Source of the DNA: Nocardia iowensis
GTDB taxonomy: Bacteria; Actinomycetota; Actinomycetes; Mycobacteriales; Mycobacteriaceae
Direction of reading: 5' to 3'
NCBI RefSeq assembly: GCF_019222765.1
Contig: NZ_CP078145.1
Span: 806,001 to 870,000, forward strand
Length of the DNA stretch: 64,000 nt
Part shown: one piece after another, positions 1 through 64,000 of the stretch
Position numbering within the stretch: position 1 is the first letter of the stretch
Layout: each line of letters starts with the position of its first letter
Notes under the pieces: model-generated
The model's input: the letters and a program-made list of their open reading frames with translations, nothing else
What the model was told of the DNA's origin: nothing
Databases searched by the model: none
Position numbers and translations under genes: made by a program

Positions 1-1
1 G

Positions 2-190
2 CGCGAATGGCTCGACGTGGACCACGCGCTGGTCGCGGATCTCCTGATCGGCCGCACCGTCGCCGACCTCGCGCAGCGGCTGGTGGCCAGGGAAACCGAA
101 CTCGGCACCCCCGACCGCCTGGCCGCCGTCGCCGAGCTCTACCTCGAGGTCGCCGCGATGAGTGATGACGAGGTGCTGGCCCAGATGTGA
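2..190 (+). CDS. C-terminal end of an unidentified protein (cut by window edge)
   Basis: An open frame enters from the left edge and stops with TGA. The visible 62 residues are acidic, Leu/Ala-rich and probably helical, ending in [10 protein letters not shown] see no motif that names the family. It runs in the same direction as the following SDR gene, 28 bases away, but that gene seems to have its own -10 box, so co-transcription is not required. Confidence 0.6.
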
Positions 191-218
191 GCCGGTATTT
201 CGGCTTAGACTCGCAGGT

Positions 219-1097
219 ATGAGCCGGTGGGACACCTCGAAATTGCCTGACCAGACCGGTCGCACGTTCATCGTGACCGGTGCGAACAGCGGACTGGGGG
301 CGGCCACGGTGCGCGCGCTGGCGGGAGCCGGTGCGCAGGTCGTGCTGGCCTGCCGGAACGTGGCCAAGGGCGAGCAGGTGGCCGCGCCGCTGGGCGAGCG
401 TGCGACGGTGCGGCAGCTGGACCTCGCGGATCTGGCCTCGGTGCGGGCCTTCGCCGAGGCGACGGACCGGGCCGACGTGCTGATCAACAACGCCGGTGTG
501 ATGGCGCTGCCGGAGCTGCGGACCGCCGACGGCTTCGAAATGCAGATCGGCACCAACCATCTCGGTCACTTCGCATTGACCGGCCTGCTGCTGGACAAGA
601 TTTCGGAGCGGATCGTCACCGTCGCCAGCGGCGCGCACACCATGGGGAAGATCGACCTCGACGACCTCAACTGGGAGCGGCGCAAGTACCAGCGCTGGGC
701 CGCCTACGGACAGGCGAAGCTGGCCAACCTGATGTTCGCCTACGAGTTGCAGCGCAAGTTGACCGCGGCGGGCTCATCGAAGCTCTCGGTCGCCGCCCAT
801 CCCGGCTACGCGTCGACCGAATTGCAGTCGCACACCGAGTCGATCCTGGACACGGTGATGCGGCTCGGCAATCAACTGATCGCGCAGAGTGCCGAAATGG
901 GCGCGCTGCCAACGCTGTACGCCGCGACCACGCAGGTCGAGCCGGGTGGCTACTACGGACCGACCAGCTGGCGCGGTCTGCGCGGCTATCCGGGTGTCTC
1001 GGGCTCGTCGAAGGCGTCGCGGGACGAGGGCGTCGCCCGCAAACTGTGGGAGCTGTCGGAGAAGCTGACCGGCGTCACCTACCACTTCACGAAGTAG
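219..1097 (+). CDS. Short-chain dehydrogenase/reductase (retinol dehydrogenase-like)
   Basis: A classical SDR oxidoreductase of 292 residues that should use NAD(P)(H). The Rossmann cofactor motif TGANSGLG is at residues 20-27 and NNAG at 90-93. The catalytic Ser is at 137, with Tyr163 and Lys167 in YGQAK. The long form resembles the retinol dehydrogenase/WW-domain oxidoreductase-like SDRs common in mycobacteria; the substrate cannot be told. I chose the inner ATG because TAGACT (206-211) lies 7 bases before it, the pattern of a leaderless transcript. An upstream in-frame start at 162 would add 19 residues that do not look like an SDR. Confidence 0.85.
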
Positions 1098-1112
1098 GCC
1101 GCGCCTGCTGCG

Positions 1113-1742
1113 TCAGCCCAGGATGTGCAGGTCGTAGAACAACTGATACCGGCTCGGGTCGTCCGGCAGGAACCAGTGAAAGCCTTCCAACAAGAAGACC
1201 GACACCAGGTTGATCGCGAGCACGATGCCGAGGAACCACAGCGCGATCAGCCCGATGATCCGATGCGGCCTCGCCGGGATCGTCCGCGCGGCGGTGCTGT
1301 GCGAAAACGACAGCACCGCACCGACGGTCGCGATCGCGGCGACGAAAAGGATCAACGCCCAGACGTACAGGTGCAGCCCGAGCACCGGCGCACCGTAGCC
1401 GGGATCGCCGGGCAGGATGTGCAGCATGGTCTGCCGCCAGGAGGTGAATCCGCCTGCGACACAGCCGACTACGGCCAGGCCCCAGCCCATCGCGTAGTCG
1501 CGGGCGGCGACCGCTCCCGTCATGCCCTTGCGCACGATGACCGCGGCGCCGAGCGCGGCCAAGGCCATGAACATGCGCTGCACCATGCACAGCGGGCACG
1601 GATAGTCCCAGCTGCCGAACTGCACGCCGAGCCCGCCGCAGATCACCCCGGTCCAGCCGACCACGAAAATGACGGCAAGCCAGTACTGGAGCTGTCCGGC
1701 AACGGTTCCCGCCGCGCGGGCCGGCACGGCCTCGGTGGCCAT
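1113..1742 (-). CDS. DsbB-like disulfide bond formation membrane protein
   Basis: A membrane protein of 209 residues with several hydrophobic segments, of the DsbB type, which re-oxidises a periplasmic thiol oxidase and passes electrons to quinone. CPLC is at residues 49-52, in the context YPCPLCMVQR typical of DsbB. The second periplasmic cysteine pair of E. coli DsbB is not visible: the loop around PGDPGYGAP has no Cys. The start codon overlaps the stop of the upstream DUF5993 gene (TGATG), so the two are translationally coupled. It converges on the SDR gene with 15 bases between the stops. Confidence 0.75.
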   Translation of the reverse strand: MATEAVPARAAGTVAGQLQYWLAVIFVVGWTGVICGGLGVQFGSWDYPCPLCMVQRMFMALAALGAAVIVRKGMTGAVAARDYAMGWGLAVVGCVAGGFTSWRQTMLHILPGDPGYGAPVLGLHLYVWALILFVAAIATVGAVLSFSHSTAARTIPARPHRIIGLIALWFLGIVLAINLVSVFLLEGFHWFLPDDPSRYQLFYDLHILG

Positions 1743-1906
1743 CAGTAGTTCAATCCGAGGCCGAGACCGCTGGTGATGTGGTGGGCCATCAGCAGGATCG
1801 TCGCGATCAACAGCACCCACCAAGCGCCGAGCACCACCCGCCGGGAACGTTGCCCGCACAGGACGACCAAGACCGCGAGCAACCCGCCGAAGATGAGCGT
1901 GTCCAT
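1742..1906 (-). CDS. Small membrane protein, DUF5993-like
   Basis: A 54-residue protein with two hydrophobic segments (about residues 3-17 and 26-41), separated by a basic turn (QRSRR), and a short tail with a His pair. Size, layout and position directly upstream of a dsbB-like gene fit DUF5993 (family recalled, not searched). Its stop overlaps the next start by one base. A role as an accessory subunit of the DsbB-like protein is inference. Confidence 0.6.
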   Translation of the reverse strand: MDTLIFGGLLAVLVVLCGQRSRRVVLGAWWVLLIATILLMAHHITSGLGLGLNY

Positions 1907-2017
1907 AGCGGTCGGACATTACCTGGGGTGTTGCGACGCTCGCCCTGGACACGCCGCGCCCTGACCTGCACTGACGATCCCGCAGGGGAAGTGAGAGACA
2001 GGTCACTCCAACATTCG

Positions 2018-2044
2018 AGTCACACATCGGCGGTCCGTGTCGTC
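2018..2044 (+). promoter_or_regulatory. Candidate ECF41 sigma-factor promoter
   Basis: AGTCACA at 2018-2024, exactly 16 bases, then CGTC at 2041-2044. This matches the ECF41 consensus as I recall it (TGTCACA, N16, CGTC) in all but the first base. The next gene, 43 bases on, encodes a carboxymuconolactone decarboxylase/AhpD-like protein, the typical ECF41 target, and an ECF41-type sigma gene lies at 8007-8912. Confidence 0.65.
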
Positions 2045-2086
2045 CTCTCTGTGAACACACAGAACAACCACTTAGGAAGGCCCATC

Positions 2087-2557
2087 ATGGACGCCAGGAT
2101 CAACCTCTACGCCAACCCCGTCGCGGGCAGCTTCGTCAAGCGACTCACCATGGCTTCCAAGGTCATCAACGACTCCACCCTGCCCGCCGCCACCTACGAG
2201 CTGGTCAAGATTCGCGCCAGCCAGATCAACGGCTGCGGCTACTGCACCGACATGCACACCAAGGACGCCGCGCACGCGGGCGAAACCTCGGTGCGGCTCA
2301 ACCTGATCGCCGCCTGGCACGAGTCCACCGTCTTCACCGAGGCCGAGCGCGCCGCGCTCGCGCTGACCGAGGAGGCCACCCGGATCGGCGACGGCCGTGG
2401 TGTCAGTGACCAGGTGTGGCAGGAGGTGCGCAAGCACTACGACGACGACCAGACCGCAGCCCTGATCGCCGCCATCGCGATGATCAACGCCTGGAACCGG
2501 ATGAACGTCATCGCCCGCACTCCGGCCGGTGACTACGTGCCGGGTCAGTGGGGCTGA
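2087..2557 (+). CDS. Carboxymuconolactone decarboxylase family / AhpD-like protein
   Basis: A 156-residue AhpD-core protein. The redox motif CGYC is at residues 50-53, followed by His57 in DMHTKDA, as in alkylhydroperoxidase-like members. Proteins of this type act as thiol-dependent peroxidase or decarboxylase-like enzymes; the substrate is unknown. The ATG is preceded by AGGAAGG at 2074-2080. The candidate ECF41 promoter upstream links it to the sigma factor 5 kb away. ECF41 neighbourhoods classically contain carboxymuconolactone decarboxylases, oxidoreductases or epimerases. Confidence 0.85.
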   Translation: MDARINLYANPVAGSFVKRLTMASKVINDSTLPAATYELVKIRASQINGCGYCTDMHTKDAAHAGETSVRLNLIAAWHESTVFTEAERAALALTEEATRIGDGRGVSDQVWQEVRKHYDDDQTAALIAAIAMINAWNRMNVIARTPAGDYVPGQWG

Positions 2558-2675
2558 GATCACCACGTCAGCGATGCCTCGGGAGCGAACGACGTCATGC
2601 CGGGCGACCGGCATGACGGTCGGCGCGCACCGTGGCAGGCCGACCGGCCCGCGCTGTGGCATGCGGCACGGTCGA

Positions 2676-2704
2676 TTCATCGCTTGGTACATGCCTGGTA
2701 CAGT
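2676..2704 (+). promoter_or_regulatory. Promoter of the aroF leader
   Basis: TTCATC (2676-2681), 17 bases, TACAGT (2699-2704). Transcription would begin about 7 bases later, at the GTG of the leader peptide at 2712, so the leader mRNA may be leaderless. Confidence 0.45.
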
Positions 2705-2711
2705 CGCCGAC

Positions 2712-2783
2712 GTGCAGCGCGTGTATTTCTGGTTTAGCAAGCCGGCCCTGGGTGGGCTGGTCTGCGGCAACCGCCTGCGCTGA
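2712..2783 (+). CDS. Aromatic amino acid leader peptide upstream of DAHP synthase
   Basis: A 23-residue ORF whose codons 5-8 read Tyr-Phe-Trp-Phe (UAU UUC UGG UUU, 2724-2735). All three aromatic end-products of the pathway are sensed in a row, the signature of a ribosome-mediated attenuator. The GTG start sits 7 bases after a TACAGT -10 box; an in-frame ATG at 2691 would give 30 residues. The stop at 2781-2783 precedes the aroF start by 81 bases. Function is inferred from codon content, position and the alternative RNA hairpins that follow. Confidence 0.75.
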   Translation: MQRVYFWFSKPALGGLVCGNRLR

Positions 2784-2862
2784 CGACATTCCACCCCGAG
2801 CCGGATTGGACCGGCTCGACGGGTTTCACGTCCGTGGGTCGGCCGAAGAAAAGGAACCCACG
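2741..2862 (+). promoter_or_regulatory. Transcription attenuator with competing hairpins, aroF leader
   Basis: Segment 1 GCCGGCCC (2741-2748) pairs with segment 2 GGGCTGGT (2754-2761). Segment 3 CGAGCCGG (2797-2804) pairs perfectly with segment 4 CCGGCTCG (2811-2818), a GC-rich terminator-like hairpin. Segment 2 can instead pair with GACCGGCTC (2809-2817), which would break the 3:4 hairpin. A ribosome stalled at the aromatic codons would cover segment 1 and free segment 2. A further hairpin, CGTGGGT (2833-2839) with ACCCACG (2856-2862), holds the AAAAGGA ribosome-binding site in its loop. Pairings were done by eye; no energies were computed. Confidence 0.65.
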
Positions 2863-2864
2863 AC

Positions 2865-3956
2865 ATGACTACCGCAGCCGACGTCGACGCGCGGCACTCC
2901 GATCTCGATGATCAACGCACCTTGAGCGTGAGCCCGCTGCGCTCACCTGCCGAGGTGCGCCACGTGCACCCGATCACCGATCCGCTCGCGGATACGGTCC
3001 GTAAGGGTCGCGCGGCCACCGTCGACGTGCTGAACGGCGTCGACGACCGCCTGATGGTGATCGTCGGCCCGTGCTCGGTGCACGACCCGGCCGCCGCCCT
3101 CGACTACGCCCGCCGCCTGGCCGCCAAGGCCGCCGAGCTCGATGACCGGCTGCACGTGGTGATGCGGGTGTACTTCGAGAAGCCGCGCACCACCCTGGGC
3201 TGGAAGGGGCTGATCAACGATCCGCACCTGGACGGCTCCTTCGACGTCAACACCGGCCTCGGCTTCGGCCGCAAGCTGCTGGTCGACATCACCGCGCTCG
3301 GCCTGCCGGTGGCCTGCGAATTCCTCGACCCGATCACCCCGCAGTACATCGCCGACCTGGTCTCCTACGGCGCCATCGGCGCCCGCACCGCGGCCAGCCA
3401 GGTGCACCGCCAGCTGAGCAGCGCGCTATCTATGCCGGTCGGCATCAAGAACGGCACCGACGGCGATGTGCAGGTCGCCGTGGACGGTGTCCGTGCCGCG
3501 GCGGCCAGCCACGTCTTCCCCGGCACCGACCTGGACGGGCGCGCCGCGCTGATCCGCACCACCGGCAACCCCGACTGCCACGTCATTTTGCGCGGCGGCA
3601 CCGCTGGCCCGAACTACGACGCGGCGTCGGTCGCCGAGGCGTGCCTTCGGCTGGAGAAGGCCGGGCTGCCGCAGCGGCTCGTTGTCGACGCCAGCCACGG
3701 CAACAGCAACAAGGACCACAACAAGCAGGTCGATGTGGTCACCGACATCGCGACGCGGCTGGCCGCGAACGAACCCGGCGTCGTCGGCGTGATGCTGGAG
3801 AGCTTCCTCGTCGCGGGCAGGCAGGATCTCACCCTCGGCCACGCCGACGAACTCACTTACGGCCAGTCCATCACCGACGCCTGCCTGGACTGGGACACCA
3901 CCGCCCGTCAGCTCGACCGGCTGGCCGACGCGGTCCAGCGTCGTCGTAATCCCTGA
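2865..3956 (+). CDS. aroF: 3-deoxy-7-phosphoheptulonate (DAHP) synthase, class I
   Basis: Catalyses condensation of phosphoenolpyruvate with erythrose 4-phosphate, the committed step of aromatic amino acid synthesis. At 363 residues it matches the E. coli AroF/G/H-type class I enzyme: IVGPCSVHD (metal-ligand Cys70), the PEP-binding segment RVYFEKPRTTLGWKG near residues 101-115, and DASHGNSNKDHNKQ near the C-terminal metal/substrate site. An N-terminal extension of about 20 residues precedes the RSPAEV segment, where feedback inhibitors bind in this class. The AAAAGGA ribosome-binding site lies in a hairpin loop. Expression appears controlled by the aromatic leader peptide upstream. The symbol aroF versus aroG cannot be settled from sequence alone. 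Confidence 0.93.
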   Translation: MTTAADVDARHSDLDDQRTLSVSPLRSPAEVRHVHPITDPLADTVRKGRAATVDVLNGVDDRLMVIVGPCSVHDPAAALDYARRLAAKAAELDDRLHVVMRVYFEKPRTTLGWKGLINDPHLDGSFDVNTGLGFGRKLLVDITALGLPVACEFLDPITPQYIADLVSYGAIGARTAASQVHRQLSSALSMPVGIKNGTDGDVQVAVDGVRAAAASHVFPGTDLDGRAALIRTTGNPDCHVILRGGTAGPNYDAASVAEACLRLEKAGLPQRLVVDASHGNSNKDHNKQVDVVTDIATRLAANEPGVVGVMLESFLVAGRQDLTLGHADELTYGQSITDACLDWDTTARQLDRLADAVQRRRNP

Positions 3957-3968
3957 TCGCCGTTCCGG

Positions 3969-4009
3969 TTTCAGCTTCCCGCGCGGATGATCCGGGCGGG
4001 AGGCTGAAA
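3969..4009. terminator. Bidirectional terminator between aroF and methyltransferase gene
   Basis: TTTCAGCTTCCCGC (3969-3982) pairs with GCGGGAGGCTGAAA (3996-4009) with one G-U pair, around a 13-base loop. The A/T ends give a U-run on either strand, serving the two convergent genes. Confidence 0.85.
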
Positions 4010-4018
4010 ATGCGGGAG

Positions 4019-4558
4019 TTACCCGGGAGTGGCGACTACGCCGAGTAGGTCACCGGACGAGACGATTTCGACGGCGAATCCGGCTTCGGACAGGTATTCG
4101 TTCAGACGACCCGGGGCGGGCTTCGGGCTGGTGGCGGCCGCGGGGGTGCCGTAGCCGTAGAAGAGGTACAGCGTGCCGCCGGGTGCGAGCAATCGGCGGA
4201 TCAGTGCCAGTTCGGCGGTGGGACGCTTTGTCCAGAACACGTTGACGTTGACGGCCAGCATCTTGTCGAAACCCGCTGCGCCCGGCCCGATCCGGTCGAG
4301 TAGCCGCTGCGGGTCAAGGTCCGCCAGCTCGGCCTGCTCCAGGTGCAACTGTCCTGAATCGATCAGCGCGGCATGGCGTTTCGTGGCGCGGGCGATCGCG
4401 GTGGCGGAGCGGTCGACACCCACGACGAGCCCACCGTCCAGCTTTGCGGTCAGGTAGGCGATCGAATTACTCGACCCCGGACCGATTTCGAGGATTCGGT
4501 CGGTCGGCCGCACATCCATGATGTCGACCATCCAGGCGAACCGCTGGTCATCAACCAT
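4019..4558 (-). CDS. Class I SAM-dependent methyltransferase
   Basis: A 179-residue methyltransferase. The SAM-binding motif I is ILEIGPGSS (residues 22-30), followed by an acidic residue at the end of the next strand (VVGVDRS) and a motif-IV-like region AVNVNVFW. The C-terminal strand pair LLAPGGTLYLFYG is typical of motif VI. It is short, so it probably has only the core Rossmann fold with no extra substrate domain. The substrate is unknown. It converges on aroF across a shared terminator. Confidence 0.8.
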   Translation of the reverse strand: MVDDQRFAWMVDIMDVRPTDRILEIGPGSSNSIAYLTAKLDGGLVVGVDRSATAIARATKRHAALIDSGQLHLEQAELADLDPQRLLDRIGPGAAGFDKMLAVNVNVFWTKRPTAELALIRRLLAPGGTLYLFYGYGTPAAATSPKPAPGRLNEYLSEAGFAVEIVSSGDLLGVVATPG

Positions 4559-4668
4559 CCCCGCAATGTACGACGAACCCGGCGCGGTGTCCGCGCTATC
4601 GATCGACAGCAGGCTGCGCGTGAGGCCAGCAACCTGTAAGTGGACCGAGACGCGGCGACCCCGGGCGG

Positions 4669-5328
4669 GTGAGGATCGACAGCGTGATCGAGATGGCGGC
4701 GGTGCTCGGAGTAGCGGCCGTGGCGTTGGGAATGGTGCTGACGCCGGGGCCGAACATGATGTATCTGATTTCGCGGACCGTAGCGCAGGGGCGGCGGGCC
4801 GGGTTGGTGTCGCTCGGCGGTGTCGCCGCGGGGTTCGGGGTGTATCTGGTGGCAGCCGCGGTGGGGATCACCGCCGTGTTCGCGGTGGTGCCCGGTCTGT
4901 ATCTGGCAGTGAAGTTGGCAGGAGCCGCGTACCTGCTGTGGCTGGCCTGGCAGGCGTTACGTCCGGGCGGAGTGTCGGTCTTCGCGCCCGCCGCCATGCC
5001 CGCGGATCCCACCCGGCGACTGTTCATGATGGGGTTCGTCACCAACCTGCTGAATCCGAAGATCGCGATCATGTACATGGCACTGATCCCGCAGTTCGTC
5101 CAGCCCGACCACGGGCAAGTCTGGTTGCAGAGCCTCTGCCTCGGCGCGGTACAGATCGCCGTGGCGTTAACGGTGAACGGCCTGATCGTCCTCGGCGCGG
5201 GCAGCGTCACCTCCTTCCTCATCGGACGACCCCTCTGGCTCCGCGCCCAGCGCTACCTCATGGGCACCATGCTCGGCACCATCGCCGTCCTGGTCGCGAC
5301 GGATCGCGCCCGCCCAACCCCGGCCTGA
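4669..5328 (+). CDS. LysE/RhtB-family amino acid exporter
   Basis: A 219-residue inner-membrane exporter of the LysE superfamily. It shows the family signature TPGPNMMYLISRTVAQGRRAG in the first helix-loop and the second conserved segment FVTNLLNPKIAIMYMALIPQF in the middle, with about six hydrophobic segments. It probably exports an amino acid or a related compound. The GTG start gives a complete first helix; a second GTG lies five codons downstream. A second LysE-type gene lies at 12182-12820. Confidence 0.88.
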   Translation: MRIDSVIEMAAVLGVAAVALGMVLTPGPNMMYLISRTVAQGRRAGLVSLGGVAAGFGVYLVAAAVGITAVFAVVPGLYLAVKLAGAAYLLWLAWQALRPGGVSVFAPAAMPADPTRRLFMMGFVTNLLNPKIAIMYMALIPQFVQPDHGQVWLQSLCLGAVQIAVALTVNGLIVLGAGSVTSFLIGRPLWLRAQRYLMGTMLGTIAVLVATDRARPTPA

Positions 5329-5426
5329 GGCCGCGAGCGGCACACCACTGACGGGGCTACTCGGCGTTTGCCGCGGTCGTGTGCCAGTCACGGGCAGTTG
5401 ACAGCGGGTGTGCGACGGTTAGCGCC

Positions 5427-6125
5427 ATGGTGGATGGGGTTTGGGCTGCTCAGTTCGGGTCGGCGGTGGATGCGGTGCAGCGCGTCGGGGAGTTGTTCGG
5501 GGTGTTCGCGTTCGCGAGTTCGGGGGCGTTGCTCGCCGTGCGGCGGGATTTCGACATCTTCGGCATCGTGGTGCTTGCGTGCAGTACCGCGCTCGGTGGC
5601 GGCATCATCCGGGACCTGGTGATCGGTCGCACGCCGCCCGCGGCGTTCGTCGATCTCAGTTATCTGTGGACGGCTGTGCTTGCCGCGGTGATCATCTTCT
5701 TCTGGCATCCGCCCCGGCGGTTGACTCGCGGTCCGCTCGAGGTCGCCGACGCGTTCGGCCTCGGATTGTTTTGTGTGACAGGGACGGTCATTGCCTATTC
5801 GCGCGGGCTCGGTGCGCCCTCGGCGGCGTTGCTCGGCCTGGTCACCGCGATCGGCGGCGGGGTGATCCGGGACCTGCTCGGCGGTCAGACGCCGAATGTG
5901 CTTCGGCCCGACCAGATTTACGCGCTGCCCGCACTGGCGGGTGCCATCGCCACGGCGGCGCTGCTGCATTTCGGCGTCTACCAGGCGTGGACCGGGGCGC
6001 TGGCCGCGTCGGGTGCGATCGCCTTCCGATTGCTCGCGCTCCGTTTCGGTTGGCATGCGCCGCAAGCCCGCCGGTATTCCCGCACCCGCCCACCGGCCGA
6101 TCCGACACTGCCGCACCCGTCCTGA
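5427..6125 (+). CDS. TRIC-type cation channel family membrane protein (UPF0126/YadS-like)
   Basis: A 232-residue membrane protein built from two homologous halves. Each half has the diagnostic glycine motif: ALGGGIIRDLVIGRTP in the first and AIGGGVIRDLLGGQTP in the second. This is the signature of the prokaryotic TRIC (trimeric intracellular cation) channel family, which conducts monovalent cations. The ATG start follows a hydrophilic, unlikely upstream extension. The C-terminal tail is Pro/Arg rich. A hairpin terminator begins at the base after the stop. Confidence 0.88.
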   Translation: MVDGVWAAQFGSAVDAVQRVGELFGVFAFASSGALLAVRRDFDIFGIVVLACSTALGGGIIRDLVIGRTPPAAFVDLSYLWTAVLAAVIIFFWHPPRRLTRGPLEVADAFGLGLFCVTGTVIAYSRGLGAPSAALLGLVTAIGGGVIRDLLGGQTPNVLRPDQIYALPALAGAIATAALLHFGVYQAWTGALAASGAIAFRLLALRFGWHAPQARRYSRTRPPADPTLPHPS

Positions 6126-6153
6126 TCTCCCGCGCACGTGGGTACGCGGGAGA
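6126..6153. terminator. Terminator after the TRIC gene
   Basis: TCTCCCGCG (6126-6134) pairs perfectly with CGCGGGAGA (6145-6153) around a 10-base loop. It begins immediately after the stop codon and lies between convergent genes. Confidence 0.7.
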
Positions 6154-6170
6154 ACGGTGCGGCGTCGTGG

Positions 6171-6716
6171 CTAGTCCGCCAACTGGTATCGCAGCTGGGC
6201 GAACTGATTCATCTGCGCGACGTCGACGAGTTTCATTCGCGAGGACAGGATTCGGCGCGGCAGCACCGGCGCACCACTGCCCAGTGTCACCGGCGCGATG
6301 CTCGCGATGATCTCGTCGAGCAGCCGGGCATCCGCGAACTTGGCCGCCAGCTCGCCGCCGCCGAGAACCCAGATGTGCTGTTCGCCTGCGGCTTCCGCCA
6401 TTTCCTTGTGCACCGGCTCGACCGCGCCGGACACGAAGCGCAGATTTGCGCCAGGTATGGCGGGCAGCGTCCGATGGGTGAAGACCCAGCACGGGATGTT
6501 GCCGTAGCTCTTGTGCCAGTTCTCCGGCGGTTCGTTGGCCGCGATCCACTCGTAGGTGGTCGCTCCCATGCACATCGCGCCGACGCCGCTGATGAACTCG
6601 GCGATGGTGCGCTCGCTGGTGCCGTCGTCGTCGACCTCGAACAGCCAGCTGAGCGAGTTGTGCTCGTCCGCGATGTAGCCGTCGAGGCTGGTTGCCGTGA
6701 AGTATTGGGTAGCCAT
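6171..6716 (-). CDS. Dihydrofolate reductase-family protein (RibD C-terminal-like)
   Basis: A 181-residue member of the DHFR/RibD reductase fold. TATSLDGYIAD near the start is the family's N-terminal strand and loop. MGATTYEW and HIWVLGGGELAAKF (the NADPH-binding Gly-rich segment) follow, and the C-terminal APVTLGSGAPVLP loop is typical of RibD_C. The enzyme probably reduces a pterin-like or unrelated substrate; it is not classical FolA. I chose the ATG at 6716 over an upstream GTG. The gene is preceded by a nested palindrome at 6724-6749 that may be an operator. Confidence 0.82.
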   Translation of the reverse strand: MATQYFTATSLDGYIADEHNSLSWLFEVDDDGTSERTIAEFISGVGAMCMGATTYEWIAANEPPENWHKSYGNIPCWVFTHRTLPAIPGANLRFVSGAVEPVHKEMAEAAGEQHIWVLGGGELAAKFADARLLDEIIASIAPVTLGSGAPVLPRRILSSRMKLVDVAQMNQFAQLRYQLAD

Positions 6717-6723
6717 GGACACC

Positions 6724-6749
6724 ACCCTGTCAGCGAACCCTGACAGGGT
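6724..6749. promoter_or_regulatory. Nested palindrome, candidate operator of the DHFR-like gene
   Basis: A 10-bp perfect inverted repeat (ACCCTGTCAG at 6724-6733 with CTGACAGGGT at 6740-6749). Inside it lies a smaller palindrome, ACCCTG-A-CAGGGT (6737-6749). A TTGACA -35-like box on the minus strand (6751-6756) abuts it, so a repressor bound here would cover the promoter. The regulator is unknown. Confidence 0.5.
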
Positions 6750-6759
6750 ATGTCAAGTT

Positions 6760-7932
6760 TTATTGTGCGCCCGCCCGCAGTCGGCGCATGCCTTCGTCGA
6801 GTGTTTCGTCGCGTTTGCAGAAGGTGAAGCGCACCAGGTGGCTCCATGCGGCCGCGTCGTCGGCGAAGACGCTGATCGGGACGGCGACGACGCCGAGCCG
6901 CTTGGGCAGTTCGCGGCAGAAGGTGAGGCCGTCGGACGCGCCGAGCGGGGTGATGTCGCCACAGACGAAGTAACCGCCCGCGCTGGAGGTGGCCAGGAAG
7001 CCGGCGTCGGTGAGCGCGGCGGCGAGGCGAAGTCGTTTCTCGGACAATGTGTCCCGCAGCGCGGCGACCCAATCGAGCTCGTGGTTCAGCGCGTGCGCGA
7101 CCGCGGGCTGGAACGGTCCGCCCGCGACGAAGGTCATGAACTGCTTGGCGGCGAGCATGCCGTCGATCAATTCCGCCGGACCGCACGCCCAACCGGTCTT
7201 CCAGCCGGTGACGCTGAATGTCTTTGCCGCACTGGACACCACGATGGTGCGCTCGGCCATGCCGGGCAGGGTGGCGAGGCTGATGTGCTCGGCGCCGTCG
7301 TAGACGAGGTGTTCGTAGACCTCGTCGGTGAGCACCAGAATGTCGTGCTCGCAAGCTATTTCGGCGATCGCCTGCAGATCGGCGCGGCCGAGCACGGTGC
7401 CGGTCGGGTTGTGCGGCGAATTGACGACCAGCATCCTGGTCGCCGGGGTGATCGCGGCGCGCAGGCTGTCCAGGTCGAGGACGAAGCGATCACCGTCGGC
7501 TACCAATCGCGCGGTGCGCCGCCGCGCACCCGCCAAGGCGACGGCGGCGGCGTAGGAGTCGTAATACGGCTCGATCAGCACGACCTCCGCGCCCGGCTCG
7601 ACCAGGCCGAGCATGGCGGCGCTGATCGCCTCGGTCGCCCCGACCGTCACCAGCACCTGGGTATCGGGGTCGTAGTGGGTGCCGTAGCGGCGGGCCCGGT
7701 CGTCGGCGATGGCGCGGCGCAGCACCGGCATGCCCCGCCCGGGCGGGTACTGATTGAGACCGTCGGCGATGGCCTGCCTGGCGGCATCGAGCATGCTCGC
7801 CGGACCGTCCGTGTCGGGAAACCCTTGGCCGAGGTTGACCGCGTCGTACCGGACCGCGAGCTCTGTCATCTCAGCGAAGATCGTGGAGGCGAAGGGGCGC
7901 AGTCGGGCAACGGTGGCGGGTTGCGGAGGCAT
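6760..7932 (-). CDS. dapC: Class I/II PLP-dependent aminotransferase (DapC-like)
   Basis: A 390-residue fold-type I aminotransferase. NSPHNPTG is at 171-178, the LTDEVYEHL substrate/PLP segment at 201-209, and the Schiff-base lysine is Lys237 in SSAAKTF, followed by GWKTGW. It corresponds in position and sequence style to M. tuberculosis Rv0858c, annotated as N-succinyldiaminopimelate aminotransferase of lysine/peptidoglycan synthesis. Close relatives are also kynurenine or methionine aminotransferases, so specificity is not proved. The ATG lies 6 bases after TAGTCT on the minus strand (7939-7944), suggesting a leaderless transcript. Confidence 0.85.
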   Translation of the reverse strand: MPPQPATVARLRPFASTIFAEMTELAVRYDAVNLGQGFPDTDGPASMLDAARQAIADGLNQYPPGRGMPVLRRAIADDRARRYGTHYDPDTQVLVTVGATEAISAAMLGLVEPGAEVVLIEPYYDSYAAAVALAGARRRTARLVADGDRFVLDLDSLRAAITPATRMLVVNSPHNPTGTVLGRADLQAIAEIACEHDILVLTDEVYEHLVYDGAEHISLATLPGMAERTIVVSSAAKTFSVTGWKTGWACGPAELIDGMLAAKQFMTFVAGGPFQPAVAHALNHELDWVAALRDTLSEKRLRLAAALTDAGFLATSSAGGYFVCGDITPLGASDGLTFCRELPKRLGVVAVPISVFADDAAAWSHLVRFTFCKRDETLDEGMRRLRAGAQ

Positions 7933-8006
7933 ATCCGGAGACTAGCTCAGCCGCCGCGAGCGGGCCGCGCCGTGTTAGCCGGGAGACCGACGTGGTACGC
8001 GCGGAC

Positions 8007-8912
8007 TCAGCCGAGTCGAATGCCGGTCAGTTTGGCGGGGTTCGCGAGGTCGTAGGTGCCCCAGACCAGTCCGTCGCGGATGGTGAAGCCCATGACGCGG
8101 GCGGCGCGGCCGCTGTCGGCGGTGACCACCAGGCCCAGTTGCCCGTTGACAGAGGCGAATTCGTAGTTGTAGGCCGGATCCACCTCGGCGCTGTCCAACC
8201 CGTACTTGCGGACGAGCCCCAAGTAGAAGCGGGCGATCCGGTCCGCGCCGGACAGGATGTTCTCGGCTGTGGACGTGGTGCCGTCGGCGTCGCCGATCAC
8301 CACCGAATCCGGGTGCAGCGCAGCGGTAACCGCGCTCAGGTCACCGGAGCGCAGTGCGGTGAGGAAGCATTGCACGGCGGCCTCGTGTTCGGCATCCGGC
8401 ACCGGTGGTGGCGTGTCCGCGACGGCCGTGCGGGCCTCGACCGCGAGCTCTCGCGCGGCATCGGCGGAAATATCGAGGATGTCGGCTATCTCGTCGAACG
8501 ACATCGAAAGCCCGTCGTGCAGCACGAAAGCCACCCGCTGCGGCGGGGTCAGCGTGTCAAGTACCACCATGGCCGCGAGTCGGCACTCCGGTTTGCGGGC
8601 CACCGCTTCCAACGGATCAGGTCTGCTCGACGGCGTGCGACTGGTCACCACCGGCTCCGGCAGCCATTGCCCCACATACCTTTCCCGGCGCACCGCGGCA
8701 CTGCGCAGTCGGTCCAGGCAGATGCGGCTCACCACGGTCGTCAGCCAGGGGCGCAGGTCGTCGATCTCGGATTGGTGGGCGCCGGCCAACCGCAGCCAGC
8801 TCTCCTGCACCGCGTCCTCGGCGTCGCCGACGCTGCCCGTCAGCCGATACGCGACCGAGAGCAGATGCGCTCGATGTGATTCGAACAATCCGGCAAGCAG
8901 AGCGGCAACCAT
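8007..8912 (-). CDS. sigJ: ECF RNA polymerase sigma factor, ECF41/SigJ type
   Basis: A 301-residue sigma factor. Region 2 spans about residues 8-75 (DAEDAVQESWLRL, LRPWLTTVVSRICLDRLR). Region 4 spans about 105-160 (LTPPQRVAFVLHDGLSMSFDEIADILDIS). The remaining 130 residues form an SnoaL/NTF2-like C-terminal domain, the fused regulatory domain of group ECF41, which has no classical anti-sigma factor. It probably drives the AhpD-like gene at 2087, which carries the ECF41 promoter motif. Upstream of this gene the minus strand reads TGTCACG, 16 bases, CATC (9007-8981), a poor match that could reflect weak autoregulation. Confidence 0.88.
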   Translation of the reverse strand: MVAALLAGLFESHRAHLLSVAYRLTGSVGDAEDAVQESWLRLAGAHQSEIDDLRPWLTTVVSRICLDRLRSAAVRRERYVGQWLPEPVVTSRTPSSRPDPLEAVARKPECRLAAMVVLDTLTPPQRVAFVLHDGLSMSFDEIADILDISADAARELAVEARTAVADTPPPVPDAEHEAAVQCFLTALRSGDLSAVTAALHPDSVVIGDADGTTSTAENILSGADRIARFYLGLVRKYGLDSAEVDPAYNYEFASVNGQLGLVVTADSGRAARVMGFTIRDGLVWGTYDLANPAKLTGIRLG

Positions 8913-9017
8913 CAGGAAGATTCTACGATCTCCGCGCCGGTCGGTTTACCACGGCGTCCGATTGAACGCACGGCAAACAGGATGATCCGGCAGGGCGATT
9001 CGTGACAACATGACTCG

Positions 9018-9620
9018 ATGGACGCACAAGCGCTCTCGAACGGAACAGTCTGGCTATCGATCCCCACCGCGGACGACGTCGACGCCATCACCGAGTGTTG
9101 CCAGGACCCGTCCATCGGCGAGTGGGTGACCATCCCGGTGCCCTACACCCGGGAGAACGCCAAAACCTTCATCGACGACATCGTCCGCCCCGGCTGGGCG
9201 GGCCACAGCCCGACCTGGGCGTTGCGCCTGTTCGAAAACGGCCCCGTCGTCGGCATGATCGGCCTCGGCGAACGCGATGAATCCGCCGCCGAGATCGGCT
9301 ACTGGCTGGCGCCGGCCGAACGCTGCCGCGGTCTGATGACGCAGGCGGTAAACCTGGTCTGCGACTACGGCTTCCGCCCCGACGGCATGGCCCTGCAGCG
9401 GATCAGCTGGCGCGCCTTCGTCGGCAACTACGCTTCCGCCGCCGTGGCCCGCCGCACCGGCTTCCGCTACGAAGGCATGGCTCGGCTCGGCAGCCTGCAA
9501 CGCGGCATCCGCCGCGACCACTGGCTGGCGGCCCGCCTGCCGACCGACCCGCCCGGCCCCGCCGAAGGCTGGCCCGCCGAGTTCGACCGGGCCCTTCATC
9601 GAGCGCCGGGACCGCGCTGA
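9018..9620 (+). CDS. GNAT N-acetyltransferase, RimJ/RimL type
   Basis: A 200-residue acetyltransferase. LSIPTADDVDAITECCQDPSI is the N-terminal RimJ/L-type segment. EIGYWLAPAERCRGLMTQAV is the acetyl-CoA-binding motif A. The core ends with the typical SAAVARRTGFRYEGMAR strand-helix. These enzymes acetylate protein N-termini or small amines with acetyl-CoA; the target is unknown. It diverges from sigJ with a 105-base shared region. CAACAT lies 6 bases before the ATG, so it may be leaderless. Confidence 0.82.
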   Translation: MDAQALSNGTVWLSIPTADDVDAITECCQDPSIGEWVTIPVPYTRENAKTFIDDIVRPGWAGHSPTWALRLFENGPVVGMIGLGERDESAAEIGYWLAPAERCRGLMTQAVNLVCDYGFRPDGMALQRISWRAFVGNYASAAVARRTGFRYEGMARLGSLQRGIRRDHWLAARLPTDPPGPAEGWPAEFDRALHRAPGPR

Positions 9621-9759
9621 ATCCGGGCACCTGCGCGCCGGGTCCGGATCGCGCGCCGGACGCCTCGTCGAGCATCGATTGTCGTGGTCAGCGGACCGGC
9701 CGTGCGGGGGTGTCAGGGGGGTCAGGGAGAATGGGCCGGAACCGATGCGAGGAGGGGCT

Positions 9760-11418
9760 GTGACGGACGGTCCGCTGATTGTGCAGAGTGACAAGACGCT
9801 GCTGTTGGAGGTCGACCACGAGTTGGCCGATGCGGCGCGGCAGGCCATCGCGCCGTTCGCCGAGCTGGAGCGGGCTCCCGAGCATGTGCACACCTATCGG
9901 GTGACGCCGCTGGCGCTGTGGAACGCGCGGGCGGCGGGGCATGACGCCGAGCAGGTGGTGGACGCGCTGGTCAGCTACTCGCGGTACGCGGTGCCGCAGC
10001 CGTTGCTGGTGGACGTGGTGGACACCATGGCCAGGTATGGGCGGTTGCAGCTGGTCAAGCATCCGGCGCACGGGCTCACCCTGGTCAGCCTGGATCGGGC
10101 GGTGCTCGAGGAGGTGCTGCGGCACAAAAAGATCGCGCCGATGCTCGGGGCCCGCCTCGATGACGACACGGTGGTCGTGCACGGTTCCGAGCGCGGCCGG
10201 ATCAAGCAGATGCTGCTGAAGATCGGCTGGCCCGCCGAGGACCTGGCCGGTTACGTCGACGGCGAAGCGCACCCGATCGAACTGGACTACACCGACGACA
10301 AGTGGCACCTGCGCGACTATCAGGAGATGGCCGCCGACTCGTTCTGGGCGGGCGGCTCCGGTGTGGTGGTGCTGCCGTGTGGCGCGGGCAAGACGATGGT
10401 CGGCGCCGCCGCGATGGCGAAGGCGAAGGCGACCACGTTGATCCTGGTCACCAATACCGTGGCGGGCCGGCAGTGGCGGCGTGAGCTGCTGGCGCGCACC
10501 TCGCTGACCGAGGAGGAGATCGGCGAGTACTCCGGCGAGCGCAAGGAGATCCGCCCGGTCACCATCGCGACCTACCAGGTGATCACCCGCCGCACCAAGG
10601 GCGAATACAAGCACCTCGAGCTCTTCGACAGCCGCGACTGGGGCCTGGTCATCTACGACGAGGTGCACCTGCTGCCCGCTCCGGTCTTCCGGATGACCGC
10701 CGACCTGCAATCGCGCCGCCGCCTCGGCCTCACCGCGACCCTGGTCCGCGAGGACGGCCGGGAGGGCGACGTGTTCTCGCTGATCGGCCCGAAGCGCTAC
10801 GACGCGCCATGGAAGGACATCGAGGCGCAGGGCTGGATCGCGCCGGCCGAGTGCATCGAGGTGCGGGTGACGCTGACCGATGCCGAGCGGATGGCCTACG
10901 CGACCGCCGAACCGGAGGAGCGCTACAAGCTGTGCTCCACCGCGCGCACGAAGATTCCGGTCGTGCAGTCGATCCTTGCCAACCACGCGGACGCGCCGAC
11001 CTTGGTGATCGGCGCCTATCTCGACCAGTTGGACGAGCTCGGTGTCGCGCTGAGCGCCCCGGTGATTCAGGGCTCGACGAAAACCAAAGAGCGCGAAGAA
11101 CTCTTCGAGGCGTTCCGGCAGGGTGAGATCCCGGTGCTGGTGGTGAGCAAGGTGGCGAACTTCTCCATCGATTTGCCGGAAGCCTCGGTGGCGGTGCAGG
11201 TTTCGGGCACCTTCGGGTCTCGCCAGGAGGAGGCACAGCGCCTCGGCCGACTGCTGCGGCCGAAACATGATGGCGGCCAAGCGCATTTCTACTCGGTGGT
11301 GGCCCGGGACACGCTCGATGCCGAGTACGCCGCGCACCGCCAGCGTTTTCTCGCCGAACAAGGGTATGCCTACCGCATTATGGATGCCGACGACTTGCTC
11401 GGCCCAACCATCGGATAA
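9760..11418 (+). CDS. DNA repair helicase XPB (ERCC3-like, superfamily 2)
   Basis: A 552-residue helicase equivalent to M. tuberculosis Rv0861c, an ATP-dependent 3'-5' helicase of the XPB family implicated in nucleotide excision repair or strand annealing. Order: N-terminal damage-recognition-like domain (about 1-175), Walker A GAGKT (208-212), motif II DEVH (300-303), motif III TATLVRED (325-332), then a C-terminal RecA domain with VVSKVANFSIDLPEA and QRLGRLLRPK (motifs V and VI). The GTG start follows AGGAGG at 9750-9755; the longer in-frame extension is not needed. Its usual partner (Rv0862c-like) lies at 15954, separated here by five genes. Confidence 0.93.
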   Translation: MTDGPLIVQSDKTLLLEVDHELADAARQAIAPFAELERAPEHVHTYRVTPLALWNARAAGHDAEQVVDALVSYSRYAVPQPLLVDVVDTMARYGRLQLVKHPAHGLTLVSLDRAVLEEVLRHKKIAPMLGARLDDDTVVVHGSERGRIKQMLLKIGWPAEDLAGYVDGEAHPIELDYTDDKWHLRDYQEMAADSFWAGGSGVVVLPCGAGKTMVGAAAMAKAKATTLILVTNTVAGRQWRRELLARTSLTEEEIGEYSGERKEIRPVTIATYQVITRRTKGEYKHLELFDSRDWGLVIYDEVHLLPAPVFRMTADLQSRRRLGLTATLVREDGREGDVFSLIGPKRYDAPWKDIEAQGWIAPAECIEVRVTLTDAERMAYATAEPEERYKLCSTARTKIPVVQSILANHADAPTLVIGAYLDQLDELGVALSAPVIQGSTKTKEREELFEAFRQGEIPVLVVSKVANFSIDLPEASVAVQVSGTFGSRQEEAQRLGRLLRPKHDGGQAHFYSVVARDTLDAEYAAHRQRFLAEQGYAYRIMDADDLLGPTIG

Positions 11419-11437
11419 GCGGAGGCTTTTCCTCCGC
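11419..11437. terminator. Hairpin directly after XPB
   Basis: GCGGAGG (11419-11425), loop CTTTT, CCTCCGC (11431-11437). It starts at the base after the stop and has no U-run, so termination strength is uncertain. Confidence 0.5.
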
Positions 11438-11459
11438 AAACTGTGCTAGGAATAGGGAC

Positions 11460-12128
11460 GTGCGACGCTTCGAATTCCCGGTGGACCGCAAACATGCCCA
11501 CGCGGTCAACGAAGTCTTCGCCGACCAGCGTCGACTACGCATCATGGCGATTGCCGCCGCGGTGATCGCGACGACCGGCGCGGCCTATTTGATCTGGCTG
11601 CGCCATCCGTGGGCCTATCTGCTGGCCGTCGCCTTCGTGCTCGGTGCGGTGGTGGCGCTGTGGGTGGCCATCTGGACCGCTCGGCACGCCAGCATCGACA
11701 AGCTGTACACCGACGGCGAGCTCGTGCCCGCGGTGGTCTCGGAGACCTATCCGTCGAGTGTGGTGCTGCTCGCCCTGGTCGACGTGTCCAAACCGGGCAC
11801 TGCCGATTCGCGATACGCGCTGGTGATCCGCCGGGTCCGCGCGCTGCCCGGCCATGTGGCCGAGGCGGGGGAGCGGGTACCCGCGGTCGCGGTGCGTACC
11901 GACCGGGCGCCGCGACAGGTCGGGGAGCGCTGGCAGTCGGTCAGTGCCATGCCGATCGCGTGGGGCACCACCGATGAAGCGGTCATCGAACGCGCCCGCG
12001 CCGCCATCAGCGACGCCGAATGGCGTTTGCTCACCGACAATCTCGCGCTCACCGACAAGGTGCGGCGCGCGCCCGCAAAGCGCCTGCTGCTCGATCCGCA
12101 CCAGTTGCCTGGCGATCTCGGCTCCTGA
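11460..12128 (+). CDS. Membrane-anchored protein, possibly DUF3239
   Basis: A 222-residue protein with two adjacent transmembrane segments near residues 27-75 (IMAIAAAVIATTGAAYLIWL and YLLAVAFVLGAVVALWVAIW) and a soluble C-terminal domain. Layout and the C-terminal sequence (PVVSETYPSS-like strand, AISDAEWRLLTDNL) remind me of DUF3239, an uncharacterised Mycobacteriales family; this is a tentative recall. A GTG start directly follows an AT-rich stretch after the XPB hairpin. Function unknown. Confidence 0.7.
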   Translation: MRRFEFPVDRKHAHAVNEVFADQRRLRIMAIAAAVIATTGAAYLIWLRHPWAYLLAVAFVLGAVVALWVAIWTARHASIDKLYTDGELVPAVVSETYPSSVVLLALVDVSKPGTADSRYALVIRRVRALPGHVAEAGERVPAVAVRTDRAPRQVGERWQSVSAMPIAWGTTDEAVIERARAAISDAEWRLLTDNLALTDKVRRAPAKRLLLDPHQLPGDLGS

Positions 12129-12181
12129 GTCCGATGGCGATCTTGCCCTTTTCCCGTTGCGCCGCCGCATAGACTCCGTAA

Positions 12182-12820
12182 ATGGTTCCGCTGTCCAACC
12201 TGCTGGCGTTTCTCGCCGCGGCGATCGTCATCATCATCGTCCCCGGGCCCGGTGTGTTGTTCACCATCGGGCGGGCGCTCACCCTCGGCAGGCGCGCCGC
12301 GCTGTTATCGGTGGCGGGGCACTGCGTTGGCGTCTTCATCGTGCTGCTGCTCGTCGCGGTGGGGCTCGGCACGCTGCTGATGGCGTCGTCGCTCGCGCTC
12401 ACCGTGATCAAGTTCGCCGGCGCGCTGTACCTGATCTACCTGGGCATCCAGGCGATCCGTGAGCGCAAGTCGCTGCGTGCGGCACTGGGCACCGAGATCC
12501 CGCGCACACCCGATGCCAAGGTGCTGCGGCAGAGCGTCATCGTCGGGCTCACCAACCCGAAGGCGACCATCTTCTTCGCGGCCATTCTGCCGCATTTCGC
12601 CGAGCCCGCCGCCGGGTCGCTGCCGCTGCAATTCCTCATCCTCGGCTCTGTCTTCCTGGCCGTCGCGGTGGTCTCCGATAGTGCGTGGGCGCTGCTGGCG
12701 GTCTCGGCGCGGGCCTGGTTCGCTCGCTCGCCGCGCAGGCTGGAGGCGGTGGGCGGCGCGGGCGGAATGATGATCGTCGGCCTCGGCGCGTCGGTGGCGC
12801 TGAGCGGCAGCGCCGACTGA
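12182..12820 (+). CDS. LysE-family translocator
   Basis: A 212-residue exporter with the LysE/RhtB signature VPGPGVLFTIGRALTLGRRAA in the first helix and VGLTNPKATIFFAAILPHF in the middle, plus about six hydrophobic segments. It is distinct in sequence from the LysE protein at 4669. The substrate is unknown. TAGACT (12170-12175) ends 6 bases before the ATG, so the mRNA is probably leaderless. Confidence 0.87.
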   Translation: MVPLSNLLAFLAAAIVIIIVPGPGVLFTIGRALTLGRRAALLSVAGHCVGVFIVLLLVAVGLGTLLMASSLALTVIKFAGALYLIYLGIQAIRERKSLRAALGTEIPRTPDAKVLRQSVIVGLTNPKATIFFAAILPHFAEPAAGSLPLQFLILGSVFLAVAVVSDSAWALLAVSARAWFARSPRRLEAVGGAGGMMIVGLGASVALSGSAD

Positions 12821-12891
12821 ACCGACTACCATCCATCGAAGCGGTACGCGTGTACTGGAAAATCGCGGGGCGGAGAAGGGGTCGTGGTCGA

Positions 12892-14295
12892 ATGAGGTTG
12901 TCCGGCTGGATGTGTGCCGCGATCGTGGGTGGGCTCGTCGTGGCCGCGGTGCCCGCTGCCGCCGACCCGCCCGCTGATCCCTTCACCGGATCGGCCGGTT
13001 TAGGCGATCCGTACTACCCGCTGGACGGCAACGGCGGCTACGACGCCCGCCACTACGACGTCACCATCGACTACGACCCGCCGAGCCACCAGCTCAACGG
13101 GACGACCCGCATCGATGCCGTCGCGACCCAGGCACTGCGCGCGTTCAACCTCGACTTCGCGGGGCCGGACGTGCGGATGGTGTCGGTGAACAACCTGCCC
13201 GCCGCGTTCGACCGCAACGGCGAGCACGAACTCACGGTGACGCCCATGCTGCCGCTGCTACCCGGCCTGCCGTTCACGGTGACCGTCGACTACGCGGGCG
13301 CCGCCGCCAACACCGAAGGCAACGGCTGGACGTACGCCCCCAGCGGCGGCGCGTTCGCCGCGGGCGAACCACATTCCGCGACCACCTGGTACCCGCTCAA
13401 CGACACCCCGTTGGACAAGGCCACCTTCGCGGTGCACGCGACCGTCCCCGCCGAATGGGAAGTCGTCTCCAACGGCCTGCGCACCCAGGACGCGGTGCAG
13501 GGCGACCGCCGCACCGTCAGCTGGGAGGTGCGCCAGCCGGTGCTCGGTTACCTGACCACCATCGCGATCGACAAGTTCAGCTTCCTGGACCAGCAGCGCG
13601 CCAACGGCACCCCGCTGATCAGCGCCTTCGCCCCGAACGCGGAACGCAACCGGGAGACCGAGCAGCGCCTGCCGGAAATCCTCGACTTCATCGAATCCCT
13701 TTACGGCCCTTACCCGTTCGAAACTTCCGGTGGCATCTACGTCGACGCCGACATCATGTTTTCGCTGGAAACCCAGACCCGTCCGATCTACGCACCGTGG
13801 ACCGACCTGCCGACCGTCGTGCACGAGATCGCGCACCAGTGGTGGGGCGATTCGGTCTCGGTGCGCCAGTGGTCCGATATCTGCCTGAACGAATGCTTCG
13901 CCAGCTACACCGCCGACTACCTGTGGCCGGAGCACAAGGAAGGCAGGGACGTCGACGCGGAGTACCGCACGACCGTCCGGAAGTACCTGGACAACAGCGA
14001 GTTCTGGCATGTGCCGTTGGAAAATCCGGGTGCGGGTAGCGAATTCACGTCCGTCTACTACCGTGGCCCGCTGTTCCTGCACGCACTGCGCAAGCAGCTC
14101 GGTGACGACGTATTCTTCACGGCGGTACGGGATTTCAACGCACGCCACGCCTACGGCAACGCGTCCATGCCGGAGTTCCGCGCGTTCGTCCAGGCCATGT
14201 CGCCGACCGACCTGACCGGCTTCTTCGACGCTTGGCTCAACCAGACCACGCCACCGCCGGACGAATATCTCTTCCCCGGCAGCCTGCGCGGCTGA
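12892..14295 (+). CDS. Secreted M1-family zinc metallopeptidase
   Basis: A 467-residue aminopeptidase N-like enzyme. A signal peptide (residues 1 to about 25, ending AAADPP) indicates export. The zinc site is HEIAH (His311, Glu312, His315), with the third ligand Glu334 in LNECFASY, the exact HExxH-18-E spacing. The GAMEN-like exopeptidase loop is represented by FSLETQTRP. It lacks the long C-terminal superhelical domain of full-length PepN, as do other short secreted actinobacterial M1 enzymes. It is likely a secreted peptidase; substrate specificity is unknown. The gene starts 72 bases after the LysE gene. Confidence 0.9.
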   Translation: MRLSGWMCAAIVGGLVVAAVPAAADPPADPFTGSAGLGDPYYPLDGNGGYDARHYDVTIDYDPPSHQLNGTTRIDAVATQALRAFNLDFAGPDVRMVSVNNLPAAFDRNGEHELTVTPMLPLLPGLPFTVTVDYAGAAANTEGNGWTYAPSGGAFAAGEPHSATTWYPLNDTPLDKATFAVHATVPAEWEVVSNGLRTQDAVQGDRRTVSWEVRQPVLGYLTTIAIDKFSFLDQQRANGTPLISAFAPNAERNRETEQRLPEILDFIESLYGPYPFETSGGIYVDADIMFSLETQTRPIYAPWTDLPTVVHEIAHQWWGDSVSVRQWSDICLNECFASYTADYLWPEHKEGRDVDAEYRTTVRKYLDNSEFWHVPLENPGAGSEFTSVYYRGPLFLHALRKQLGDDVFFTAVRDFNARHAYGNASMPEFRAFVQAMSPTDLTGFFDAWLNQTTPPPDEYLFPGSLRG

Positions 14296-14301
14296 CCTAC
14301 C

Positions 14302-15126
14302 TCACTCGCCGTCGACGCGTTCGCGTGCCCGCTCCACCCACCGCTCGACCCGGTCGAGTTGCCGCTGCGCCGAACGCAACTGGTCCTGCGCCGCGCGTTC
14401 GGCCGTGCGAGCGAACTGCCGCTCCTGCTCGGCATGCGCGAGCTGTTCCTTCAACTCGGTGATCCGAGAGTCGATGTCGCCCAACTGATCTTCCGCGCGT
14501 TCGACCTCCTCGTGCGCGGAATCCCGTGCCGCGCGCGCGGATTCGAGGTCCTCCAGCGCGTCGTCCAGTTCTTGGCGCGGGCTGTCCGCTGGCGCGTCTG
14601 CTTTCGGCGAGTCGTCCTTCGGTGCCGCCGCGACCGCGGCCAAGCCGGGACCGGCGGGGCCGAACCCCTCGTAGGTCGCCGCGGTGGCCACCGTCCCGGC
14701 ATGCACCTGCTCGCCGACGTCCGGATCGGCCAGTGCCGCGGTCAACGTCTGCCCGACCTCGCGCAGCACGCCCTCGTTCACCGGATGTCCGTGTTCGGCG
14801 GCCAGCGCGCCCGCCTTCTTCGCCAGCGCGTTGACCGCCTGCTGACGCTGCCCGGTGAGGGTGCGCAGCTCGTCACCGGACAGTTTCTGCTGCGCCGAGC
14901 GCAGTGCCGCACCCAGTTGCAGCAGCGCGTCCACGTCGTCGGGCGCCTCGCGGGCCAGCAGATTCACCGTCCACGCGGTGACCGTGGGTTTACGCAGCTT
15001 GCCGATGGCGGTGGCGAGTTCTTTGTCGCCCGCTTCCTTGGCTTCCTTGACCCTGGCGGCACGGGCCGCGACGAACTCACTCGGAGCGAGTCCGTACAAG
15101 TCGCGGGCAGCGTCGTCCAGCGTCAT
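14302..15126 (-). CDS. Coiled-coil protein of unknown function
   Basis: A 274-residue cytoplasmic protein I cannot name. The N-terminal half is helical and basic (DLYGLAPSEFVAARAARVKEAK, LRKPTVTAWTVNLLARE), a segment I recall from uncharacterised actinobacterial proteins. An Ala/Pro/Asp-rich linker follows near residues 170-195. The C-terminal 80 residues are a strong coiled coil (ELDDALEDLESARAARD to the end, heptad-like, Glu/Arg/Gln rich). An alternative ATG at 15147 adds seven residues. It converges with the M1 peptidase, 6 bases between stops. Confidence 0.75.
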   Translation of the reverse strand: MTLDDAARDLYGLAPSEFVAARAARVKEAKEAGDKELATAIGKLRKPTVTAWTVNLLAREAPDDVDALLQLGAALRSAQQKLSGDELRTLTGQRQQAVNALAKKAGALAAEHGHPVNEGVLREVGQTLTAALADPDVGEQVHAGTVATAATYEGFGPAGPGLAAVAAAPKDDSPKADAPADSPRQELDDALEDLESARAARDSAHEEVERAEDQLGDIDSRITELKEQLAHAEQERQFARTAERAAQDQLRSAQRQLDRVERWVERARERVDGE

Positions 15127-15221
15127 ACTTGCCAAGCGTAACGACATGGTCGGTGGAAGCGAAAGAACCCACGTATTGGACGAATGTCCACGTTATGGGT
15201 CATACGCGAAAGGCATTGCTA

Positions 15222-15308
15222 GTGAATAACTTTGGATTCCAACTGCTCGGCCGTCTGCTTCCCAGCATCCTCGGGTACGCGCTGCTCGGCCTGTGGGGCC
15301 ACTGGTAA
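15222..15308 (+). CDS. Possible 28-residue hydrophobic microprotein
   Basis: A GTG-started ORF of 28 residues, with a Leu/Gly-rich amphipathic core and ending GLWGHW. GAAAGG lies 9 bases before the start. It sits in the 296-base gap between the coiled-coil gene and the lipoprotein gene. Only hydrophobicity and the weak ribosome-binding site support it; it could equally be chance. Confidence 0.25.
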   Translation: MNNFGFQLLGRLLPSILGYALLGLWGHW

Positions 15309-15422
15309 GCCGATCGGACCCTTCGATATCACCCGTAGAGCTGATGCGGTCGCGTTGCGCGGCCGGGTATCCTCACCGCGTTCGCGAGCGGCGTGAATGT
15401 CTTCGGTGAGAGAGGTTTTCAG

Positions 15423-15953
15423 GTGAAGTTTCCAGGAGCGAGGCTGCTGGCACGCGTGGTGCTTGCCCTCGTAGCGGTGGCCGCGGTGGTGGTCACGGTG
15501 GTCGGGTGTTCGGCGGCCAAGGATGCGAGCAAGTCCGACTCGGCCAAGGCCAATGTGGGTGACTGCCTCAATGTCATCAAGGGTTCCTCGACCGATGCCA
15601 AGACCGAGCCGGTCGACTGCTCGTCGGAGAAGGCCGTCTACAAGATCGTGCAGTCGTCCGACAAGAAGACCGAATGCGCCACCGACTACACGTCCTACGA
15701 GGAGACCCTGGCCGGCGGTACCACCGCGTTCCTGTGCCTGGCGCCCAACTTCAAGCAGGGCAGCTGCTACAACGAGAGCAGCACCACCGGCTACAAGCAC
15801 GTGGAGTGCGGCTCCAGTGAGGCCACTTTCAAGGTGGTGAAGCGGATCGATGGCGAAGCCGACGAACTGCTGTGTGGCGCGGACGCGGACAGCTTCCGCC
15901 TGATCTCCGAGGCCCCGAAGATCACCTTCTGCTTGGCCAAGGCCAAGGCCTGA
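15423..15953 (+). CDS. Cysteine-rich lipoprotein (LppU/SCO-like)
   Basis: A 176-residue secreted lipoprotein. A long hydrophobic signal (residues 8-26) ends in the lipobox VVGC, giving an acylated cysteine near residue 27. The mature domain carries regularly spaced cysteines (GDCLNV, VDCSS, TECATD, FLCLAP, GSCYN, VECGS, LLCGA, TFCLAK), probably several disulfides. This pattern resembles the LppU-like lipoproteins of Mycobacteriales, function unknown. AGAGAGG is spaced 7 bases from the GTG, which decides this start over one ten codons upstream. It converges on the helicase-associated gene with no gap. Confidence 0.82.
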   Translation: MKFPGARLLARVVLALVAVAAVVVTVVGCSAAKDASKSDSAKANVGDCLNVIKGSSTDAKTEPVDCSSEKAVYKIVQSSDKKTECATDYTSYEETLAGGTTAFLCLAPNFKQGSCYNESSTTGYKHVECGSSEATFKVVKRIDGEADELLCGADADSFRLISEAPKITFCLAKAKA

Positions 15954-18251
15954 TCATTCGAGCAGGGCGACGGACGCGATCCGGTGCAAGGTGAAGTGCC
16001 GGACCGCGCCCGTCACCGGGTCCAGCGCGTCCAGCTGGCCGTTGCCGACCTTCAGCGGTTCCACCACGCGCTGCGTCGCGACGCCGGAAGCGTCGACGTA
16101 GCCGATATTCACCGACCGCCGCACCCGCGCGGCCAGTTGCAGCAGGGCCAGGGTCGCCGCGGTATTGGTCCGGGTGCCGTCCATCCGCACCGACTGGCCG
16201 GAGCGGGCGATGGTGGCGCGTTCGGCCGCGCGTAGCTCCGTGACCAGCAGTTGCAGCTGTTCGGTGCTGGGCGGCGTCGGCCGCCACGACTGCCTGGCGT
16301 TGGGTCGCACGGAGATCCGGGCGCCGCGCGGCCGCAGATCCACGATGATGCCCGCGGAATCCTCGCCCGCCGGTGCGAAACCGGCCGCCCGCAGCTGGTC
16401 GAGCACCTCGCCGAGCGGCGCCTGGGCGATGGCCACAGTCGGCGCGATGGCGCGCAGCGCGAGCGTCCCCGCCACCGGTGCGGCGAGCACCTGGGCGAGC
16501 AGCGCCGGGTCGTCGCTGCGCAGGAACGACTGCGCCATCCCGGCGCGCAGTTGCCCGTGCCGCCGGGCGACGTCATCGATCAGGTAGGTCAGTGCCTGCG
16601 GAATCGGGGTCCGCGAATGCTTCGTGAACAGCGCGTGCAGTTCGGCCGCGGTGAGCCCGGCATCGAGCGCCCGCCGCACCGAGGTTTCGCTGATCCGGTA
16701 CACCGTTGCCGCACCGGCGGATTCGACATCGGCGACCAAAGCGATCCGCTGCTGTAGATCCGCGGTGAGCGGGCCGGGGGCGATCACCGTCAGGTCCGCT
16801 TGGACCAGCACATGATCGACCGCCGCGGGTAGCGCCGACTCCATTTCCGCCTCGGCGTCGGCGGCACTGTTCGGCGCGCCGTGCAGCAGCGCGCGGGCAG
16901 GCGAGGCGAGGGCGCCGCGTCCGATGAAGCCGAGCGCCGCGGCCTCCGTGAGTGTGTTTTCCACCGCCTCCAGCCGGAAGTGCCTGCGCCAGCGCGGTTG
17001 CCGCCAGGCGAGCACCCGGCCGATATCGGCGGGGGTGAGCGCGCTGCCGGACGGATACTCGGCGAGCAGACCGAGGATGGCGTGCCGGTCGCGCGCTGCG
17101 TGCGGGGCGCGTAGCTCCAGCGAGAGCGCCGCCAGCGGTTTGTCATTGGCGTCGCGCATGCCGATCATCCATGGCATCCGGTCCAATTCGAGCCATGCGA
17201 TGGCCAACGCGGCCCAGCGCCGGGCCGGCGGCGCCTCCAGCCAGGCATCCACGGCCGGGGTCGGCGCCCAGAAGTCTTCGGTCGAATCGACCTCCGGCGG
17301 CGGGTCCGGCAAACCCTTTTCGATGAGTCGCGCGGCGGCCAGCAGTTCGACCAGCAAACCCGCTCGCGGCTCGTCGATGCCGGTCTGTTTGGTGATGCGG
17401 CGCAGCTCGCGCACGCCGAGCCCGCCCGCGCGCAATGCCGGGGCGGGTGCCTGACCGAGGACGTCGAGGATGGCGGCGCAGTGCCGCAGCAGTTCGCCCA
17501 CCTCGCCCGCCGCTACCGCGTTCACTTCGCCGGAAGTCTGCTTCTTCGGCTTCGGTGCGGGCGGCGTCAGTGCGTGTGGGTGCGTCACCGGCTCGTTGCG
17601 CAGCACCTGGCCGACGGTGACCGGCAGTTCCACCGTCTCGTCGTCGATCCGGTTCAACAGCCTGCGGGCCAGCAACTGCTGGATCGGCCGGTCGGCCGGG
17701 GTGCCGGGGGCGGCATCCCTGGTGCGTCCCCGTGGTCCGGTGGTCGCCAGTTTGTCCAGTAGGGCCCGCGCGGCCGGGGTCAGCTCGGGCAGCGCGTCCC
17801 GGACTTCCGGTTCGGTGAGCGAGTCGGGGATCTCGGTGGTGCTGCCGATCGGCCATGGCAGCGCTTCGACGGCGGCCGTAACGAGGTGCAGGTCGTCGCC
17901 GCTGGTCCAGACCAGCGCCCGGGCGGACAAGCGCGCCAGTGCGGCATCGATCGCGGCGGCGGGCACGCGGTCGCGCAGCTGCACGTGCAACTCGTCGCGG
18001 CCCAGCGGGGCGCCATTGCTGTCGGTCCGCGTCACCCCGTGCACCGCAAGGGTTTCCAGGATCGCGAAATCGAGCGTATCGAGGTCATCGGTGGCACGCA
18101 GCACCGAGGCACGTTGCTCGGCGCGAGCGGCGAGCACCGCCATCGAAGACGGCAGCGGCACGGCCAGATCGGGCCGCAGTTCGAGCAGCGTGACCAACTG
18201 GGCATCACTACGTCCACCGAGCCATCCGGCTAAGGAGTCGGTCGCGGTCAT
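15954..18251 (-). CDS. Helicase C-terminal domain protein, XPB partner (Rv0862c-like)
   Basis: A 765-residue protein matching M. tuberculosis Rv0862c in size and place, with a helicase-C-like C-terminal domain (Helicase_C_3 type) and winged-helix-like segments but no Walker A motif that I can see. It is probably a DNA-binding partner of the XPB helicase; in archaea XPB pairs with the Bax1 nuclease, but no nuclease motif is obvious here. I chose the ATG at 18251 because TAGGCT (minus strand, 18259-18264) is 7 bases before it, typical of a leaderless mRNA. Confidence 0.8.
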   Translation of the reverse strand: MTATDSLAGWLGGRSDAQLVTLLELRPDLAVPLPSSMAVLAARAEQRASVLRATDDLDTLDFAILETLAVHGVTRTDSNGAPLGRDELHVQLRDRVPAAAIDAALARLSARALVWTSGDDLHLVTAAVEALPWPIGSTTEIPDSLTEPEVRDALPELTPAARALLDKLATTGPRGRTRDAAPGTPADRPIQQLLARRLLNRIDDETVELPVTVGQVLRNEPVTHPHALTPPAPKPKKQTSGEVNAVAAGEVGELLRHCAAILDVLGQAPAPALRAGGLGVRELRRITKQTGIDEPRAGLLVELLAAARLIEKGLPDPPPEVDSTEDFWAPTPAVDAWLEAPPARRWAALAIAWLELDRMPWMIGMRDANDKPLAALSLELRAPHAARDRHAILGLLAEYPSGSALTPADIGRVLAWRQPRWRRHFRLEAVENTLTEAAALGFIGRGALASPARALLHGAPNSAADAEAEMESALPAAVDHVLVQADLTVIAPGPLTADLQQRIALVADVESAGAATVYRISETSVRRALDAGLTAAELHALFTKHSRTPIPQALTYLIDDVARRHGQLRAGMAQSFLRSDDPALLAQVLAAPVAGTLALRAIAPTVAIAQAPLGEVLDQLRAAGFAPAGEDSAGIIVDLRPRGARISVRPNARQSWRPTPPSTEQLQLLVTELRAAERATIARSGQSVRMDGTRTNTAATLALLQLAARVRRSVNIGYVDASGVATQRVVEPLKVGNGQLDALDPVTGAVRHFTLHRIASVALLE

Positions 18252-18358
18252 CCGATCCAGCCTACGGTGCCGGATCGTTGCCCGCCGGTGCGGAGCATCC
18301 GTCCGGCCTGACGACACACCAGAGGCGGAACCGGCGGCGGGTTAGCTAGCATGGGCGC

Positions 18359-18547
18359 GTGGTGAACAAATCGAAGAAACCTTATGTCGACAACGGGTGG
18401 CCGAAGGTCGCCGAGGGAGACCACGCGGTCACCGAGCTCTCGTCGACCCGTTCCGGTGGGCTCTCGCCGTACGGTGAGGACACCGAGTTTCCGGTCCCGG
18501 CAGATCAGCTGCCTTACATGCACCCGAACACGGTGATCAACCGCTGA
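18359..18547 (+). CDS. Small conserved protein (Rv0863-like)
   Basis: A 62-residue hydrophilic protein, divergent from the Rv0862c-like gene, in the place where M. tuberculosis has Rv0863. It has a basic N-terminus, a central [21 protein letters not shown] segment and ends PNTVINR. I see no known domain. TAGCAT (18347-18352) is 6 bases before the GTG, so it is probably leaderless. It is followed by a very strong terminator. Confidence 0.75.
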
Positions 18548-18572
18548 TTTCCGGACGGAAAAGTCCGAAGAT

Positions 18573-18616
18573 ACGAATAAGGGCCCCGCATCCGAGGATG
18601 CGGGGCCCTTATTCGT
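18573..18616. terminator. Very strong bidirectional terminator
   Basis: A 20-bp perfect stem (18573-18592 with 18597-18616) and the four-base loop CGAG. The core is GGGCCCCGCATC and the ends are A/T rich, giving U-runs for both the small gene and the convergent rpf gene. Confidence 0.92.
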
Positions 18617-18622
18617 GATTGA

Positions 18623-19318
<696 letters not shown>

Positions 19319-19322
19319 TCAT

Positions 19323-19390
19323 GCCCGCCCTCGCCCCTACGTTTCCGTCGGGTTTCCGGGTCCCGCGGGGCGAGGTTCGGTGCGGCGGGC
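19323..19390 (-). promoter_or_regulatory. Structured 5' leader of rpf, riboswitch candidate
   Basis: In the rpf mRNA, GCCCGC pairs with GCGGGC (19385-19390 with 19323-19328), a 9-base one-sided bulge follows, then CCTCGCCCC pairs with GGGGCGAGG (19367-19375 with 19329-19337). The 29-base internal part holds two GGAAAC copies. Actinobacterial rpf genes are known targets of c-di-AMP (ydaO) riboswitches. I could not fit the full ydaO consensus by eye, so the identity is open. Confidence 0.4.
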
Positions 19391-19580
19391 CGGTGGTTGC
19401 CGGTTGTCCCGGCTCGGTAAGAACCGTACGACGATCGCCGCGAAAAATCACCATTTGGTAACCGGCGTGTACGGACGGGTCTCGATGCGGTCTCGGTGTA
19501 GGGGTCAGCCCTTCCTCGCAGCTAGAAGCGGTGCGCTCAGGCCCGTGCCGGGCCGTCACCGGCTCGTGACCTTCCCGTTA

Positions 19581-19596
19581 TGTGACGAGGATCACA
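19581..19596. promoter_or_regulatory. Perfect CRP/cAMP receptor box upstream of rpf
   Basis: TGTGACGAGGATCACA fits TGTGA-N6-TCACA exactly. M. tuberculosis CRP (Rv3676) activates rpfA. The box lies 325 bases before the rpf start codon, so the transcript would carry a long leader. Confidence 0.75.
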
Positions 19597-19672
19597 ACTC
19601 GGATTTGGTAACGACAGACTCGGGTAACCGGTTCGCAGCCTGCTCGCGACCTCCGGGTCACCGCGCCACGGA

Positions 19673-19939
19673 TCAGCGCGAACGTCTACCCGAGCGGAGC
19701 GCGAAAACCACCGCCAGCAGAAATCCGAGGGGGGCGAGCAGTGCGGTGAAGTAGAGCCACAGCCCCGGCGATCCGTCGGACACCACCGGCGTCAGAAAGA
19801 TCGCGATGATCGCCAGCAATCCCAGCGCGAACAGGCCTAGCGCGAGTCGCAGCAACCAGTCACCCGGCCTGCGCTGCCCGCCGCCGGTCGGCGCGGGACG
19901 CCCGCCCTCGGGCGGCGGTGAAGCGGAAGGGTTCGTCAC
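19673..19939 (-). CDS. Small two-helix membrane protein
   Basis: An 88-residue protein. The N-terminus is Pro/Gly-rich and cytoplasmic, followed by two transmembrane segments ([20 protein letters not shown] and [20 protein letters not shown]), ending in a basic GRRSR tail. It stands between rpf and csp where M. tuberculosis has Rv0870c, an integral membrane protein of unknown function. The GTG start is chosen because residues upstream read as the complement of the csp leader. No functional motif is visible. Confidence 0.7.
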
Positions 19940-20140
19940 CGCACGACCGTAAAACTGATGTGCTTGCGTGATTCGCACCGGGGTAGACTCATAGACGATC
20001 GCGTCCCGCATCTCTGCTGGGCGCGTTCTTTTCGCAAACAGAAAAGGACCTGTTCGCGGCGTTGTGCCGCAGCGGGTTACGCAAACAAATGTGCTCGGGC
20101 CGATGGGGTCCGAGTTTTCGATGATGAACGGGTGAGCGCA

Positions 20141-20563
20141 GTGCCGACCGGCAGGGTGAAGTGGTACGACGTCGAAAAGGGCTTCGGCTTCCTTTCCCAG
20201 GACGAGGGTGAGGACGTCTATGTCCGTTCGTCCGCGCTGCCCGACGGTGTCGAAGGACTCAAGCCGGGGCAGCGCGTCGAATTCGGCATGGCCGCGGGAC
20301 GTCGCGGACCGCAGGCGCTGAGCCTCAAGCTGCTCGAAGCGCCGCCGTCGGTGCGGCAGGGGCAGGAACGTGAGCGCGTTCGCAAAGAGCCCGTCGCGCG
20401 TAAGCACACGCCGGATGAACTGCACGGGATGGTCGAGGACATGATCACCCTGTTGGAGGCGACGGTGCAGCCGGATCTGCGTAAGGGGAAGTACCCGGAT
20501 CGTAAGACGGCGCAGCGGATTTCAGAGGTTGTTCGCGCGGTCGCGCGGGAACTCGATCACTGA
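20141..20563 (+). CDS. cspB: Cold-shock domain protein (CspB-like)
   Basis: A 140-residue nucleic-acid-binding protein equivalent to M. tuberculosis Rv0871. The cold-shock domain spans about residues 1-67: [16 protein letters not shown] is RNP1-like (KGFGF) and VYVRSSAL is RNP2-like, with a Tyr in place of the usual Phe. A C-terminal extension of about 70 residues ([20 protein letters not shown]) is specific to the longer actinobacterial form. I chose the GTG at MPTGRVKW. The leader is about 145 bases from a candidate -10 box TAGACT at 19984-19989, long as usual for cold-shock genes. A dispersed repeat begins 3 bases after the stop. Confidence 0.88.
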
Positions 20564-20565
20564 GT

Positions 20566-20769
20566 TATTGGCCGCGTGGCCGCGGCGTGTTCGCGGCCCC
20601 TGAATGTCAGCATCGCGTAGCGATTCGATGAGGGGCGGTGGTCGGGCGACGGGTGGGCCTCGCGTCCGAGCGGCCGAGACTCGCGCCTGCGGCGCATGCG
20701 CTTCGGCCACTCGGACGCGAGACGGGCCGCGAACGCACTCGTAAGACTCGCGCTGTGGTGGTTGGGTGG
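20566..20769 (+). repeat. Dispersed hairpin repeat, family 1, copy 1 (with insertion)
   Basis: Begins TATTGGCCGCGTGGCCGCGG and ends TGTGGTGGTTGGGTGG, sharing both ends and the core with the copy at 37858-38011. GTTCGCGGCCC pairs with GGGCCGCGAAC, and inside this TCGCGTCCGAG pairs with CTCGGACGCGA, making a long nested stem. This copy has about 55 extra bases (about 20600-20655) between the left arms. It starts 3 bases after the csp stop and may act as its 3' end. Confidence 0.85.
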
Positions 20770-20800
20770 CGAGGGACGGTCGCGAGTGGGTGTACCGGCT

Positions 20801-21313
20801 TCAGTCCGCCGTGCTGATCGACCAAGCTGCGTGCGGGATGTAGAACTCTTTGCCGGTGTCTTGGTCTCTGGCGAGGATCGGCAGCTGGAGTTCGAGGCCG
20901 ACGAGGCGTAGGTCCGGTTCGGGGTGTGAGTCGATGGTTACGGCCATCGCGCCCTTGGGGTAGTTGGTGTGGTTGATGACGCGGTCGATGCGCTCGCCGT
21001 TGGGGAGCGCGTAGACGAGTTGGGCGAGCCACGGCGCGTCGGCTATCTGCTTCGGCAGGGACAGTTGCAGTGGGTAGTCGGGCGGCACCATGAGCTGGAC
21101 GGTCTTGCCGTAGCGGCAGTCCTCCATCTTCACCGAGCAGTAGACGTACGGGGTGACGTTCACGGTCTTGCCGTGGGCGTAGGCGGTGATCACGGGGTCG
21201 TGCTCCTCCGCGTTGCGGACCAGCACCACCAGGATGCCGACGAAGGCGACGGTGGCCACGAGCAATGCGGCTACGACCAGGGCGACGACCGTGCGGGGTT
21301 TGGGCTTGCTCAT
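20801..21313 (-). CDS. DUF2771 family exported/membrane protein
   Basis: A 170-residue protein with one N-terminal transmembrane segment (residues 9-32) acting as signal anchor and an extracytoplasmic domain. It carries two Cys residues (YCSVKMEDC), likely a disulfide, and the segments VPPDYPLQLSLP and LQLPILARD typical of DUF2771, as I recall the family (M. tuberculosis Rv0875c). Function unknown; the extracytoplasmic domain is predicted to sit at the membrane face. It lies downstream of the MFS gene on the same strand, 64 bases away. Confidence 0.75.
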   Translation of the reverse strand: MSKPKPRTVVALVVAALLVATVAFVGILVVLVRNAEEHDPVITAYAHGKTVNVTPYVYCSVKMEDCRYGKTVQLMVPPDYPLQLSLPKQIADAPWLAQLVYALPNGERIDRVINHTNYPKGAMAVTIDSHPEPDLRLVGLELQLPILARDQDTGKEFYIPHAAWSISTAD

Positions 21314-21377
21314 GCTGCCGCCTCGCTGCCACTCGGCGCCGCCGGGCGCACGGCCGCGGTGTCGATGGTTCGCTCGC

Positions 21378-23288
21378 TCACTGGCTGGGATCTCCTATCC
21401 CTCGTTGGATACGCGTCGGGTCGCCGCCGCTCGATCCCGGTCGGCGGTATGTCGAAGTCTGTGGCATCGGACGGGTCGCGGGGACTTCCTGTTCCGCGTG
21501 TTGCGGGCGATTTCCGCCGAGCCCGGGCAGCAGCGAATGGCCGCGGTAGCTGACGAAGGTCTGCACCAGGCCGATCACCAGTATCGCGGTGATCACCCCG
21601 AAACCCTTCCAGTAGTCGGTCGGCAGCAGTACGCCCGCCGAGCCGCCGACGACCCAGCTGAGCTGCAGCACGGTCTCCGAACGGCCGAAACCGGACGCGA
21701 TCGACTCGGGCGGCAGATCGTCCTGGATCGACGCATCAAGCGACACCTTCGCCAGCGCGCTGGTACCCGACGCGACCAGGGTGGCCAGCGCCGCACCGAG
21801 CAGATTGTTGGTGAACGTCGCGAAGAGCGCGACCAGCGCACAGGCCGCGGTGCAGCCGAGCACGATCAGCGTCGGCTTGCCGAGCTTGAGCCGGGCACCG
21901 GTCGCATTACCGGTGAAGTTGCCGACCGCCGCGGCGGCGCCGACCACCCCGAGCATGGCGGCCTGCTGGACCGGCCGGTGCTCGGTGGCCTTGGCGACGA
22001 AGGCGACGTAGAAGGTGAGAAACCCGGTCAGTACTCGGATGGCACTGTTGCCCCACAGCGCGGTCACTACCGACCGGCCGAGTGGCTGCCTGCGTTTACG
22101 CGGCGGCGTCGCGGCTTCCTTTTCCGGCGAAAGCGCCTCGGTGCGTGCGTGATAACTCAGCGTCGCGGGCACCTCGCCCTCGGTGACCTCGACCCAGGAC
22201 GGGATCCGAAGGCTGAGATACGCACCGGCGCAGGCGATCAGCGCCGCGAAGATCAGCGCGCCCTTGGAGTCGGCGAGCATGGCGACGATCCCGGCGATCG
22301 CGCCCGCGCCGATCGTGCCACCGACCAAGCCGAAGACCGTGAGCCGAGAGTTGGTGCGCACCAAGTCGATATCGGGTGGCAGCACGCGTGGTGTCACGGC
22401 GCTCTTGAGCACCGAGAACGACTTACTGCCGATCATCATGCACAGCGCGAGCGGATACAGCGCCCAGTTGTCGAATTCGAGGATCAGCACCACCGCGACC
22501 ACCGCGCGCAATGCGAACGAGGTCGCCAGCGCCACCCTGCGGCCGTGCTGCAGCCGGTCGAGCATCGGGCCGATCAGCGGGGCGATCACCGCGAACGGCG
22601 CGATCGTGATCAGCAGGTACAGCGCGACTTTCGTCTTGCTCTCGGCAGTGGCGCTGGCGAAGAACAGGGTGTTGGCCAGCGCGACGGCGACCGCGGCGTC
22701 CAGGGCGAAGTTCGCCATCGTCGCGTAGGTCAGCGCGGTGAGGCCGGATTTGTCGGCGCCGTCCGCCTTCGCCGCGCGCTGGAAGGTGGCGATGCCTCGT
22801 TCGGTCAGCTCGCGCCCGCGCATGGCGGCGACGCGGGTGACCGTGAGTTTGCGCGGAACACGTTGGCTACCAGGGGGAACGGGGGATTCGTCGGGATCGG
22901 CGATGTCCGGTTGCTCGGGTAGCGGCTCGGTGGGCGGCGGGGCCGAATATTCCGGCTCCGGCGGGTGCGGCGGTTGCGGGCGATGCGGGAAGACCCGTCG
23001 CGGCGTCTTGGCGGGTACCGGGTCGGGCTCATGACGGCCGCCGGGCAGCTGCCGGGCTTGCGCCTGCGGCACCGCGTGGCGGCGCGTTTCGGCATCCGAC
23101 AGGTCGGGCTGGTGCCGGTCGATCGGCGGTACCGACCGGTCGGGGTTCAACGGCGGCAGCGGCCTGCGCGGGGACGGCGCGTTCGGTGGCGGATATCGGT
23201 CGAAGCCCGGATGCCGGTCGATCGGCGGGTACGCCGCGCCGTCCCACCGATCACGGTCGGGACCGGAGGGTTCGCGCGGAGTAGTCAC
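21378..23288 (-). CDS. MFS-type membrane transporter with long disordered N-terminus (Rv0876c-like)
   Basis: A 636-residue protein. Residues 1 to about 165 are Pro/Arg-rich and disordered; the rest is a 12-helix MFS-like transporter domain. RAVVAVVLILEF and FGLVGGTIGAGAIAGIV are among the membrane segments, and a cytoplasmic loop (PEKEAATPPRKRRQP) lies in the middle. It corresponds to M. tuberculosis Rv0876c; the substrate is unknown. The GTG start follows CAGAAT (minus strand, 23296-23301) by 7 bases, so the mRNA may be leaderless. Confidence 0.82.
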   Translation of the reverse strand: MTTPREPSGPDRDRWDGAAYPPIDRHPGFDRYPPPNAPSPRRPLPPLNPDRSVPPIDRHQPDLSDAETRRHAVPQAQARQLPGGRHEPDPVPAKTPRRVFPHRPQPPHPPEPEYSAPPPTEPLPEQPDIADPDESPVPPGSQRVPRKLTVTRVAAMRGRELTERGIATFQRAAKADGADKSGLTALTYATMANFALDAAVAVALANTLFFASATAESKTKVALYLLITIAPFAVIAPLIGPMLDRLQHGRRVALATSFALRAVVAVVLILEFDNWALYPLALCMMIGSKSFSVLKSAVTPRVLPPDIDLVRTNSRLTVFGLVGGTIGAGAIAGIVAMLADSKGALIFAALIACAGAYLSLRIPSWVEVTEGEVPATLSYHARTEALSPEKEAATPPRKRRQPLGRSVVTALWGNSAIRVLTGFLTFYVAFVAKATEHRPVQQAAMLGVVGAAAAVGNFTGNATGARLKLGKPTLIVLGCTAACALVALFATFTNNLLGAALATLVASGTSALAKVSLDASIQDDLPPESIASGFGRSETVLQLSWVVGGSAGVLLPTDYWKGFGVITAILVIGLVQTFVSYRGHSLLPGLGGNRPQHAEQEVPATRPMPQTSTYRRPGSSGGDPTRIQRGIGDPSQ

Positions 23289-23453
23289 GTCCTCAATTCT
23301 GTCGTACTTCGGTGCTGGGCGTTCACTCGCTCTCGAAGGTGTCGGCGGAAGGTGACGTTCATCGCGTCGCAGACGGCGGTGCATGCATCATTGACTTCCC
23401 CGCACAGCGAATCGCATGCGAATCGGCGTGCGGAGAGTCACCTGTTCCCGCGA

Positions 23454-24227
23454 TCAGGCGGGGACGAACCGGACTTCGAAGGTCGTCGGCCAGTTCTTGC
23501 CGGTGAGCAGGAACCGGTCGGTGCCGGGGATCTGGGCGATCCCGTTGAGCGCGTCCTCACCCATCAGCGGGATCGGCGGGACCAGCGGGCTCGCATCGAT
23601 CACGGCGAGCACGTCGCCGGTGTCCGGATCGATGCGCAGGATGTTGTTGGTCGGCCAATCGTTGGCGTACACCGAACCGTCCTCGGCGCAGTCGAGTTCG
23701 TTGAGCCGCGCGGTCTGGTGACTGGTGAGCCGGACCGAGCCGGTCGGCGCGAAGGTCACCGGATCACGGAAAGTCAGCGTGTCGGTGCCGTCGCTCATCA
23801 CCAGCCGACCTGAGCGGGTGCACAGACCCCACCCCTCGCCCTCGTAAGGCACCCGGCCGCGTTCGGCCAGGGTCACCGGGTCCCTGGCGAATGCGACGTG
23901 GTCCTGCCACGTCAGCTGCCACAGCGTGCCCTCCGTCACCGTCAGTCCCTCGCCGAAGTACGGCGCGGGCAGGTCGGCCCTGGCGAGTTCGACGCCGGTG
24001 TGCAGGTTCGTCGCCCGCACGCTCGACGCGCCCGACAACCCGGTGCCTTCGTAGAGCACATCCCCGTCGATTTCCAGCCCCTGGGTGAATGCTCGCGGAT
24101 CGTGCGACCGGGTGGCCACGACCTCGATATTCATCGTGGGCGACGCTTCTTCAGCGGCGCCGCACCCGCTCCAGATGACCAGACCGACCAGCACACCTAT
24201 GGCCAACGAACGCCGATTGCGTTTCAT
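23454..24227 (-). CDS. Glutaminyl-peptide cyclotransferase, lipoprotein
   Basis: A 257-residue beta-propeller glutamine cyclotransferase, which converts N-terminal glutamine of peptides to pyroglutamate. The signal sequence ends in SGC (Cys22), a likely lipobox, so the enzyme would be membrane-anchored outside the cell. Family marks: SHDPRAFTQGLEI (substrate pocket), LYEGTGLSGASSVR, EGEGWGLC and LNELDC, with NGIAQIPGTDRFLLTGKNWPT at the end. TACATT on the minus strand lies 7 bases before the ATG. The promoter overlaps that of the divergent DUF3027 gene. Confidence 0.88.
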   Translation of the reverse strand: MKRNRRSLAIGVLVGLVIWSGCGAAEEASPTMNIEVVATRSHDPRAFTQGLEIDGDVLYEGTGLSGASSVRATNLHTGVELARADLPAPYFGEGLTVTEGTLWQLTWQDHVAFARDPVTLAERGRVPYEGEGWGLCTRSGRLVMSDGTDTLTFRDPVTFAPTGSVRLTSHQTARLNELDCAEDGSVYANDWPTNNILRIDPDTGDVLAVIDASPLVPPIPLMGEDALNGIAQIPGTDRFLLTGKNWPTTFEVRFVPA

Positions 24228-24244
24228 ACGGCAAAATGTAGGCC
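24228..24244. promoter_or_regulatory. Overlapping divergent leaderless promoters
   Basis: Only 17 bases separate the two divergent start codons. On the minus strand TACATT (24235-24240) is 7 bases before the cyclotransferase ATG. On the plus strand CAAAAT (24232-24237) is 7 bases before the DUF3027 GTG. The two -10 boxes share three base pairs, so the polymerases should exclude each other. Confidence 0.55.
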
Positions 24245-25843
24245 GTGAGCGCAGTTTCTGTTTCTGAGTCCGGTGTCAGGCCGATTTTGGCCGATGCCGT
24301 CGATCTGGCCCGCCGTGCGCTCCTGGAGTTGGAACCAGCCGGTGTCGGGGCGCATCTCGGCGTGGCTGCCGAGGACGACAGCGCGGCAACCCACCGTTTC
24401 GAGGCCACCCTGCCCGGCTATCGCGGCTGGCAGTGGGCGGTCGTGGTGGCGGCAGCACCCGACGCCGGCTATGCGACGGTGAGTGAATCGGCGCTGCTAC
24501 CCGGCCCGGATGCCTTGGTCGCGCCCGACTTCGTGCCGTGGGATCAGCGGATCCGGCCCGGTGATCTGGCGCCAGGTGATCTGCTCGCCCCGCCGCCGAA
24601 CGACCCGCGCCTGGTGCCCGGCTACGTCGCCACCGGCGACCCGGTTGTCGACGAGGTCGCCCAAGAGATCGGCCTCGGCCGCACCCAGGTGATGAGCCTC
24701 GATGGCCGCTTGGCGGCCGCTGAGCGCTGGTACGCCGAGTTCGGACCCGACACCGAGATGGCCAAGGCGGCGCCGTCCACCTGCGGCCTCTGCGGCTTCT
24801 ACCTCCCGCTCGCCGGTTCCCTGCGCGCGGCCTTCGGTGTCTGCGGCAACGCCATGGGCGCCGACGGACACGTCGTGCACGCCGAATACGGCTGCGGCGC
24901 CCATTCCGACACCGTCGCCCCCACCGGCGGTGGTTCGCCGCTGTACGAAGCGTTCGACGACGCGGCAGTGGAAATCATCCCGACCGAGGCGCTGGTCGCG
25001 CCGGAGGCACCGGCCGAGGCGGCCCCCGCTGCCGATTCGACCCCCGCCGCGGTCGAGCCGAGTGATGCGACGGCCGCACCGGACACCGGGTCCGCGGCAG
25101 CCACTGCTGCTGATGTCGAGCCGACTGAGCTTGCCGCCGCGCAGGATGTCGCCGCGGAGGCGCCCGGTGGCGAGGCCGAATCCGCAGCCGCTGCCCAGGT
25201 TGCGCCGACTGCGGAGGTGGCTGTCGCCGACGCCGCGACGGCAGACGCGACGGCTACGCCGGATGTCGACGCGGTCGCTGCTGCGGAAGCGCCTGCCGCC
25301 GAGGTTGACTCGACCGATGTAGCAGTTGCCCCGAACGATACCGATGCGGCGCCGAACACCGAGGCGTCGTCCACGGACGTCGAATCGTCAGATGCTCCAG
25401 CTGTGCCGGGTTCGGAAGCTGTATCGAATGTGGACGCGTCCGACACCGTCGCCGGGTCGGTCGATGCCGCAGATGTCGTAGAGGTGCCGCATGTGGATGC
25501 CGCGGCTGCCGTCGAAACCGGCAGCGTTGTCGAGGGTCTCGAGGTCGCGCCCGGCGTTGCTGACGCGTTGAGTGCGGCTGCGCGGGGCGGTGGCGAGAGT
25601 GCCGCCGCTGCTGCGGGAATCGAGTCCGCGTCGACCGGTCAGGACGCGGCGGCCGGTGCTGCGGTGGCGGCAGCCGAGTCGAGCGTCGAGGCAGCTGAGC
25701 CGAGCGAGGCAGAAACCATCGACGCTGACAGTGGCTCCGACGTCGCCGCGGAAGGTACGGATGCCGTGGCGGACGAGCCGGTTGTCGGTGGCGAGGCCGA
25801 GGCGGCCGGGGGCCGGGCGGTCGAGTCATCGCCACAGAGCTGA
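24245..25843 (+). CDS. DUF3027 protein with long Ala-rich tail (Rv0877-like)
   Basis: A 532-residue protein. The conserved part (about residues 1-240) is DUF3027: LPGYRGWQWAV, VAPDFVPWDQRIRPGDLAPGDLL, then a cysteine cluster CGLCGFY, CGN and YGCGAHSD (about 179-220) that could bind zinc. Residues about 245-532 are low-complexity Ala/Asp/Glu/Val sequence with no fold expected. The M. tuberculosis equivalent is Rv0877. The next gene, a sacsin-like ATPase, overlaps or abuts its stop, so the two are probably one operon. Function unknown. Confidence 0.85.
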   Translation: MSAVSVSESGVRPILADAVDLARRALLELEPAGVGAHLGVAAEDDSAATHRFEATLPGYRGWQWAVVVAAAPDAGYATVSESALLPGPDALVAPDFVPWDQRIRPGDLAPGDLLAPPPNDPRLVPGYVATGDPVVDEVAQEIGLGRTQVMSLDGRLAAAERWYAEFGPDTEMAKAAPSTCGLCGFYLPLAGSLRAAFGVCGNAMGADGHVVHAEYGCGAHSDTVAPTGGGSPLYEAFDDAAVEIIPTEALVAPEAPAEAAPAADSTPAAVEPSDATAAPDTGSAAATAADVEPTELAAAQDVAAEAPGGEAESAAAAQVAPTAEVAVADAATADATATPDVDAVAAAEAPAAEVDSTDVAVAPNDTDAAPNTEASSTDVESSDAPAVPGSEAVSNVDASDTVAGSVDAADVVEVPHVDAAAAVETGSVVEGLEVAPGVADALSAAARGGGESAAAAAGIESASTGQDAAAGAAVAAAESSVEAAEPSEAETIDADSGSDVAAEGTDAVADEPVVGGEAEAAGGRAVESSPQS

Positions 25844-25875
25844 CCGAGACGGCCGATCCGTTCGGCACGTCGGCG

Positions 25876-28833
25876 TTGCGGGCGGGAGTTATTGCCGCTT
25901 GGCGTGATTCGCCGACCCGGTTGCGTGAAGACGCGGCGACCGAGGCGGATCTGGTGCGTGCCGGTTACCGCGATCGGCTGCTGACCGAGCTGGCGCAGAA
26001 CGCCGCGGATGCCGCTGCCAAGGTGGGTGTCCCGGGCCGATTGGTGGTCCGGCTCGACGGGCGCGATCTGCGGCTGGCCAATACCGGTGCGCCGTTGGAT
26101 CTCTCGGGAGTTCACGCGCTGACCGCACTGCGGGCATCCGGCAAGTCGGATGTCACGGCGGTCGGCCGGTTCGGTGTCGGCTTTACCGCGGTGCTTTCGG
26201 TCAGTGACGAGATCGAACTGCGCTCGTCCACCGGGTCACTCCGCTTCTCCCGCGAGCTGACCTGGGATGCGCTTCGGCAGAACAACATCCATATCCCGGA
26301 CAGCCCGGCCGACGGATTCGCACCGCCGGTGCTGCGGATGGCTTGGCCGATCGAGGCTGCGCCACCGGAGGCCTTCGCTACCGAGGTGGTGCTGCGGCTG
26401 CGCCCCGACATAGCCGCCGACGCACTGCTCGCGGGCATGCACGCGGAAGCCGTCGACCTGCTGCTGGAACTGCCCGCCCTGCACAGCATCACGATCGAGG
26501 CGGCCGAATTCACCAGCATCACCGCCGATCTCGGCAACGGTGTGCACGAGGTGCGGATCACCGGCCCGGACGAGCATCGAGTCTGGTGGCAGTACCGTGC
26601 ACCCCGCGCCCGCTGGCTCCTTCCGATTCGCAATGGCAGGCTGACCGCCGCCGCCCCGGACGTGCTGCGCGCACCGACTCGCTCCGATGAGGAATTGTCC
26701 CTCCCGGCCCTGCTGGTCGCCGACATCGCCATGCAGCCGGACCGCCGCCGCCTCCTGCCGGGTGCCCGCCTCGCCGAATTGGCTGTCGGCTACGCCGATT
26801 TCGCCCGCGCGCTACCGGCCCGCGACCGGCTGGTCCTGGTCCCCGCCCCGGCGTTCGCTCGCAGCGAGGCCGATGGCCTGCTCCGCGAAGCCGTCGTCCG
26901 CGAACTCCAAACCCACCCCTGGCTACCGGTCGTCCCCACGGCTTTCGCGGGTGCGGGCGGGGCCGAGGATTTCTACGATCCGATGCCGCAACACGTCCCG
27001 CCCGCGGGACCGGCGAACAGCCCCGAAGACGTGGCACCGTCGTCCTCGTCCGGCGGGGCGAGCGCCGCGGTGTGGCCCGGTGATGCGTCGGCCGCGCCTG
27101 AGGACGATGCTGCAGCACTTGCCCACTCGGGCTCATTCGACCCACCGCGCGCGGCCGCGCCCGGCGACTCAACCGTCGACGTCGCGGTGCCGACGCGGGC
27201 GAGTGCGCTGACCGGGCTGACCGACGAGTTGGCGCGCTTGCTCGATGACGTGGTCGGGCCGTTGGTGATTCCGGAGTTGTCGGGGCGCGGGCAGGCCGAG
27301 GCGTTGGGTGTGCTCGATGTGCATCGGCTGGGGTTGGCGCGGCTCGCGGAACTGTCTGGCGGCCTGGAGCGGGCGCCACAGTGGTGGTATTCGCTGTATG
27401 CGGCGCTGGAGCCGTTCGTGGTGGATCCGCTGGCCGCCGAGGAGTTGGGTGCGCTCGCGGTGCCGCTGGCCGACGGGCGGCTGGTCACCGGGCCGCGCAC
27501 GGTGGTGCTCGACGATCAGCTCGAGGTCGCGATTCCGGTGCACTGGGCCAGGTTGGTGCATCCCGAGGCCGCGCACCCGCTGCTGGCCCGGCTGGGGGCG
27601 CGTTCGGCGACCGCGGCGGATCTGTTGAGCGAGCCCGGTTTACAGGCCGAGCTGGAAGATCACCCGGACGACCCGGACACCACCGATGCCGTGCTCCGCT
27701 TGGCCGCGCACGCCGACCCCGCCGCACTGCCGTCCTGGCTCGGGCTGCTCGAATTACCCGACGCCGAGGGCGAATTGCGCCCAGCCGACGAACTGCTGCT
27801 GCCCGACGCGCCGCTGCGCGAGCTGCTGGTCGAGGATTCACCGTTCAGTTCGATCGACCCCGCGCTGGTGGAACGCTATGGCGCACAAGCACTGCGGGCC
27901 GTCGGTGTCGGCTGGGACTTCAGCGTGGTCGTCGAGGTCGACCCGACCGGCCCGGACCATGATCTGGACGACGAGGACCGCTGGTGGTCGACGCTGACGG
28001 CAGACCCGCCGGAGCTGGCCGCCGTCCGCGATCTCGACCTGGTGGACGATGCGGCATGGCCGGAGGCGTTGTGGCAGTTGGCTTCCACGCCACGCACCCG
28101 CCCCCTGCTCACCGACCGCGACGGCTACACCGCGTGGTGGTTGCGCACCCACGCGCGCATCGATGGCATCCCGCTCGGCTTGTTTCGACATCCCACGGAT
28201 ACCGAATTCGCTGGTCTGCTACCGACATTCGCTGTTCCCGGTCTCGCGGACGATGCAGCCGCGATCAGCGCGGTACTCGCCGATCCAGTGGTGCTCACCC
28301 CGGAGTTGGCCGCGACCCTGCTCGACGCGCTCGCGGATCCATCGAAAACGCCCACCCCCGAGGTGGTTTCGCGAACGCACGCACGATTGGCCGCCGCCGT
28401 CGCCGCGGATCATCTCGACCTCACCGATCTCGACCTGCCCGACCGGGTGCGTGCCTTATCCGGATCCGTCGTCGACCCCGCGGCAGCTTTTGTTCTCGAC
28501 CAACCCTGGTTCGGCTTCGCCCTGCCCCCGAATCGCCTGGTAGTCGGCGACACCGACACCGCGCCCGCGCTGGCGACCCTGCTCGACTTGCCGCTGGTCT
28601 CGGAGTCCGTCACCGCCGAGGTGCTGACCACGGGCCGTCGCGGCCCCTGGTCCTCCGAACCGCTCGGCGTGATACTGCGCCAACTGTTCTCCCTGCCCCC
28701 GCAGGACGGCGATCTGGTGCTGCACGACGACCTGAAGGTGCGCCTGCACGGCGCGGTAGCGGTCACGGCGTCCGTCCCGTGGTGGCGCGACGGCAACACC
28801 GTGCACGTCCGGGTGCCCGAGATTCAGCAATAG
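25876..28833 (+). CDS. Sacsin N-terminal/HSP90-like ATPase domain protein
   Basis: A protein of at least 985 residues. The first 200 residues are a GHKL/HSP90-type ATPase of the sacsin kind: ELAQNAADAA (N-box, Mg-binding Asn), LRLANTGAPLD (DxGxG-like) and GRFGVGFTAVLSVSDEIEL (Gly-rich lid). The remaining 750 residues have no motif I recognise; residues about 370-435 are low complexity. The listed start is TTG. In-frame CTG at 25840 overlaps the DUF3027 stop (CTGA) and would add TETADPFGTSA, a more natural N-terminus. Probably co-transcribed with DUF3027. A chaperone-like or conflict-system role is only inference. Confidence 0.8.
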   Translation: MRAGVIAAWRDSPTRLREDAATEADLVRAGYRDRLLTELAQNAADAAAKVGVPGRLVVRLDGRDLRLANTGAPLDLSGVHALTALRASGKSDVTAVGRFGVGFTAVLSVSDEIELRSSTGSLRFSRELTWDALRQNNIHIPDSPADGFAPPVLRMAWPIEAAPPEAFATEVVLRLRPDIAADALLAGMHAEAVDLLLELPALHSITIEAAEFTSITADLGNGVHEVRITGPDEHRVWWQYRAPRARWLLPIRNGRLTAAAPDVLRAPTRSDEELSLPALLVADIAMQPDRRRLLPGARLAELAVGYADFARALPARDRLVLVPAPAFARSEADGLLREAVVRELQTHPWLPVVPTAFAGAGGAEDFYDPMPQHVPPAGPANSPEDVAPSSSSGGASAAVWPGDASAAPEDDAAALAHSGSFDPPRAAAPGDSTVDVAVPTRASALTGLTDELARLLDDVVGPLVIPELSGRGQAEALGVLDVHRLGLARLAELSGGLERAPQWWYSLYAALEPFVVDPLAAEELGALAVPLADGRLVTGPRTVVLDDQLEVAIPVHWARLVHPEAAHPLLARLGARSATAADLLSEPGLQAELEDHPDDPDTTDAVLRLAAHADPAALPSWLGLLELPDAEGELRPADELLLPDAPLRELLVEDSPFSSIDPALVERYGAQALRAVGVGWDFSVVVEVDPTGPDHDLDDEDRWWSTLTADPPELAAVRDLDLVDDAAWPEALWQLASTPRTRPLLTDRDGYTAWWLRTHARIDGIPLGLFRHPTDTEFAGLLPTFAVPGLADDAAAISAVLADPVVLTPELAATLLDALADPSKTPTPEVVSRTHARLAAAVAADHLDLTDLDLPDRVRALSGSVVDPAAAFVLDQPWFGFALPPNRLVVGDTDTAPALATLLDLPLVSESVTAEVLTTGRRGPWSSEPLGVILRQLFSLPPQDGDLVLHDDLKVRLHGAVAVTASVPWWRDGNTVHVRVPEIQQ

Positions 28834-28870
28834 TTCGGCGAATCCGCATGCGCCGCACCGCCGCCGACGG

Positions 28871-29497
28871 TCAAGCCGCGTATTCCGCGATCATCTGGCT
28901 GAGCAGATCCAGCTGTGCGCGCACGCTTTCGCTGTCGTTGTCCACCAGCCAGCGCAGCACGACCCCGTCGATCACATTGAGGGTGAACCGGCTCAGTGAT
29001 GTCAGCGGGACCGACCACTGGTTCGCGGTCGCGTCGCGCGCGTGTTCCAGGATGTCGGCGACGGTGGAGTCGTTGAAGTTGTACTGCTCGCGGGCGATCG
29101 CGAGTTTCGCCGGAGTTTGCTCACCCTCGCGCAACGCGTAAGTGGTGGTTTCGTAAGTGAGCAGTTGGCGTTCCGGAGTGGCTTCTATGTTGAGCCACAT
29201 CAGTTCCAGCCCGGCGCGGATCAATTTTTGAAGTGCTTCTTTTCCACTTCCGACGTCTTGCCATACCGTTTCATTGGCGTCGACGGAATCGCGTAATTCC
29301 ATCGACAACGCCTTGACCAGCTCGGTCATCAGCGCGTCCTTGTTTTCGAAACAGTAATGCACCACACCAAGCGAGACGCCCGCCGCTTGGGCGACATCGC
29401 GCGTGGTCACGCCCGCTACGCCCTTTTTTTCGGCAAGACCGATCGCGGCCTCGATAAGGTGGGCCCGTCTTTCTTCGACGCTCAATCGGGAGGACAC
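28871..29497 (-). CDS. TetR-family transcriptional regulator
   Basis: A 208-residue repressor. The N-terminal HTH spans about residues 8-55 (RAHLIEAAIGLAEKKGVAGVTTRDVAQAAGVSLGVVHYCFENKDAL), and a ligand-binding helical domain follows. It diverges from the neutral ceramidase gene with 113 bases between, the usual arrangement for a repressor and its target. ACTGG (29555-29559) and CCAGT (29568-29572) form a short dyad there that could be the operator. The ligand is unknown; a lipid-derived molecule would fit the neighbour. Confidence 0.87.
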   Translation of the reverse strand: MSSRLSVEERRAHLIEAAIGLAEKKGVAGVTTRDVAQAAGVSLGVVHYCFENKDALMTELVKALSMELRDSVDANETVWQDVGSGKEALQKLIRAGLELMWLNIEATPERQLLTYETTTYALREGEQTPAKLAIAREQYNFNDSTVADILEHARDATANQWSVPLTSLSRFTLNVIDGVVLRWLVDNDSESVRAQLDLLSQMIAEYAA

Positions 29498-29610
29498 CCA
29501 AGGGAGTTAAGCGCCCGAGGAGCGTGCAGTCAATTCGTCGCTCGAAAAATCTGGACTGGACGAGTGACCAGTTGTATGGTTCGCTGCCATCAGGATCGAA
29601 GGAGACGCGT

Positions 29611-31659
29611 ATGTCGGTGTCGCGCAGAACCGTTCTTACCCGAACCGTTGTCGGTTCGGCGACGCTGGCCGCCGCGGCCGCGGTGCCCGCGATGTCCGGC
29701 GCGCGGGCGGCGGCCGCTCCCGGTTCCGGTGGCTACGAGATCGGTGTCGGGCTTTCCGACATCACCGGCCCGGCCGCCGAATGCGGAATGATGGGCTATT
29801 CCCAGCTCGAACAGCAGACCGCCGGCATCCACCTGCGCCCGCGGGCCAGGGCTTTCATCATCGGCAGCGCCGGGCAGCGCATCGTGTTCGTGGTGGCGGA
29901 GAACGGCATGATTTTCCAGTCCGTCCACCGCGGCGTCCTCGCCGAGTTGGCCCGCCGGTTCGGCGATCGGTACACCGAGCAGAACGTGCTGCTCACCTCG
30001 ACGCACTCGCACGCGACCTGCGGCGGTTCCAGCAACGATTACGCATACAACCTGTCCATCTTGGGTTTTCAGCAGCAGGTGTACGACGCGGAGGTGGACG
30101 GCATCGTCGAGGCCATCGCGGCGGCCCACGCCGACCTCGGCCCCGGTTCGCTCGCGCTGGGTCGCGGTGAGCTGCACAACGCGAGCGTCAACCGGTCGCG
30201 GGTCGCCTGGGAGCTCAATCCGGTTGCGGACAAACAACACTTTCCCGAGGCCATCGACCCGGCGGTGACGGTCCTTTCGCTTGTCAAGGGTGGTCGGCAG
30301 GTCGGCGCCATCACCTGGTTCGCCACCCACAACACCTCGATGACCAACGAGAACCGGCTGATAAGCGCGGACAACAAGGGTTACGCGTCGTTCTCCTACG
30401 AGCACATCGAACACGGGGTCCGTTACCTCGACGGCGCACCGGATTTCGTCGCCGCCTTCGCGCAGACCAACGCGGGCGACATGTCCCCGAACCTGAACCT
30501 GCGGCCCGGCTCCGGCCCCACCGAGGACGAGTTCGAGAACACCCGCATCATCGGCGAGCGCCAGTACTGGGCGTCGAAAGCCGCGCTGGCCCAGGCCCGG
30601 TCGATGGGCGGGCCGGTCGACGCGATGCTCTGTTATGTCGACCTGGCCGACGTCGCCGTGGACGGCCGGTTCACCCCTGACGGGCAGCCGAGGCACACCG
30701 CACCCGCCGCCGCGGGCGTCTCACTCATCGCGGGCAGCATCGAGGACGGACCCGGCGTGCCCGGTGTGCCCATCCCGGAGGGGGTGCGCAACCCGTTCCT
30801 CCAGGCGCTGGGCGACCCCGCGGCGCCAGCGCCCGCCTGGCTCGCTGATGCCCAGGCGCCCAAGGCCATTGCCGCGCCGCTCGGCCTGCTCCCGCCGGTG
30901 GCGTGGGTGCCGAATGTGCTGCCGATTCAGCTGGTTCGGATCGGCGAGCTCTACCTGGCCGCGGCAGGCGGGGAGTTCACCATCACCTCCGGGCTGCGCG
31001 TGCGCCGTGCCGTCGCGGACGCGCTCGGCGTGCCGCTGGAGCAGGTGCTCATGCAGGGTTACGCGAACGCCTACCACGAATACGTCACCACCCCTGAGGA
31101 ATACGATTCGCAGCAGTACGAGGGCGCCTCGACCCTGTTCGGCCGCTACACGCTCTGCGCCTACCAGCAGGAATTCACCCGGCTGGCAACGGCATTCGCC
31201 GCGCGCCAACTCGTCCCGCGCGGCCCGGCCCCGCGCGACGTGTCCAACCTGCAGCCGAACTTCCAGCCGGGAGCGGGCCCGGACGCCACCCCGCCCGGTC
31301 GCGACTTCGGCGATGTCCTCACCCAACCTGCGGCCGCCTACCCGCTCGGTGCGCAGGTCGCCGCCGAATTCGTTTCCGCCCACCCGAAACACAACACCCG
31401 CCGCAACAGCACCTTCCTGGAGGTGCAGCGGCAGAACGCCGCGGGGGCGTGGGTGCGGGTGGCCAACGAGGGCGAGTGGGCGGTGAAGTTCTACTGGAGC
31501 AAGCGTGGCACCGCCGAATCCGTTGCGCGGTTCACCTGGCACATCCCCGCCGACGCCACGCCGGGCCGGTATCGGTTCCAGCACTACGCCGACAGCCTGC
31601 GCCCCGACGGCGCGTTGCACCCGTTCACCGGAACTACCAACGACTTCGAGGTGCGCTGA
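29611..31659 (+). CDS. Secreted neutral/alkaline ceramidase
   Basis: A 682-residue hydrolase that splits ceramide into sphingosine and a fatty acid. The N-terminus is a Tat signal (SRRTVLTRTV then a hydrophobic stretch to ARAAAAPG), so the folded enzyme is exported. Family marks: GVGLSDITGPAAECGMMGYS at the start of the domain, LLTSTHSHATCGG (zinc His residues), WFATHNTSMTNENRLISADN (the nucleophile Ser region) and FAQTNAGDMSPN. The C-terminal Ig-like domain runs to the end. AAGGAGA precedes the ATG. Bacterial homologues include M. tuberculosis Rv0669c; here the gene breaks the Rv0877-Rv0879c order together with its TetR neighbour. Confidence 0.93.
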   Translation: MSVSRRTVLTRTVVGSATLAAAAAVPAMSGARAAAAPGSGGYEIGVGLSDITGPAAECGMMGYSQLEQQTAGIHLRPRARAFIIGSAGQRIVFVVAENGMIFQSVHRGVLAELARRFGDRYTEQNVLLTSTHSHATCGGSSNDYAYNLSILGFQQQVYDAEVDGIVEAIAAAHADLGPGSLALGRGELHNASVNRSRVAWELNPVADKQHFPEAIDPAVTVLSLVKGGRQVGAITWFATHNTSMTNENRLISADNKGYASFSYEHIEHGVRYLDGAPDFVAAFAQTNAGDMSPNLNLRPGSGPTEDEFENTRIIGERQYWASKAALAQARSMGGPVDAMLCYVDLADVAVDGRFTPDGQPRHTAPAAAGVSLIAGSIEDGPGVPGVPIPEGVRNPFLQALGDPAAPAPAWLADAQAPKAIAAPLGLLPPVAWVPNVLPIQLVRIGELYLAAAGGEFTITSGLRVRRAVADALGVPLEQVLMQGYANAYHEYVTTPEEYDSQQYEGASTLFGRYTLCAYQQEFTRLATAFAARQLVPRGPAPRDVSNLQPNFQPGAGPDATPPGRDFGDVLTQPAAAYPLGAQVAAEFVSAHPKHNTRRNSTFLEVQRQNAAGAWVRVANEGEWAVKFYWSKRGTAESVARFTWHIPADATPGRYRFQHYADSLRPDGALHPFTGTTNDFEVR

Positions 31660-31672
31660 CGCCTACCGGGCT

Positions 31673-31912
31673 TCACAGCCCCGTCTGCGCCCCCTTGTCG
31701 CCCCGGCGCGCGCCGCGCCGCTGGATCAGAAAAATTCCGAGGGCCAGCACGCCGACCACCATCCCCATCAGGCAAACCGGCAGCACTGATGCCCACCGAT
31801 CGCCGGTGGCCAGGACGACCACGGTGGCGAGCAACCACAGCGCGCTGCCGACCGCGAGCACCGGGCGCGGATCGGTCAGCCGCGGCGGGATCTGCGGCAC
31901 TTTCTGAGTCAC
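31673..31912 (-). CDS. DUF2530 small membrane protein
   Basis: A 79-residue protein with two transmembrane helices (AVGSALWLLATVVVLAT and LPVCLMGMVVGVLALGIFLI), then a basic tail. Its conserved PPRLTDPRPVLAVG start is the DUF2530 mark (M. tuberculosis Rv0879c). Function unknown. It diverges from the marR gene. TAGGCT on the minus strand (31919-31924) ends 6 bases before the GTG. Confidence 0.8.
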   Translation of the reverse strand: MTQKVPQIPPRLTDPRPVLAVGSALWLLATVVVLATGDRWASVLPVCLMGMVVGVLALGIFLIQRRGARRGDKGAQTGL

Positions 31913-31974
31913 AGCTATAGCCTACGGGCGAGAACACGCGTCCGACGCGCACCGGTCCCGTATCGTTCACCTCT

Positions 31975-32412
31975 GTGACAACGCCATCCGATGTCCGAGC
32001 CCTCGCTGGTGAGCTCTCACTGGCGGTGGTTCGACTGACGCGTCATCTGCGCGGTCGCCGTGCCGACGCCCAGATTTCGCTGACCCAGCTCTCCGCCCTC
32101 GCGACCCTGTCTCGCGACGGCGCGATGACCCCCGGGGCGCTTGCCGCCAAGGAACGCGTCCAGCCGCCGTCGATGACCCGGGTCATCGCCTCGCTAACCG
32201 ATCTGGGATTGGTCGAGCGCAAACCGCATCCCACCGACGGGCGCCAGATCATCGTCTCGCTGTCCGACGCGGGTTGCGCGCTTATCGCCGACGAAACCAA
32301 TGCTCGCGAAGCCTGGATGACCGAACAGCTCTCCAACCTCACCGAGGAGCAGATCGCCGTGCTCACCCGCGCGGTCGGCATCATGAAGCAGATCGTCGCC
32401 GAATCCGAGTGA
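31975..32412 (+). CDS. MarR-family transcriptional regulator (Rv0880-like)
   Basis: A 145-residue winged-helix regulator. Residues about 30-100 carry the MarR DNA-binding domain: SLTQLSALATLSRDGAMTPGALAAKERVQPPSMTRVIASLTDLGLVERKPHPTDGRQ. The DGRQ wing is typical. M. tuberculosis Rv0880 stands at the same place. The GTG start lies 8 bases after TATCGT (31961-31966). The target may be the divergent DUF2530 gene or its own promoter; no clear operator is seen. Confidence 0.88.
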   Translation: MTTPSDVRALAGELSLAVVRLTRHLRGRRADAQISLTQLSALATLSRDGAMTPGALAAKERVQPPSMTRVIASLTDLGLVERKPHPTDGRQIIVSLSDAGCALIADETNAREAWMTEQLSNLTEEQIAVLTRAVGIMKQIVAESE

Positions 32413-32418
32413 ACCGTA

Positions 32419-32486
32419 TTCACCCACCCCGTCGGCTTCGCCTCCTGCTATCCCCCTAGCGTTCACCCACCCCGTCGGCTTCGCCT
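32419..32486. repeat. 25-bp perfect direct repeat
   Basis: TTCACCCACCCCGTCGGCTT plus CGCCT occurs at 32419-32443 and again at 32462-32486, with an 18-base spacer. The second copy ends at the stop of the yccF gene, and the first starts 7 bases after the marR stop. It looks like a short tandem duplication of a gene end. Confidence 0.85.
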
Positions 32487-32886
32487 AGCGCGCCCCGAAC
32501 GGCTGGTCGCTGTCGACGATGTCGCGGCCGAGCGGGAACAGCGAGAGCGGGATGAGCTTCAAATTGGCCCAGCCGAACGGGATTCCGATGATCGAGATGA
32601 ACAGCGGAATGCTGGTCAGCAGGTGTCCGAGCGCGAGCCACCAGCCCGCGACGACGACCCAGATGATGTTGCCGATCAGCGACCCCGTGCCCGCGCCCGG
32701 CTTCTCCACCGTGGTCCGGCCGAACGGCCACAGCGCGTACGCCGCGATCCGGAACGACGCGATCCCCCACGGGATGGTGATGATCAGGATGCAGCAGATG
32801 ATTCCGGCCAGGATGTAACCCAGTGCCATCCAGAACCCGACGAACACCAGCCAGAGGATGTTGAGGACGAGCTGAATCGGCTTCAT
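32485..32886 (-). CDS. YccF domain-containing membrane protein
   Basis: A 133-residue membrane protein with two YccF units. Each has the family mark: IPWGIASFRIAAYALWPFGR in the first and IPFGWANLKLIPLSLFPLGR in the second. There are about four transmembrane segments. The role is unknown. I chose the ATG at MKPIQLVLN, before the first hydrophobic helix; the upstream in-frame extension is basic and unlikely. Confidence 0.87.
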   Translation of the reverse strand: MKPIQLVLNILWLVFVGFWMALGYILAGIICCILIITIPWGIASFRIAAYALWPFGRTTVEKPGAGTGSLIGNIIWVVVAGWWLALGHLLTSIPLFISIIGIPFGWANLKLIPLSLFPLGRDIVDSDQPFGAR

Positions 32887-32979
32887 GCCAACCAGCATGC
32901 CAGCCGCCCGCCGATCCGGACATTTCTCCTCGATCACATCCCGTCGAGTGGCGCATGGCCGCGCCACTCGACGGTCGGA

Positions 32980-34185
32980 TCAGAAGAACCAGCCCAGGAC
33001 GGCGTCGCGGTCGGTGGCGAAGGCTTCTTCCAGCGGATGGAGGTGGGCGGCGGCTTTCGTTTGCAGGCGGTTGGCGGCGGCGAACACTCGGGCGGGGTAG
33101 GCGCCGAGGTACATGCTGCCGAGTACGTCGATGCCCAGTTCGATGTCGGGCGCTCGGGTTGTCGGGGTGCATTCGGCGACGCCGTCGCGGATCGTGAGGG
33201 CGAAGGTGCCGCCCGCGTCGCGGAACGGATCGGTCACCGCGAGAACGAGATCGAGGTCGCGCTGATACGAGCGAGCCGAGAGCGCCGCGGGAATGTCCAT
33301 GAGCCGCAACCACAGTCCGTCATAGCGTGCCTTGGTGCGAACCAGGCGGGTGTTGGTCAACAGGTAGGGCAGCGGATCGTTGTCGCTGAGGACGGCTGCC
33401 ACTTCGGTGACCAGATCCAGCCCGAGCAGCGCCCGCCACAGCGCGGCATGGGCTTCGGTCGTAACCGCCCGCAGCTCCACCACATCGACGGTCATGCCGG
33501 TTTCCCGATAGTGATACCGGTACAGCGCATAGCCGTCCGGGTGGGTGAACGCGAAAAGACTTGTGCCACCACCACGGTTGCGTTCCGGGTCGGCGAACCG
33601 CGCGGCCCAGGAGGCATCCGGGCGCACCTGCACGCCGGGAACGAACCTGCGCCACCGGTCGTAGACGGTCTTGATGTGATCGATGACCTCGTCCGGCGCG
33701 GCCAGCTCCACCCCACCCGGATCCGGTGCGGACGGCAGGAATTCGGCGAAGCGGCGATCGATGGTGACCGAGTTCTCCCGCACCGTCGGGCCGTAACCGA
33801 AGCGCCCGTAGATGGTTCCTTCGCTGGCGGTGAAGATGGTCAGCGGCAACCCTGCGGCCTCGGTGCGCCGATGCTGCTCGGTGTACATCGCGCGCAGGAT
33901 CCCGCGCCGCCGATGGGTCGGCGCCACCCCGACCGCCGAGATCCCGCAGGCATCGACCGCCCGCTCACCCGGCACGGTCACCGTCATCGTCCTGGACTGC
34001 ACATGCCCGACGATCCGCGCGCCGTCGACCGCGACGATCGCGTCCTCTACCGGAAACAGTTGCCGAATGCGGGCGATCTCGTCGTCGTCCGGTCGACCGC
34101 CGAAGGAGGTAGCCACCAGGGTCCGGATCGCGGGCGTGTCATCGGGGGTGGCGGATCGAATAGTGATGCCGTTCGTCAGCGTCAT
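32980..34185 (-). CDS. Eis-family GNAT acetyltransferase
   Basis: A 401-residue acetyltransferase of the Eis (enhanced intracellular survival) family. It has an N-terminal GNAT domain (ISAVGVAPTHRRRGILRAMY, acetyl-CoA motif), a central GNAT-like domain (RDAGGTFALTIRDG is in the later part) and a C-terminal SCP2-like domain. The chain ends GWFF; in Eis enzymes the C-terminal carboxylate of the last Phe acts in catalysis, so the intact end matters. M. tuberculosis Eis acetylates aminoglycosides at several amines; whether this one does is unknown. I chose the ATG at 34185 (MTLTNGI). Confidence 0.88.
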   Translation of the reverse strand: MTLTNGITIRSATPDDTPAIRTLVATSFGGRPDDDEIARIRQLFPVEDAIVAVDGARIVGHVQSRTMTVTVPGERAVDACGISAVGVAPTHRRRGILRAMYTEQHRRTEAAGLPLTIFTASEGTIYGRFGYGPTVRENSVTIDRRFAEFLPSAPDPGGVELAAPDEVIDHIKTVYDRWRRFVPGVQVRPDASWAARFADPERNRGGGTSLFAFTHPDGYALYRYHYRETGMTVDVVELRAVTTEAHAALWRALLGLDLVTEVAAVLSDNDPLPYLLTNTRLVRTKARYDGLWLRLMDIPAALSARSYQRDLDLVLAVTDPFRDAGGTFALTIRDGVAECTPTTRAPDIELGIDVLGSMYLGAYPARVFAAANRLQTKAAAHLHPLEEAFATDRDAVLGWFF

Positions 34186-34378
34186 CGCTCGACCTTCGCA
34201 CGCCGTCACGCCGTGCCGCACTCGAATTACCGCCGCGCGTGCGCTACCAGGACTTTCCCCGTTCGGTGTGCCTCATCGCGGCACGCTGGGGCGGATGCGG
34301 TGCGCGCGGAGCGGCTTCGCACCGGCGCACCGAACACCGGTCGCCGCACGGTGCGACGCCAACCGGCAGGATGTAGCG

Positions 34379-35179
34379 GTGGCCGAAGTGATCGATATCG
34401 ACGACCCCGCCGATCCGCGGGTCGATGACTTCCGCGACCTCAAGTCCGCCGACCGCCGACCCGATCTGCCGGGACGCAAGGGACTGGTGATCGCCGAGGG
34501 CGTGGTGGTCGTGCAGCGGATGCTTGACTCCCGGTTCGCGCCGACGGCATTGCTCGGCGTGGAGAAACGTCGGTTGGAGCTGGCGGACGAGCTGGCCGAG
34601 GTCGAGGTGCCGTACTACCGCGCGTCCGCCGAGGTGATGGCGGAGGTGGTCGGATTTCACCTCAACCGCGGCGTGCTCGCGGTGGCGCCGCGGCCCACGC
34701 CGCTCACCCTGGACGAGGTGCTCGAACCGGCCAGGACGGTGGCCGTGCTGGAGGGCGTCAACGATCACGAGAACCTCGGTTCGATGTTCCGCAATGCGGC
34801 GGGGCTGGGGGCGGCGGCGATCCTGTTCGGGGATCGGTGCGCCGACCCGCTGTACCGCCGGGCGGTGCGGGTGTCGATGGGCCACGTGCTGCGGGTGCCG
34901 TTCGCTTCGGTACCCGATTGGCCGGAAGGTCTGGATATACTGCGGCGCAAGGGGTTCCAGATCATCGCGCTCACGCCGAACCCGGCGGCGGTGCGGCTGG
35001 CCACGGCGATGACGGGGGAGCGGGTGGCGCTATTGCTCGGCGCCGAAGGACCGGGGTTGAGTGAGGACGCGATGCGAGCCACCGATGTGCGGGCGCGCAT
35101 TCCGATGTCGCCGGGCACCGACTCGCTCAATGTGGCCACCGCGGCCGCGATGGCGTTCTACGAGCGGGTGCGGACATGA
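34379..35179 (+). CDS. SpoU/TrmH-family RNA 2'-O-methyltransferase (Rv0881-like)
   Basis: A 266-residue knotted SPOUT methyltransferase that methylates ribose in tRNA or rRNA. Marks: NDHENLGSMFRNAAGLG (motif 1), LLLGAEGPGLSED (motif 2) and IPMSPGTDSLNVATAAA (motif 3, knot). The N-terminal 100 residues form a substrate-binding domain (RKGLVIAEGVVVVQRML). The GTG start follows GGCAGGA by 7 bases and is preferred over far upstream starts that run through the Eis promoter region. It overlaps the next gene by 4 bases (ATGA). Confidence 0.87.
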   Translation: MAEVIDIDDPADPRVDDFRDLKSADRRPDLPGRKGLVIAEGVVVVQRMLDSRFAPTALLGVEKRRLELADELAEVEVPYYRASAEVMAEVVGFHLNRGVLAVAPRPTPLTLDEVLEPARTVAVLEGVNDHENLGSMFRNAAGLGAAAILFGDRCADPLYRRAVRVSMGHVLRVPFASVPDWPEGLDILRRKGFQIIALTPNPAAVRLATAMTGERVALLLGAEGPGLSEDAMRATDVRARIPMSPGTDSLNVATAAAMAFYERVRT

Positions 35180-35460
35180 GTTGTTCGCCCCATCATGATC
35201 CGACCCCGTGGGGCGCGGGCATCACCGTCGCGAGCATGGTCGCGCTGCTGGTCGCGGTCGCGGTATTCGCCTTCGGCCGCGCGCTCGCCGAGGTGCATCC
35301 GCTGGTCGCGGTGGCGGTGAACCTGGTCGCGGCGGGCGGTGCCGCGCCGACCGCCTGGCGGATGCGGTGGGCGCCGGTGACCAGATGGGTGGTCGGCGGT
35401 AGCGCGACAGGCGTGCTGCTCGGCTGGCTGGCGCTGCTGATGACCGGTCTGGCAGGTTGA
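35176..35460 (+). CDS. Small membrane protein (Rv0882-like)
   Basis: A 94-residue protein with three probable transmembrane segments, overlapping the methyltransferase stop by 4 bases (ATGA), so it is translationally coupled. It stands where M. tuberculosis has Rv0882, an uncharacterised membrane protein. It begins with a Cys/His-rich SCSPHHD. No functional motif. The gene ends at the base before the convergent 35461 gene begins. Confidence 0.75.
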   Translation: MSCSPHHDPTPWGAGITVASMVALLVAVAVFAFGRALAEVHPLVAVAVNLVAAGGAAPTAWRMRWAPVTRWVVGGSATGVLLGWLALLMTGLAG

Positions 35461-36204
35461 TCAGGAGACACGGTCGTGACCGCGCAGCCACCCGAACAGG
35501 CCCCGTTTGGGCCGAGCACCGTCCGGCTCGTGCTCCGGTGGGATGAGGGTGGCCGGGTCGGGCGCTTGGCCTTTCGGATACAGCGTGAACCCGCACACCG
35601 CGACATCACCGGGTACCAGCGCGCCCTCTGCGGCCGGGGCGCGGTAGTGAAAGCCGAGCCATTCGTTGTTCGCGGCGTCGGCGAAATCGGGCGGGTCGAA
35701 CGGCAGCGTCTGCGGGTCGGGCAGTTCCCCGGCCTGCCAGCGCACCGGATGTTCGCCCGCCCAGTACGGGCGTTCCCACACCAGCGGCAGACCCTCGTCC
35801 TCCAAGATGTTCACCCGGCTGGAACTGAATGCCCTGCGGAATTCGCCGCGCTCCCAATGGGCGAACGCGCCCCAGCCGTGCGCGGTGTCGAACGACACCA
35901 GGTAGGTGTGCTCGGAGGCGAGCGGACGGACCAGCAATTCGGGGAGCTCGGTCGGGTGAATGCGGGCGGCCTGCGCCGAACACACCACTGTCACGCCCGG
36001 GTAGCAACCGATGTAGACCTCGTCGAGGTCGGGACCGGCACAGCCGGCCAGGGTGCCGACCATGATCGGCAGCACGTCTCGGTCGCTGTACAGCTGCTTC
36101 GCAAGCGCCAGTGCGGCATCGGGATCCGGATCATGATTGGCCCGCAGTACCGTCAACGGATCGGGTGCGTCGACATACCAGAGGGACGAAGCTTTCGATA
36201 GCAT
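35461..36204 (-). CDS. Uncharacterised protein, possibly DUF6928
   Basis: A 247-residue soluble protein. The N-terminus (SLWYVDAPDPLTVLRANHDPDPD) and the GCYPGVTVVCS and SFDTAHGWGAFAHWERG segments remind me of DUF6928, an actinobacterial family with no known role. The C-terminus is basic (RPKRGLFGWLRGHDR). GGGAGGTG is spaced 5-6 bases before the ATG, which decides the start over one 17 codons upstream. No catalytic motif is recognised. Confidence 0.7.
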   Translation of the reverse strand: MLSKASSLWYVDAPDPLTVLRANHDPDPDAALALAKQLYSDRDVLPIMVGTLAGCAGPDLDEVYIGCYPGVTVVCSAQAARIHPTELPELLVRPLASEHTYLVSFDTAHGWGAFAHWERGEFRRAFSSSRVNILEDEGLPLVWERPYWAGEHPVRWQAGELPDPQTLPFDPPDFADAANNEWLGFHYRAPAAEGALVPGDVAVCGFTLYPKGQAPDPATLIPPEHEPDGARPKRGLFGWLRGHDRVS

Positions 36205-36669
36205 TTCCGGCACCTCCCGATGGTTGCACGAATCAGCTCCGCGAACTTCGAGCAACGCACTGCGGTGTCGAACAATTCACCGCGTTCGTGAACCGCAGGA
36301 CGCCGTCGCACGCAGTCGACAACACACCAAAAAATCTACTCGCCCTGAACCGCTCTCGGCGGACCTTCCGCCCCTGAACACGCCAGCGAGCCTCGGAATC
36401 GCTTTCCACCGCACCCTCGGCGAACCGGCCGCAGTCGAGCTGAGCGCTCGGAAGATCGGCAAAGCGGGGAAAGTCAAGGGAGATCAGGATTATCGCAGGA
36501 CCATCCTGGGCACGCAGCGGATCCCCAGCGTGCCAACTGATTTCGCGAGCGCAGGGGTAACTCGCCGGGAACCGGCTAACCCAGCCACCACCTCACCGCC
36601 AGCCGCCAACGCAACCGGCAGCGCGCCTATGTCTGGCCTGGATACGCGGAGAGGCGGGCTAGCCGAGCC
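36205..36669. other. 465-base gap between the DUF6928-like gene and sepH; nothing coding seen
   Basis: No supported gene. It should hold the promoter of the 36204 gene near its left end. It contains a copy of dispersed repeat family 2 at 36544-36586. The ORFs crossing it are shadows without ribosome-binding sites. Confidence 0.6.
36544..36586 (+). repeat. Dispersed repeat family 2, copy C (diverged)
   Basis: Reads GAGCGCAGGGGTAACTCGCC, then GGGAACCGGCTAACCC. It differs from the two copies at 49809 and 50436 at a few positions but keeps the GGTAACTCGCCGGG core, the CCGGCT arm and the GAGC-x-CGCAGG flank. Confidence 0.7.
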
Positions 36670-37725
36670 TCAGTGGCCTGAGCTGCGCACCCCGAGCAGG
36701 ACGTCCTCCCAGGACGGCATGGGCGCCTTGCCGCGCTTGGTGCGGGCCTGCTTGGCGGGCGCCTTGCCGTTGGCGGGCTTGGCGGGTTCCTCGGCGGCCT
36801 GCTTCGTCGACGCGGCGGGCGCGGGCGGGGCGGTGTCCGCGGGAGTGGCGGGGGCCGGTGCGGGCGTGCTCGGTGCCGGATTCGCCGCGGTGGGCGTGGC
36901 GGTAGTCGCGGCAGCAGGGGTAGCGCTCGCGCCCGCGGTGATGGCGGGTGTGCCCGCACCACCGGCCGCGACGGCACGCTGTTCGTAGTACTCGTCCAGC
37001 GTCGGCTGGCTCTGCTGCCGTGCGGTGGTGCGCGCGGGCGTGGCCGCGGGGGGCGTCGGCCGTGGCTCGACCGCGGGCTCCGGCTGCGGCGCGGGCGCCT
37101 CGGGCTCGGCGGGCAGGATGGTCGCCAGGCCGCGTAGCGCGCGGCCGAAGTCGGGATCGATCAGATCGGAAGCCGGGTCGTCGAGCGGCGACACCGAACC
37201 ACCGTGCGCGTCCGGCTGGTAGCGCCAGTGCGCGGCGATTTCGGAACGCCCGTTCTGCCACTGCAATTGGGCGACCCAGAAGCCCTTCTCGTCCTTCCAG
37301 GCATCCCATTCCGCGCCCTCGATGTTGTGGCCCCGCTCGGTGAAGGCTGCGGTGACGACATCGATGAGGGTTTCCACGGCGGGGCCGTCGGGGCGAACGG
37401 GATGCGCCTTCTGCGCGAGTTCGGCCGCACGGGCACGTTCCAGCAACACCGGGTAGGCGAACCGCTCGACGCGGCTGGCCGGCATGCCGGATTCTTCGGT
37501 GACCTGGTCGACAGAGGCGCCTGCACGGATACGAGCCTGAATATCGCGAGGACGCATAGTTGCTTCCATTTCGATCTCGATCTGGCCGAATCGGGCAAGG
37601 TCTCCGCGTGCTGCGGCTCGTAGCTTGTCATCGGCGGGAAGCCGGTACTTCGCTCCGGACTCGGTGTCGATACACACGATGTGCGTGGAGTCGGGCGTCA
37701 CCCCGATCACTCGAAGTTCACGCAC
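36670..37725 (-). CDS. sepH: SepH septation protein (DUF3071)
   Basis: A 351-residue FtsZ-binding cell division protein of actinomycetes (M. tuberculosis Rv0883c). The N-terminal DUF3071 domain spans about 1-120: VRELRVIGVTPD, YRLPADDKLRAAARGD and RPRDIQARIRAGASVDQVTEESGMPASRVERFAYPVLLERARAA, which includes the helix-turn-helix that binds FtsZ. A Pro/Ala-rich linker follows, and a short conserved C-terminus (MPSWEDVLLGVRSS) closes it. AAGGAGG is spaced 5 bases before the GTG, fixing the start. Downstream on the same strand lies the DUF6928-like gene, far off. Confidence 0.92.
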   Translation of the reverse strand: MRELRVIGVTPDSTHIVCIDTESGAKYRLPADDKLRAAARGDLARFGQIEIEMEATMRPRDIQARIRAGASVDQVTEESGMPASRVERFAYPVLLERARAAELAQKAHPVRPDGPAVETLIDVVTAAFTERGHNIEGAEWDAWKDEKGFWVAQLQWQNGRSEIAAHWRYQPDAHGGSVSPLDDPASDLIDPDFGRALRGLATILPAEPEAPAPQPEPAVEPRPTPPAATPARTTARQQSQPTLDEYYEQRAVAAGGAGTPAITAGASATPAAATTATPTAANPAPSTPAPAPATPADTAPPAPAASTKQAAEEPAKPANGKAPAKQARTKRGKAPMPSWEDVLLGVRSSGH

Positions 37726-37857
37726 CGTTACCTCCTTACCGCGTCGACTCGCGACACCGCCCACTTTCCGAAACAGTAGTGCACTTCTGGGATCCGTGGG
37801 GCAAGACACGCGGGGCGGAAATCACTTCGGACACTGACGCGCCCCGCTAATCTGCTC

Positions 37858-38011
37858 TATTGGCCGCGTGGCCGCGGCGTGTTCGCGGCCCCTGGAAGTC
37901 TCGCGTCCGAGCAGCCGAGACTTGCGCCTGCGGCGCGTGCGCTTCGGCTACTCGGACGCGAGACGGGCCGCGAACGGCGCTCGTAAGACTCGCGCTGTGG
38001 TGGTTGGGTGG
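37858..38011 (+). repeat. Dispersed hairpin repeat, family 1, copy 2 (complete)
   Basis: Same ends as copy 1 and no insertion: GTTCGCGGCCC, TCGCGTCCGAG, inner stem, CTCGGACGCGA, GGGCCGCGAAC. Against copy 1 the inner stem changes a G-C pair to A-T (CGGCCGA/TCGGCCA becomes CAGCCGA/TCGGCTA), so pairing is kept. It lies between sepH and serC, inverted relative to both. Confidence 0.85.
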
Positions 38012-38043
38012 GAGTGGCCGATATCACTCGAGGCGCACGCGGT

Positions 38044-38080
38044 CGGGCGAGTCGCGAACGGTGCGTTCGTGACTCGCCCG
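38044..38080 (-). terminator. Hairpin downstream of serC
   Basis: CGGGCGAGTC with CGAAC after one mismatch (38044-38059) pairs with GTTCG and GACTCGCCCG (38065-38080) around a five-base loop. It lies 20 bases past the serC stop. No U-run. Confidence 0.55.
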
Positions 38081-38100
38081 AAGTGTGATCCCCCGGGTGA

Positions 38101-39378
<1,278 letters not shown>

Positions 39379-39393
39379 CTACCCTTTGCGCCC

Positions 39394-40065
39394 ATGAACA
39401 TGGCGTCGGCTAATTCGGGGTGGCGATTGCTCGGTCGACGACCACGCACCTTCGGGTTGCGGATCACCGCGATGTCGGATGCGGCGCGCCGAGAGTTGCT
39501 GCTGCGCGGAACTCTTGGTTCGGCGACGGTCCTCGGGGTGCGGCCGAGTTCGAAGGCGACCGAGCCGGGCGGGAACGGCGTGGAGCCGGGGCACGTGTTC
39601 TGGGTTCGGGTCGAGGTCGAAGGGATGCCGCCCTACGAGACCAGGGTGCGGCAGCGGGTATCCGAGGCGAACCTGGAGTGGATGCAGCCCGGCGATGTGG
39701 TGTGCTGCCGGATCGACCCGGGTGATCGGGATCGGTTGGTGCTGTATGTGCCCGATTTCGCGGAGACCGGCCGGGCCAGCATCTCGAAGATCCTGTCCGA
39801 CGGCCGTCGTGCCGACGCCACGGTGCTCGCCGCGACGCCGGTCGCTGCGGACTACTCCGGCCACGACGACCCGGTACTGCGCCTCGACCTGGAACTGCGC
39901 GCTTGGGACGAGCCGAACCCGTGGCACGTCCGCCTCGTCCAACCGGTCCCACTGGCCGCGATCGGCCTGATCGACCTCGGTCAGCACCTCGAGGTCGCCT
40001 TCTTCACCGTCGACCACGGCGAATCGGTGGCCGTCGACTGGCCCGCCTCGCTCGGCGAGGACTGA
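39394..40065 (+). CDS. Hypothetical protein with duplicated beta-rich domain
   Basis: A 223-residue protein I cannot name; it stands about where M. tuberculosis has Rv0885. It appears to have two tandem copies of a domain of about 80 residues, each with an ATVL strand, an acidic mid-segment and a VWVRVEVEG/RLDLELRA-like strand (first copy about 35-125, second about 130-220). SH3- or OB-like barrels would fit but were not tested. TACCCT (39380-39385) is 8 bases before the ATG. Confidence 0.7.
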   Translation: MNMASANSGWRLLGRRPRTFGLRITAMSDAARRELLLRGTLGSATVLGVRPSSKATEPGGNGVEPGHVFWVRVEVEGMPPYETRVRQRVSEANLEWMQPGDVVCCRIDPGDRDRLVLYVPDFAETGRASISKILSDGRRADATVLAATPVAADYSGHDDPVLRLDLELRAWDEPNPWHVRLVQPVPLAAIGLIDLGQHLEVAFFTVDHGESVAVDWPASLGED

Positions 40066-40104
40066 CCGCGTTCGCCGCCCGCGGTGCCGACGTGCGGCAG
40101 CGGT

Positions 40105-40992
40105 TCAGAGGTGGACGAAGGTGAAGCCCATGGCGCGCAGGGTAGGCAGAACGGCGATCATGCCCGCGCCGGTGCCCGCTTGTGGGCGATGCATGTGGGC
40201 GAGCGAAATCGCCCCCGGCGCGGCGGCGTTCATCGCGGATCGCACCTTGGCGGCGCTGGCGGTCGCGCCGTAATCGGCGTTGATGCTGAAACCGACCGGG
40301 GTTTCCCCCAATTCGTTGACGATGGCGACCGCGACATCGTCGTAGTGCGCCGTGCCAGCCCGGAAGAAGCGGGGCGGCCTGCCGAGCAGTTCGGTCAGCC
40401 GCTCATGGTTGGCCCAGACCTCGTCCGCCGCTTCCTGTGCCGAGCCGGTTCCCGCGATGCCGTAGGCGGCGCGGCCGGTCACCGACAGCGGCTTGTGCGC
40501 CACACCGTGATTGGCCAGCTCGAACAGCGGGTTCGCGCCGAGTTGGGCGGCCCGTGCCGGGTTGGCGTCGATCCAGCGCTTGTTCAGGAACAAGGTGGCC
40601 GGAATCTGCTGGGTGATCAGGAAATTCACCAGCGACTCGTCGATGTCGTTGTTGCCCGGCCCGCCGCACGCGTCGAAGGTCAGTGCCAGCTGCTTGCCGG
40701 TGGCCGCGAAAGTGCTGATGATGCCGGGCATCTCCGTGCCCCACCGCTGCGGTTGTTCGGCCGCGTGCCTGGCGACCACCGCGGCAGGGGAGTTGTCCGG
40801 CGGTGGCGGTGGCGCGGCCTGGGAAACCATGACGGGATCGCCGGTGGCCGAGGCCGCAGCGGTCGTCGTCGAACTCGGTTGGTCGGTCGCGACAGTGCGC
40901 TGCGTGGTGCCGCATCCGGTGGCGGCGAACCCGGCGGCCAGCGCGGCGCCGATGCCGAACACCTGCCGACGCGACACTCGTTTTTCCAGCAT
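40105..40992 (-). CDS. Polysaccharide deacetylase-like lipoprotein
   Basis: A 295-residue extracytoplasmic protein. The N-terminus SRRQVFG is Tat-like, followed by a hydrophobic stretch and the lipobox ATGC. A disordered Thr/Pro-rich linker runs to about residue 80. The NodB-homology domain has LTFDACGG (the Asp pair, with Ala-Cys where many have Asp), LANHGVAHKPL (metal His residues) and GRPPRFFRAGTAHYDD. The variant motif and the missing second Asp make catalytic activity uncertain. It probably acts on cell-wall glycans. Confidence 0.82.
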   Translation of the reverse strand: MLEKRVSRRQVFGIGAALAAGFAATGCGTTQRTVATDQPSSTTTAAASATGDPVMVSQAAPPPPPDNSPAAVVARHAAEQPQRWGTEMPGIISTFAATGKQLALTFDACGGPGNNDIDESLVNFLITQQIPATLFLNKRWIDANPARAAQLGANPLFELANHGVAHKPLSVTGRAAYGIAGTGSAQEAADEVWANHERLTELLGRPPRFFRAGTAHYDDVAVAIVNELGETPVGFSINADYGATASAAKVRSAMNAAAPGAISLAHMHRPQAGTGAGMIAVLPTLRAMGFTFVHL

Positions 40993-41091
40993 CCGTTAGC
41001 TACCCTTCCGACGTCGTCCGGATGCGGCGCGAGCCGAATGCCCCGGTGGTGCAGGACATTCGGCTCGCGGTACAGCTACTTCTCGACGGAA

Positions 41092-42240
41092 TTACGCGTG
41101 GGCGACGCTGGCCCAGCCCGCGACTTCCTCCGGTCGGCGCGGCGCCGGTCCGGTGTAGATGGCGGCCGGGCGAACCAGCTTGCCGAGTTGCTTCTGCTCG
41201 AGGATGTGCGCACACCAACCGGCGGTGCGGCCACAGGTGAACATGGCGGGCATCATGTGCGCGGGCACCTCGGCGAAGTCGAGGATCACCGCGGCCCAGA
41301 ACTCGACGTTGGTCTCGATGGCGCGGTCCGGACGACGCTCGCGCAGCTCGGCCAGCGCGGCCTGCTCCAGCGCGGCGGCCACCTCGTAGCGCGGGGCGGC
41401 GAGCCGCTGGGCGGTGGCGCGCAACACGCGGGCGCGCGGGTCCTCGGCCCGGTACACCCGGTGCCCGAAGCCCATCAGCTTTTCCTTGCGGTCCAGGATG
41501 CCCTTGACCAAAGCCCGCGCGTCGCCGGTCTTTTCCACCTCTTCGATCATCGGCAGCACCCGGGCGGGCGCACCACCGTGCAGCGGACCGGACATCGCGC
41601 CGATCGCGCCGGACAGCGAGGCGGCGACGTCGGCGCCGGTGGAGGCGATCACCCGCGCGGTGAAGGTGGAGGCGTTCATGCCGTGCTCGGCGGCCGATAC
41701 CCAGTAGGCGTCGATCGCCTCGGTGTGCTTCGGGTCCGGGTCGCCCTTCCAGCGGGTCATGAACCGCTCGGTGACCGTGGAGCACTCGTCGATCTTCTTC
41801 TGCGGGACCGCGGGCTGGTAGATGCCGCGTGCGGACTGCGCGACATAGGACAGCGCCATCACCGAGGCACGCGCCAGGTTGTCCCGCGCGGTCTCGTCGT
41901 CGATGTCCAGCAGCGGCTGGTAACCCCAGATCGGGGCGAGCATCGCCAGCCCCGCCTGCACGTCGACGCGCACGTCACCGGTGTGCACGGGCAGCGGGAA
42001 GGGCTCGGCGGGCGGCAGGCCGCGACCGAACTCGCCGTCCACCAGCAGCGCCCACACATCGCCGAAGGTCACCTGGCCCTCGACCAGGTGCTCGATATCG
42101 ACGCCGCGGTAGCGCAGCGCGCCGCCATCCTTGTCGGGTTCGGCGATATCGGTGGTGAAAGCCACCACGCCCTCCAGGCCGCTGACGAAATCGCTGGGTA
42201 CGGCGGTCTGCCCAGTGGGCGCCGCGGGGCTGGTAGTCAT
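41092..42240 (-). CDS. citA: Citrate synthase 2 (CitA-like)
   Basis: A 382-residue citrate synthase that condenses acetyl-CoA with oxaloacetate. Catalytic marks: AEHGMNASTFTARV (first His region), GALHGGAPARV-like SGPLHGGAPA (second His), MGFGHRVYRAEDPRA and the final ANVEFWAAV-type segment. It matches the M. tuberculosis CitA position (Rv0889c). AAGGAGAAG precedes the ATG. Diverges from pdxH. A PrpE-type synthetase lies 8 kb away, so methylcitrate synthase activity cannot be excluded by sequence alone. Confidence 0.9.
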   Translation of the reverse strand: MTTSPAAPTGQTAVPSDFVSGLEGVVAFTTDIAEPDKDGGALRYRGVDIEHLVEGQVTFGDVWALLVDGEFGRGLPPAEPFPLPVHTGDVRVDVQAGLAMLAPIWGYQPLLDIDDETARDNLARASVMALSYVAQSARGIYQPAVPQKKIDECSTVTERFMTRWKGDPDPKHTEAIDAYWVSAAEHGMNASTFTARVIASTGADVAASLSGAIGAMSGPLHGGAPARVLPMIEEVEKTGDARALVKGILDRKEKLMGFGHRVYRAEDPRARVLRATAQRLAAPRYEVAAALEQAALAELRERRPDRAIETNVEFWAAVILDFAEVPAHMMPAMFTCGRTAGWCAHILEQKQLGKLVRPAAIYTGPAPRRPEEVAGWASVAHA

Positions 42241-42325
42241 GTTGTGACTTCTCCTTGCACTTCGCCGAGCACATGCCGATCACCAAAACCTTAGCTCCTT
42301 GCTACCCCGGAGTAACGTCTGGCCC

Positions 42326-43054
42326 ATGCGTGACCTGGACAATTCACCCGGCGGCCAGGAAACGGCCGACTCCATGCCGCTCAGCGACCTCGCGGGCATG
42401 CGCGCCGAGTACGGCGGTGCCCCCTTCGGTAGTGGCGAAGACGTCGATCTGGACGAAACCTGGCTGGCCGGCGGCTGGGAGCCGTTGCTGCGCCACTGGA
42501 TCGAGCAGGCGACCGCGGTCGGTGTCGCGGAGCCGAACGCGATGGTGCTGGCCACCGTGTCACTGGCCGACGGCACGCCGAGACCGGTCGCCAGGACCGT
42601 CCTGTGTAAAGGTCTTTCCCCCGAGGGTGTGACTTTCTACACGAACTACGACTCGGACAAGGGCCGCCAGCTCGCGGCGGTGCCGTTCGCCGCCGCCACC
42701 TTCGTCTGGCCCGCGCTCGGCAGGCAGGTGCATGTGCGCGGCGCGATCGAGCGGGTCCCCGCCGAGACCACCGCGGTCTACTGGCGCTCCCGCCCGCGTG
42801 ACTCGCAGCTCGGTGCCTGGGCTTCGAGGCAGTCCGCGCCGATCGGGTCGCGTGCCGAGTTGGACCGCACGATGGCCGAGACGATCGCGCGCTTCGACGA
42901 TGTCGACGAGATTCCGGTGCCGCCGCACTGGGGTGGTTTCCTGTTGCGCCCCGACGAGGTGGAGTTCTGGCAGGGCCGCCGCGGCAGACTGCACAACCGG
43001 ATTCGGGTGCTCATCGCCGACGGTGCGATGAAGGTGCAGCGACTACAGCCCTGA
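42326..43054 (+). CDS. pdxH: Pyridoxamine 5'-phosphate oxidase
   Basis: A 242-residue FMN enzyme that oxidises pyridoxine/pyridoxamine phosphate to pyridoxal phosphate. Marks: [24 protein letters not shown] (FMN), [31 protein letters not shown] and the C-terminal [16 protein letters not shown], with the active-site Arg-x-His and a final RLQP. TAACGT (42313-42318) is 7 bases before the ATG, a leaderless pattern. A later ATG (MPLSDLAG) is possible. Confidence 0.93.
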
Positions 43055-43124
43055 GATATTCCCGACCGGCGGGTGATGAATATCCGGTCGAGCCGAACGG
43101 GTGCAACTGGATACGCTCCCGCCG

Positions 43125-44408
43125 GTGAGAGTGCTCGCCGACACCGCACCACTGCGACATCGCGACTTCCGGCGCCTGTGGACCTCGGGCATCGTCACCA
43201 TGATCGGTGCGCAGCTGTCCATCGTCGCGGTGCCGCAGCAGATCTTCCAGCTCACCGGCAGCTCCGGATATGTCGGTCTGGCAGGTCTTTTCGGCCTGGT
43301 GCCGCTGATCGTGTTCGGGTTGTGGGGCGGCGCGCTCGCGGATGTGATGGACCGGCGCAAGCTCATGCTCATCACCAATGCGGGCACCGGCCTCACCGCG
43401 GTGGCGTTCTGGGCGCAGGCCGCCGCGGGCGTGGACAACGTGTGGGTGGTGCTCGGTCTGTTCGCGGCACAGCAGGCGTTCTACGCGGTGAACCAGCCGA
43501 CGCGCAGCGCGGCCATCCCGCGCCTGCTGCCGGAAGACCAACTCGCCGCGGCCAATTCGCTCAGCATGACGGTGATGCAGTTCGGCGCCATCGCCGGGCC
43601 GGTGCTGGCGGGCGTGCTGATTCCGGTGGTCGGACTGGCCACCCTCTATCTGATCGACGCCATCGCGCTGCTCGCCACGGTGTGGGCGGTGTGGCGGCTG
43701 CCCGCGTTGCCGCCGACCGGGACCGCGCGCAAGGCCGGATTCCGCACGGTGCTCGACGGTTTCGGCTATCTGGCGACGCAGCGGGTGTTGCTCGCCTCGT
43801 TCGCGGTGGACGTGATCGCGATGGTGTTCGGCATGCCGCGGGCGCTGTTCCCGCAGATCGCGCACGAGACCTTCGGCGATCCGGCCACCGGCGGTGTCGC
43901 GCTCGGTCTGCTGTTCGCGTCCATGTCGGCGGGTGCGGTGCTCGGCGGGGTGTTCTCCGGCTGGATCCCGCGGATCCGGCGTCAGGGCCTGGCTGTGATC
44001 GTCTGCATTGTGCTGTGGGGTTTTGCGATGGTCGGCTTCGGCGCGGCCGTCGGATTCACCGGTCACGGTCTCGGCCTCGGCGTCGGGCTGTGGCTCGCGC
44101 TGCTCTGCTCGGCCTTCGGCGGCGCGGTGGACATGATCTCGGCCGCGCTGCGGATGACCATGCTGCAGCAGGTCGCCACCGACGAGATGCGCGGCCGATT
44201 GCAGGGTGTGTTCATCGTGGTTGTCGCAGGTGGGCCGCGAATCGGTGATGTTGCCCACGGTTTCGCGGCGGCCAGTCTGGGTACCGCTGTTGCCGCGGCG
44301 GGTGGCGGTGGGCTGGTAGTGATCGGTGTGGTGATCGCCGCCGTGGCATTCCCGGCATTCGTGCGATACCGGGTAGGCCGCGCACATGCGGAAATAGTGG
44401 CACGATGA
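43125..44408 (+). CDS. MFS exporter, EntS-like
   Basis: A 427-residue transporter with 12 predicted transmembrane helices. The motif-A-like loop GGALADVMDRRKLMLITN lies between helices 2 and 3, and RDFRRLWTSG is at the N-terminus, typical of the MFS_3/EntS group that exports siderophores or drugs. The substrate is unknown. The GTG follows TACGCT (43112-43117) by 7 bases, which supports this start over the GTG eight codons upstream. Confidence 0.85.
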   Translation: MRVLADTAPLRHRDFRRLWTSGIVTMIGAQLSIVAVPQQIFQLTGSSGYVGLAGLFGLVPLIVFGLWGGALADVMDRRKLMLITNAGTGLTAVAFWAQAAAGVDNVWVVLGLFAAQQAFYAVNQPTRSAAIPRLLPEDQLAAANSLSMTVMQFGAIAGPVLAGVLIPVVGLATLYLIDAIALLATVWAVWRLPALPPTGTARKAGFRTVLDGFGYLATQRVLLASFAVDVIAMVFGMPRALFPQIAHETFGDPATGGVALGLLFASMSAGAVLGGVFSGWIPRIRRQGLAVIVCIVLWGFAMVGFGAAVGFTGHGLGLGVGLWLALLCSAFGGAVDMISAALRMTMLQQVATDEMRGRLQGVFIVVVAGGPRIGDVAHGFAAASLGTAVAAAGGGGLVVIGVVIAAVAFPAFVRYRVGRAHAEIVAR

Positions 44409-44597
44409 GGCCTGCGAATATCCGGCAACTGCTGTTCGGCGAGCGGTTCCGACCTCACTTGGCCACGAGGTGTTTGTGAGGGCGCACAGGACTACCCTCC
44501 GTGGTTGTCCGCGTCGGTGAACGTCTAGCGTTGAGACAAGTGCATCGTGCGCCGACCGCGACGGTGCCTACGGTTCTAGCCTGAGAGGGATCCTTCC

Positions 44598-45911
<1,314 letters not shown>

Positions 45912-45953
45912 TTTCACCGTTACCCACCATCACCTATCGAAGGGGATAGCCGA

Positions 45954-46313
45954 ATGACCAAGCCGGAGATCGAGTTCCAGGGCGGCCCCGCGCCCGCCGA
46001 GCTGGTGATCAAGGACATCATCGAAGGCGAAGGCAAGGAAGCCGTGCCCGGCGGCAACGTCGAGGTGCACTACGTCGGCGTGGAGTTCGACTCCGGTGAA
46101 GAATTCGACTCCTCCTGGAACCGCGGCGAATCCATCAACTTCCCGCTGCGCGGCCTGATCCAGGGCTGGCAGGACGGCATCCCCGGCATGAAGGTCGGCG
46201 GCCGCCGTCAGCTCACCATCCCGCCGGAGCTGGCCTACGGTCCGACCGGTGCGGGGCACCCACTGGCGGGCAAGACGCTGGTCTTCGTCATCGACCTGCT
46301 GGACGCCAGCTGA
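45954..46313 (+). CDS. FKBP-type peptidyl-prolyl cis-trans isomerase
   Basis: A 119-residue single-domain FKBP that catalyses proline isomerisation in protein folding. Marks: VEVHYVGVEFDSGEEFDSSW (Tyr, Asp), FPLRGLIQGWQDGIPGMKVGGRRQLTIPPELAYG and a final FVIDLLD. No signal peptide, so it is cytoplasmic. GAAGGGGAT precedes the ATG. Probably co-transcribed with gltA2. A repeat remnant starts two bases after its stop. Confidence 0.93.
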   Translation: MTKPEIEFQGGPAPAELVIKDIIEGEGKEAVPGGNVEVHYVGVEFDSGEEFDSSWNRGESINFPLRGLIQGWQDGIPGMKVGGRRQLTIPPELAYGPTGAGHPLAGKTLVFVIDLLDAS

Positions 46314-46315
46314 AT

Positions 46316-46360
46316 TATCGGCCGCGCGGGCGCTCGTAAGACTCGCGCGTTGTGGTTGGG
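46316..46360 (+). repeat. Dispersed hairpin repeat, family 1, copy 3 (internal deletion)
   Basis: Keeps the left end (TATCGGCCGCG) and the right end (GCGCTCGTAAGACTCGCGCG, TTGTGGTTGGG) of the longer copies. Everything between, including the hairpin arms, is gone. Starts two bases after the FKBP stop. Confidence 0.75.
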
Positions 46361-46365
46361 CTTGG

Positions 46366-46399
46366 TGGCCCGTGTTCCGTACTAACGGAATACGGGCCA
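46366..46399. terminator. Bidirectional terminator between FKBP and the YhgE/Pip-like gene
   Basis: TGGCCCGTGTTCCGT (46366-46380), loop ACTA, ACGGAATACGGGCCA (46385-46399): a 15-bp stem with one mismatch. Confidence 0.85.
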
Positions 46400-46407
46400 C
46401 TGTCGTG

Positions 46408-47577
46408 CTACTGGCGGACTATTTCGACCGGGTCGGTGAGTGCGAGGGCGAGGGCGGACTGCTGGGCCGAGCTGCGTTGGGGGAGGGCTGCGACGGCCTT
46501 GTCGGTCTGTGTGCTCAGGTTGTTGACGATGGTTTGCAGCTGGGTTACGCCGCCGGTGAGTTGGGTGATGGCGCTGACCAATTGGGCGCCGCCCTCATCG
46601 GCGAGCTTCGGCAGACCCTCGGCCAGTTTCGCGCCCTCGTTCAATTGCGCACTGGCACTGGTCAATCGGTCGACCACGGTGCGGAGTAGGGTGCCCAGGT
46701 CGGTGTTCGGGTCGACCGCGCCGCCGACCAGTGCGCCGAGACCGGTGAGCTGCGATCCCGCCTGGCCGGAAATGCCTTGCAGCGCTTCGAGCTTCTTGAT
46801 GATGTCGGCCAGCGCCGGATCATTGGCGAAGGGCAGCGCACGCAGTAGCGGCAAGATCTGATCCAGGCCGGAGCTGACCGTATTCGCCGTCTGCTCCACC
46901 TGCGCGATCGTGATGCCGGTCGAATCCAACGCGGAGGCAAGCTGATTCGCCTGCTCGGCCGCGCCATCGACGGTCGAGTTCAGCAGCGCGATGGCCGAAG
47001 TCAGTTGCGCGGAACCCTCTTTGGCGAAGTTCAGGAAACCGAGCAGCTGATCGGCGCCCGAGCTGAACTGTTCGGTGCCCGCGGCCGCCGTGTTCACCCC
47101 GGCCTTCAGCAACTGTGCGGTGAACTGCACCTGCGACATCTGGCTACGCGCCTGTCCGACTGCGGCCAGCGCAGCGTCGACGCCCGACGCACCCACCCGG
47201 TGCGTCACCTCGGACACCGCGCCGTTCACCAGCTCGGCGTCCGCATCCTTGTTCGTCGTCACGGTGACCTTGGCCCGGCGCGGCTGCGGACCGGCCAGGG
47301 TGCCCATGGATTCGGTGAGATCGGCGGGCAGGGTGATCACTGCCGCATAGTCATCGGTACTTGCCTCGTCCGCCTTGACCGCGGCCCACTCGTACCCACC
47401 CGCTTCCTTCAGCGCCTGCACCACCCGCGCCCCCGTAGGCCCCGCATCGGCATTGACCAGCGCAATACCGGTCGGCCCGCCATCCGACCGACCGCATGCG
47501 GTAATCCCGGCGCCGAGCGCGCCCGCGGCAACAAGACCAACGGCAAGAAGTGCCCACCGGGCGCGTTTCCCAATCAC
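46408..47577 (-). CDS. YhgE/Pip-like lipoprotein, truncated
   Basis: A 389-residue exported protein. The N-terminus has a signal peptide ending in the lipobox TAC (GAGITACGRS). The mature part resembles the N-terminal extracytoplasmic region of YhgE/Pip and ABC-2-like proteins: IALVNADAG start, LPADLTESMG, then a long repeated coil with Gln/Leu/Gly-rich turns (GADQLLGFL, LASALDSTG, LRTVVDRLT). It stops at DPVEIVRQ, where full-length YhgE proteins continue into the membrane domain, so the C-terminal transmembrane half is absent. Downstream of prrB (72 bases). Function unknown. Confidence 0.72.
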   Translation of the reverse strand: MIGKRARWALLAVGLVAAGALGAGITACGRSDGGPTGIALVNADAGPTGARVVQALKEAGGYEWAAVKADEASTDDYAAVITLPADLTESMGTLAGPQPRRAKVTVTTNKDADAELVNGAVSEVTHRVGASGVDAALAAVGQARSQMSQVQFTAQLLKAGVNTAAAGTEQFSSGADQLLGFLNFAKEGSAQLTSAIALLNSTVDGAAEQANQLASALDSTGITIAQVEQTANTVSSGLDQILPLLRALPFANDPALADIIKKLEALQGISGQAGSQLTGLGALVGGAVDPNTDLGTLLRTVVDRLTSASAQLNEGAKLAEGLPKLADEGGAQLVSAITQLTGGVTQLQTIVNNLSTQTDKAVAALPQRSSAQQSALALALTDPVEIVRQ

Positions 47578-47649
47578 CAGCCAAACCCTAGGACCCCACC
47601 CCAACCCCGCCCCTGGCGTTTCTATGAGAGTTCGTTAAGGACCCGGTGG

Positions 47650-49017
47650 TCAGCGGGCGGTGCGGTCGGGGAGGTCGAGGACCAGGCGGATGCCGCCCAG
47701 CGTGCCGTCATCGAAATAGGCTTGGCCGCCGTGTAGTTGGGCCTGCTGGGCGACGAGGGCGAGGCCGAGGCCGGAGCCGCCCTTGCTGGCCTGGCTGCCG
47801 CGGAAGAAGCGGTCGAACACGGCTTGGCGCTCGTGCGGGGGGATGCCGCGGCCGTTGTCGTCGATGGTGATCACGATGTGGCCGTTCGGTGCGCGGTGCG
47901 CGGAGACGAGTGCCTGGGTGGCGCGGCCGTGCTTGACCGAGTTGGCCAGCGCGTTGTCCACCGCGAGGCGCAGCCCGGCGGGCAGGCCGCGGGTGACGAG
48001 TTCGGCGTCGCTGTCGATGCGAACGACCAAACCGGGGAAGTGCCGCATGGCGTCGTGCGCGGCCTGATCGCACAGGTCGCCGACGTCGGTGGCGACGTGG
48101 TCGCGTTCGTTGGTCAGATCGCCGGTGGCGAGCCGCTCCAGTGCGGCGAGGGTGGTCTCCACCCGGCCCTGGCTGCGCTGCAGGTCGCCGAGGATCTCCG
48201 CGCGCTGCGCCTCGTCCAGGTCGAGGGTGCGCAGTACCTCCAGATCGGTGCGCATGGCGGTGAGCGGAGTGCGCAGCTCGTGCGCGGAGACGGCGGCGAA
48301 ATCGCGCGCGGTCTCCAGTGCGGCCGCGGTCGCCGATTGTGCCTGGTCGACCCGTTGCAGCATCGTATTCACCGCGTCTGCCAGCTTTTCCGCTTCCCGC
48401 ACGCCCGACCCGTCCACCGGCGTCGGCGGGTTCTGCGGATCGGGCAGGCCGCTGCGCGCGCCCACCTGCCGGGTGAGCCGGACGATCGGGCGCACCGCAC
48501 GCCCGGCAAGCAGCCACCCCAAAGCTGCCGCCGCGGCGATGGCGAGCAGCGCGCCGCCGAGCACCCAGCGTTGCTGCTCGGCGGTCGCCTCGGCGGCCGA
48601 GGCGGCGGGGATGCCGATCGAAACCACCCGGCCCGCAGGCTGATTCTCGGTCGTCGAGAGGATCCGATAGGGCGTGCCGCCGACCGGGACGGTCCGCGAA
48701 CCCGGTGCCAGCTCGGGCAATTGGGTCGGGGTGCTCGCCGTGACATGGCCGTCGTCCCGGACCGTGACGGCCATGTCGTTGTTGAGCCCCGTCAAGCTGA
48801 CGAACCGCACCGCGATGACCGGTTCGATCAGCACGATGCGCGCGGCGATCGCGAGCTGCTGATCGGATTGCTGCACATTGTTGCGTTCGATCGCGCGAAT
48901 ACTGATCACGCTGATCACCGAGACGATCACGATCGCGCCCGCCGCCGCCGCGCCCGCGACCCGGGTGCGCAGCGAAAACGCCCGGCGCCGCCGGGTTTTC
49001 GGTGCGGACTGGGTCAT
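47650..49017 (-). CDS. prrB: Two-component sensor histidine kinase PrrB
   Basis: A 455-residue membrane kinase. Two transmembrane segments (about residues 15-40 and 155-175) frame a periplasmic sensor. A HAMP domain follows, then the H-box [18 protein letters not shown]-box [13 protein letters not shown]1 [10 protein letters not shown] and G2 [11 protein letters not shown]. Phosphorylates PrrA. Its start overlaps the PrrA stop by 4 bases. Corresponds to M. tuberculosis Rv0902c. The signal sensed is unknown. Confidence 0.93.
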
Positions 49018-49727
49018 TTGGGCGCCCGCAGCACGAACCCGACCCCGCGGATCGTGTGCAGCAGCCGGGGCGCGCCGTCCACCTCCAGTTTGCGCCGCAG
49101 ATAGCCGACGAAGACGTCCACCACATTGGTGTCGGCCGCGAAGTCGTAGCCCCACACCAGTTCCAGCAGGCGTTCCCGGCTCAGCACCACACCGACATTG
49201 CGCGCCAGCGTGGACAGCAGCTCGAATTCCCGTTTGGTGAGCTCGATTTCGCGTCCGTTGAGCAAGGCTCGATACCCGGCGACGTCCACCTCGAGCGGGC
49301 CGACCGTGATCGCGCCCGGCGTAGTGGGCGACTGGGTATCGGTCCGCCTGCGCAGCAGCGCCCTGATCCGTGCGACGAGTTCGGCCAGCACGAACGGCTT
49401 CACCAGATAGTCGTCCGCGCCGGACTCCAGCCCGGAGATCCGATCGTCCACCGAGGCCCGCGCGCTGAGCACACAGATCGGCACCTCGTTGCCCATCGCG
49501 CGCAACGCGGTCACCACCCCCGCGCCATCGAGCACCGGCATGTTCATATCGAGCACGATCGCATCCGGCGCATGCTCGTTCACGCTGCGCAGTGCCTGCG
49601 CCCCATCCCGTGCGACCAGCACATGGAACCCGGACAGCCGCAGCCCACGCTCGACCGAAGCGAGCACGTCCTCGTCGTCATCGACGACGAGGACGGTCGG
49701 AGTCGAGTTGGCTGCCACATCGTTCAT
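49014..49727 (-). CDS. prrA: Two-component response regulator PrrA
   Basis: A 237-residue OmpR/PhoB-type regulator. The receiver domain has the acidic pocket VVDDDED (17-20), phospho-acceptor Asp60 and KPF near 110. The C-terminal winged helix (about 145-237) includes [15 protein letters not shown] and [14 protein letters not shown]. tuberculosis PrrA (Rv0903c) is essential and activated in macrophages. GGGGGAG is before the ATG. A dispersed repeat (family 2) lies in its upstream region. Confidence 0.95.
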
Positions 49728-49808
49728 TGTGCTCCCCCGCCTCTTCGCGACTTCAAGCCAGACTCGTGTGTCGCGACCGTGGCGTTGGCGCCCGGCGGTG
49801 AGGTAACA

Positions 49809-49838
49809 GGCAGGTCAGCCGGTACCCGGCGAGTTACC
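49809..49838 (-). repeat. Dispersed repeat family 2, copy A
   Basis: On the minus strand reads GGTAACTCGCCGGGTACCGG followed by CTGACCTGCC. It is the perfect inverted match of copy B at 50436-50465. Similarity continues on the left side (CGTGAGCAC flank in both). Lies upstream of prrA and downstream of the hemophore gene. Confidence 0.9.
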
Positions 49839-49890
49839 CATGTGCTCACGCGATCAGCCGGTCTGAACGACTGCTGCGATGTCAGGCCCC

Positions 49891-50277
49891 TCAGTAGTTC
49901 TGGCAGCTGTCGGCGACGACGCGGATGGTGTCGCGCAGTTGCGCGTAGCGGGGGTCGTTCTGGGCCTGCTGGACCGCGTCCGGGTTCTCGTCGATGGCCT
50001 GCTGCAGTTGCGCGCGGCGCTGCTCGACCGGCTGATCGAACCTGCGCTGCAGCTCGGCCTTCTGCGTCGGGTTGGCGTCGAGCATGGCGGCCAGCTGCGG
50101 CGCCTTGTCGTGCAGCGCGGCGTCGACCTGAGCAAACGAACAGTCGGAGTTCAGCAACGGTTCGGCGAGCCGCATCGGGTCGGCGGCGGCCAGCGCCGGG
50201 CTGAGGAAGACGGCCACGGTGGCCAGTCCGCCCGCGGCGAGTGCGGCGACGGCAGGACGGGCTACGGAACGCTTCAT
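49891..50277 (-). CDS. Hemophore-related secreted protein
   Basis: A 128-residue secreted helical protein. The signal peptide (1 to about 33) ends in ALAAADP. The mature part has the two-cysteine frame NSDCSFAQVDAALHDKAP and VVADSC, with DANPTQKAELQRRF in the middle, as in the haem-binding hemophore-related family of Mycobacteriales. It may carry haem, but haem ligands cannot be assigned by eye. GGAGG is before the ATG. It lies within a pair of perfect 30-bp inverted repeats. Confidence 0.78.
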   Translation of the reverse strand: MKRSVARPAVAALAAGGLATVAVFLSPALAAADPMRLAEPLLNSDCSFAQVDAALHDKAPQLAAMLDANPTQKAELQRRFDQPVEQRRAQLQQAIDENPDAVQQAQNDPRYAQLRDTIRVVADSCQNY

Positions 50278-50435
50278 GGTGTGCCTCCAGATTGTCGAGC
50301 GATTGTGGACTCGACGCTAGGCTGCCCCACTGGCACCCGTTTGAACGTTCCCTAAGGAATCTCTGAGCAGTCGACCCTGATGCGGCGATGCGCAGCGGAA
50401 ATATCCAGCAGGACAACCAATCTCGTGAGCACGCA

Positions 50436-50465
50436 GGTAACTCGCCGGGTACCGGCTGACCTGCC
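50436..50465 (+). repeat. Dispersed repeat family 2, copy B
   Basis: GGTAACTCGCCGGGTACCGG then CTGACCTGCC, identical to copy A but inverted, 597 bases away. Upstream flank CGTGAGCAC also matches. It stands between the hemophore gene start and the propionyl-CoA synthetase stop. Confidence 0.9.
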
Positions 50466-50500
50466 CATACCGCGCTGCCGCAGTTCGCGGCTGCTGAGGC

Positions 50501-52564
50501 CTAACTACGTGGCGAGGCGGGGCTGGCGTCCACGCCCGGCGCAGCCACTTGGTCCGGGTTCCCCGCAACCGGTTCTTCCCGCAGCGGCCTGGTCGCCCGA
50601 ATCTGCGCCTCCAACGCGTCCAATACGGCGGGGTCCTCGATGGTGGACGGCACCTCGTACTGATCGCCGGAGGTGATCTGCCGGATCGTCTTGCGCAGGA
50701 TCTTGCCGGACCTGGTCTTCGGCAGCGCGGACACGATGACCGCGTCGTGCAGCGTGGCGATCGCGCCGATCTGCGTGCGCACCCGCTCGATCAGCTCATC
50801 GCGCAGCTGCGCGGGGTCGACCTCCACCCCCGACTTGAGCACCACATACGCCAGCGGCCGGTGGCCCTTGAGTTCATCGGGCAGACCGATCACCGCGCAC
50901 TCGGCGACCGCGGGGTGTCCCGAAATGGCCGCCTCGATGCTGCCCGCGGACAATCGGTGCCCGGCCATATTGATCACATCGTCGCTGCGGCCGAGGACGT
51001 AGAGGTAGCCGTCCTCGTCGAAGTAGCCGGAGTCGCCGGTTAGGTAGTGGCCGGGATAGGCGGATAGGTATGAGCGCTTGTAGCGCTCGTCGTCATTCCA
51101 CAGCCCGGTGAGCGTGCCGGGCGGCAGCGGTAGCCCGATCACGATGTTGCCCTCGGTATTCGGCGCCACCGCGTTGCCCTCGGAGTCGAGCACCCGCAGC
51201 CGGTAACCGGGTACCGGCACCGACGCCGAACCCGACTTGACCGGAAGTTGTTGCAGACCAAGCGGATTCGCGCAGATCGGCCAGCCGGTCTCGGTCTGCC
51301 ACCAGTGGTCGACGACGGGGCAGTCCGATCGATCGGCGAGCAGGACTTCGTCGGCCCACGCGTAGGTGGCCGGGTCTAGTCGTTCGCCCGCGCAGAACAG
51401 CGCGCGCAGCGACGATAGGTCGTAGCCGTGCGCCAGCGCGGCGTCCGGGTCGGCCTTGCGAATGGCGCGCAGCGCGGTCGGCGCGGTGAACAGCACCCGC
51501 ACCCCGTGTTCGGCGACCACCCGCCAGTAGGCGCCCGCGTCCGGTGTGCCGATCGGTTTGCCTTCGTACAGCAGCGTTGTCGCGCCGACCAGCAGCGGCG
51601 CGTAGACGATGTAGGAGTGGCCGACGACCCAGCCGACATCGGAGGCGGCCCACATCACCTGGCCCACGCCTACGTCATAGATATTGCGCATGGACCAGGC
51701 GAGGGCAACCGCGTGTCCGCCGTTGTCCCGGACCACGCCCTTCGGTTTCCCGGTGGTGCCCGAGGTGTAGAGGATGTAGAGCGGATCGGTCGCGGCGACC
51801 GAGACCGGCTCGGCCAGTGGCGCATCTCGGACGGCGTCGTCCCAATCGAGCCATTGCGCCGCGACCGTCTGCGTGGAACTCGGCAGCGATTCGGTCGCGG
51901 CCTGCGGCGCGGGGAAGTGGATAGTCGGGAACTGCGGCCGCTGCTTCACGATCACCGTGCGCGGCGCCGTCGTCTCGGCGAGGTCCAACGCCTGCAACAC
52001 AATCGGCGGATATTCGAGCTGTTTGCCCGGTTCCAGTCCGCCCGATGCTGTGATGATCAACACTGGCTCGGCGTCATCGATGCGGGCGGCGAGCTCGGGT
52101 GCGGCGAAGCCGCCGAACACCACCGAATGCACCGCGCCGATCCGCGCGCAGGCCAGCATGGCGATCACCGCTTCGGGGATCATCGGCAGGTAGATGACGA
52201 CGCGGTCGCCCGCGGAGACACCGAGCCCGGCCATCGCGCCGGCGAACCTGGCAACCTTTTCCAGCAGTTCGGCGTAGGTGAAAACGCCTCTGGCGCCGGT
52301 CATAGCGGAGTCGTATATTAAGGCGGGCTGATCCGCGAGGCCCCCCTCCGTCGCAGTGCCACCGTGCACATGCCGGTCGAGGGCATTGAAGGAGGTGTTG
52401 AGGCGAGCATCGGTGAACCACCTGGCCACCGGGCGTGTGGCGGGGTCGAGGATCTGGGTTGGCGGGACCGCCCAGTCGATCGCTTCAGCCGCCCCGGCCC
52501 AGAACTCGGCGGGGTCGACCAAGCTGGTCTGATAGACCGGTCGGTACTCGTGCCGCACGTTCAA
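50501..52564 (-). CDS. Propionyl-CoA/acetyl-CoA synthetase (PrpE type)
   Basis: A 687-residue acyl-CoA synthetase that activates propionate or acetate with ATP and CoA. Marks: YILYTSGTTGKPKGVV (P-loop-like A3), DVGWVVGHSYIVYAPL, WWQTETGWPI, YLTGDSGYFDEDGYLYVLGRSDDVINMAGHRLS and the C-terminal KTRSGKILR with the catalytic Lys. The sequence is closer to PrpE than to Acs in its start (YRPVYQTSLVDPAEFWAG). A 40-residue Ala/Pro-rich tail ends it. Inserted between PrrA and AccD3 relative to M. tuberculosis. Confidence 0.9.
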   Translation of the reverse strand: MNVRHEYRPVYQTSLVDPAEFWAGAAEAIDWAVPPTQILDPATRPVARWFTDARLNTSFNALDRHVHGGTATEGGLADQPALIYDSAMTGARGVFTYAELLEKVARFAGAMAGLGVSAGDRVVIYLPMIPEAVIAMLACARIGAVHSVVFGGFAAPELAARIDDAEPVLIITASGGLEPGKQLEYPPIVLQALDLAETTAPRTVIVKQRPQFPTIHFPAPQAATESLPSSTQTVAAQWLDWDDAVRDAPLAEPVSVAATDPLYILYTSGTTGKPKGVVRDNGGHAVALAWSMRNIYDVGVGQVMWAASDVGWVVGHSYIVYAPLLVGATTLLYEGKPIGTPDAGAYWRVVAEHGVRVLFTAPTALRAIRKADPDAALAHGYDLSSLRALFCAGERLDPATYAWADEVLLADRSDCPVVDHWWQTETGWPICANPLGLQQLPVKSGSASVPVPGYRLRVLDSEGNAVAPNTEGNIVIGLPLPPGTLTGLWNDDERYKRSYLSAYPGHYLTGDSGYFDEDGYLYVLGRSDDVINMAGHRLSAGSIEAAISGHPAVAECAVIGLPDELKGHRPLAYVVLKSGVEVDPAQLRDELIERVRTQIGAIATLHDAVIVSALPKTRSGKILRKTIRQITSGDQYEVPSTIEDPAVLDALEAQIRATRPLREEPVAGNPDQVAAPGVDASPASPRS

Positions 52565-52732
52565 ACCCGTGACTCCCTAGCCTCGCCTCGATGCCCGCCT
52601 CGATAGATCTGGTTGATTGTGGCAGACTTCACGCGACGCCCGGGTGGGTGTTGTGACCATTGGTTTTGCCTGGAACGGGCAGGTCAAGGGGCGCATGCTT
52701 ACTCGGAGTCACCCAAGAAGTTATTGATCCGT

Positions 52733-52738
52733 TAGAAT
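52733..52738 (+). promoter_or_regulatory. -10 box of the conservon operon
   Basis: TAGAAT is a near-perfect -10 hexamer in an AT-richer stretch. It lies 145 bases before the kinase ATG, giving a leader that carries two short ORFs. A clear -35 box is not seen. Confidence 0.45.
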
Positions 52739-52822
52739 CTGATGTCACTTATTTGGGCCGTCGTAGACGCAATTTCTCGGCCAGCCGCAGTTCTCGGCCA
52801 GCGCTCCGCCTGTCGAGCCAGT

Positions 52823-52875
52823 ATGCGTGTGGAGGTTCGCTGATGGCGCGTGGTTGGGGCCAGTTTGGAAAGTGA
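52823..52875 (+). CDS. Two short overlapping upstream ORFs in the conservon leader
   Basis: ATG at 52823 encodes six residues (MRVEVR) and stops at 52841-52843, overlapping the ATG at 52843 of a ten-residue ORF (MARGWGQFGK) that stops at 52873-52875. GGAGG, 8 bases before the second ATG, is a good ribosome-binding site. The kinase ATG follows 7 bases after the second stop. They could couple translation to the kinase; no other support. Confidence 0.35.
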
Positions 52876-52882
52876 GTGGGAG

Positions 52883-55800
52883 ATGCGTGACGCCGCAAGG
52901 TCCGGCAGAAGGCGCTGGGCGCTCGGCAACTGGGACCTGCGCTGGAAGGTAACGGCAGTCCTTGCCGTTCCGCTGGCAGTCGCGGTAGGGCTCGGCGTGT
53001 CCAGGATTTCATCGGAGTTCGCCGACTCGAGTCGGCTTGCCGGAGTCGCGGAGAACGTCGGGGCCATCCCTGCCGTCACCGCACTGAGTGCGCAGACGGC
53101 GACGACCGTCGGTTCACAGATGATCGAAGTCGCCAAGGACGTGTCCGTGGTGACCGATCAAAACCTCGCCGATCTCGACAAGGCGATCGCCAACGCGAAG
53201 AAGTCGGCCGACCGACTCAATGGTGTTTCCGGCGCCCGTGCGGCGCTGGACAGCATGCTCACCCAGGCGGAAGCCGTTCGCGCGCAGGGCAAGGGCGTAA
53301 GAAAGGGCCCGACCTCCGACGCCATCGGCCTGATCGACCGGGTCCGCAACGACAGTGTGCGGATCGTCGAGACGACGGTCGGCCAGGTGAGCGATACCGC
53401 GGTCGACACCGCCAAGTTGCGCCTCGTCGACTCGCTCAACACCCGTGCCACGCTGGTCGGTGAAGTCGCCGCCTTCCCCGAGGTGTTGCGCAATCCGAGC
53501 ACCGGCGTGCAGGGCTTCCTCACCGCGGCCAACACCGAACGCTCGCTGCTCGGCGTGCTGTCGCACCGGTTCTCCGACGGCGACACCTCGATCGCCGACC
53601 TGCGCGCGGGCATCGACACCCGAGTGGCGCTGCTGAGTAGCGCGCAGTCGCAGGCCGGTCAGATTCCGGTCGGCGAGCTGAAGAAGTCGCTGACCGACAG
53701 CCTCGCGGTCTACGAGCTCGTGGTGAGCAGGGCGACCAAGGACATCGACAGCGCGATGAACTCGCTGGTGTCCACCGCCCAGCGGGACGCGTGGACCTAC
53801 ACCGCGGTCGTCGTCGCCACCATCCTGGCCGCGCTGCTGCTCGCCGTGTTCGTCGCGCGCTCGATGATCGTGCCGCTGCACCGGCTGCGCCTCGCCGCGC
53901 TGCGGGTCGCCGAAAGCGACCTGCCGCACGAGGTGTCCCAGCTCCGCAACGGCGCCTCGCCGGAAGAGGTTCCGCTCGAGCCGATGCCGGTGCGCAGCAC
54001 CGAGGAGATCGGCCAGCTGGCCCGCGCCGTCGACGATATCCACGGCCAGGCACTGCGTCTCGCGAGCGACCAGGCGCAGATGCGTTCGCAGGTCAACGAC
54101 ATGTTCGAGACGCTGGCCCGGCGGTCCAAGTCGCTGGTCGACCATCAGCTCAGCCTGATCGAGGCGATGGAGTACGACGAGAAGGATCCGCGCCTGCTGG
54201 AAAACCTGTTCCGGCTGGACCATCTCGCCGCCCGCATGCGCCGAAACGGCGACAACCTGCTCATCCTCGCCGGCACCAGGCAGCGCCGCGCCAAGTCCGC
54301 GCCGGTCGAGATCGCCGACGTGCTGCGCGCCGCGATCTCCGAGGTCGAGGACTACGAGCGGGTGAAACTGGGTGCCACGCCACGTGGTTCGCTGGTCGAG
54401 CCCGCCGCCTCGGACATGGCGCACCTGTTCGCCGAGCTGCTGGACAACGCGCTGCGCGCCTCCCCGCCGGAGACCGACGTGAAGTTCACCTTCGCGCAGG
54501 CACACGATCAGGGCATGCTCATCGAGGTGGCCGACCGAGGCATCGGTATGCCGCCCGCAGAGATGGCCGACATCAACCGCAGGCTGGAACAGACCGCCGA
54601 GCCGGGCCCGGATACCGCACGGCATATGGGTCTTTTCGTGGTCGGTCGACTGGCCGAGCGGCACGGACTCACCGTGCGGCTGCGCCCCACCTTCGACACC
54701 GCGCGCGACCCTGGCGTCACGGTGACCGTGCACGTCCCGGTCGGCCTGATCGTCGCGGGCAAGCCGATCACGGCCCAGCCCGTCACCCCGAACCCGCAGG
54801 CGGTCGAGCGGCAGCGGCCGTCCGCGCCGTCGTCGATGCAGATGCGGGCGATCACCCGGACGCCGGGCGGCAATGTGATGGTCACCGTCGATCCGGGCGT
54901 GAGCGGGCCGATTCCGGTCAGCAACCCCAATCCCTCGCCCAGCGGGCCGGTTCCGGCGGGCGGTGGGCTGCCGCAGCGGCAGCCCGGCACGAACATGGCG
55001 TCCGGCATGCAACCGAACGCGCAGTCCGGCCCGACGCTGCGTCCCGCACCGGGTCAACAGTCCAGCGGACCACAGCGCGGCAAGCTCGCCGCGGCCAATC
55101 TGCCCAAGCGCAACCTCGGCTCCGGCGGTCCGCCGCGGCAGCCGGGTGCTCCGGCCGAGCCGACCGTGACCGGTCTGCCGCCGCGGGACGCCAATTCGGG
55201 CGAACTGCCGAAGCGGCAGCCGGGCAGCAACGGGGTCCCACAGCCGAGCATCAGCGGGCTGGCACAGCCGCCCAGTGGCCTGCCGCAGCGTCAGCGTGGC
55301 GAGAACGGTCTGCCGCAACGGGATTCCGCATCCGGCGGGCTACCGCAGCGCGAGCCCGGCGCGGGCGGTCTGCCGCAACGCGACAGCGTCTCGGGTGGCC
55401 TGCCGCCACGGCAGACCGGGCCGAATGGTTTGCCGCAGCGTGAGGGCTTGCCCCAGCGCGACCCGAATGCCGGTGGCCTGCCGCAGCGCGATCCGAGCGC
55501 GGGTGGCTTGCCGCAGCGGGAACCGAACGCGAGTGGCCTGCCGCAGCGTCAGCGTGGCGAGAACGGTGTACCGCAGCGGGATTCCGCGTCCAGCGGTCTG
55601 CCGCAGCGGGAGCCGAGCGCGAGCGGTCTGCCGCAGCGTGATCCCACCTCCAGTGGGCTGCCGCAACGTGACCCGAGCGCGAGTGGGCTGCCGCAGCGGG
55701 ATTCCGCCGCGTCCGGTGGCCTACCGCAGCGTGACCCGAATGCTGGTGGCCTGCCGCAGCGCGACCCGAGTTCCAGTGGCCTGCCGCAGCGTGATCCCAG

Positions 55801-56485
55801 TTCCAGTGGCCTACCGCAGCGGGATTCGAGTCTGCCGCAACGGCACGCGGCGGCGAGCCTGCCGCAACGGGAGGCCACGCCGACCGGTCTGCCGCAGCGT
55901 CAGCCGGGTTCGCAGGTGCCGCCGAATCTGCCGCAGCGCGAGCCGGGCGATGGTCTGCCGCAACGGGAGTCCTCGCCGGGTATCGGTCTGTCGCAACGCG
56001 GACGCGGCTCCGACGAGCAGTCGCAGGACGCGGAGACGGGGCGCGACCCGGGGCGGCACAGCTACCGGTCCAACCCGACCAAGACGGCGTCGTTCTTCCA
56101 GACCCGACTGCAGCCCGCGGTCGAATCCGGTGATTCCGTCATGGGCGGGACACCAATTTTCGCGGAAATGATGTCCGCGTGGCTGTCAGACCCGAATATG
56201 GACAGGTCCCAAGTGGCCGCGTCCTTCGAGTCACCGGGTGATGAAGGTTGGCAGGCGGCGCGCCGAGCCAGCGAGGCGCAATCCGAGACGAAGACGGCGG
56301 CCGGGTTGCCGCAACGCAATCCGGGCGGAAGGCTGGTCCCGGGCGCCGTCAACGGTGCGGTGGAACGGGCACCGCGCCGCGATCCAGAAACGATCAGGTC
56401 CAGCTTGAGTCGTCACCAGCAGGGCGTCCGGGATGGCCGCGCAATGAGAGCAATGAACCTAACCGGAGATAAAGGAGACCGATGA
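52883..56485 (+). CDS. Conservon sensor kinase (CvnA type) with GLPQR repeat tail
   Basis: A 1200-residue membrane histidine kinase-like protein. One transmembrane segment lies near 27-47 and a second near 307-330, framing an extracytoplasmic helical domain of about 260 residues; a HAMP domain follows. The kinase core is [13 protein letters not shown] (near LDHLAAR, the His region), [11 protein letters not shown] (N-box) and DRGIGMPP (G1), then a nitrate/nitrite-sensor-like ATPase end near residue 620. The last 550 residues are Gly/Pro/Gln/Arg-rich, with nearly 30 GLPQR-type repeats. A Gln/Ser stretch follows, then a conserved end ([14 protein letters not shown]). Overlaps the Roadblock gene by 4 bases. 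Confidence 0.9.
54959..56004 (+). repeat. Tandem repeat coding for GLPQR decapeptides
   Basis: Units of about 30 bases, consensus coding for [14 protein letters not shown] decapeptides, run for about 1 kb within the kinase gene. About 28 copies are visible, spelled GLPQR, GLPPR, ELPKR, GVPQR or GLSQR. The third codon position varies, so they are not recent exact duplications. Confidence 0.85.
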
Positions 56486-56895
56486 ACCCCGATCTAGGTG
56501 GTACGAATCGTCAGCTGGATTGGCTGGTTTCGAACTTCGCCAACGAGGTTCCTGGCGTAGCCCATGCCGTCCTGGTCTCGGCTGACGGCCTACTCATGGC
56601 CGCGAGCGCGCAGCTGCCCGTCGACCGTGCCGAGCAGCTCTCGGCCGTCACCGCCGGACTGGCCAGCCTCTCGGTCGGTGTCTCGAACCTGTTCGAGGGC
56701 GGCACCGTGCTGCAGTCCGTCGTCGAGATGGAGCACGGTTATCTGCTACTCATGGCAGTCGGTGACGGCTCGTACCTTGCCGTGCTGACCAATACGTCAT
56801 GCGATATCGGGCAGGTCGGATACGAGATGGCGTTGTTGGTCGAGCGTGTGGGCCAGACAGTTCAGGCCACGCCACGCGTCACGATGGGTTCCTGA
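56482..56895 (+). CDS. Roadblock/LC7 protein (CvnB type)
   Basis: A 137-residue Roadblock-fold protein, the regulatory partner of the conservon GTPase. Marks: [29 protein letters not shown] and [33 protein letters not shown]. Its start overlaps the kinase stop (ATGA). Roadblock proteins of this kind act as activators of small GTPases such as the CvnD downstream. Confidence 0.93.
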
Positions 56896-56902
56896 TGGTG
56901 GG

Positions 56903-57277
56903 ATGGACATAGAAGATCACCGCGTGGGGAGCGCCGAGCCGAGCCTCGTTCGCCCATACTCGTTGACCGCAGGCCGGACGAGGCCCGCGGTCGAGTTGGC
57001 GTTGGAGGCCCTCGTCGCATCGCATCCGGTCGCCCTGGAGCGGCAGTTCGAACTGACCAACATCGAGACGTCAATCGTGGAGTTGTGCAGAGAATCGCCG
57101 TCCGTTGCCGAGGTAGCAGCCCGACTGGGTATCCCCATCGGGGTGGCGCGCGTGCTGGTTGCCGACCTGATCGAGGCCGGGCATGTACGCGTTTCGGCGA
57201 CTTTGAAAGACGATTCCAGCGACGATGAACGTCGCGAGCTGATCGAAAGGGTTCTCAGTGGACTCCGGCGTATTTGA
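56903..57277 (+). CDS. DUF742 protein (CvnC type)
   Basis: A 124-residue protein with the DUF742 pattern: SLVRPYSLTAGRTRP at the N-terminus and a winged-helix-like C-terminal half (IETSIVELCRESPSVAEVAARLGIPIGVARVLVADLIEAGHV). In streptomycetes it is the third conservon member, likely an adaptor. GATGGTGGG precedes the ATG. Its end overlaps the GTPase start by 20 bases. Confidence 0.9.
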   Translation: MDIEDHRVGSAEPSLVRPYSLTAGRTRPAVELALEALVASHPVALERQFELTNIETSIVELCRESPSVAEVAARLGIPIGVARVLVADLIEAGHVRVSATLKDDSSDDERRELIERVLSGLRRI

Positions 57278-57860
57278 TTCGACGGCGCAGGTCGACACCC
57301 GCACCAGCAAGCCAACGTCGGCGAAGATCGTTGTCGCCGGTGGCTTCGGCGTGGGTAAGACCACGATGGTCGGTGCTGTCTCGGAGATCGTTCCGCTGCG
57401 CACCGAGGCATTGGTTACCAATGCCAGTACCGGAATCGACAACTTGACCGGCATTCCGATGAAGTCGACCACCACGGTGGCGATGGACTTCGGCCGGATC
57501 AGCCTCGCCGACGATCTGGTGCTGTACCTCTTCGGTACGCCGGGCCAGTACCGATTCTGGTTCATGTGGGACGACCTGATCCGTGGTGCCATCGGCGCCG
57601 TGGTGCTTGTCGACACCCGCAGACTGGAGGACAGCTTCGCGGCCGTCGACTACTTCGAAGCGCGCGGCCTACCTTTCTTGGTGGCGCTCAACGAATTCGA
57701 CGACGCACCGCGGTATCCGATCGAGGACATCCGCCAAGCCCTCGCGGTGCCTGCGGACGTGCCGATCCTGTCCATCGACGCTCGGCGTCGCGAGCCGGCC
57801 AAGCAGGCGTTGGTCGCGCTTACCGAGTACGCCCTGCGCAAGGTGATGCAGGGCTACTGA
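57258..57860 (+). CDS. Small GTPase of the conservon (CvnD type)
   Basis: A 200-residue Ras-like GTP-binding protein. P-loop GGFGVGKTT (residues 28-36), switch-2 FGTPGQYRF (G3, DxxG replaced by GTPG), G4 as NEFD in place of NKxD, and SIDARRR (G5). GTG start inside the DUF742 gene. Homologue of Rv3362c in M. tuberculosis. It would be switched by the Roadblock protein. Confidence 0.92.
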   Translation: MDSGVFDSTAQVDTRTSKPTSAKIVVAGGFGVGKTTMVGAVSEIVPLRTEALVTNASTGIDNLTGIPMKSTTTVAMDFGRISLADDLVLYLFGTPGQYRFWFMWDDLIRGAIGAVVLVDTRRLEDSFAAVDYFEARGLPFLVALNEFDDAPRYPIEDIRQALAVPADVPILSIDARRREPAKQALVALTEYALRKVMQGY

Positions 57861-57894
57861 GTGCTCGCGCGGCGTCGCTTCCGTCCCCGGACGA

Positions 57895-59460
57895 GTGAAT
57901 AAAGTCACTCCGATGAGGATCTCGGCGCGCGAGCTACTCGGGCAACTGCTCGACACCGACTCGTTTATCAGCTGGGACCGGCCACCGATCACGGTGGCCG
58001 CGACCACGCGGTACCGCGAGGAACTACGGAAAGCGGCAGTCGCGGCGGGCACCGATGAGTCGGTGCTCACCGGCGAGGGACTGTTGCGTGGCCGTCGCGT
58101 GGCCGTAATCGCTTGCGAGTTCGGCTTTTTGGCGGGTTCGGTCGGTGTCGCCGCGGCCGAGCGGATCGTCTCGGCGGTGGAGCGGGCCACCGAACTCGGG
58201 CTGCCCCTCGTCGCTTCGCCGACCTCCGGCGGTACCCGCATGCAGGAAGGCACCGTCGCCTTCGTGCAGATGGTGAAGATCGCCGGTGCCGTCGCCGCCC
58301 ACAAATCCGCGGGGCATCCCTATCTGGTCTATCTGCGCGATCCCACCATGGGCGGCGTCTTCGCCTCCTGGGGTTCCTTGGGCCACATGACTTTCGCCGA
58401 ACCGGGCGCCCTCATCGGCTTCCTCGGCCCCCGCGTCTACCAGGCCCTGTATGGCCAGCCCTTCCCCGAAGGCGTGCAGACCGCGGAGAACCTTTACCAC
58501 CGCGGCGTCATCGACGGCGCCGTCACGATCCCCATCTTCCGCCGCATCGCCCATCGTGCGCTCAGTGTGTTCAGCGGCATCCCGGTGCCGTATTCGACTG
58601 TGCCCGAACTCGATCGGCTCCGCGGCAGGGAGCAGGCGGCCGCTGCCGTCTCGGCATGGGAATCGGTGCTGATCTCGCGGCGGCCCGACCGCCCGGGCAT
58701 TCGAGACCTGCTACGTCATGTGACGCAACGGGTTCCGCTCAGTGGCACCGGGCAGGGCGAGTCCGATCGGACCGTGGTGCACGCGCTGGCGCGGTTGCGC
58801 GGCCAGCCGTGCGTGGTGTTCGGCCACGACCGGTTCGGGCAGCAGGGCGAGTACTCCATGGGTCCCGCCGCCCTGCGGGAAGCCCGGCGCAGCATGGCGC
58901 TTGCTGAGGAGTTGCGCCTGCCGCTGGTCCTGGTCATCGACACGGTGGGTGCGGCGCTGTCGAAGGAGGCCGAGGAGCGCGGATTGGCCCCCGAAATAGC
59001 CCGCTGCATCGCGGATTTGGTGACATTGAACACGCCGACCATCTCGGTGCTGCTCGGTCAGGGCACCGGTGGCGGCGCCCTGGCCCTACTGCCCGCGGAC
59101 CGGGTCCTGGCCGCGACCCACGCCTGGTTGGCGCCGCTCCCGCCGGAGGGCGCCAGCGCCATCGTCTACCGCGACACCGACCACGCACCGGACCTCGCCC
59201 GGTCGCAACGCATCCGCGCCGCTGATCTGCTCGCCGACGGTGTCGTCGACCGCATCGTGCCGGAACTTCCCGACGCGGCCGACGAACCGGCGGATTTCGC
59301 CCGCCGCATGGTCGCCGCCATCGGTGCGGAACTCGCGCACCTGCGCACCCGGCCCGAGGCCGAACTGCGTGCGCTGCGCAAGGCTCGCTACCGCAGACTC
59401 GGCCTGCCCGAGTCATCACCGTCACTGTCGGGCGGCGAGAACGCGCAGGTCGAGTGGTAA
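57895..59460 (+). CDS. accD3: Acetyl/propionyl-CoA carboxylase carboxyltransferase, AccD3-like
   Basis: A 521-residue carboxyltransferase with fused alpha and beta halves: SFISWD start, GRRVAVIACEFGFLAGSVGVAAAERI and SPTSGGTRMQEG (beta half), then PCVVFGHDRFGQQGEYSMGPAALREARRSM and GQGTGGGALALLPADRV (alpha half). It corresponds to AccD3 (Rv0904c), where the partner acceptor is uncertain. In M. tuberculosis the gene lies by prrA; here 8 kb of other genes separate them. The start is a GTG 35 bases after the GTPase stop, with a later ATG (MRISAREL) possible. Confidence 0.88.
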   Translation: MNKVTPMRISARELLGQLLDTDSFISWDRPPITVAATTRYREELRKAAVAAGTDESVLTGEGLLRGRRVAVIACEFGFLAGSVGVAAAERIVSAVERATELGLPLVASPTSGGTRMQEGTVAFVQMVKIAGAVAAHKSAGHPYLVYLRDPTMGGVFASWGSLGHMTFAEPGALIGFLGPRVYQALYGQPFPEGVQTAENLYHRGVIDGAVTIPIFRRIAHRALSVFSGIPVPYSTVPELDRLRGREQAAAAVSAWESVLISRRPDRPGIRDLLRHVTQRVPLSGTGQGESDRTVVHALARLRGQPCVVFGHDRFGQQGEYSMGPAALREARRSMALAEELRLPLVLVIDTVGAALSKEAEERGLAPEIARCIADLVTLNTPTISVLLGQGTGGGALALLPADRVLAATHAWLAPLPPEGASAIVYRDTDHAPDLARSQRIRAADLLADGVVDRIVPELPDAADEPADFARRMVAAIGAELAHLRTRPEAELRALRKARYRRLGLPESSPSLSGGENAQVEW

Positions 59461-59489
59461 ACCCGGGTCCAACACGCCAGGGGGCAGCG

Positions 59490-59518
59490 TTGACGGCTCG
59501 CCGCCACACTTCTACCGT
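59490..59518 (+). promoter_or_regulatory. Consensus promoter of the aldo/keto reductase gene
   Basis: TTGACG (59490-59495), 17 bases, TACCGT (59513-59518), then 6 bases to the GTG start at 59525. The near-consensus -35 box and the spacing make a leaderless mRNA likely. Confidence 0.75.
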
Positions 59519-59524
59519 CGCACT

Positions 59525-60382
59525 GTGACCTTCAGAAGCGAGACCTCCGCCATTCCCTCGATCATCCTGAACGACGGGAACGTGATCCCGCAGCTCGGCT
59601 TCGGTGTCTTCCAGGTGCCGGCGGACGATGTCACCTCCGTCGTCACCAAGGCGCTGGAGGTCGGTTACCGCAGCATCGACACCGCGGCGGTCTACGGAAA
59701 CGAAGAAGGCACCGGTCGCGCGATCCGCGAGTTCGGGCTACCGCGCGACGAAATCTATGTCACCACCAAGGTGTGGAACTCCGAGCAGGGCTTCGACTCG
59801 ACGCTGCGCGCGTTCGACGCCAGCATGACCCGGCTCGGCCTGGACTACCTGGACCTGTACCTCATCCACTGGCCGGTGCCCAAGGCCGACCGCTACGTGG
59901 ACACGTTCCGCGCCTTGCAGGCGTTGAAGACGCAGGGCCGGGTCAAGTCGATCGGTGTATCGAACTTCAACCCCGCCCACCTGGAGCGGATCATCGGCGA
60001 GACCGGCGAGATCCCGGCAGTGAACCAGATCGAGCTACATCCGCGGCTGGCCCAGCGGGAACTACGGGAATTCCACGCCGGCCACGCCATCGCCACCGAG
60101 GCGTGGAGCCCGCTCGGCCAGGGCACCCTGCTCGACGATCAGACCATCACCTCGGTCGCCGCCGCGGTCGGCCGCACCCCGGCTCAGGTGATCATTCGCT
60201 GGCACCTGCAACTAGGCAATATCGTCATCCCCAAGTCGGTCACCCCCTCCCGGATCGCGGAGAACTTCGACGTCTTCGGCTTCGAACTGACCCGTGATCA
60301 GATGGACGCGATCAACGCGCTGGACAACGGCAGCCGGATCGGTGGCGATCCGGAAACACTCACCATGGGTCTAGAGGACTGA
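59525..60382 (+). CDS. Aldo/keto reductase
   Basis: A 285-residue NADPH-dependent reductase of the AKR5-like group. The catalytic tetrad is visible: Asp and Tyr in DTAAVYGNE, Lys in VTTKVWN, and His in DLYLIHWP. The C-terminal coenzyme segment NIVIPKSVTPSRIAENFDVF is standard. The substrate could be a 2,5-diketogluconate-like or other aldehyde. GTG start at the consensus leaderless promoter; an upstream frame is a shadow of accD3. Confidence 0.93.
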   Translation: MTFRSETSAIPSIILNDGNVIPQLGFGVFQVPADDVTSVVTKALEVGYRSIDTAAVYGNEEGTGRAIREFGLPRDEIYVTTKVWNSEQGFDSTLRAFDASMTRLGLDYLDLYLIHWPVPKADRYVDTFRALQALKTQGRVKSIGVSNFNPAHLERIIGETGEIPAVNQIELHPRLAQRELREFHAGHAIATEAWSPLGQGTLLDDQTITSVAAAVGRTPAQVIIRWHLQLGNIVIPKSVTPSRIAENFDVFGFELTRDQMDAINALDNGSRIGGDPETLTMGLED

Positions 60383-60385
60383 CGG

Positions 60386-61489
60386 TCAGCCCGCAGCCAA
60401 ATAGCGGGTGAGCTCGACCGCGGCCGCACGCCCCGCTCGGTTGGCGCCGATCGTGCTCGCGGACGGTCCATAACCGATCAGGTGGATGCGCGGGTCCGCC
60501 GCCACCTGGGTGGCGAGCCGTCCGGTCATGGTGATGCCGCCGCCGGGTCCGCGTAGCCGCAGCGGCGCCAAATGATCCAGCGCGCTGCGGAATCCGGTGG
60601 CCCAGAGGATCACGTCGGCCTGCTGGAACGAACCGTCCGCCCAGCGCACCCCGTCCGGTTCGATGTGCTCGAACATCGGCAGCCGGTGCAGCACGCCGCG
60701 GTCTCTGGCGGCCCGCAGCCGGTCGTCCAGCCGCAGTCCGGTCACCGAGACCACCGACCCGGGCGGCAGCCCGCGCCGTACCCGGTCCTCCACCTTCGCC
60801 ACCGCCGCACGGCCGTCCTCGGGACCGAACGACGCGTCGCGGAAGATCGGTTCCGTCCTTGTCACCCAGGTGGTCGAGGTGACCTGGGAGATCTCGTCGA
60901 GCAACTGCACCGCCGAGATACCGCCGCCGACCACCACCACGTGCTTGCCCGCGAATTCGGCCGCGGTGCGGTAGTCGTGGGTGTGTAGCTGCCGCCCGGC
61001 GAAGGTCTCCGCACCCCGGTAACGCGGGATGAAGGGGTGTTCCCAGGTGCCGGTGCCGTTGATCAGGCCGCGCACCCGGATTGTTCCGGCCGAGTCAGTC
61101 TCGGCGTTCAGGACCGGACCGTGCTCGGCCGGGCTGCCGTCCTCGGTGCGGTCGCACACCACGGTGACCGAAACCTGTCGGCGTACTCGCAGATCGAAGC
61201 GTTTTTCGTACAACTCGTAATAGTGCGGCACCGCGGTTGCCGCCGGGGCCGACTCGGACCCGGGCGGCAATGTTTCCGCGAACGACATGCCCGGGAGGTC
61301 ATGCACCCGATTGACCGTGGTCAGGGTGAGCGATGGCCAGCGGAACTGCCAGGCCCCGCCCGGTCCGGGCGCGTGGTCCACGATGAGAAAGTCCTGCTCG
61401 GGGCGTAGCCCGAGGCGCTGCAGGTGATAACCGGCCGACAGTCCCGCCTGACCAGCGCCGATCACCAGGATGTCGAAGTCTGTCGGCAC
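60386..61489 (-). CDS. FAD-dependent monooxygenase / NAD(P)-binding flavoprotein
   Basis: A 367-residue flavoprotein with two Rossmann motifs: VIGAGQAGLSAG near residue 8 (FAD) and VVVVGGGISAVQLL near 170 (NADP). Between them are PGGAWQFRWPSLTLTTV and IINGTGTWEHPFIP, typical of small flavin monooxygenases. It probably hydroxylates an unknown substrate. The GTG start follows TACGAT (61498-61503 minus) by 8 bases. Its frame runs far upstream on the minus strand, but that part is a shadow of echA6. Confidence 0.85.
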   Translation of the reverse strand: MPTDFDILVIGAGQAGLSAGYHLQRLGLRPEQDFLIVDHAPGPGGAWQFRWPSLTLTTVNRVHDLPGMSFAETLPPGSESAPAATAVPHYYELYEKRFDLRVRRQVSVTVVCDRTEDGSPAEHGPVLNAETDSAGTIRVRGLINGTGTWEHPFIPRYRGAETFAGRQLHTHDYRTAAEFAGKHVVVVGGGISAVQLLDEISQVTSTTWVTRTEPIFRDASFGPEDGRAAVAKVEDRVRRGLPPGSVVSVTGLRLDDRLRAARDRGVLHRLPMFEHIEPDGVRWADGSFQQADVILWATGFRSALDHLAPLRLRGPGGGITMTGRLATQVAADPRIHLIGYGPSASTIGANRAGRAAAVELTRYLAAG

Positions 61490-61579
61490 AGCCGATGATC
61501 GTATCGGCTTGACCGATCTGTGCCGCTCGCTGTGGCAAAGTGAATGTAACCAGACGGATCGTTCAGTTGGGGAGGTCGC

Positions 61580-62308
61580 ATGCTCGGAGTTAGCCGAGAC
61601 GGTGACGTAGTGACCATCGAACTTCAGCGGGAGGAGCGGCGCAACGCGCTCAACCTCGAACTCGTCACGCTGCTGCGCGAGGCCGTCCTTGCCGCCGTTG
61701 CCGACGACGCACGGGTGATCGTGCTGACCGGGCGCGGCCCCATCTTCAGCGCGGGCGCGGATCTGTCCGGCGTCTATTCCGAGGAATTCCTCGCGGGCCT
61801 GATGGAAATGCTGCACACCATCGAGTCCAGCCCGGTGCCGGTGATCTCGGCGATCAACGGCGGCGCGATCGGCGCGGGCGTGCAGCTCGCGCTCGCCTCG
61901 GATCTGCGGGTGATCTCGCCGGACGCCTACATCGCGATTCCCGCGGCCAAGCTGGGCATCTCGGTGGACCGCTGGACGATGCGCAGGCTGGTTTCGCTGA
62001 TCGGCGGCGGTCCGGCCAGGTCCATCCTGCTCGGCGCGGAGTCGATAACCGCGCCCGACGCCTACAACTTCGGCTTCGCCAACCGGCTCGGTTCGCTGGC
62101 CGACGCCCAGTCCTGGGCCAAGCAGATCGCCGAGCTCGCGCCACTGTCGTTGCGCCACATGAAGTTGGTGCTCAACGACGACGGCACCCGCGAGCCGGAG
62201 ACCGCGCAGCAGCGCGCCGCCCTGGAGGCGGCGTGGACCAGCGCCGATGCGCAGGAGGGGCGGCTGGCCAGACAAGAGAAACGTCCCGCGAAATTCCTGG
62301 GGCGCTGA
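61580..62308 (+). CDS. echA6: Enoyl-CoA hydratase-like protein, EchA6 type
   Basis: A 242-residue crotonase-fold protein (M. tuberculosis Rv0905). GPIFSAGADLSG and INGGAIGAGVQLALASDLRV make the oxyanion hole. The two catalytic Glu residues of active hydratases are absent: the segments read IPAAKLGI and VDRWTMRRL. EchA6 is known as an inactive carrier of long-chain acyl-CoA for mycolic acid synthesis. GGGGAGG precedes the ATG. The stop overlaps the next start (TGATG). Confidence 0.9.
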   Translation: MLGVSRDGDVVTIELQREERRNALNLELVTLLREAVLAAVADDARVIVLTGRGPIFSAGADLSGVYSEEFLAGLMEMLHTIESSPVPVISAINGGAIGAGVQLALASDLRVISPDAYIAIPAAKLGISVDRWTMRRLVSLIGGGPARSILLGAESITAPDAYNFGFANRLGSLADAQSWAKQIAELAPLSLRHMKLVLNDDGTREPETAQQRAALEAAWTSADAQEGRLARQEKRPAKFLGR

Positions 62309-63447
62309 TGAACATTCGACGTATCGCCGGTACGGCGGCGGGTGCGCTCGGCCTCACCTGGGTGGTCCGCGCGGCCTGGGGTATCCCGTCGGCGATGGGC
62401 GCGGGCATGTCCGCCATTCAGCCGTACGCGCGGGGCGCGACCACCTACCGCGACCGCAAGTTCCACAACACCGAGCCGAGCAGTCAGCTCGTCGCGGGAG
62501 CCGCACTGTCCCTGGTGCTTTCGACACTCACCAAGCGCAACCTCGGCCGTCCGCTCGGCGTGATCCCGTTGCAGACACCGCAGCTGCCGCCTGCGGCAGC
62601 GGAACTGGCGGTCACCTGGTACGGGCACGCCACCGCGTTGATCGAGATCGACGGCTATCGGGTGTTGACCGATCCGGTATGGAGCGAACGGGTTTCGCCG
62701 TCCGCGCTGGTCGGGCCGACCCGCATGCACCCGATGCCGGCCCCGCTGACGGACCTGCCCGCGCTGGACGCCGTGGTCATCTCGCACGACCACTACGACC
62801 ACCTGGACAAGGACACCGTCCGGGAGCTGGTGCTGCGCCAGACGGCGCCGTTCCTGGTGCCGGTCGGCATCGGCGCGCACCTGCGGCACTGGGGTGTGCC
62901 GGAGCATCGGATCATCGAATTGGATTGGGGCGGTTCGGTCTCGCTGTCCGCGCTCGGCCGGGCGCACGAGGGCTCCGATCTGGTGCTCACCTGCACCGAG
63001 GCGCGGCACTTCTCCGGGCGCGGCCTGGTGCGCAACACCACGCTGTGGGCATCGTGGTCGATCATCGGGCCGACCAAGCGGGCGTACTTCGGTGGCGACA
63101 CCGGCTACACCAAGGCCTTCGCGGAAGCCGGTGCCGCACTTGGCCCGTTCGATCTGACGCTGCTGCCGATCGGCGCCTACGACGAGCGGTGGCGCGATGT
63201 GCACATGAACCCGGAGGAAGCGGTCCGCGCGCACGCCGACCTGTGTGGCGACCCGGCCAACGGCCTGCTGGTGCCGATTCACTGGGCGACGTTCAATCTG
63301 GCCTTCCACGGCTGGTCGGAACCGGTGCGCCGGATGGTGGCGGCGGCCGAGGCGGCGGGCACGGCCATCGCGATTCCCATGCCCGGGCAGCGGGTCGACC
63401 CGGTCGGTGCCCCACCACGGGATTCGTGGTGGGAAGATGTGGGTTGA
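62308..63447 (+). CDS. MBL-fold hydrolase, NAPE-PLD-like (Rv0906-like)
   Basis: A 379-residue metallo-beta-lactamase-fold enzyme. The metal site is ISHDHYDHLD, plus HFSGRG, GDTGYTK and PIHWATFN further on; these are marks of the N-acyl phosphatidylethanolamine phospholipase D group, as I recall it. The N-terminus has a hydrophobic stretch, perhaps a membrane anchor. Translationally coupled to echA6 by a one-base overlap. The natural substrate is unknown. Confidence 0.88.
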   Translation: MNIRRIAGTAAGALGLTWVVRAAWGIPSAMGAGMSAIQPYARGATTYRDRKFHNTEPSSQLVAGAALSLVLSTLTKRNLGRPLGVIPLQTPQLPPAAAELAVTWYGHATALIEIDGYRVLTDPVWSERVSPSALVGPTRMHPMPAPLTDLPALDAVVISHDHYDHLDKDTVRELVLRQTAPFLVPVGIGAHLRHWGVPEHRIIELDWGGSVSLSALGRAHEGSDLVLTCTEARHFSGRGLVRNTTLWASWSIIGPTKRAYFGGDTGYTKAFAEAGAALGPFDLTLLPIGAYDERWRDVHMNPEEAVRAHADLCGDPANGLLVPIHWATFNLAFHGWSEPVRRMVAAAEAAGTAIAIPMPGQRVDPVGAPPRDSWWEDVG

Positions 63448-63484
63448 ACATCCTGCTAGTGGGCTAGAGGAAGGAACGAACGCT

Positions 63485-63721
63485 ATGAGCTTCGCGGACA
63501 CTCTGAAGGGCCTCGTCGGCAAGGGCAAGGACGCGGCGGCCAAGAACGCCGACAAGATCAATGACGCCATCGACAAGGGCGGCGACTTCATCGACCAGAA
63601 GACGCAGGGCAAGTACTCGGACAAGATCGCCAAGGGCAAGGAAGCCGCCAAGAAGGTGGTCCCGCCGGATCAGCCGGGCGCGCCGGGTAACACCCCGGGC
63701 CAGCCGGGCCCGCAGGCCTGA
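63485..63721 (+). CDS. Antitoxin-like small protein (Rv0909/MT0933 family)
   Basis: A 78-residue, Lys/Ala-rich, helical protein. The repeated Lys/Asp-rich helices (DTLKGLVGKGKDAAAKNADK, QGKYSDKIAKGKEAAKKV) and the Pro/Gly tail are those of the MT0933-type antitoxin family. In M. tuberculosis Rv0909 pairs with the toxin Rv0910; no toxin gene follows here. AGGAAGGAACGAACGCT precedes the ATG. It is followed by a terminator. Confidence 0.8.
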   Translation: MSFADTLKGLVGKGKDAAAKNADKINDAIDKGGDFIDQKTQGKYSDKIAKGKEAAKKVVPPDQPGAPGNTPGQPGPQA

Positions 63722-63726
63722 TGAGT

Positions 63727-63757
63727 GGCGGGGACCCGGCTTTTGTCGGTCCCCGCC
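63727..63757. terminator. Terminator after the antitoxin-like gene
   Basis: GGCGGGGACC (63727-63736) pairs perfectly with GGTCCCCGCC (63748-63757) around an 11-base loop. Confidence 0.8.
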
Positions 63758-63772
63758 GCTAAAATCGCTGGT

Positions 63773-64000
63773 ATGGCGGCCCGCCGGGAGTTCGGTGGTA
63801 TCGAGGTTGAGCTGAGCAACCTCGACAAGGTGCTGTATCCGGCCACCGGCACCACCAAAGGCGAAGTCATCGCCTACTATTCGGCGATCGCCCCCGCGAT
63901 GCTTCCGCACATCGCCGGGCGCCCGGTCACCAGGAAGCGCTGGCCCAACGGGGTCGACGAGCCGTCCTTCTTCGAAAAGAATCTGCCCGCACACGCGCCG
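63773..64000 (+). CDS. ligD: Non-homologous end-joining protein LigD, N-terminal polymerase domain (cut by window edge)
   Basis: The first 76 residues of a LigD-type polymerase domain, which inserts nucleotides during DNA end joining. NLDKVLYPATGTTKGEVIAYY and AGRPVTRKRWPNGVDEPSFFEKNLP match the start of M. tuberculosis LigD (Rv0938). TAAAAT (63760-63765) lies 7 bases before the ATG, so the mRNA is probably leaderless. It is open to the right edge; whether ligase and nuclease domains follow cannot be seen. Confidence 0.92.
   Translation, partial: MAARREFGGIEVELSNLDKVLYPATGTTKGEVIAYYSAIAPAMLPHIAGRPVTRKRWPNGVDEPSFFEKNLPAHAP

Follow-up and report, generated by a model that had tools for sequence, protein, structure and literature searches.

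What does a run of tyrosine, phenylalanine and tryptophan codons do in front of a gene for DAHP synthase, the committed entry to these three amino acids and to many actinobacterial natural products? The question is raised by a locus of Nocardia iowensis within a 64 kb stretch of DNA, hereafter the window, which spans bases 806001-870000 in a single contig of 8.95 Mb. The gene, at 2865..3956 and, like every element of the leader region described here, on the + strand, begins with ATG 2865 and encodes a type I DAHP synthase of the aroFGH type (363 aa), with matches to the NCBIfam models TIGR00034 (aroFGH, 485.7 bits, cutoff 173.2) and NF009395 (492.6 bits, cutoff 343) and to Pfam PF00793 (DAHP_synth_1, 289.6 bits). 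A sequence-only reading had reported a 23-codon ORF with Tyr-Phe-Trp-Phe ahead of this gene, and direct inspection bears this out: the ORF (2712..2783) starts with GTG, encodes VQRVYFWFSKPALGGLVCGNRLR and stops with TGA at 2781-2783, 81 nt before the DAHP synthase start, its codons 5-8 (TAT TTC TGG TTT, 2724..2735) forming the putative sensor run. A scan of both strands of the 64 kb window for leaders containing F, W and Y returned this ORF as the sole match, and an NCBIfam search with the peptide gave no match. The gene upstream of the leader (2087-2557) specifies a member of the carboxymuconolactone decarboxylase family (Pfam PF02627, 75.1 bits, cutoff 23).

A -10-like element, TACAGT, is located at 2699..2704 with TGG before it and 7 nt between its end and the leader GTG; we take TGG-TACAGT to be of the extended -10 type. 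No sigma-70 consensus promoter was detected by scan at the leader. Given that TACAGT ends 7 nt before the GTG, it is plausible that the leader mRNA is leaderless and begins at GTG 2712.

Using a scan that requires TANNNT 5-9 nt before an ATG or GTG, an ORF of 9-45 codons and F, W and Y within 8 codons, we surveyed 190 regions upstream of DAHP synthase genes. The genus contributed 68 primary loci plus 2 second copies (68 genomes out of the 146 with a match at 1e-80, 148 searched), the family 85 loci (84 genomes out of 101 non-genus ones with a match; the family search matched 109 of 131 overall) and the order 35 loci (35 genomes out of 52 with a match at 1e-60, 121 searched). The scan matched in 177 of the 190 regions, against 2 of 1900 dinucleotide shuffles and none of the 190 reverse strands, and every one of the 68 primary loci of the genus has a leader. 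The distance from TANNNT to the start is 7 nt in 145 of the 177 leaders, 6 nt in 17 and 8 nt in 15, and the start codon is GTG in 127 and ATG in 50. Together with the conserved aromatic run, the -10 spacing backs the earlier proposal that an aromatic leader peptide is encoded at the start of an mRNA that is probably leaderless. Four of the 13 regions missed by the scan belong to second gene copies (L069, L070, L072, L246), whose lack of a leader ORF fits an unregulated or differently regulated isozyme. By eye, the leaders of L236 and L292 have Tyr and Phe and no Trp, that of L289 has Trp and Phe and no Tyr, and no leader was seen upstream of the DAHP synthase in L245, L247 and L248-L251. The second DAHP synthases of L069 and L070, without a leader, are about 85% identical to the window protein.

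The pattern TGGTTTANCNNNCCGGCCCNNGGTGGG, which fixes Trp-Phe and leaves Tyr free, gave at least 119 matching stretches in the genomes of named species, with 80 loci among the matches listed; the genera represented among these matches are Nocardia, Rhodococcus, Rhodococcoides, Prescottella, Antrihabitans, Amycolatopsis, Saccharomonospora, Kutzneria, Actinophytocola, Prauserella, Haloechinothrix and Pseudonocardia. TANNNT lies 6-8 nt 5' of the leader start in all 80 of these listed loci (the script preferred such starts), and the DAHP synthase motif GPCS[VIA]H is found 310-370 nt downstream in all 77 listed loci with enough sequence, the remaining 3 ending before the motif position. Tyr is present in 78 of the 80 leaders among the matches listed, being replaced by Phe in L124 and L163. 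Leaders that miss one aromatic residue (L236 and L292 without Trp; L289, L124 and L163 without Tyr) constitute natural tests of the need for each codon. Retention of the Tyr-Phe-Trp-Phe run in relatives had been set beforehand as a refuting test, which the run passed across genera and families; judged from sequence, similar aromatic leaders are spread over several families within a single order of Actinomycetota.

Leaders of the window type, which we call class A, have YFWF, YYWF or YWF before PALGG or PAPGG; another large set has YWRF before APGG, and SYRWF, RWFTYF, WQSYF, WYAYF, QYWFF and YRWRRF are further runs. The order and neighbours of the aromatic residues vary, and Trp, Tyr and Phe together are rarely lost, with the reservation that the 177 leaders were selected for all three (3 more of the 190 regions have a leader lacking one). 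Tyr is encoded in these 177 leaders by TAT 176 times and by TAC 16 times, and Phe by TTT 188 times and by TTC 101 times; the corresponding counts in seven chosen window ORFs, taken for comparison, are TAT 8 and TAC 38, TTT 3 and TTC 57. UAU and UUU codons, rare in the chosen ORFs, are kept in the leaders, where such wobble-read codons may slow the ribosome at the sensor. The leader most likely lets the ribosome sense a shortage of any of Tyr, Phe and Trp.

The four complementary RNA segments proposed earlier are present, and the duplexes 1:2, 2:4 and 3:4 (the last with its lower stem) have computed energies of -14.8, -14.3 and -19.0 kcal/mol, respectively. Segment 1 (2741-2748) is complementary to segment 2 (GGGCTGGTC, 2754..2762) and lies within a longer segment A (GCCGGCCC, T and GGGTGGG, 2741..2756), which has segments 2 and B as alternative partners. 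Segment B (TCCACCC followed by CGAGCCGG, 2790..2804) contains segment 3 (2797-2804) and can pair either with A, as a candidate antiterminator or antisequestor with a duplex energy of -23.2 kcal/mol, or with segment C, which is segment 4 (CCGGCTCG, 2811..2818). C is the 3' arm of hairpin B:C, which GGG 2821-2823 can lengthen, and is followed by UUUC. Further downstream, a hairpin absent from the sequence-only reading surrounds the Shine-Dalgarno site by pairing 2833-2839 with 2856-2862: its 5' arm is segment 5 (CGTGGGTCGG, 2833..2842), which is also complementary to C and to A, and its 3' arm is segment 6 (ACCCACG, 2856..2862), ending 2 nt before the start codon. The Shine-Dalgarno sequence of the DAHP synthase gene (AAAGGA, 2850..2855) lies between the arms of 5:6, in the window outside the main stem. 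The leader region as a whole folds with -74.8 kcal/mol compared with -60.1 +/- 4.1 kcal/mol for shuffled sequences (z -3.6), none of 200 shuffles being as stable. The start of the leader ORF (CAGCGC, 2715-2720) is complementary to its end (GCGCTG, 2777-2782), the two being paired in the minimum-energy fold; by eye this pairing is also present in several relatives, and CGCTGA recurs at the end of most class A leaders.

Pairing of segment 2 with segment 4 had been proposed to break 3:4, and this did not hold for the window RNA, where forcing 2:4 costs 19.5 kcal/mol (-49.1 versus -68.6) and 3:4 has a probability of 0.99-1.0 at every ribosome position tested. Because of this cost, and because 3:4 is formed wherever the ribosome stands, 2:4 was ruled out as the antiterminator in the window. 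Among 43 class A sequences, 33 keep 3:4 above 0.8 whatever the state, and 10 show a fall in some state.

The A:B pairing was followed with a stall model that assigns the ribosome a footprint of 13 nt, counted from the A-site codon's first base, and omits all upstream RNA. With the window RNA ending at B, pairing of B to the leader has a probability of 0.85, 0.85, 0.77 and 0.50 for stalls at Y5, F6, W7 and F8, and of 0.0 with the ribosome at the stop codon. Of the 43 class A sequences, 41 have four aromatic codons and two have three; for the 41 the means are 0.82, 0.82, 0.75 and 0.47, and 0 at the stop, with values above 0.5 in 41, 41, 41 and 5 of the 41 at the successive codons. The other leaders number 72, or 68 after L244, L275, L277 and L301, in which no B was recognised, were dropped; in these 68, which are not de-duplicated, the mean is 0.94 at the first aromatic codon, 0.50 at the last and 0 at the stop, and the value exceeds 0.5 in 68, 41 and none of the 68, respectively. 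The zero at the stop codon is due in part to the assumed 13-nt footprint, which removes A. At equilibrium the full-length window RNA keeps B:C near 1.0 and an openness of the ribosome-binding site of 0.39-0.40 at every stall, and it is because of this lack of switching that co-transcriptional trapping is assumed. Folding with a ribosome on codons 5-8, as suggested by the sequence-only reading, therefore predicts A:B at the stalls for RNA ending at B and no switch for the full-length window RNA.

To follow the helices through evolution we compared the duplex energy of each sequence's own partners with that of partners exchanged between species (2000 permutations, uncorrected for relatedness). 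Class A was represented by 44 non-redundant sequences out of 95 (under 86% identical), with L232-L234, L269, L288 and L302-L306 as class A leaders outside this set; L110, which has a U-tract and no CCGGCUC arm, was left out of the 43 used for covariation, folding and the stall model. The 68 other leaders were reduced to 58 for covariation, one having no assigned start and 9 more being removed by a 90% filter. Downstream gene starts were chosen by a script (in frame, with a Shine-Dalgarno-like word); those of L047, L097, L100 and L271 are doubtful, and that of L270, in the covariation set, is visibly wrong.

The Shine-Dalgarno hairpin 5:6 covaries in class A, with an energy of -9.64 for own partners and -7.89 +/- 0.30 for swapped ones, a difference reached by none of 2000 permutations of the 43 sequences, relatedness being uncorrected. 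Its arms are CGTGGGT/ACCCACG in the window, GATGGGT/ACCCATC in L050, TTCGGGT/ACCCGAA in L073 and TGCGGG/CCCGCA in L074; it is weak or absent in L047 (with misplaced segments), L075, L077 and L096. In the other class, own pairing of 5:6 was equalled in 1 of 2000 permutations of 58 sequences and in 0 of 2000 for 41 YWRF sequences, relatedness again uncorrected, and L273 has the arms CAGGTGCC/GGCACCTG. Outside class A, A:B covaries as well (own -25.46 versus swapped -21.2 +/- 0.4 kcal/mol, 0 of 2000 in 58 non-redundant sequences without correction for relatedness; 0 of 2000 in 41 YWRF sequences), with paired changes such as GGCTCCGGATGG with CATCCGGAGCC and GGCTCTGGAG with CTCCAGAGCC. B:C covaries in the 58 other sequences (0 of 2000, relatedness uncorrected) and is not convincing in the 41 YWRF sequences alone (103 of 2000). 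Within class A no clear covariation was seen for A:2, A:B, 2:4, B:C, C:5 or P, for which 916, 1147, 1471, 86, 115 and 1494 of the 2000 permutations reached the own value, since the letters hardly vary. The Shine-Dalgarno sequence of L036 lies in a small inverted repeat of its own (GAGAG-GAA-CUCUC), apparently a different way to hide the site.

These data bear on whether the leader acts on transcription or on translation. Hairpin 3:4, that is B:C, had been described as terminator-like, and in the window the claim of a U-tract terminator was not sustained: a scan requiring 5 T in 8 found none there, the hairpin being followed by just UUU and then C. U-tract hairpins of any kind are present in 4 of the 43 class A sequences, as opposed to 28 of the 58 others, and only in L074 among the 43 is the U-tract hairpin B:C itself. 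A classical transcription attenuator, with B:C as intrinsic terminator, A:B as antiterminator and the Shine-Dalgarno hairpin as secondary, nonetheless has a substantial chance of being correct, if one short of even. The stall folding obeys the same A, B and C logic under this explanation, a clear U-tract follows the B:C hairpin in L074 and in L110 (outside the 43), many relatives outside the clade have a separate U-tract terminator after B, and the AroR system of Corynebacterium glutamicum is described in such terms in the available text of two papers (PMC11802643, PMC11525245). Against it stand the UUUC of the window and the scarcity of U-tracts in class A, and it leaves the covarying Shine-Dalgarno hairpin unexplained. 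As B:C has no U-tract here, while the Shine-Dalgarno hairpin covaries, we favour translation initiation as the probable output, perhaps together with termination.

Another route to the same output would be a long-range helix between A (2741-2748) and segment 5 (2836-2843) that depends on the stall and opens the Shine-Dalgarno site directly, B:C being always formed. At the first aromatic stall this A:5 pairing is the equilibrium switch predicted for 18 of the 43 class A sequences, while C:5 exceeds 0.3 in just 4 of the 43 (L071, L075, L077 and L080), those where C:5 is predicted at equilibrium during the stall with loss of B:C. Mean openness of the ribosome-binding site over the 43 is 0.51 at the first aromatic stall versus 0.38 at the stop (Wilcoxon p 1.4e-6) and versus 0.41 when the leader is shuffled (32 of 43 sequences being more open with their own leader, p 3.6e-6), in agreement with A:5, which would also account for the resemblance of segment 5 to segment 2. 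We nevertheless regard it as unlikely: in the window A:2 wins, the best fold being favoured over A:5 by 10.2 kcal/mol; under the footprint used, the switch is seldom predicted for Trp or the last Phe; and by eye class B sequences contain no equivalent.

That the conserved product is a small functional peptide, with incidental RNA folding, is highly improbable. The peptide is indeed conserved within the clade, but between families it diverges except in the aromatic cluster and in PALGG/APGG, the part overlying segment A; moreover, the nucleotide sequence of A is near invariant, third positions included, in the 44 non-redundant class A leaders, the Shine-Dalgarno hairpin covaries and NCBIfam has no matching peptide. 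A ligand-binding riboswitch, or another sensor independent of leader translation, would suit the structured 5' region, but the leader ORF carries conserved sensor codons and no Rfam family reached its gathering score in the 64 kb window or was credible in 2650-2900 (the sole weak match, to an unrelated lncRNA family with E 1.8, was taken as chance), so we give it hardly any weight.

We consider it probable that the leader subjects the DAHP synthase gene to ribosome-mediated attenuation, in which stalling sets the choice between A:B and B:C and hairpin 5:6 provides the output, perhaps with a contribution from termination. Transcription would start at the GTG, and a ribosome loading at the 5' end would trail the RNA polymerase. 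Under a shortage of charged tRNA for Tyr, Phe or Trp, the ribosome would wait on UAU UUC UGG UUU and leave A free, so that A could pair with B as B emerges, before C is made. With A:B formed, C would be unpaired and could take segment 5; 5:6 would not be made, and the enzyme would be produced. With sufficient aromatic amino acids the ribosome would instead reach the stop codon and cover the start of B (2790). The terminating ribosome would prevent A:B, and hairpin B:C would therefore form; by geometry the end of segment 2 (2762) should lie just behind this ribosome, so that A could refold with segment 2. Once B:C is made, 5:6 would form around the Shine-Dalgarno site and translation would be reduced, and B:C may also halt some polymerases. 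Sequence comparison establishes the leader with its aromatic codons and leaderless spacing, the complementarity within A:B, B:C and 5:6, and the covariation of 5:6; we infer the stalling, the order of events, the trapping of A:B and the dominance of translation over termination, including the final link to initiation.

In L237-L239 and L293-L300, which belong to another family, B (GAGCCGGC) has two complementary stretches, one in the leader and the other, GCCGGCTC, farther downstream, and L237, L239 and L294 have a hairpin and a T-rich stretch between B and GCCGGCTC; if the middle part were taken out of this arrangement, the result would resemble class A. We tentatively propose, at somewhat less than even chances, that one leaderless leader serves several families of the order as an OR-gate for the three aromatic amino acids at the entry enzyme of the shikimate pathway, with loss of the terminator in the Nocardia-Rhodococcus-Pseudonocardiaceae branch, where the alternating A, B and C helices would have come to control the Shine-Dalgarno hairpin, a change from transcriptional to translational attenuation. 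Natural variants with or without a U-tract and with reordered or lost aromatic residues make shifts between the two kinds of attenuator directly testable.

An aroR-aroF attenuator was reportedly described in Corynebacterium glutamicum by Neshat et al. in 2014. Going by the available text of the literature on it, this is the nearest known system and one of the same kind, with a short aromatic-codon leader directly upstream of a DAHP synthase gene and expression tied to stalling. The sequence-only reading had called a triple-aromatic attenuator less familiar; the published aroR-aroF system takes away part of that novelty (PMC4046766, PMC11802643, as far as their available text goes), and the window leader differs from it in including Trp. 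The AroR leader is given as Phe-Tyr-Phe before aroF (PMC4046766, available text), and that of the window is Tyr-Phe-Trp-Phe; by the same partial account, the window also differs in having no U-tract terminator and a covarying Shine-Dalgarno hairpin. In the available portions of further papers, C. glutamicum aroF is induced by Phe limitation and Tyr is without effect (PMC11802643), which counts against three-way sensing, and aroR is ascribed both to translational control by Phe and Tyr (PMC7356990) and to attenuation of transcription (PMC11525245). Our comparison includes L101 (MRNWRFYFEWGSGR, 2.7 Mb genome) and L283 (MRMWRFYFSKAPEAETS, 2.4 Mb genome), where the Phe-Tyr-Phe run described for AroR occurs in a leader at the same position, with leaderless spacing and a B segment (GGAGCC).

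According to the available text of a 2005 survey of actinobacterial attenuators that took in N. farcinica, Phe and Tyr operons yielded no conserved elements (PMC1262725), which makes the occurrence of these leaders across families informative. Among the literature matches listed, judged by title and start of abstract, there was no three-aromatic attenuator in these genera and no survey of such leaders beyond Corynebacterium. Attenuators of the trp and phe type (trpL and pheL of Escherichia coli; trp of Corynebacterium and Streptomyces) resemble the window leader in their sensor codons, mutually exclusive helices and an outcome set by ribosome position, whereas they sense one amino acid and the window leader three, from a leaderless start and with no U-tract. 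Measured against the trp type, the window has a leader ORF with codons for the product and exclusive helices (in RNA ending at B) and lacks the U-tract terminator, described for trp attenuators in the available text of PMC1262725; the conserved hairpin occluding the Shine-Dalgarno site that marks a translation attenuator is present as 5:6. The polycysteine short ORFs of mycobacteria (Canestrari et al. 2020, via the available text of PMC13236596) are likewise leaderless, carry successive sensor codons ahead of a biosynthetic operon and are described as translation attenuation; compared by that description only, they read cysteine and the window leader aromatic residues. The ilvB leaders (LVVI in Mycobacterium tuberculosis; available text of PMC13236596) differ in reading branched-chain residues and in having a clear terminator and antiterminator and a long 5' leader, and share with the window the principle that one leader reads several amino acids of one pathway. 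For the aromatic pathway, a single leader reading all three products would provide a simple cis-acting sensor of demand.
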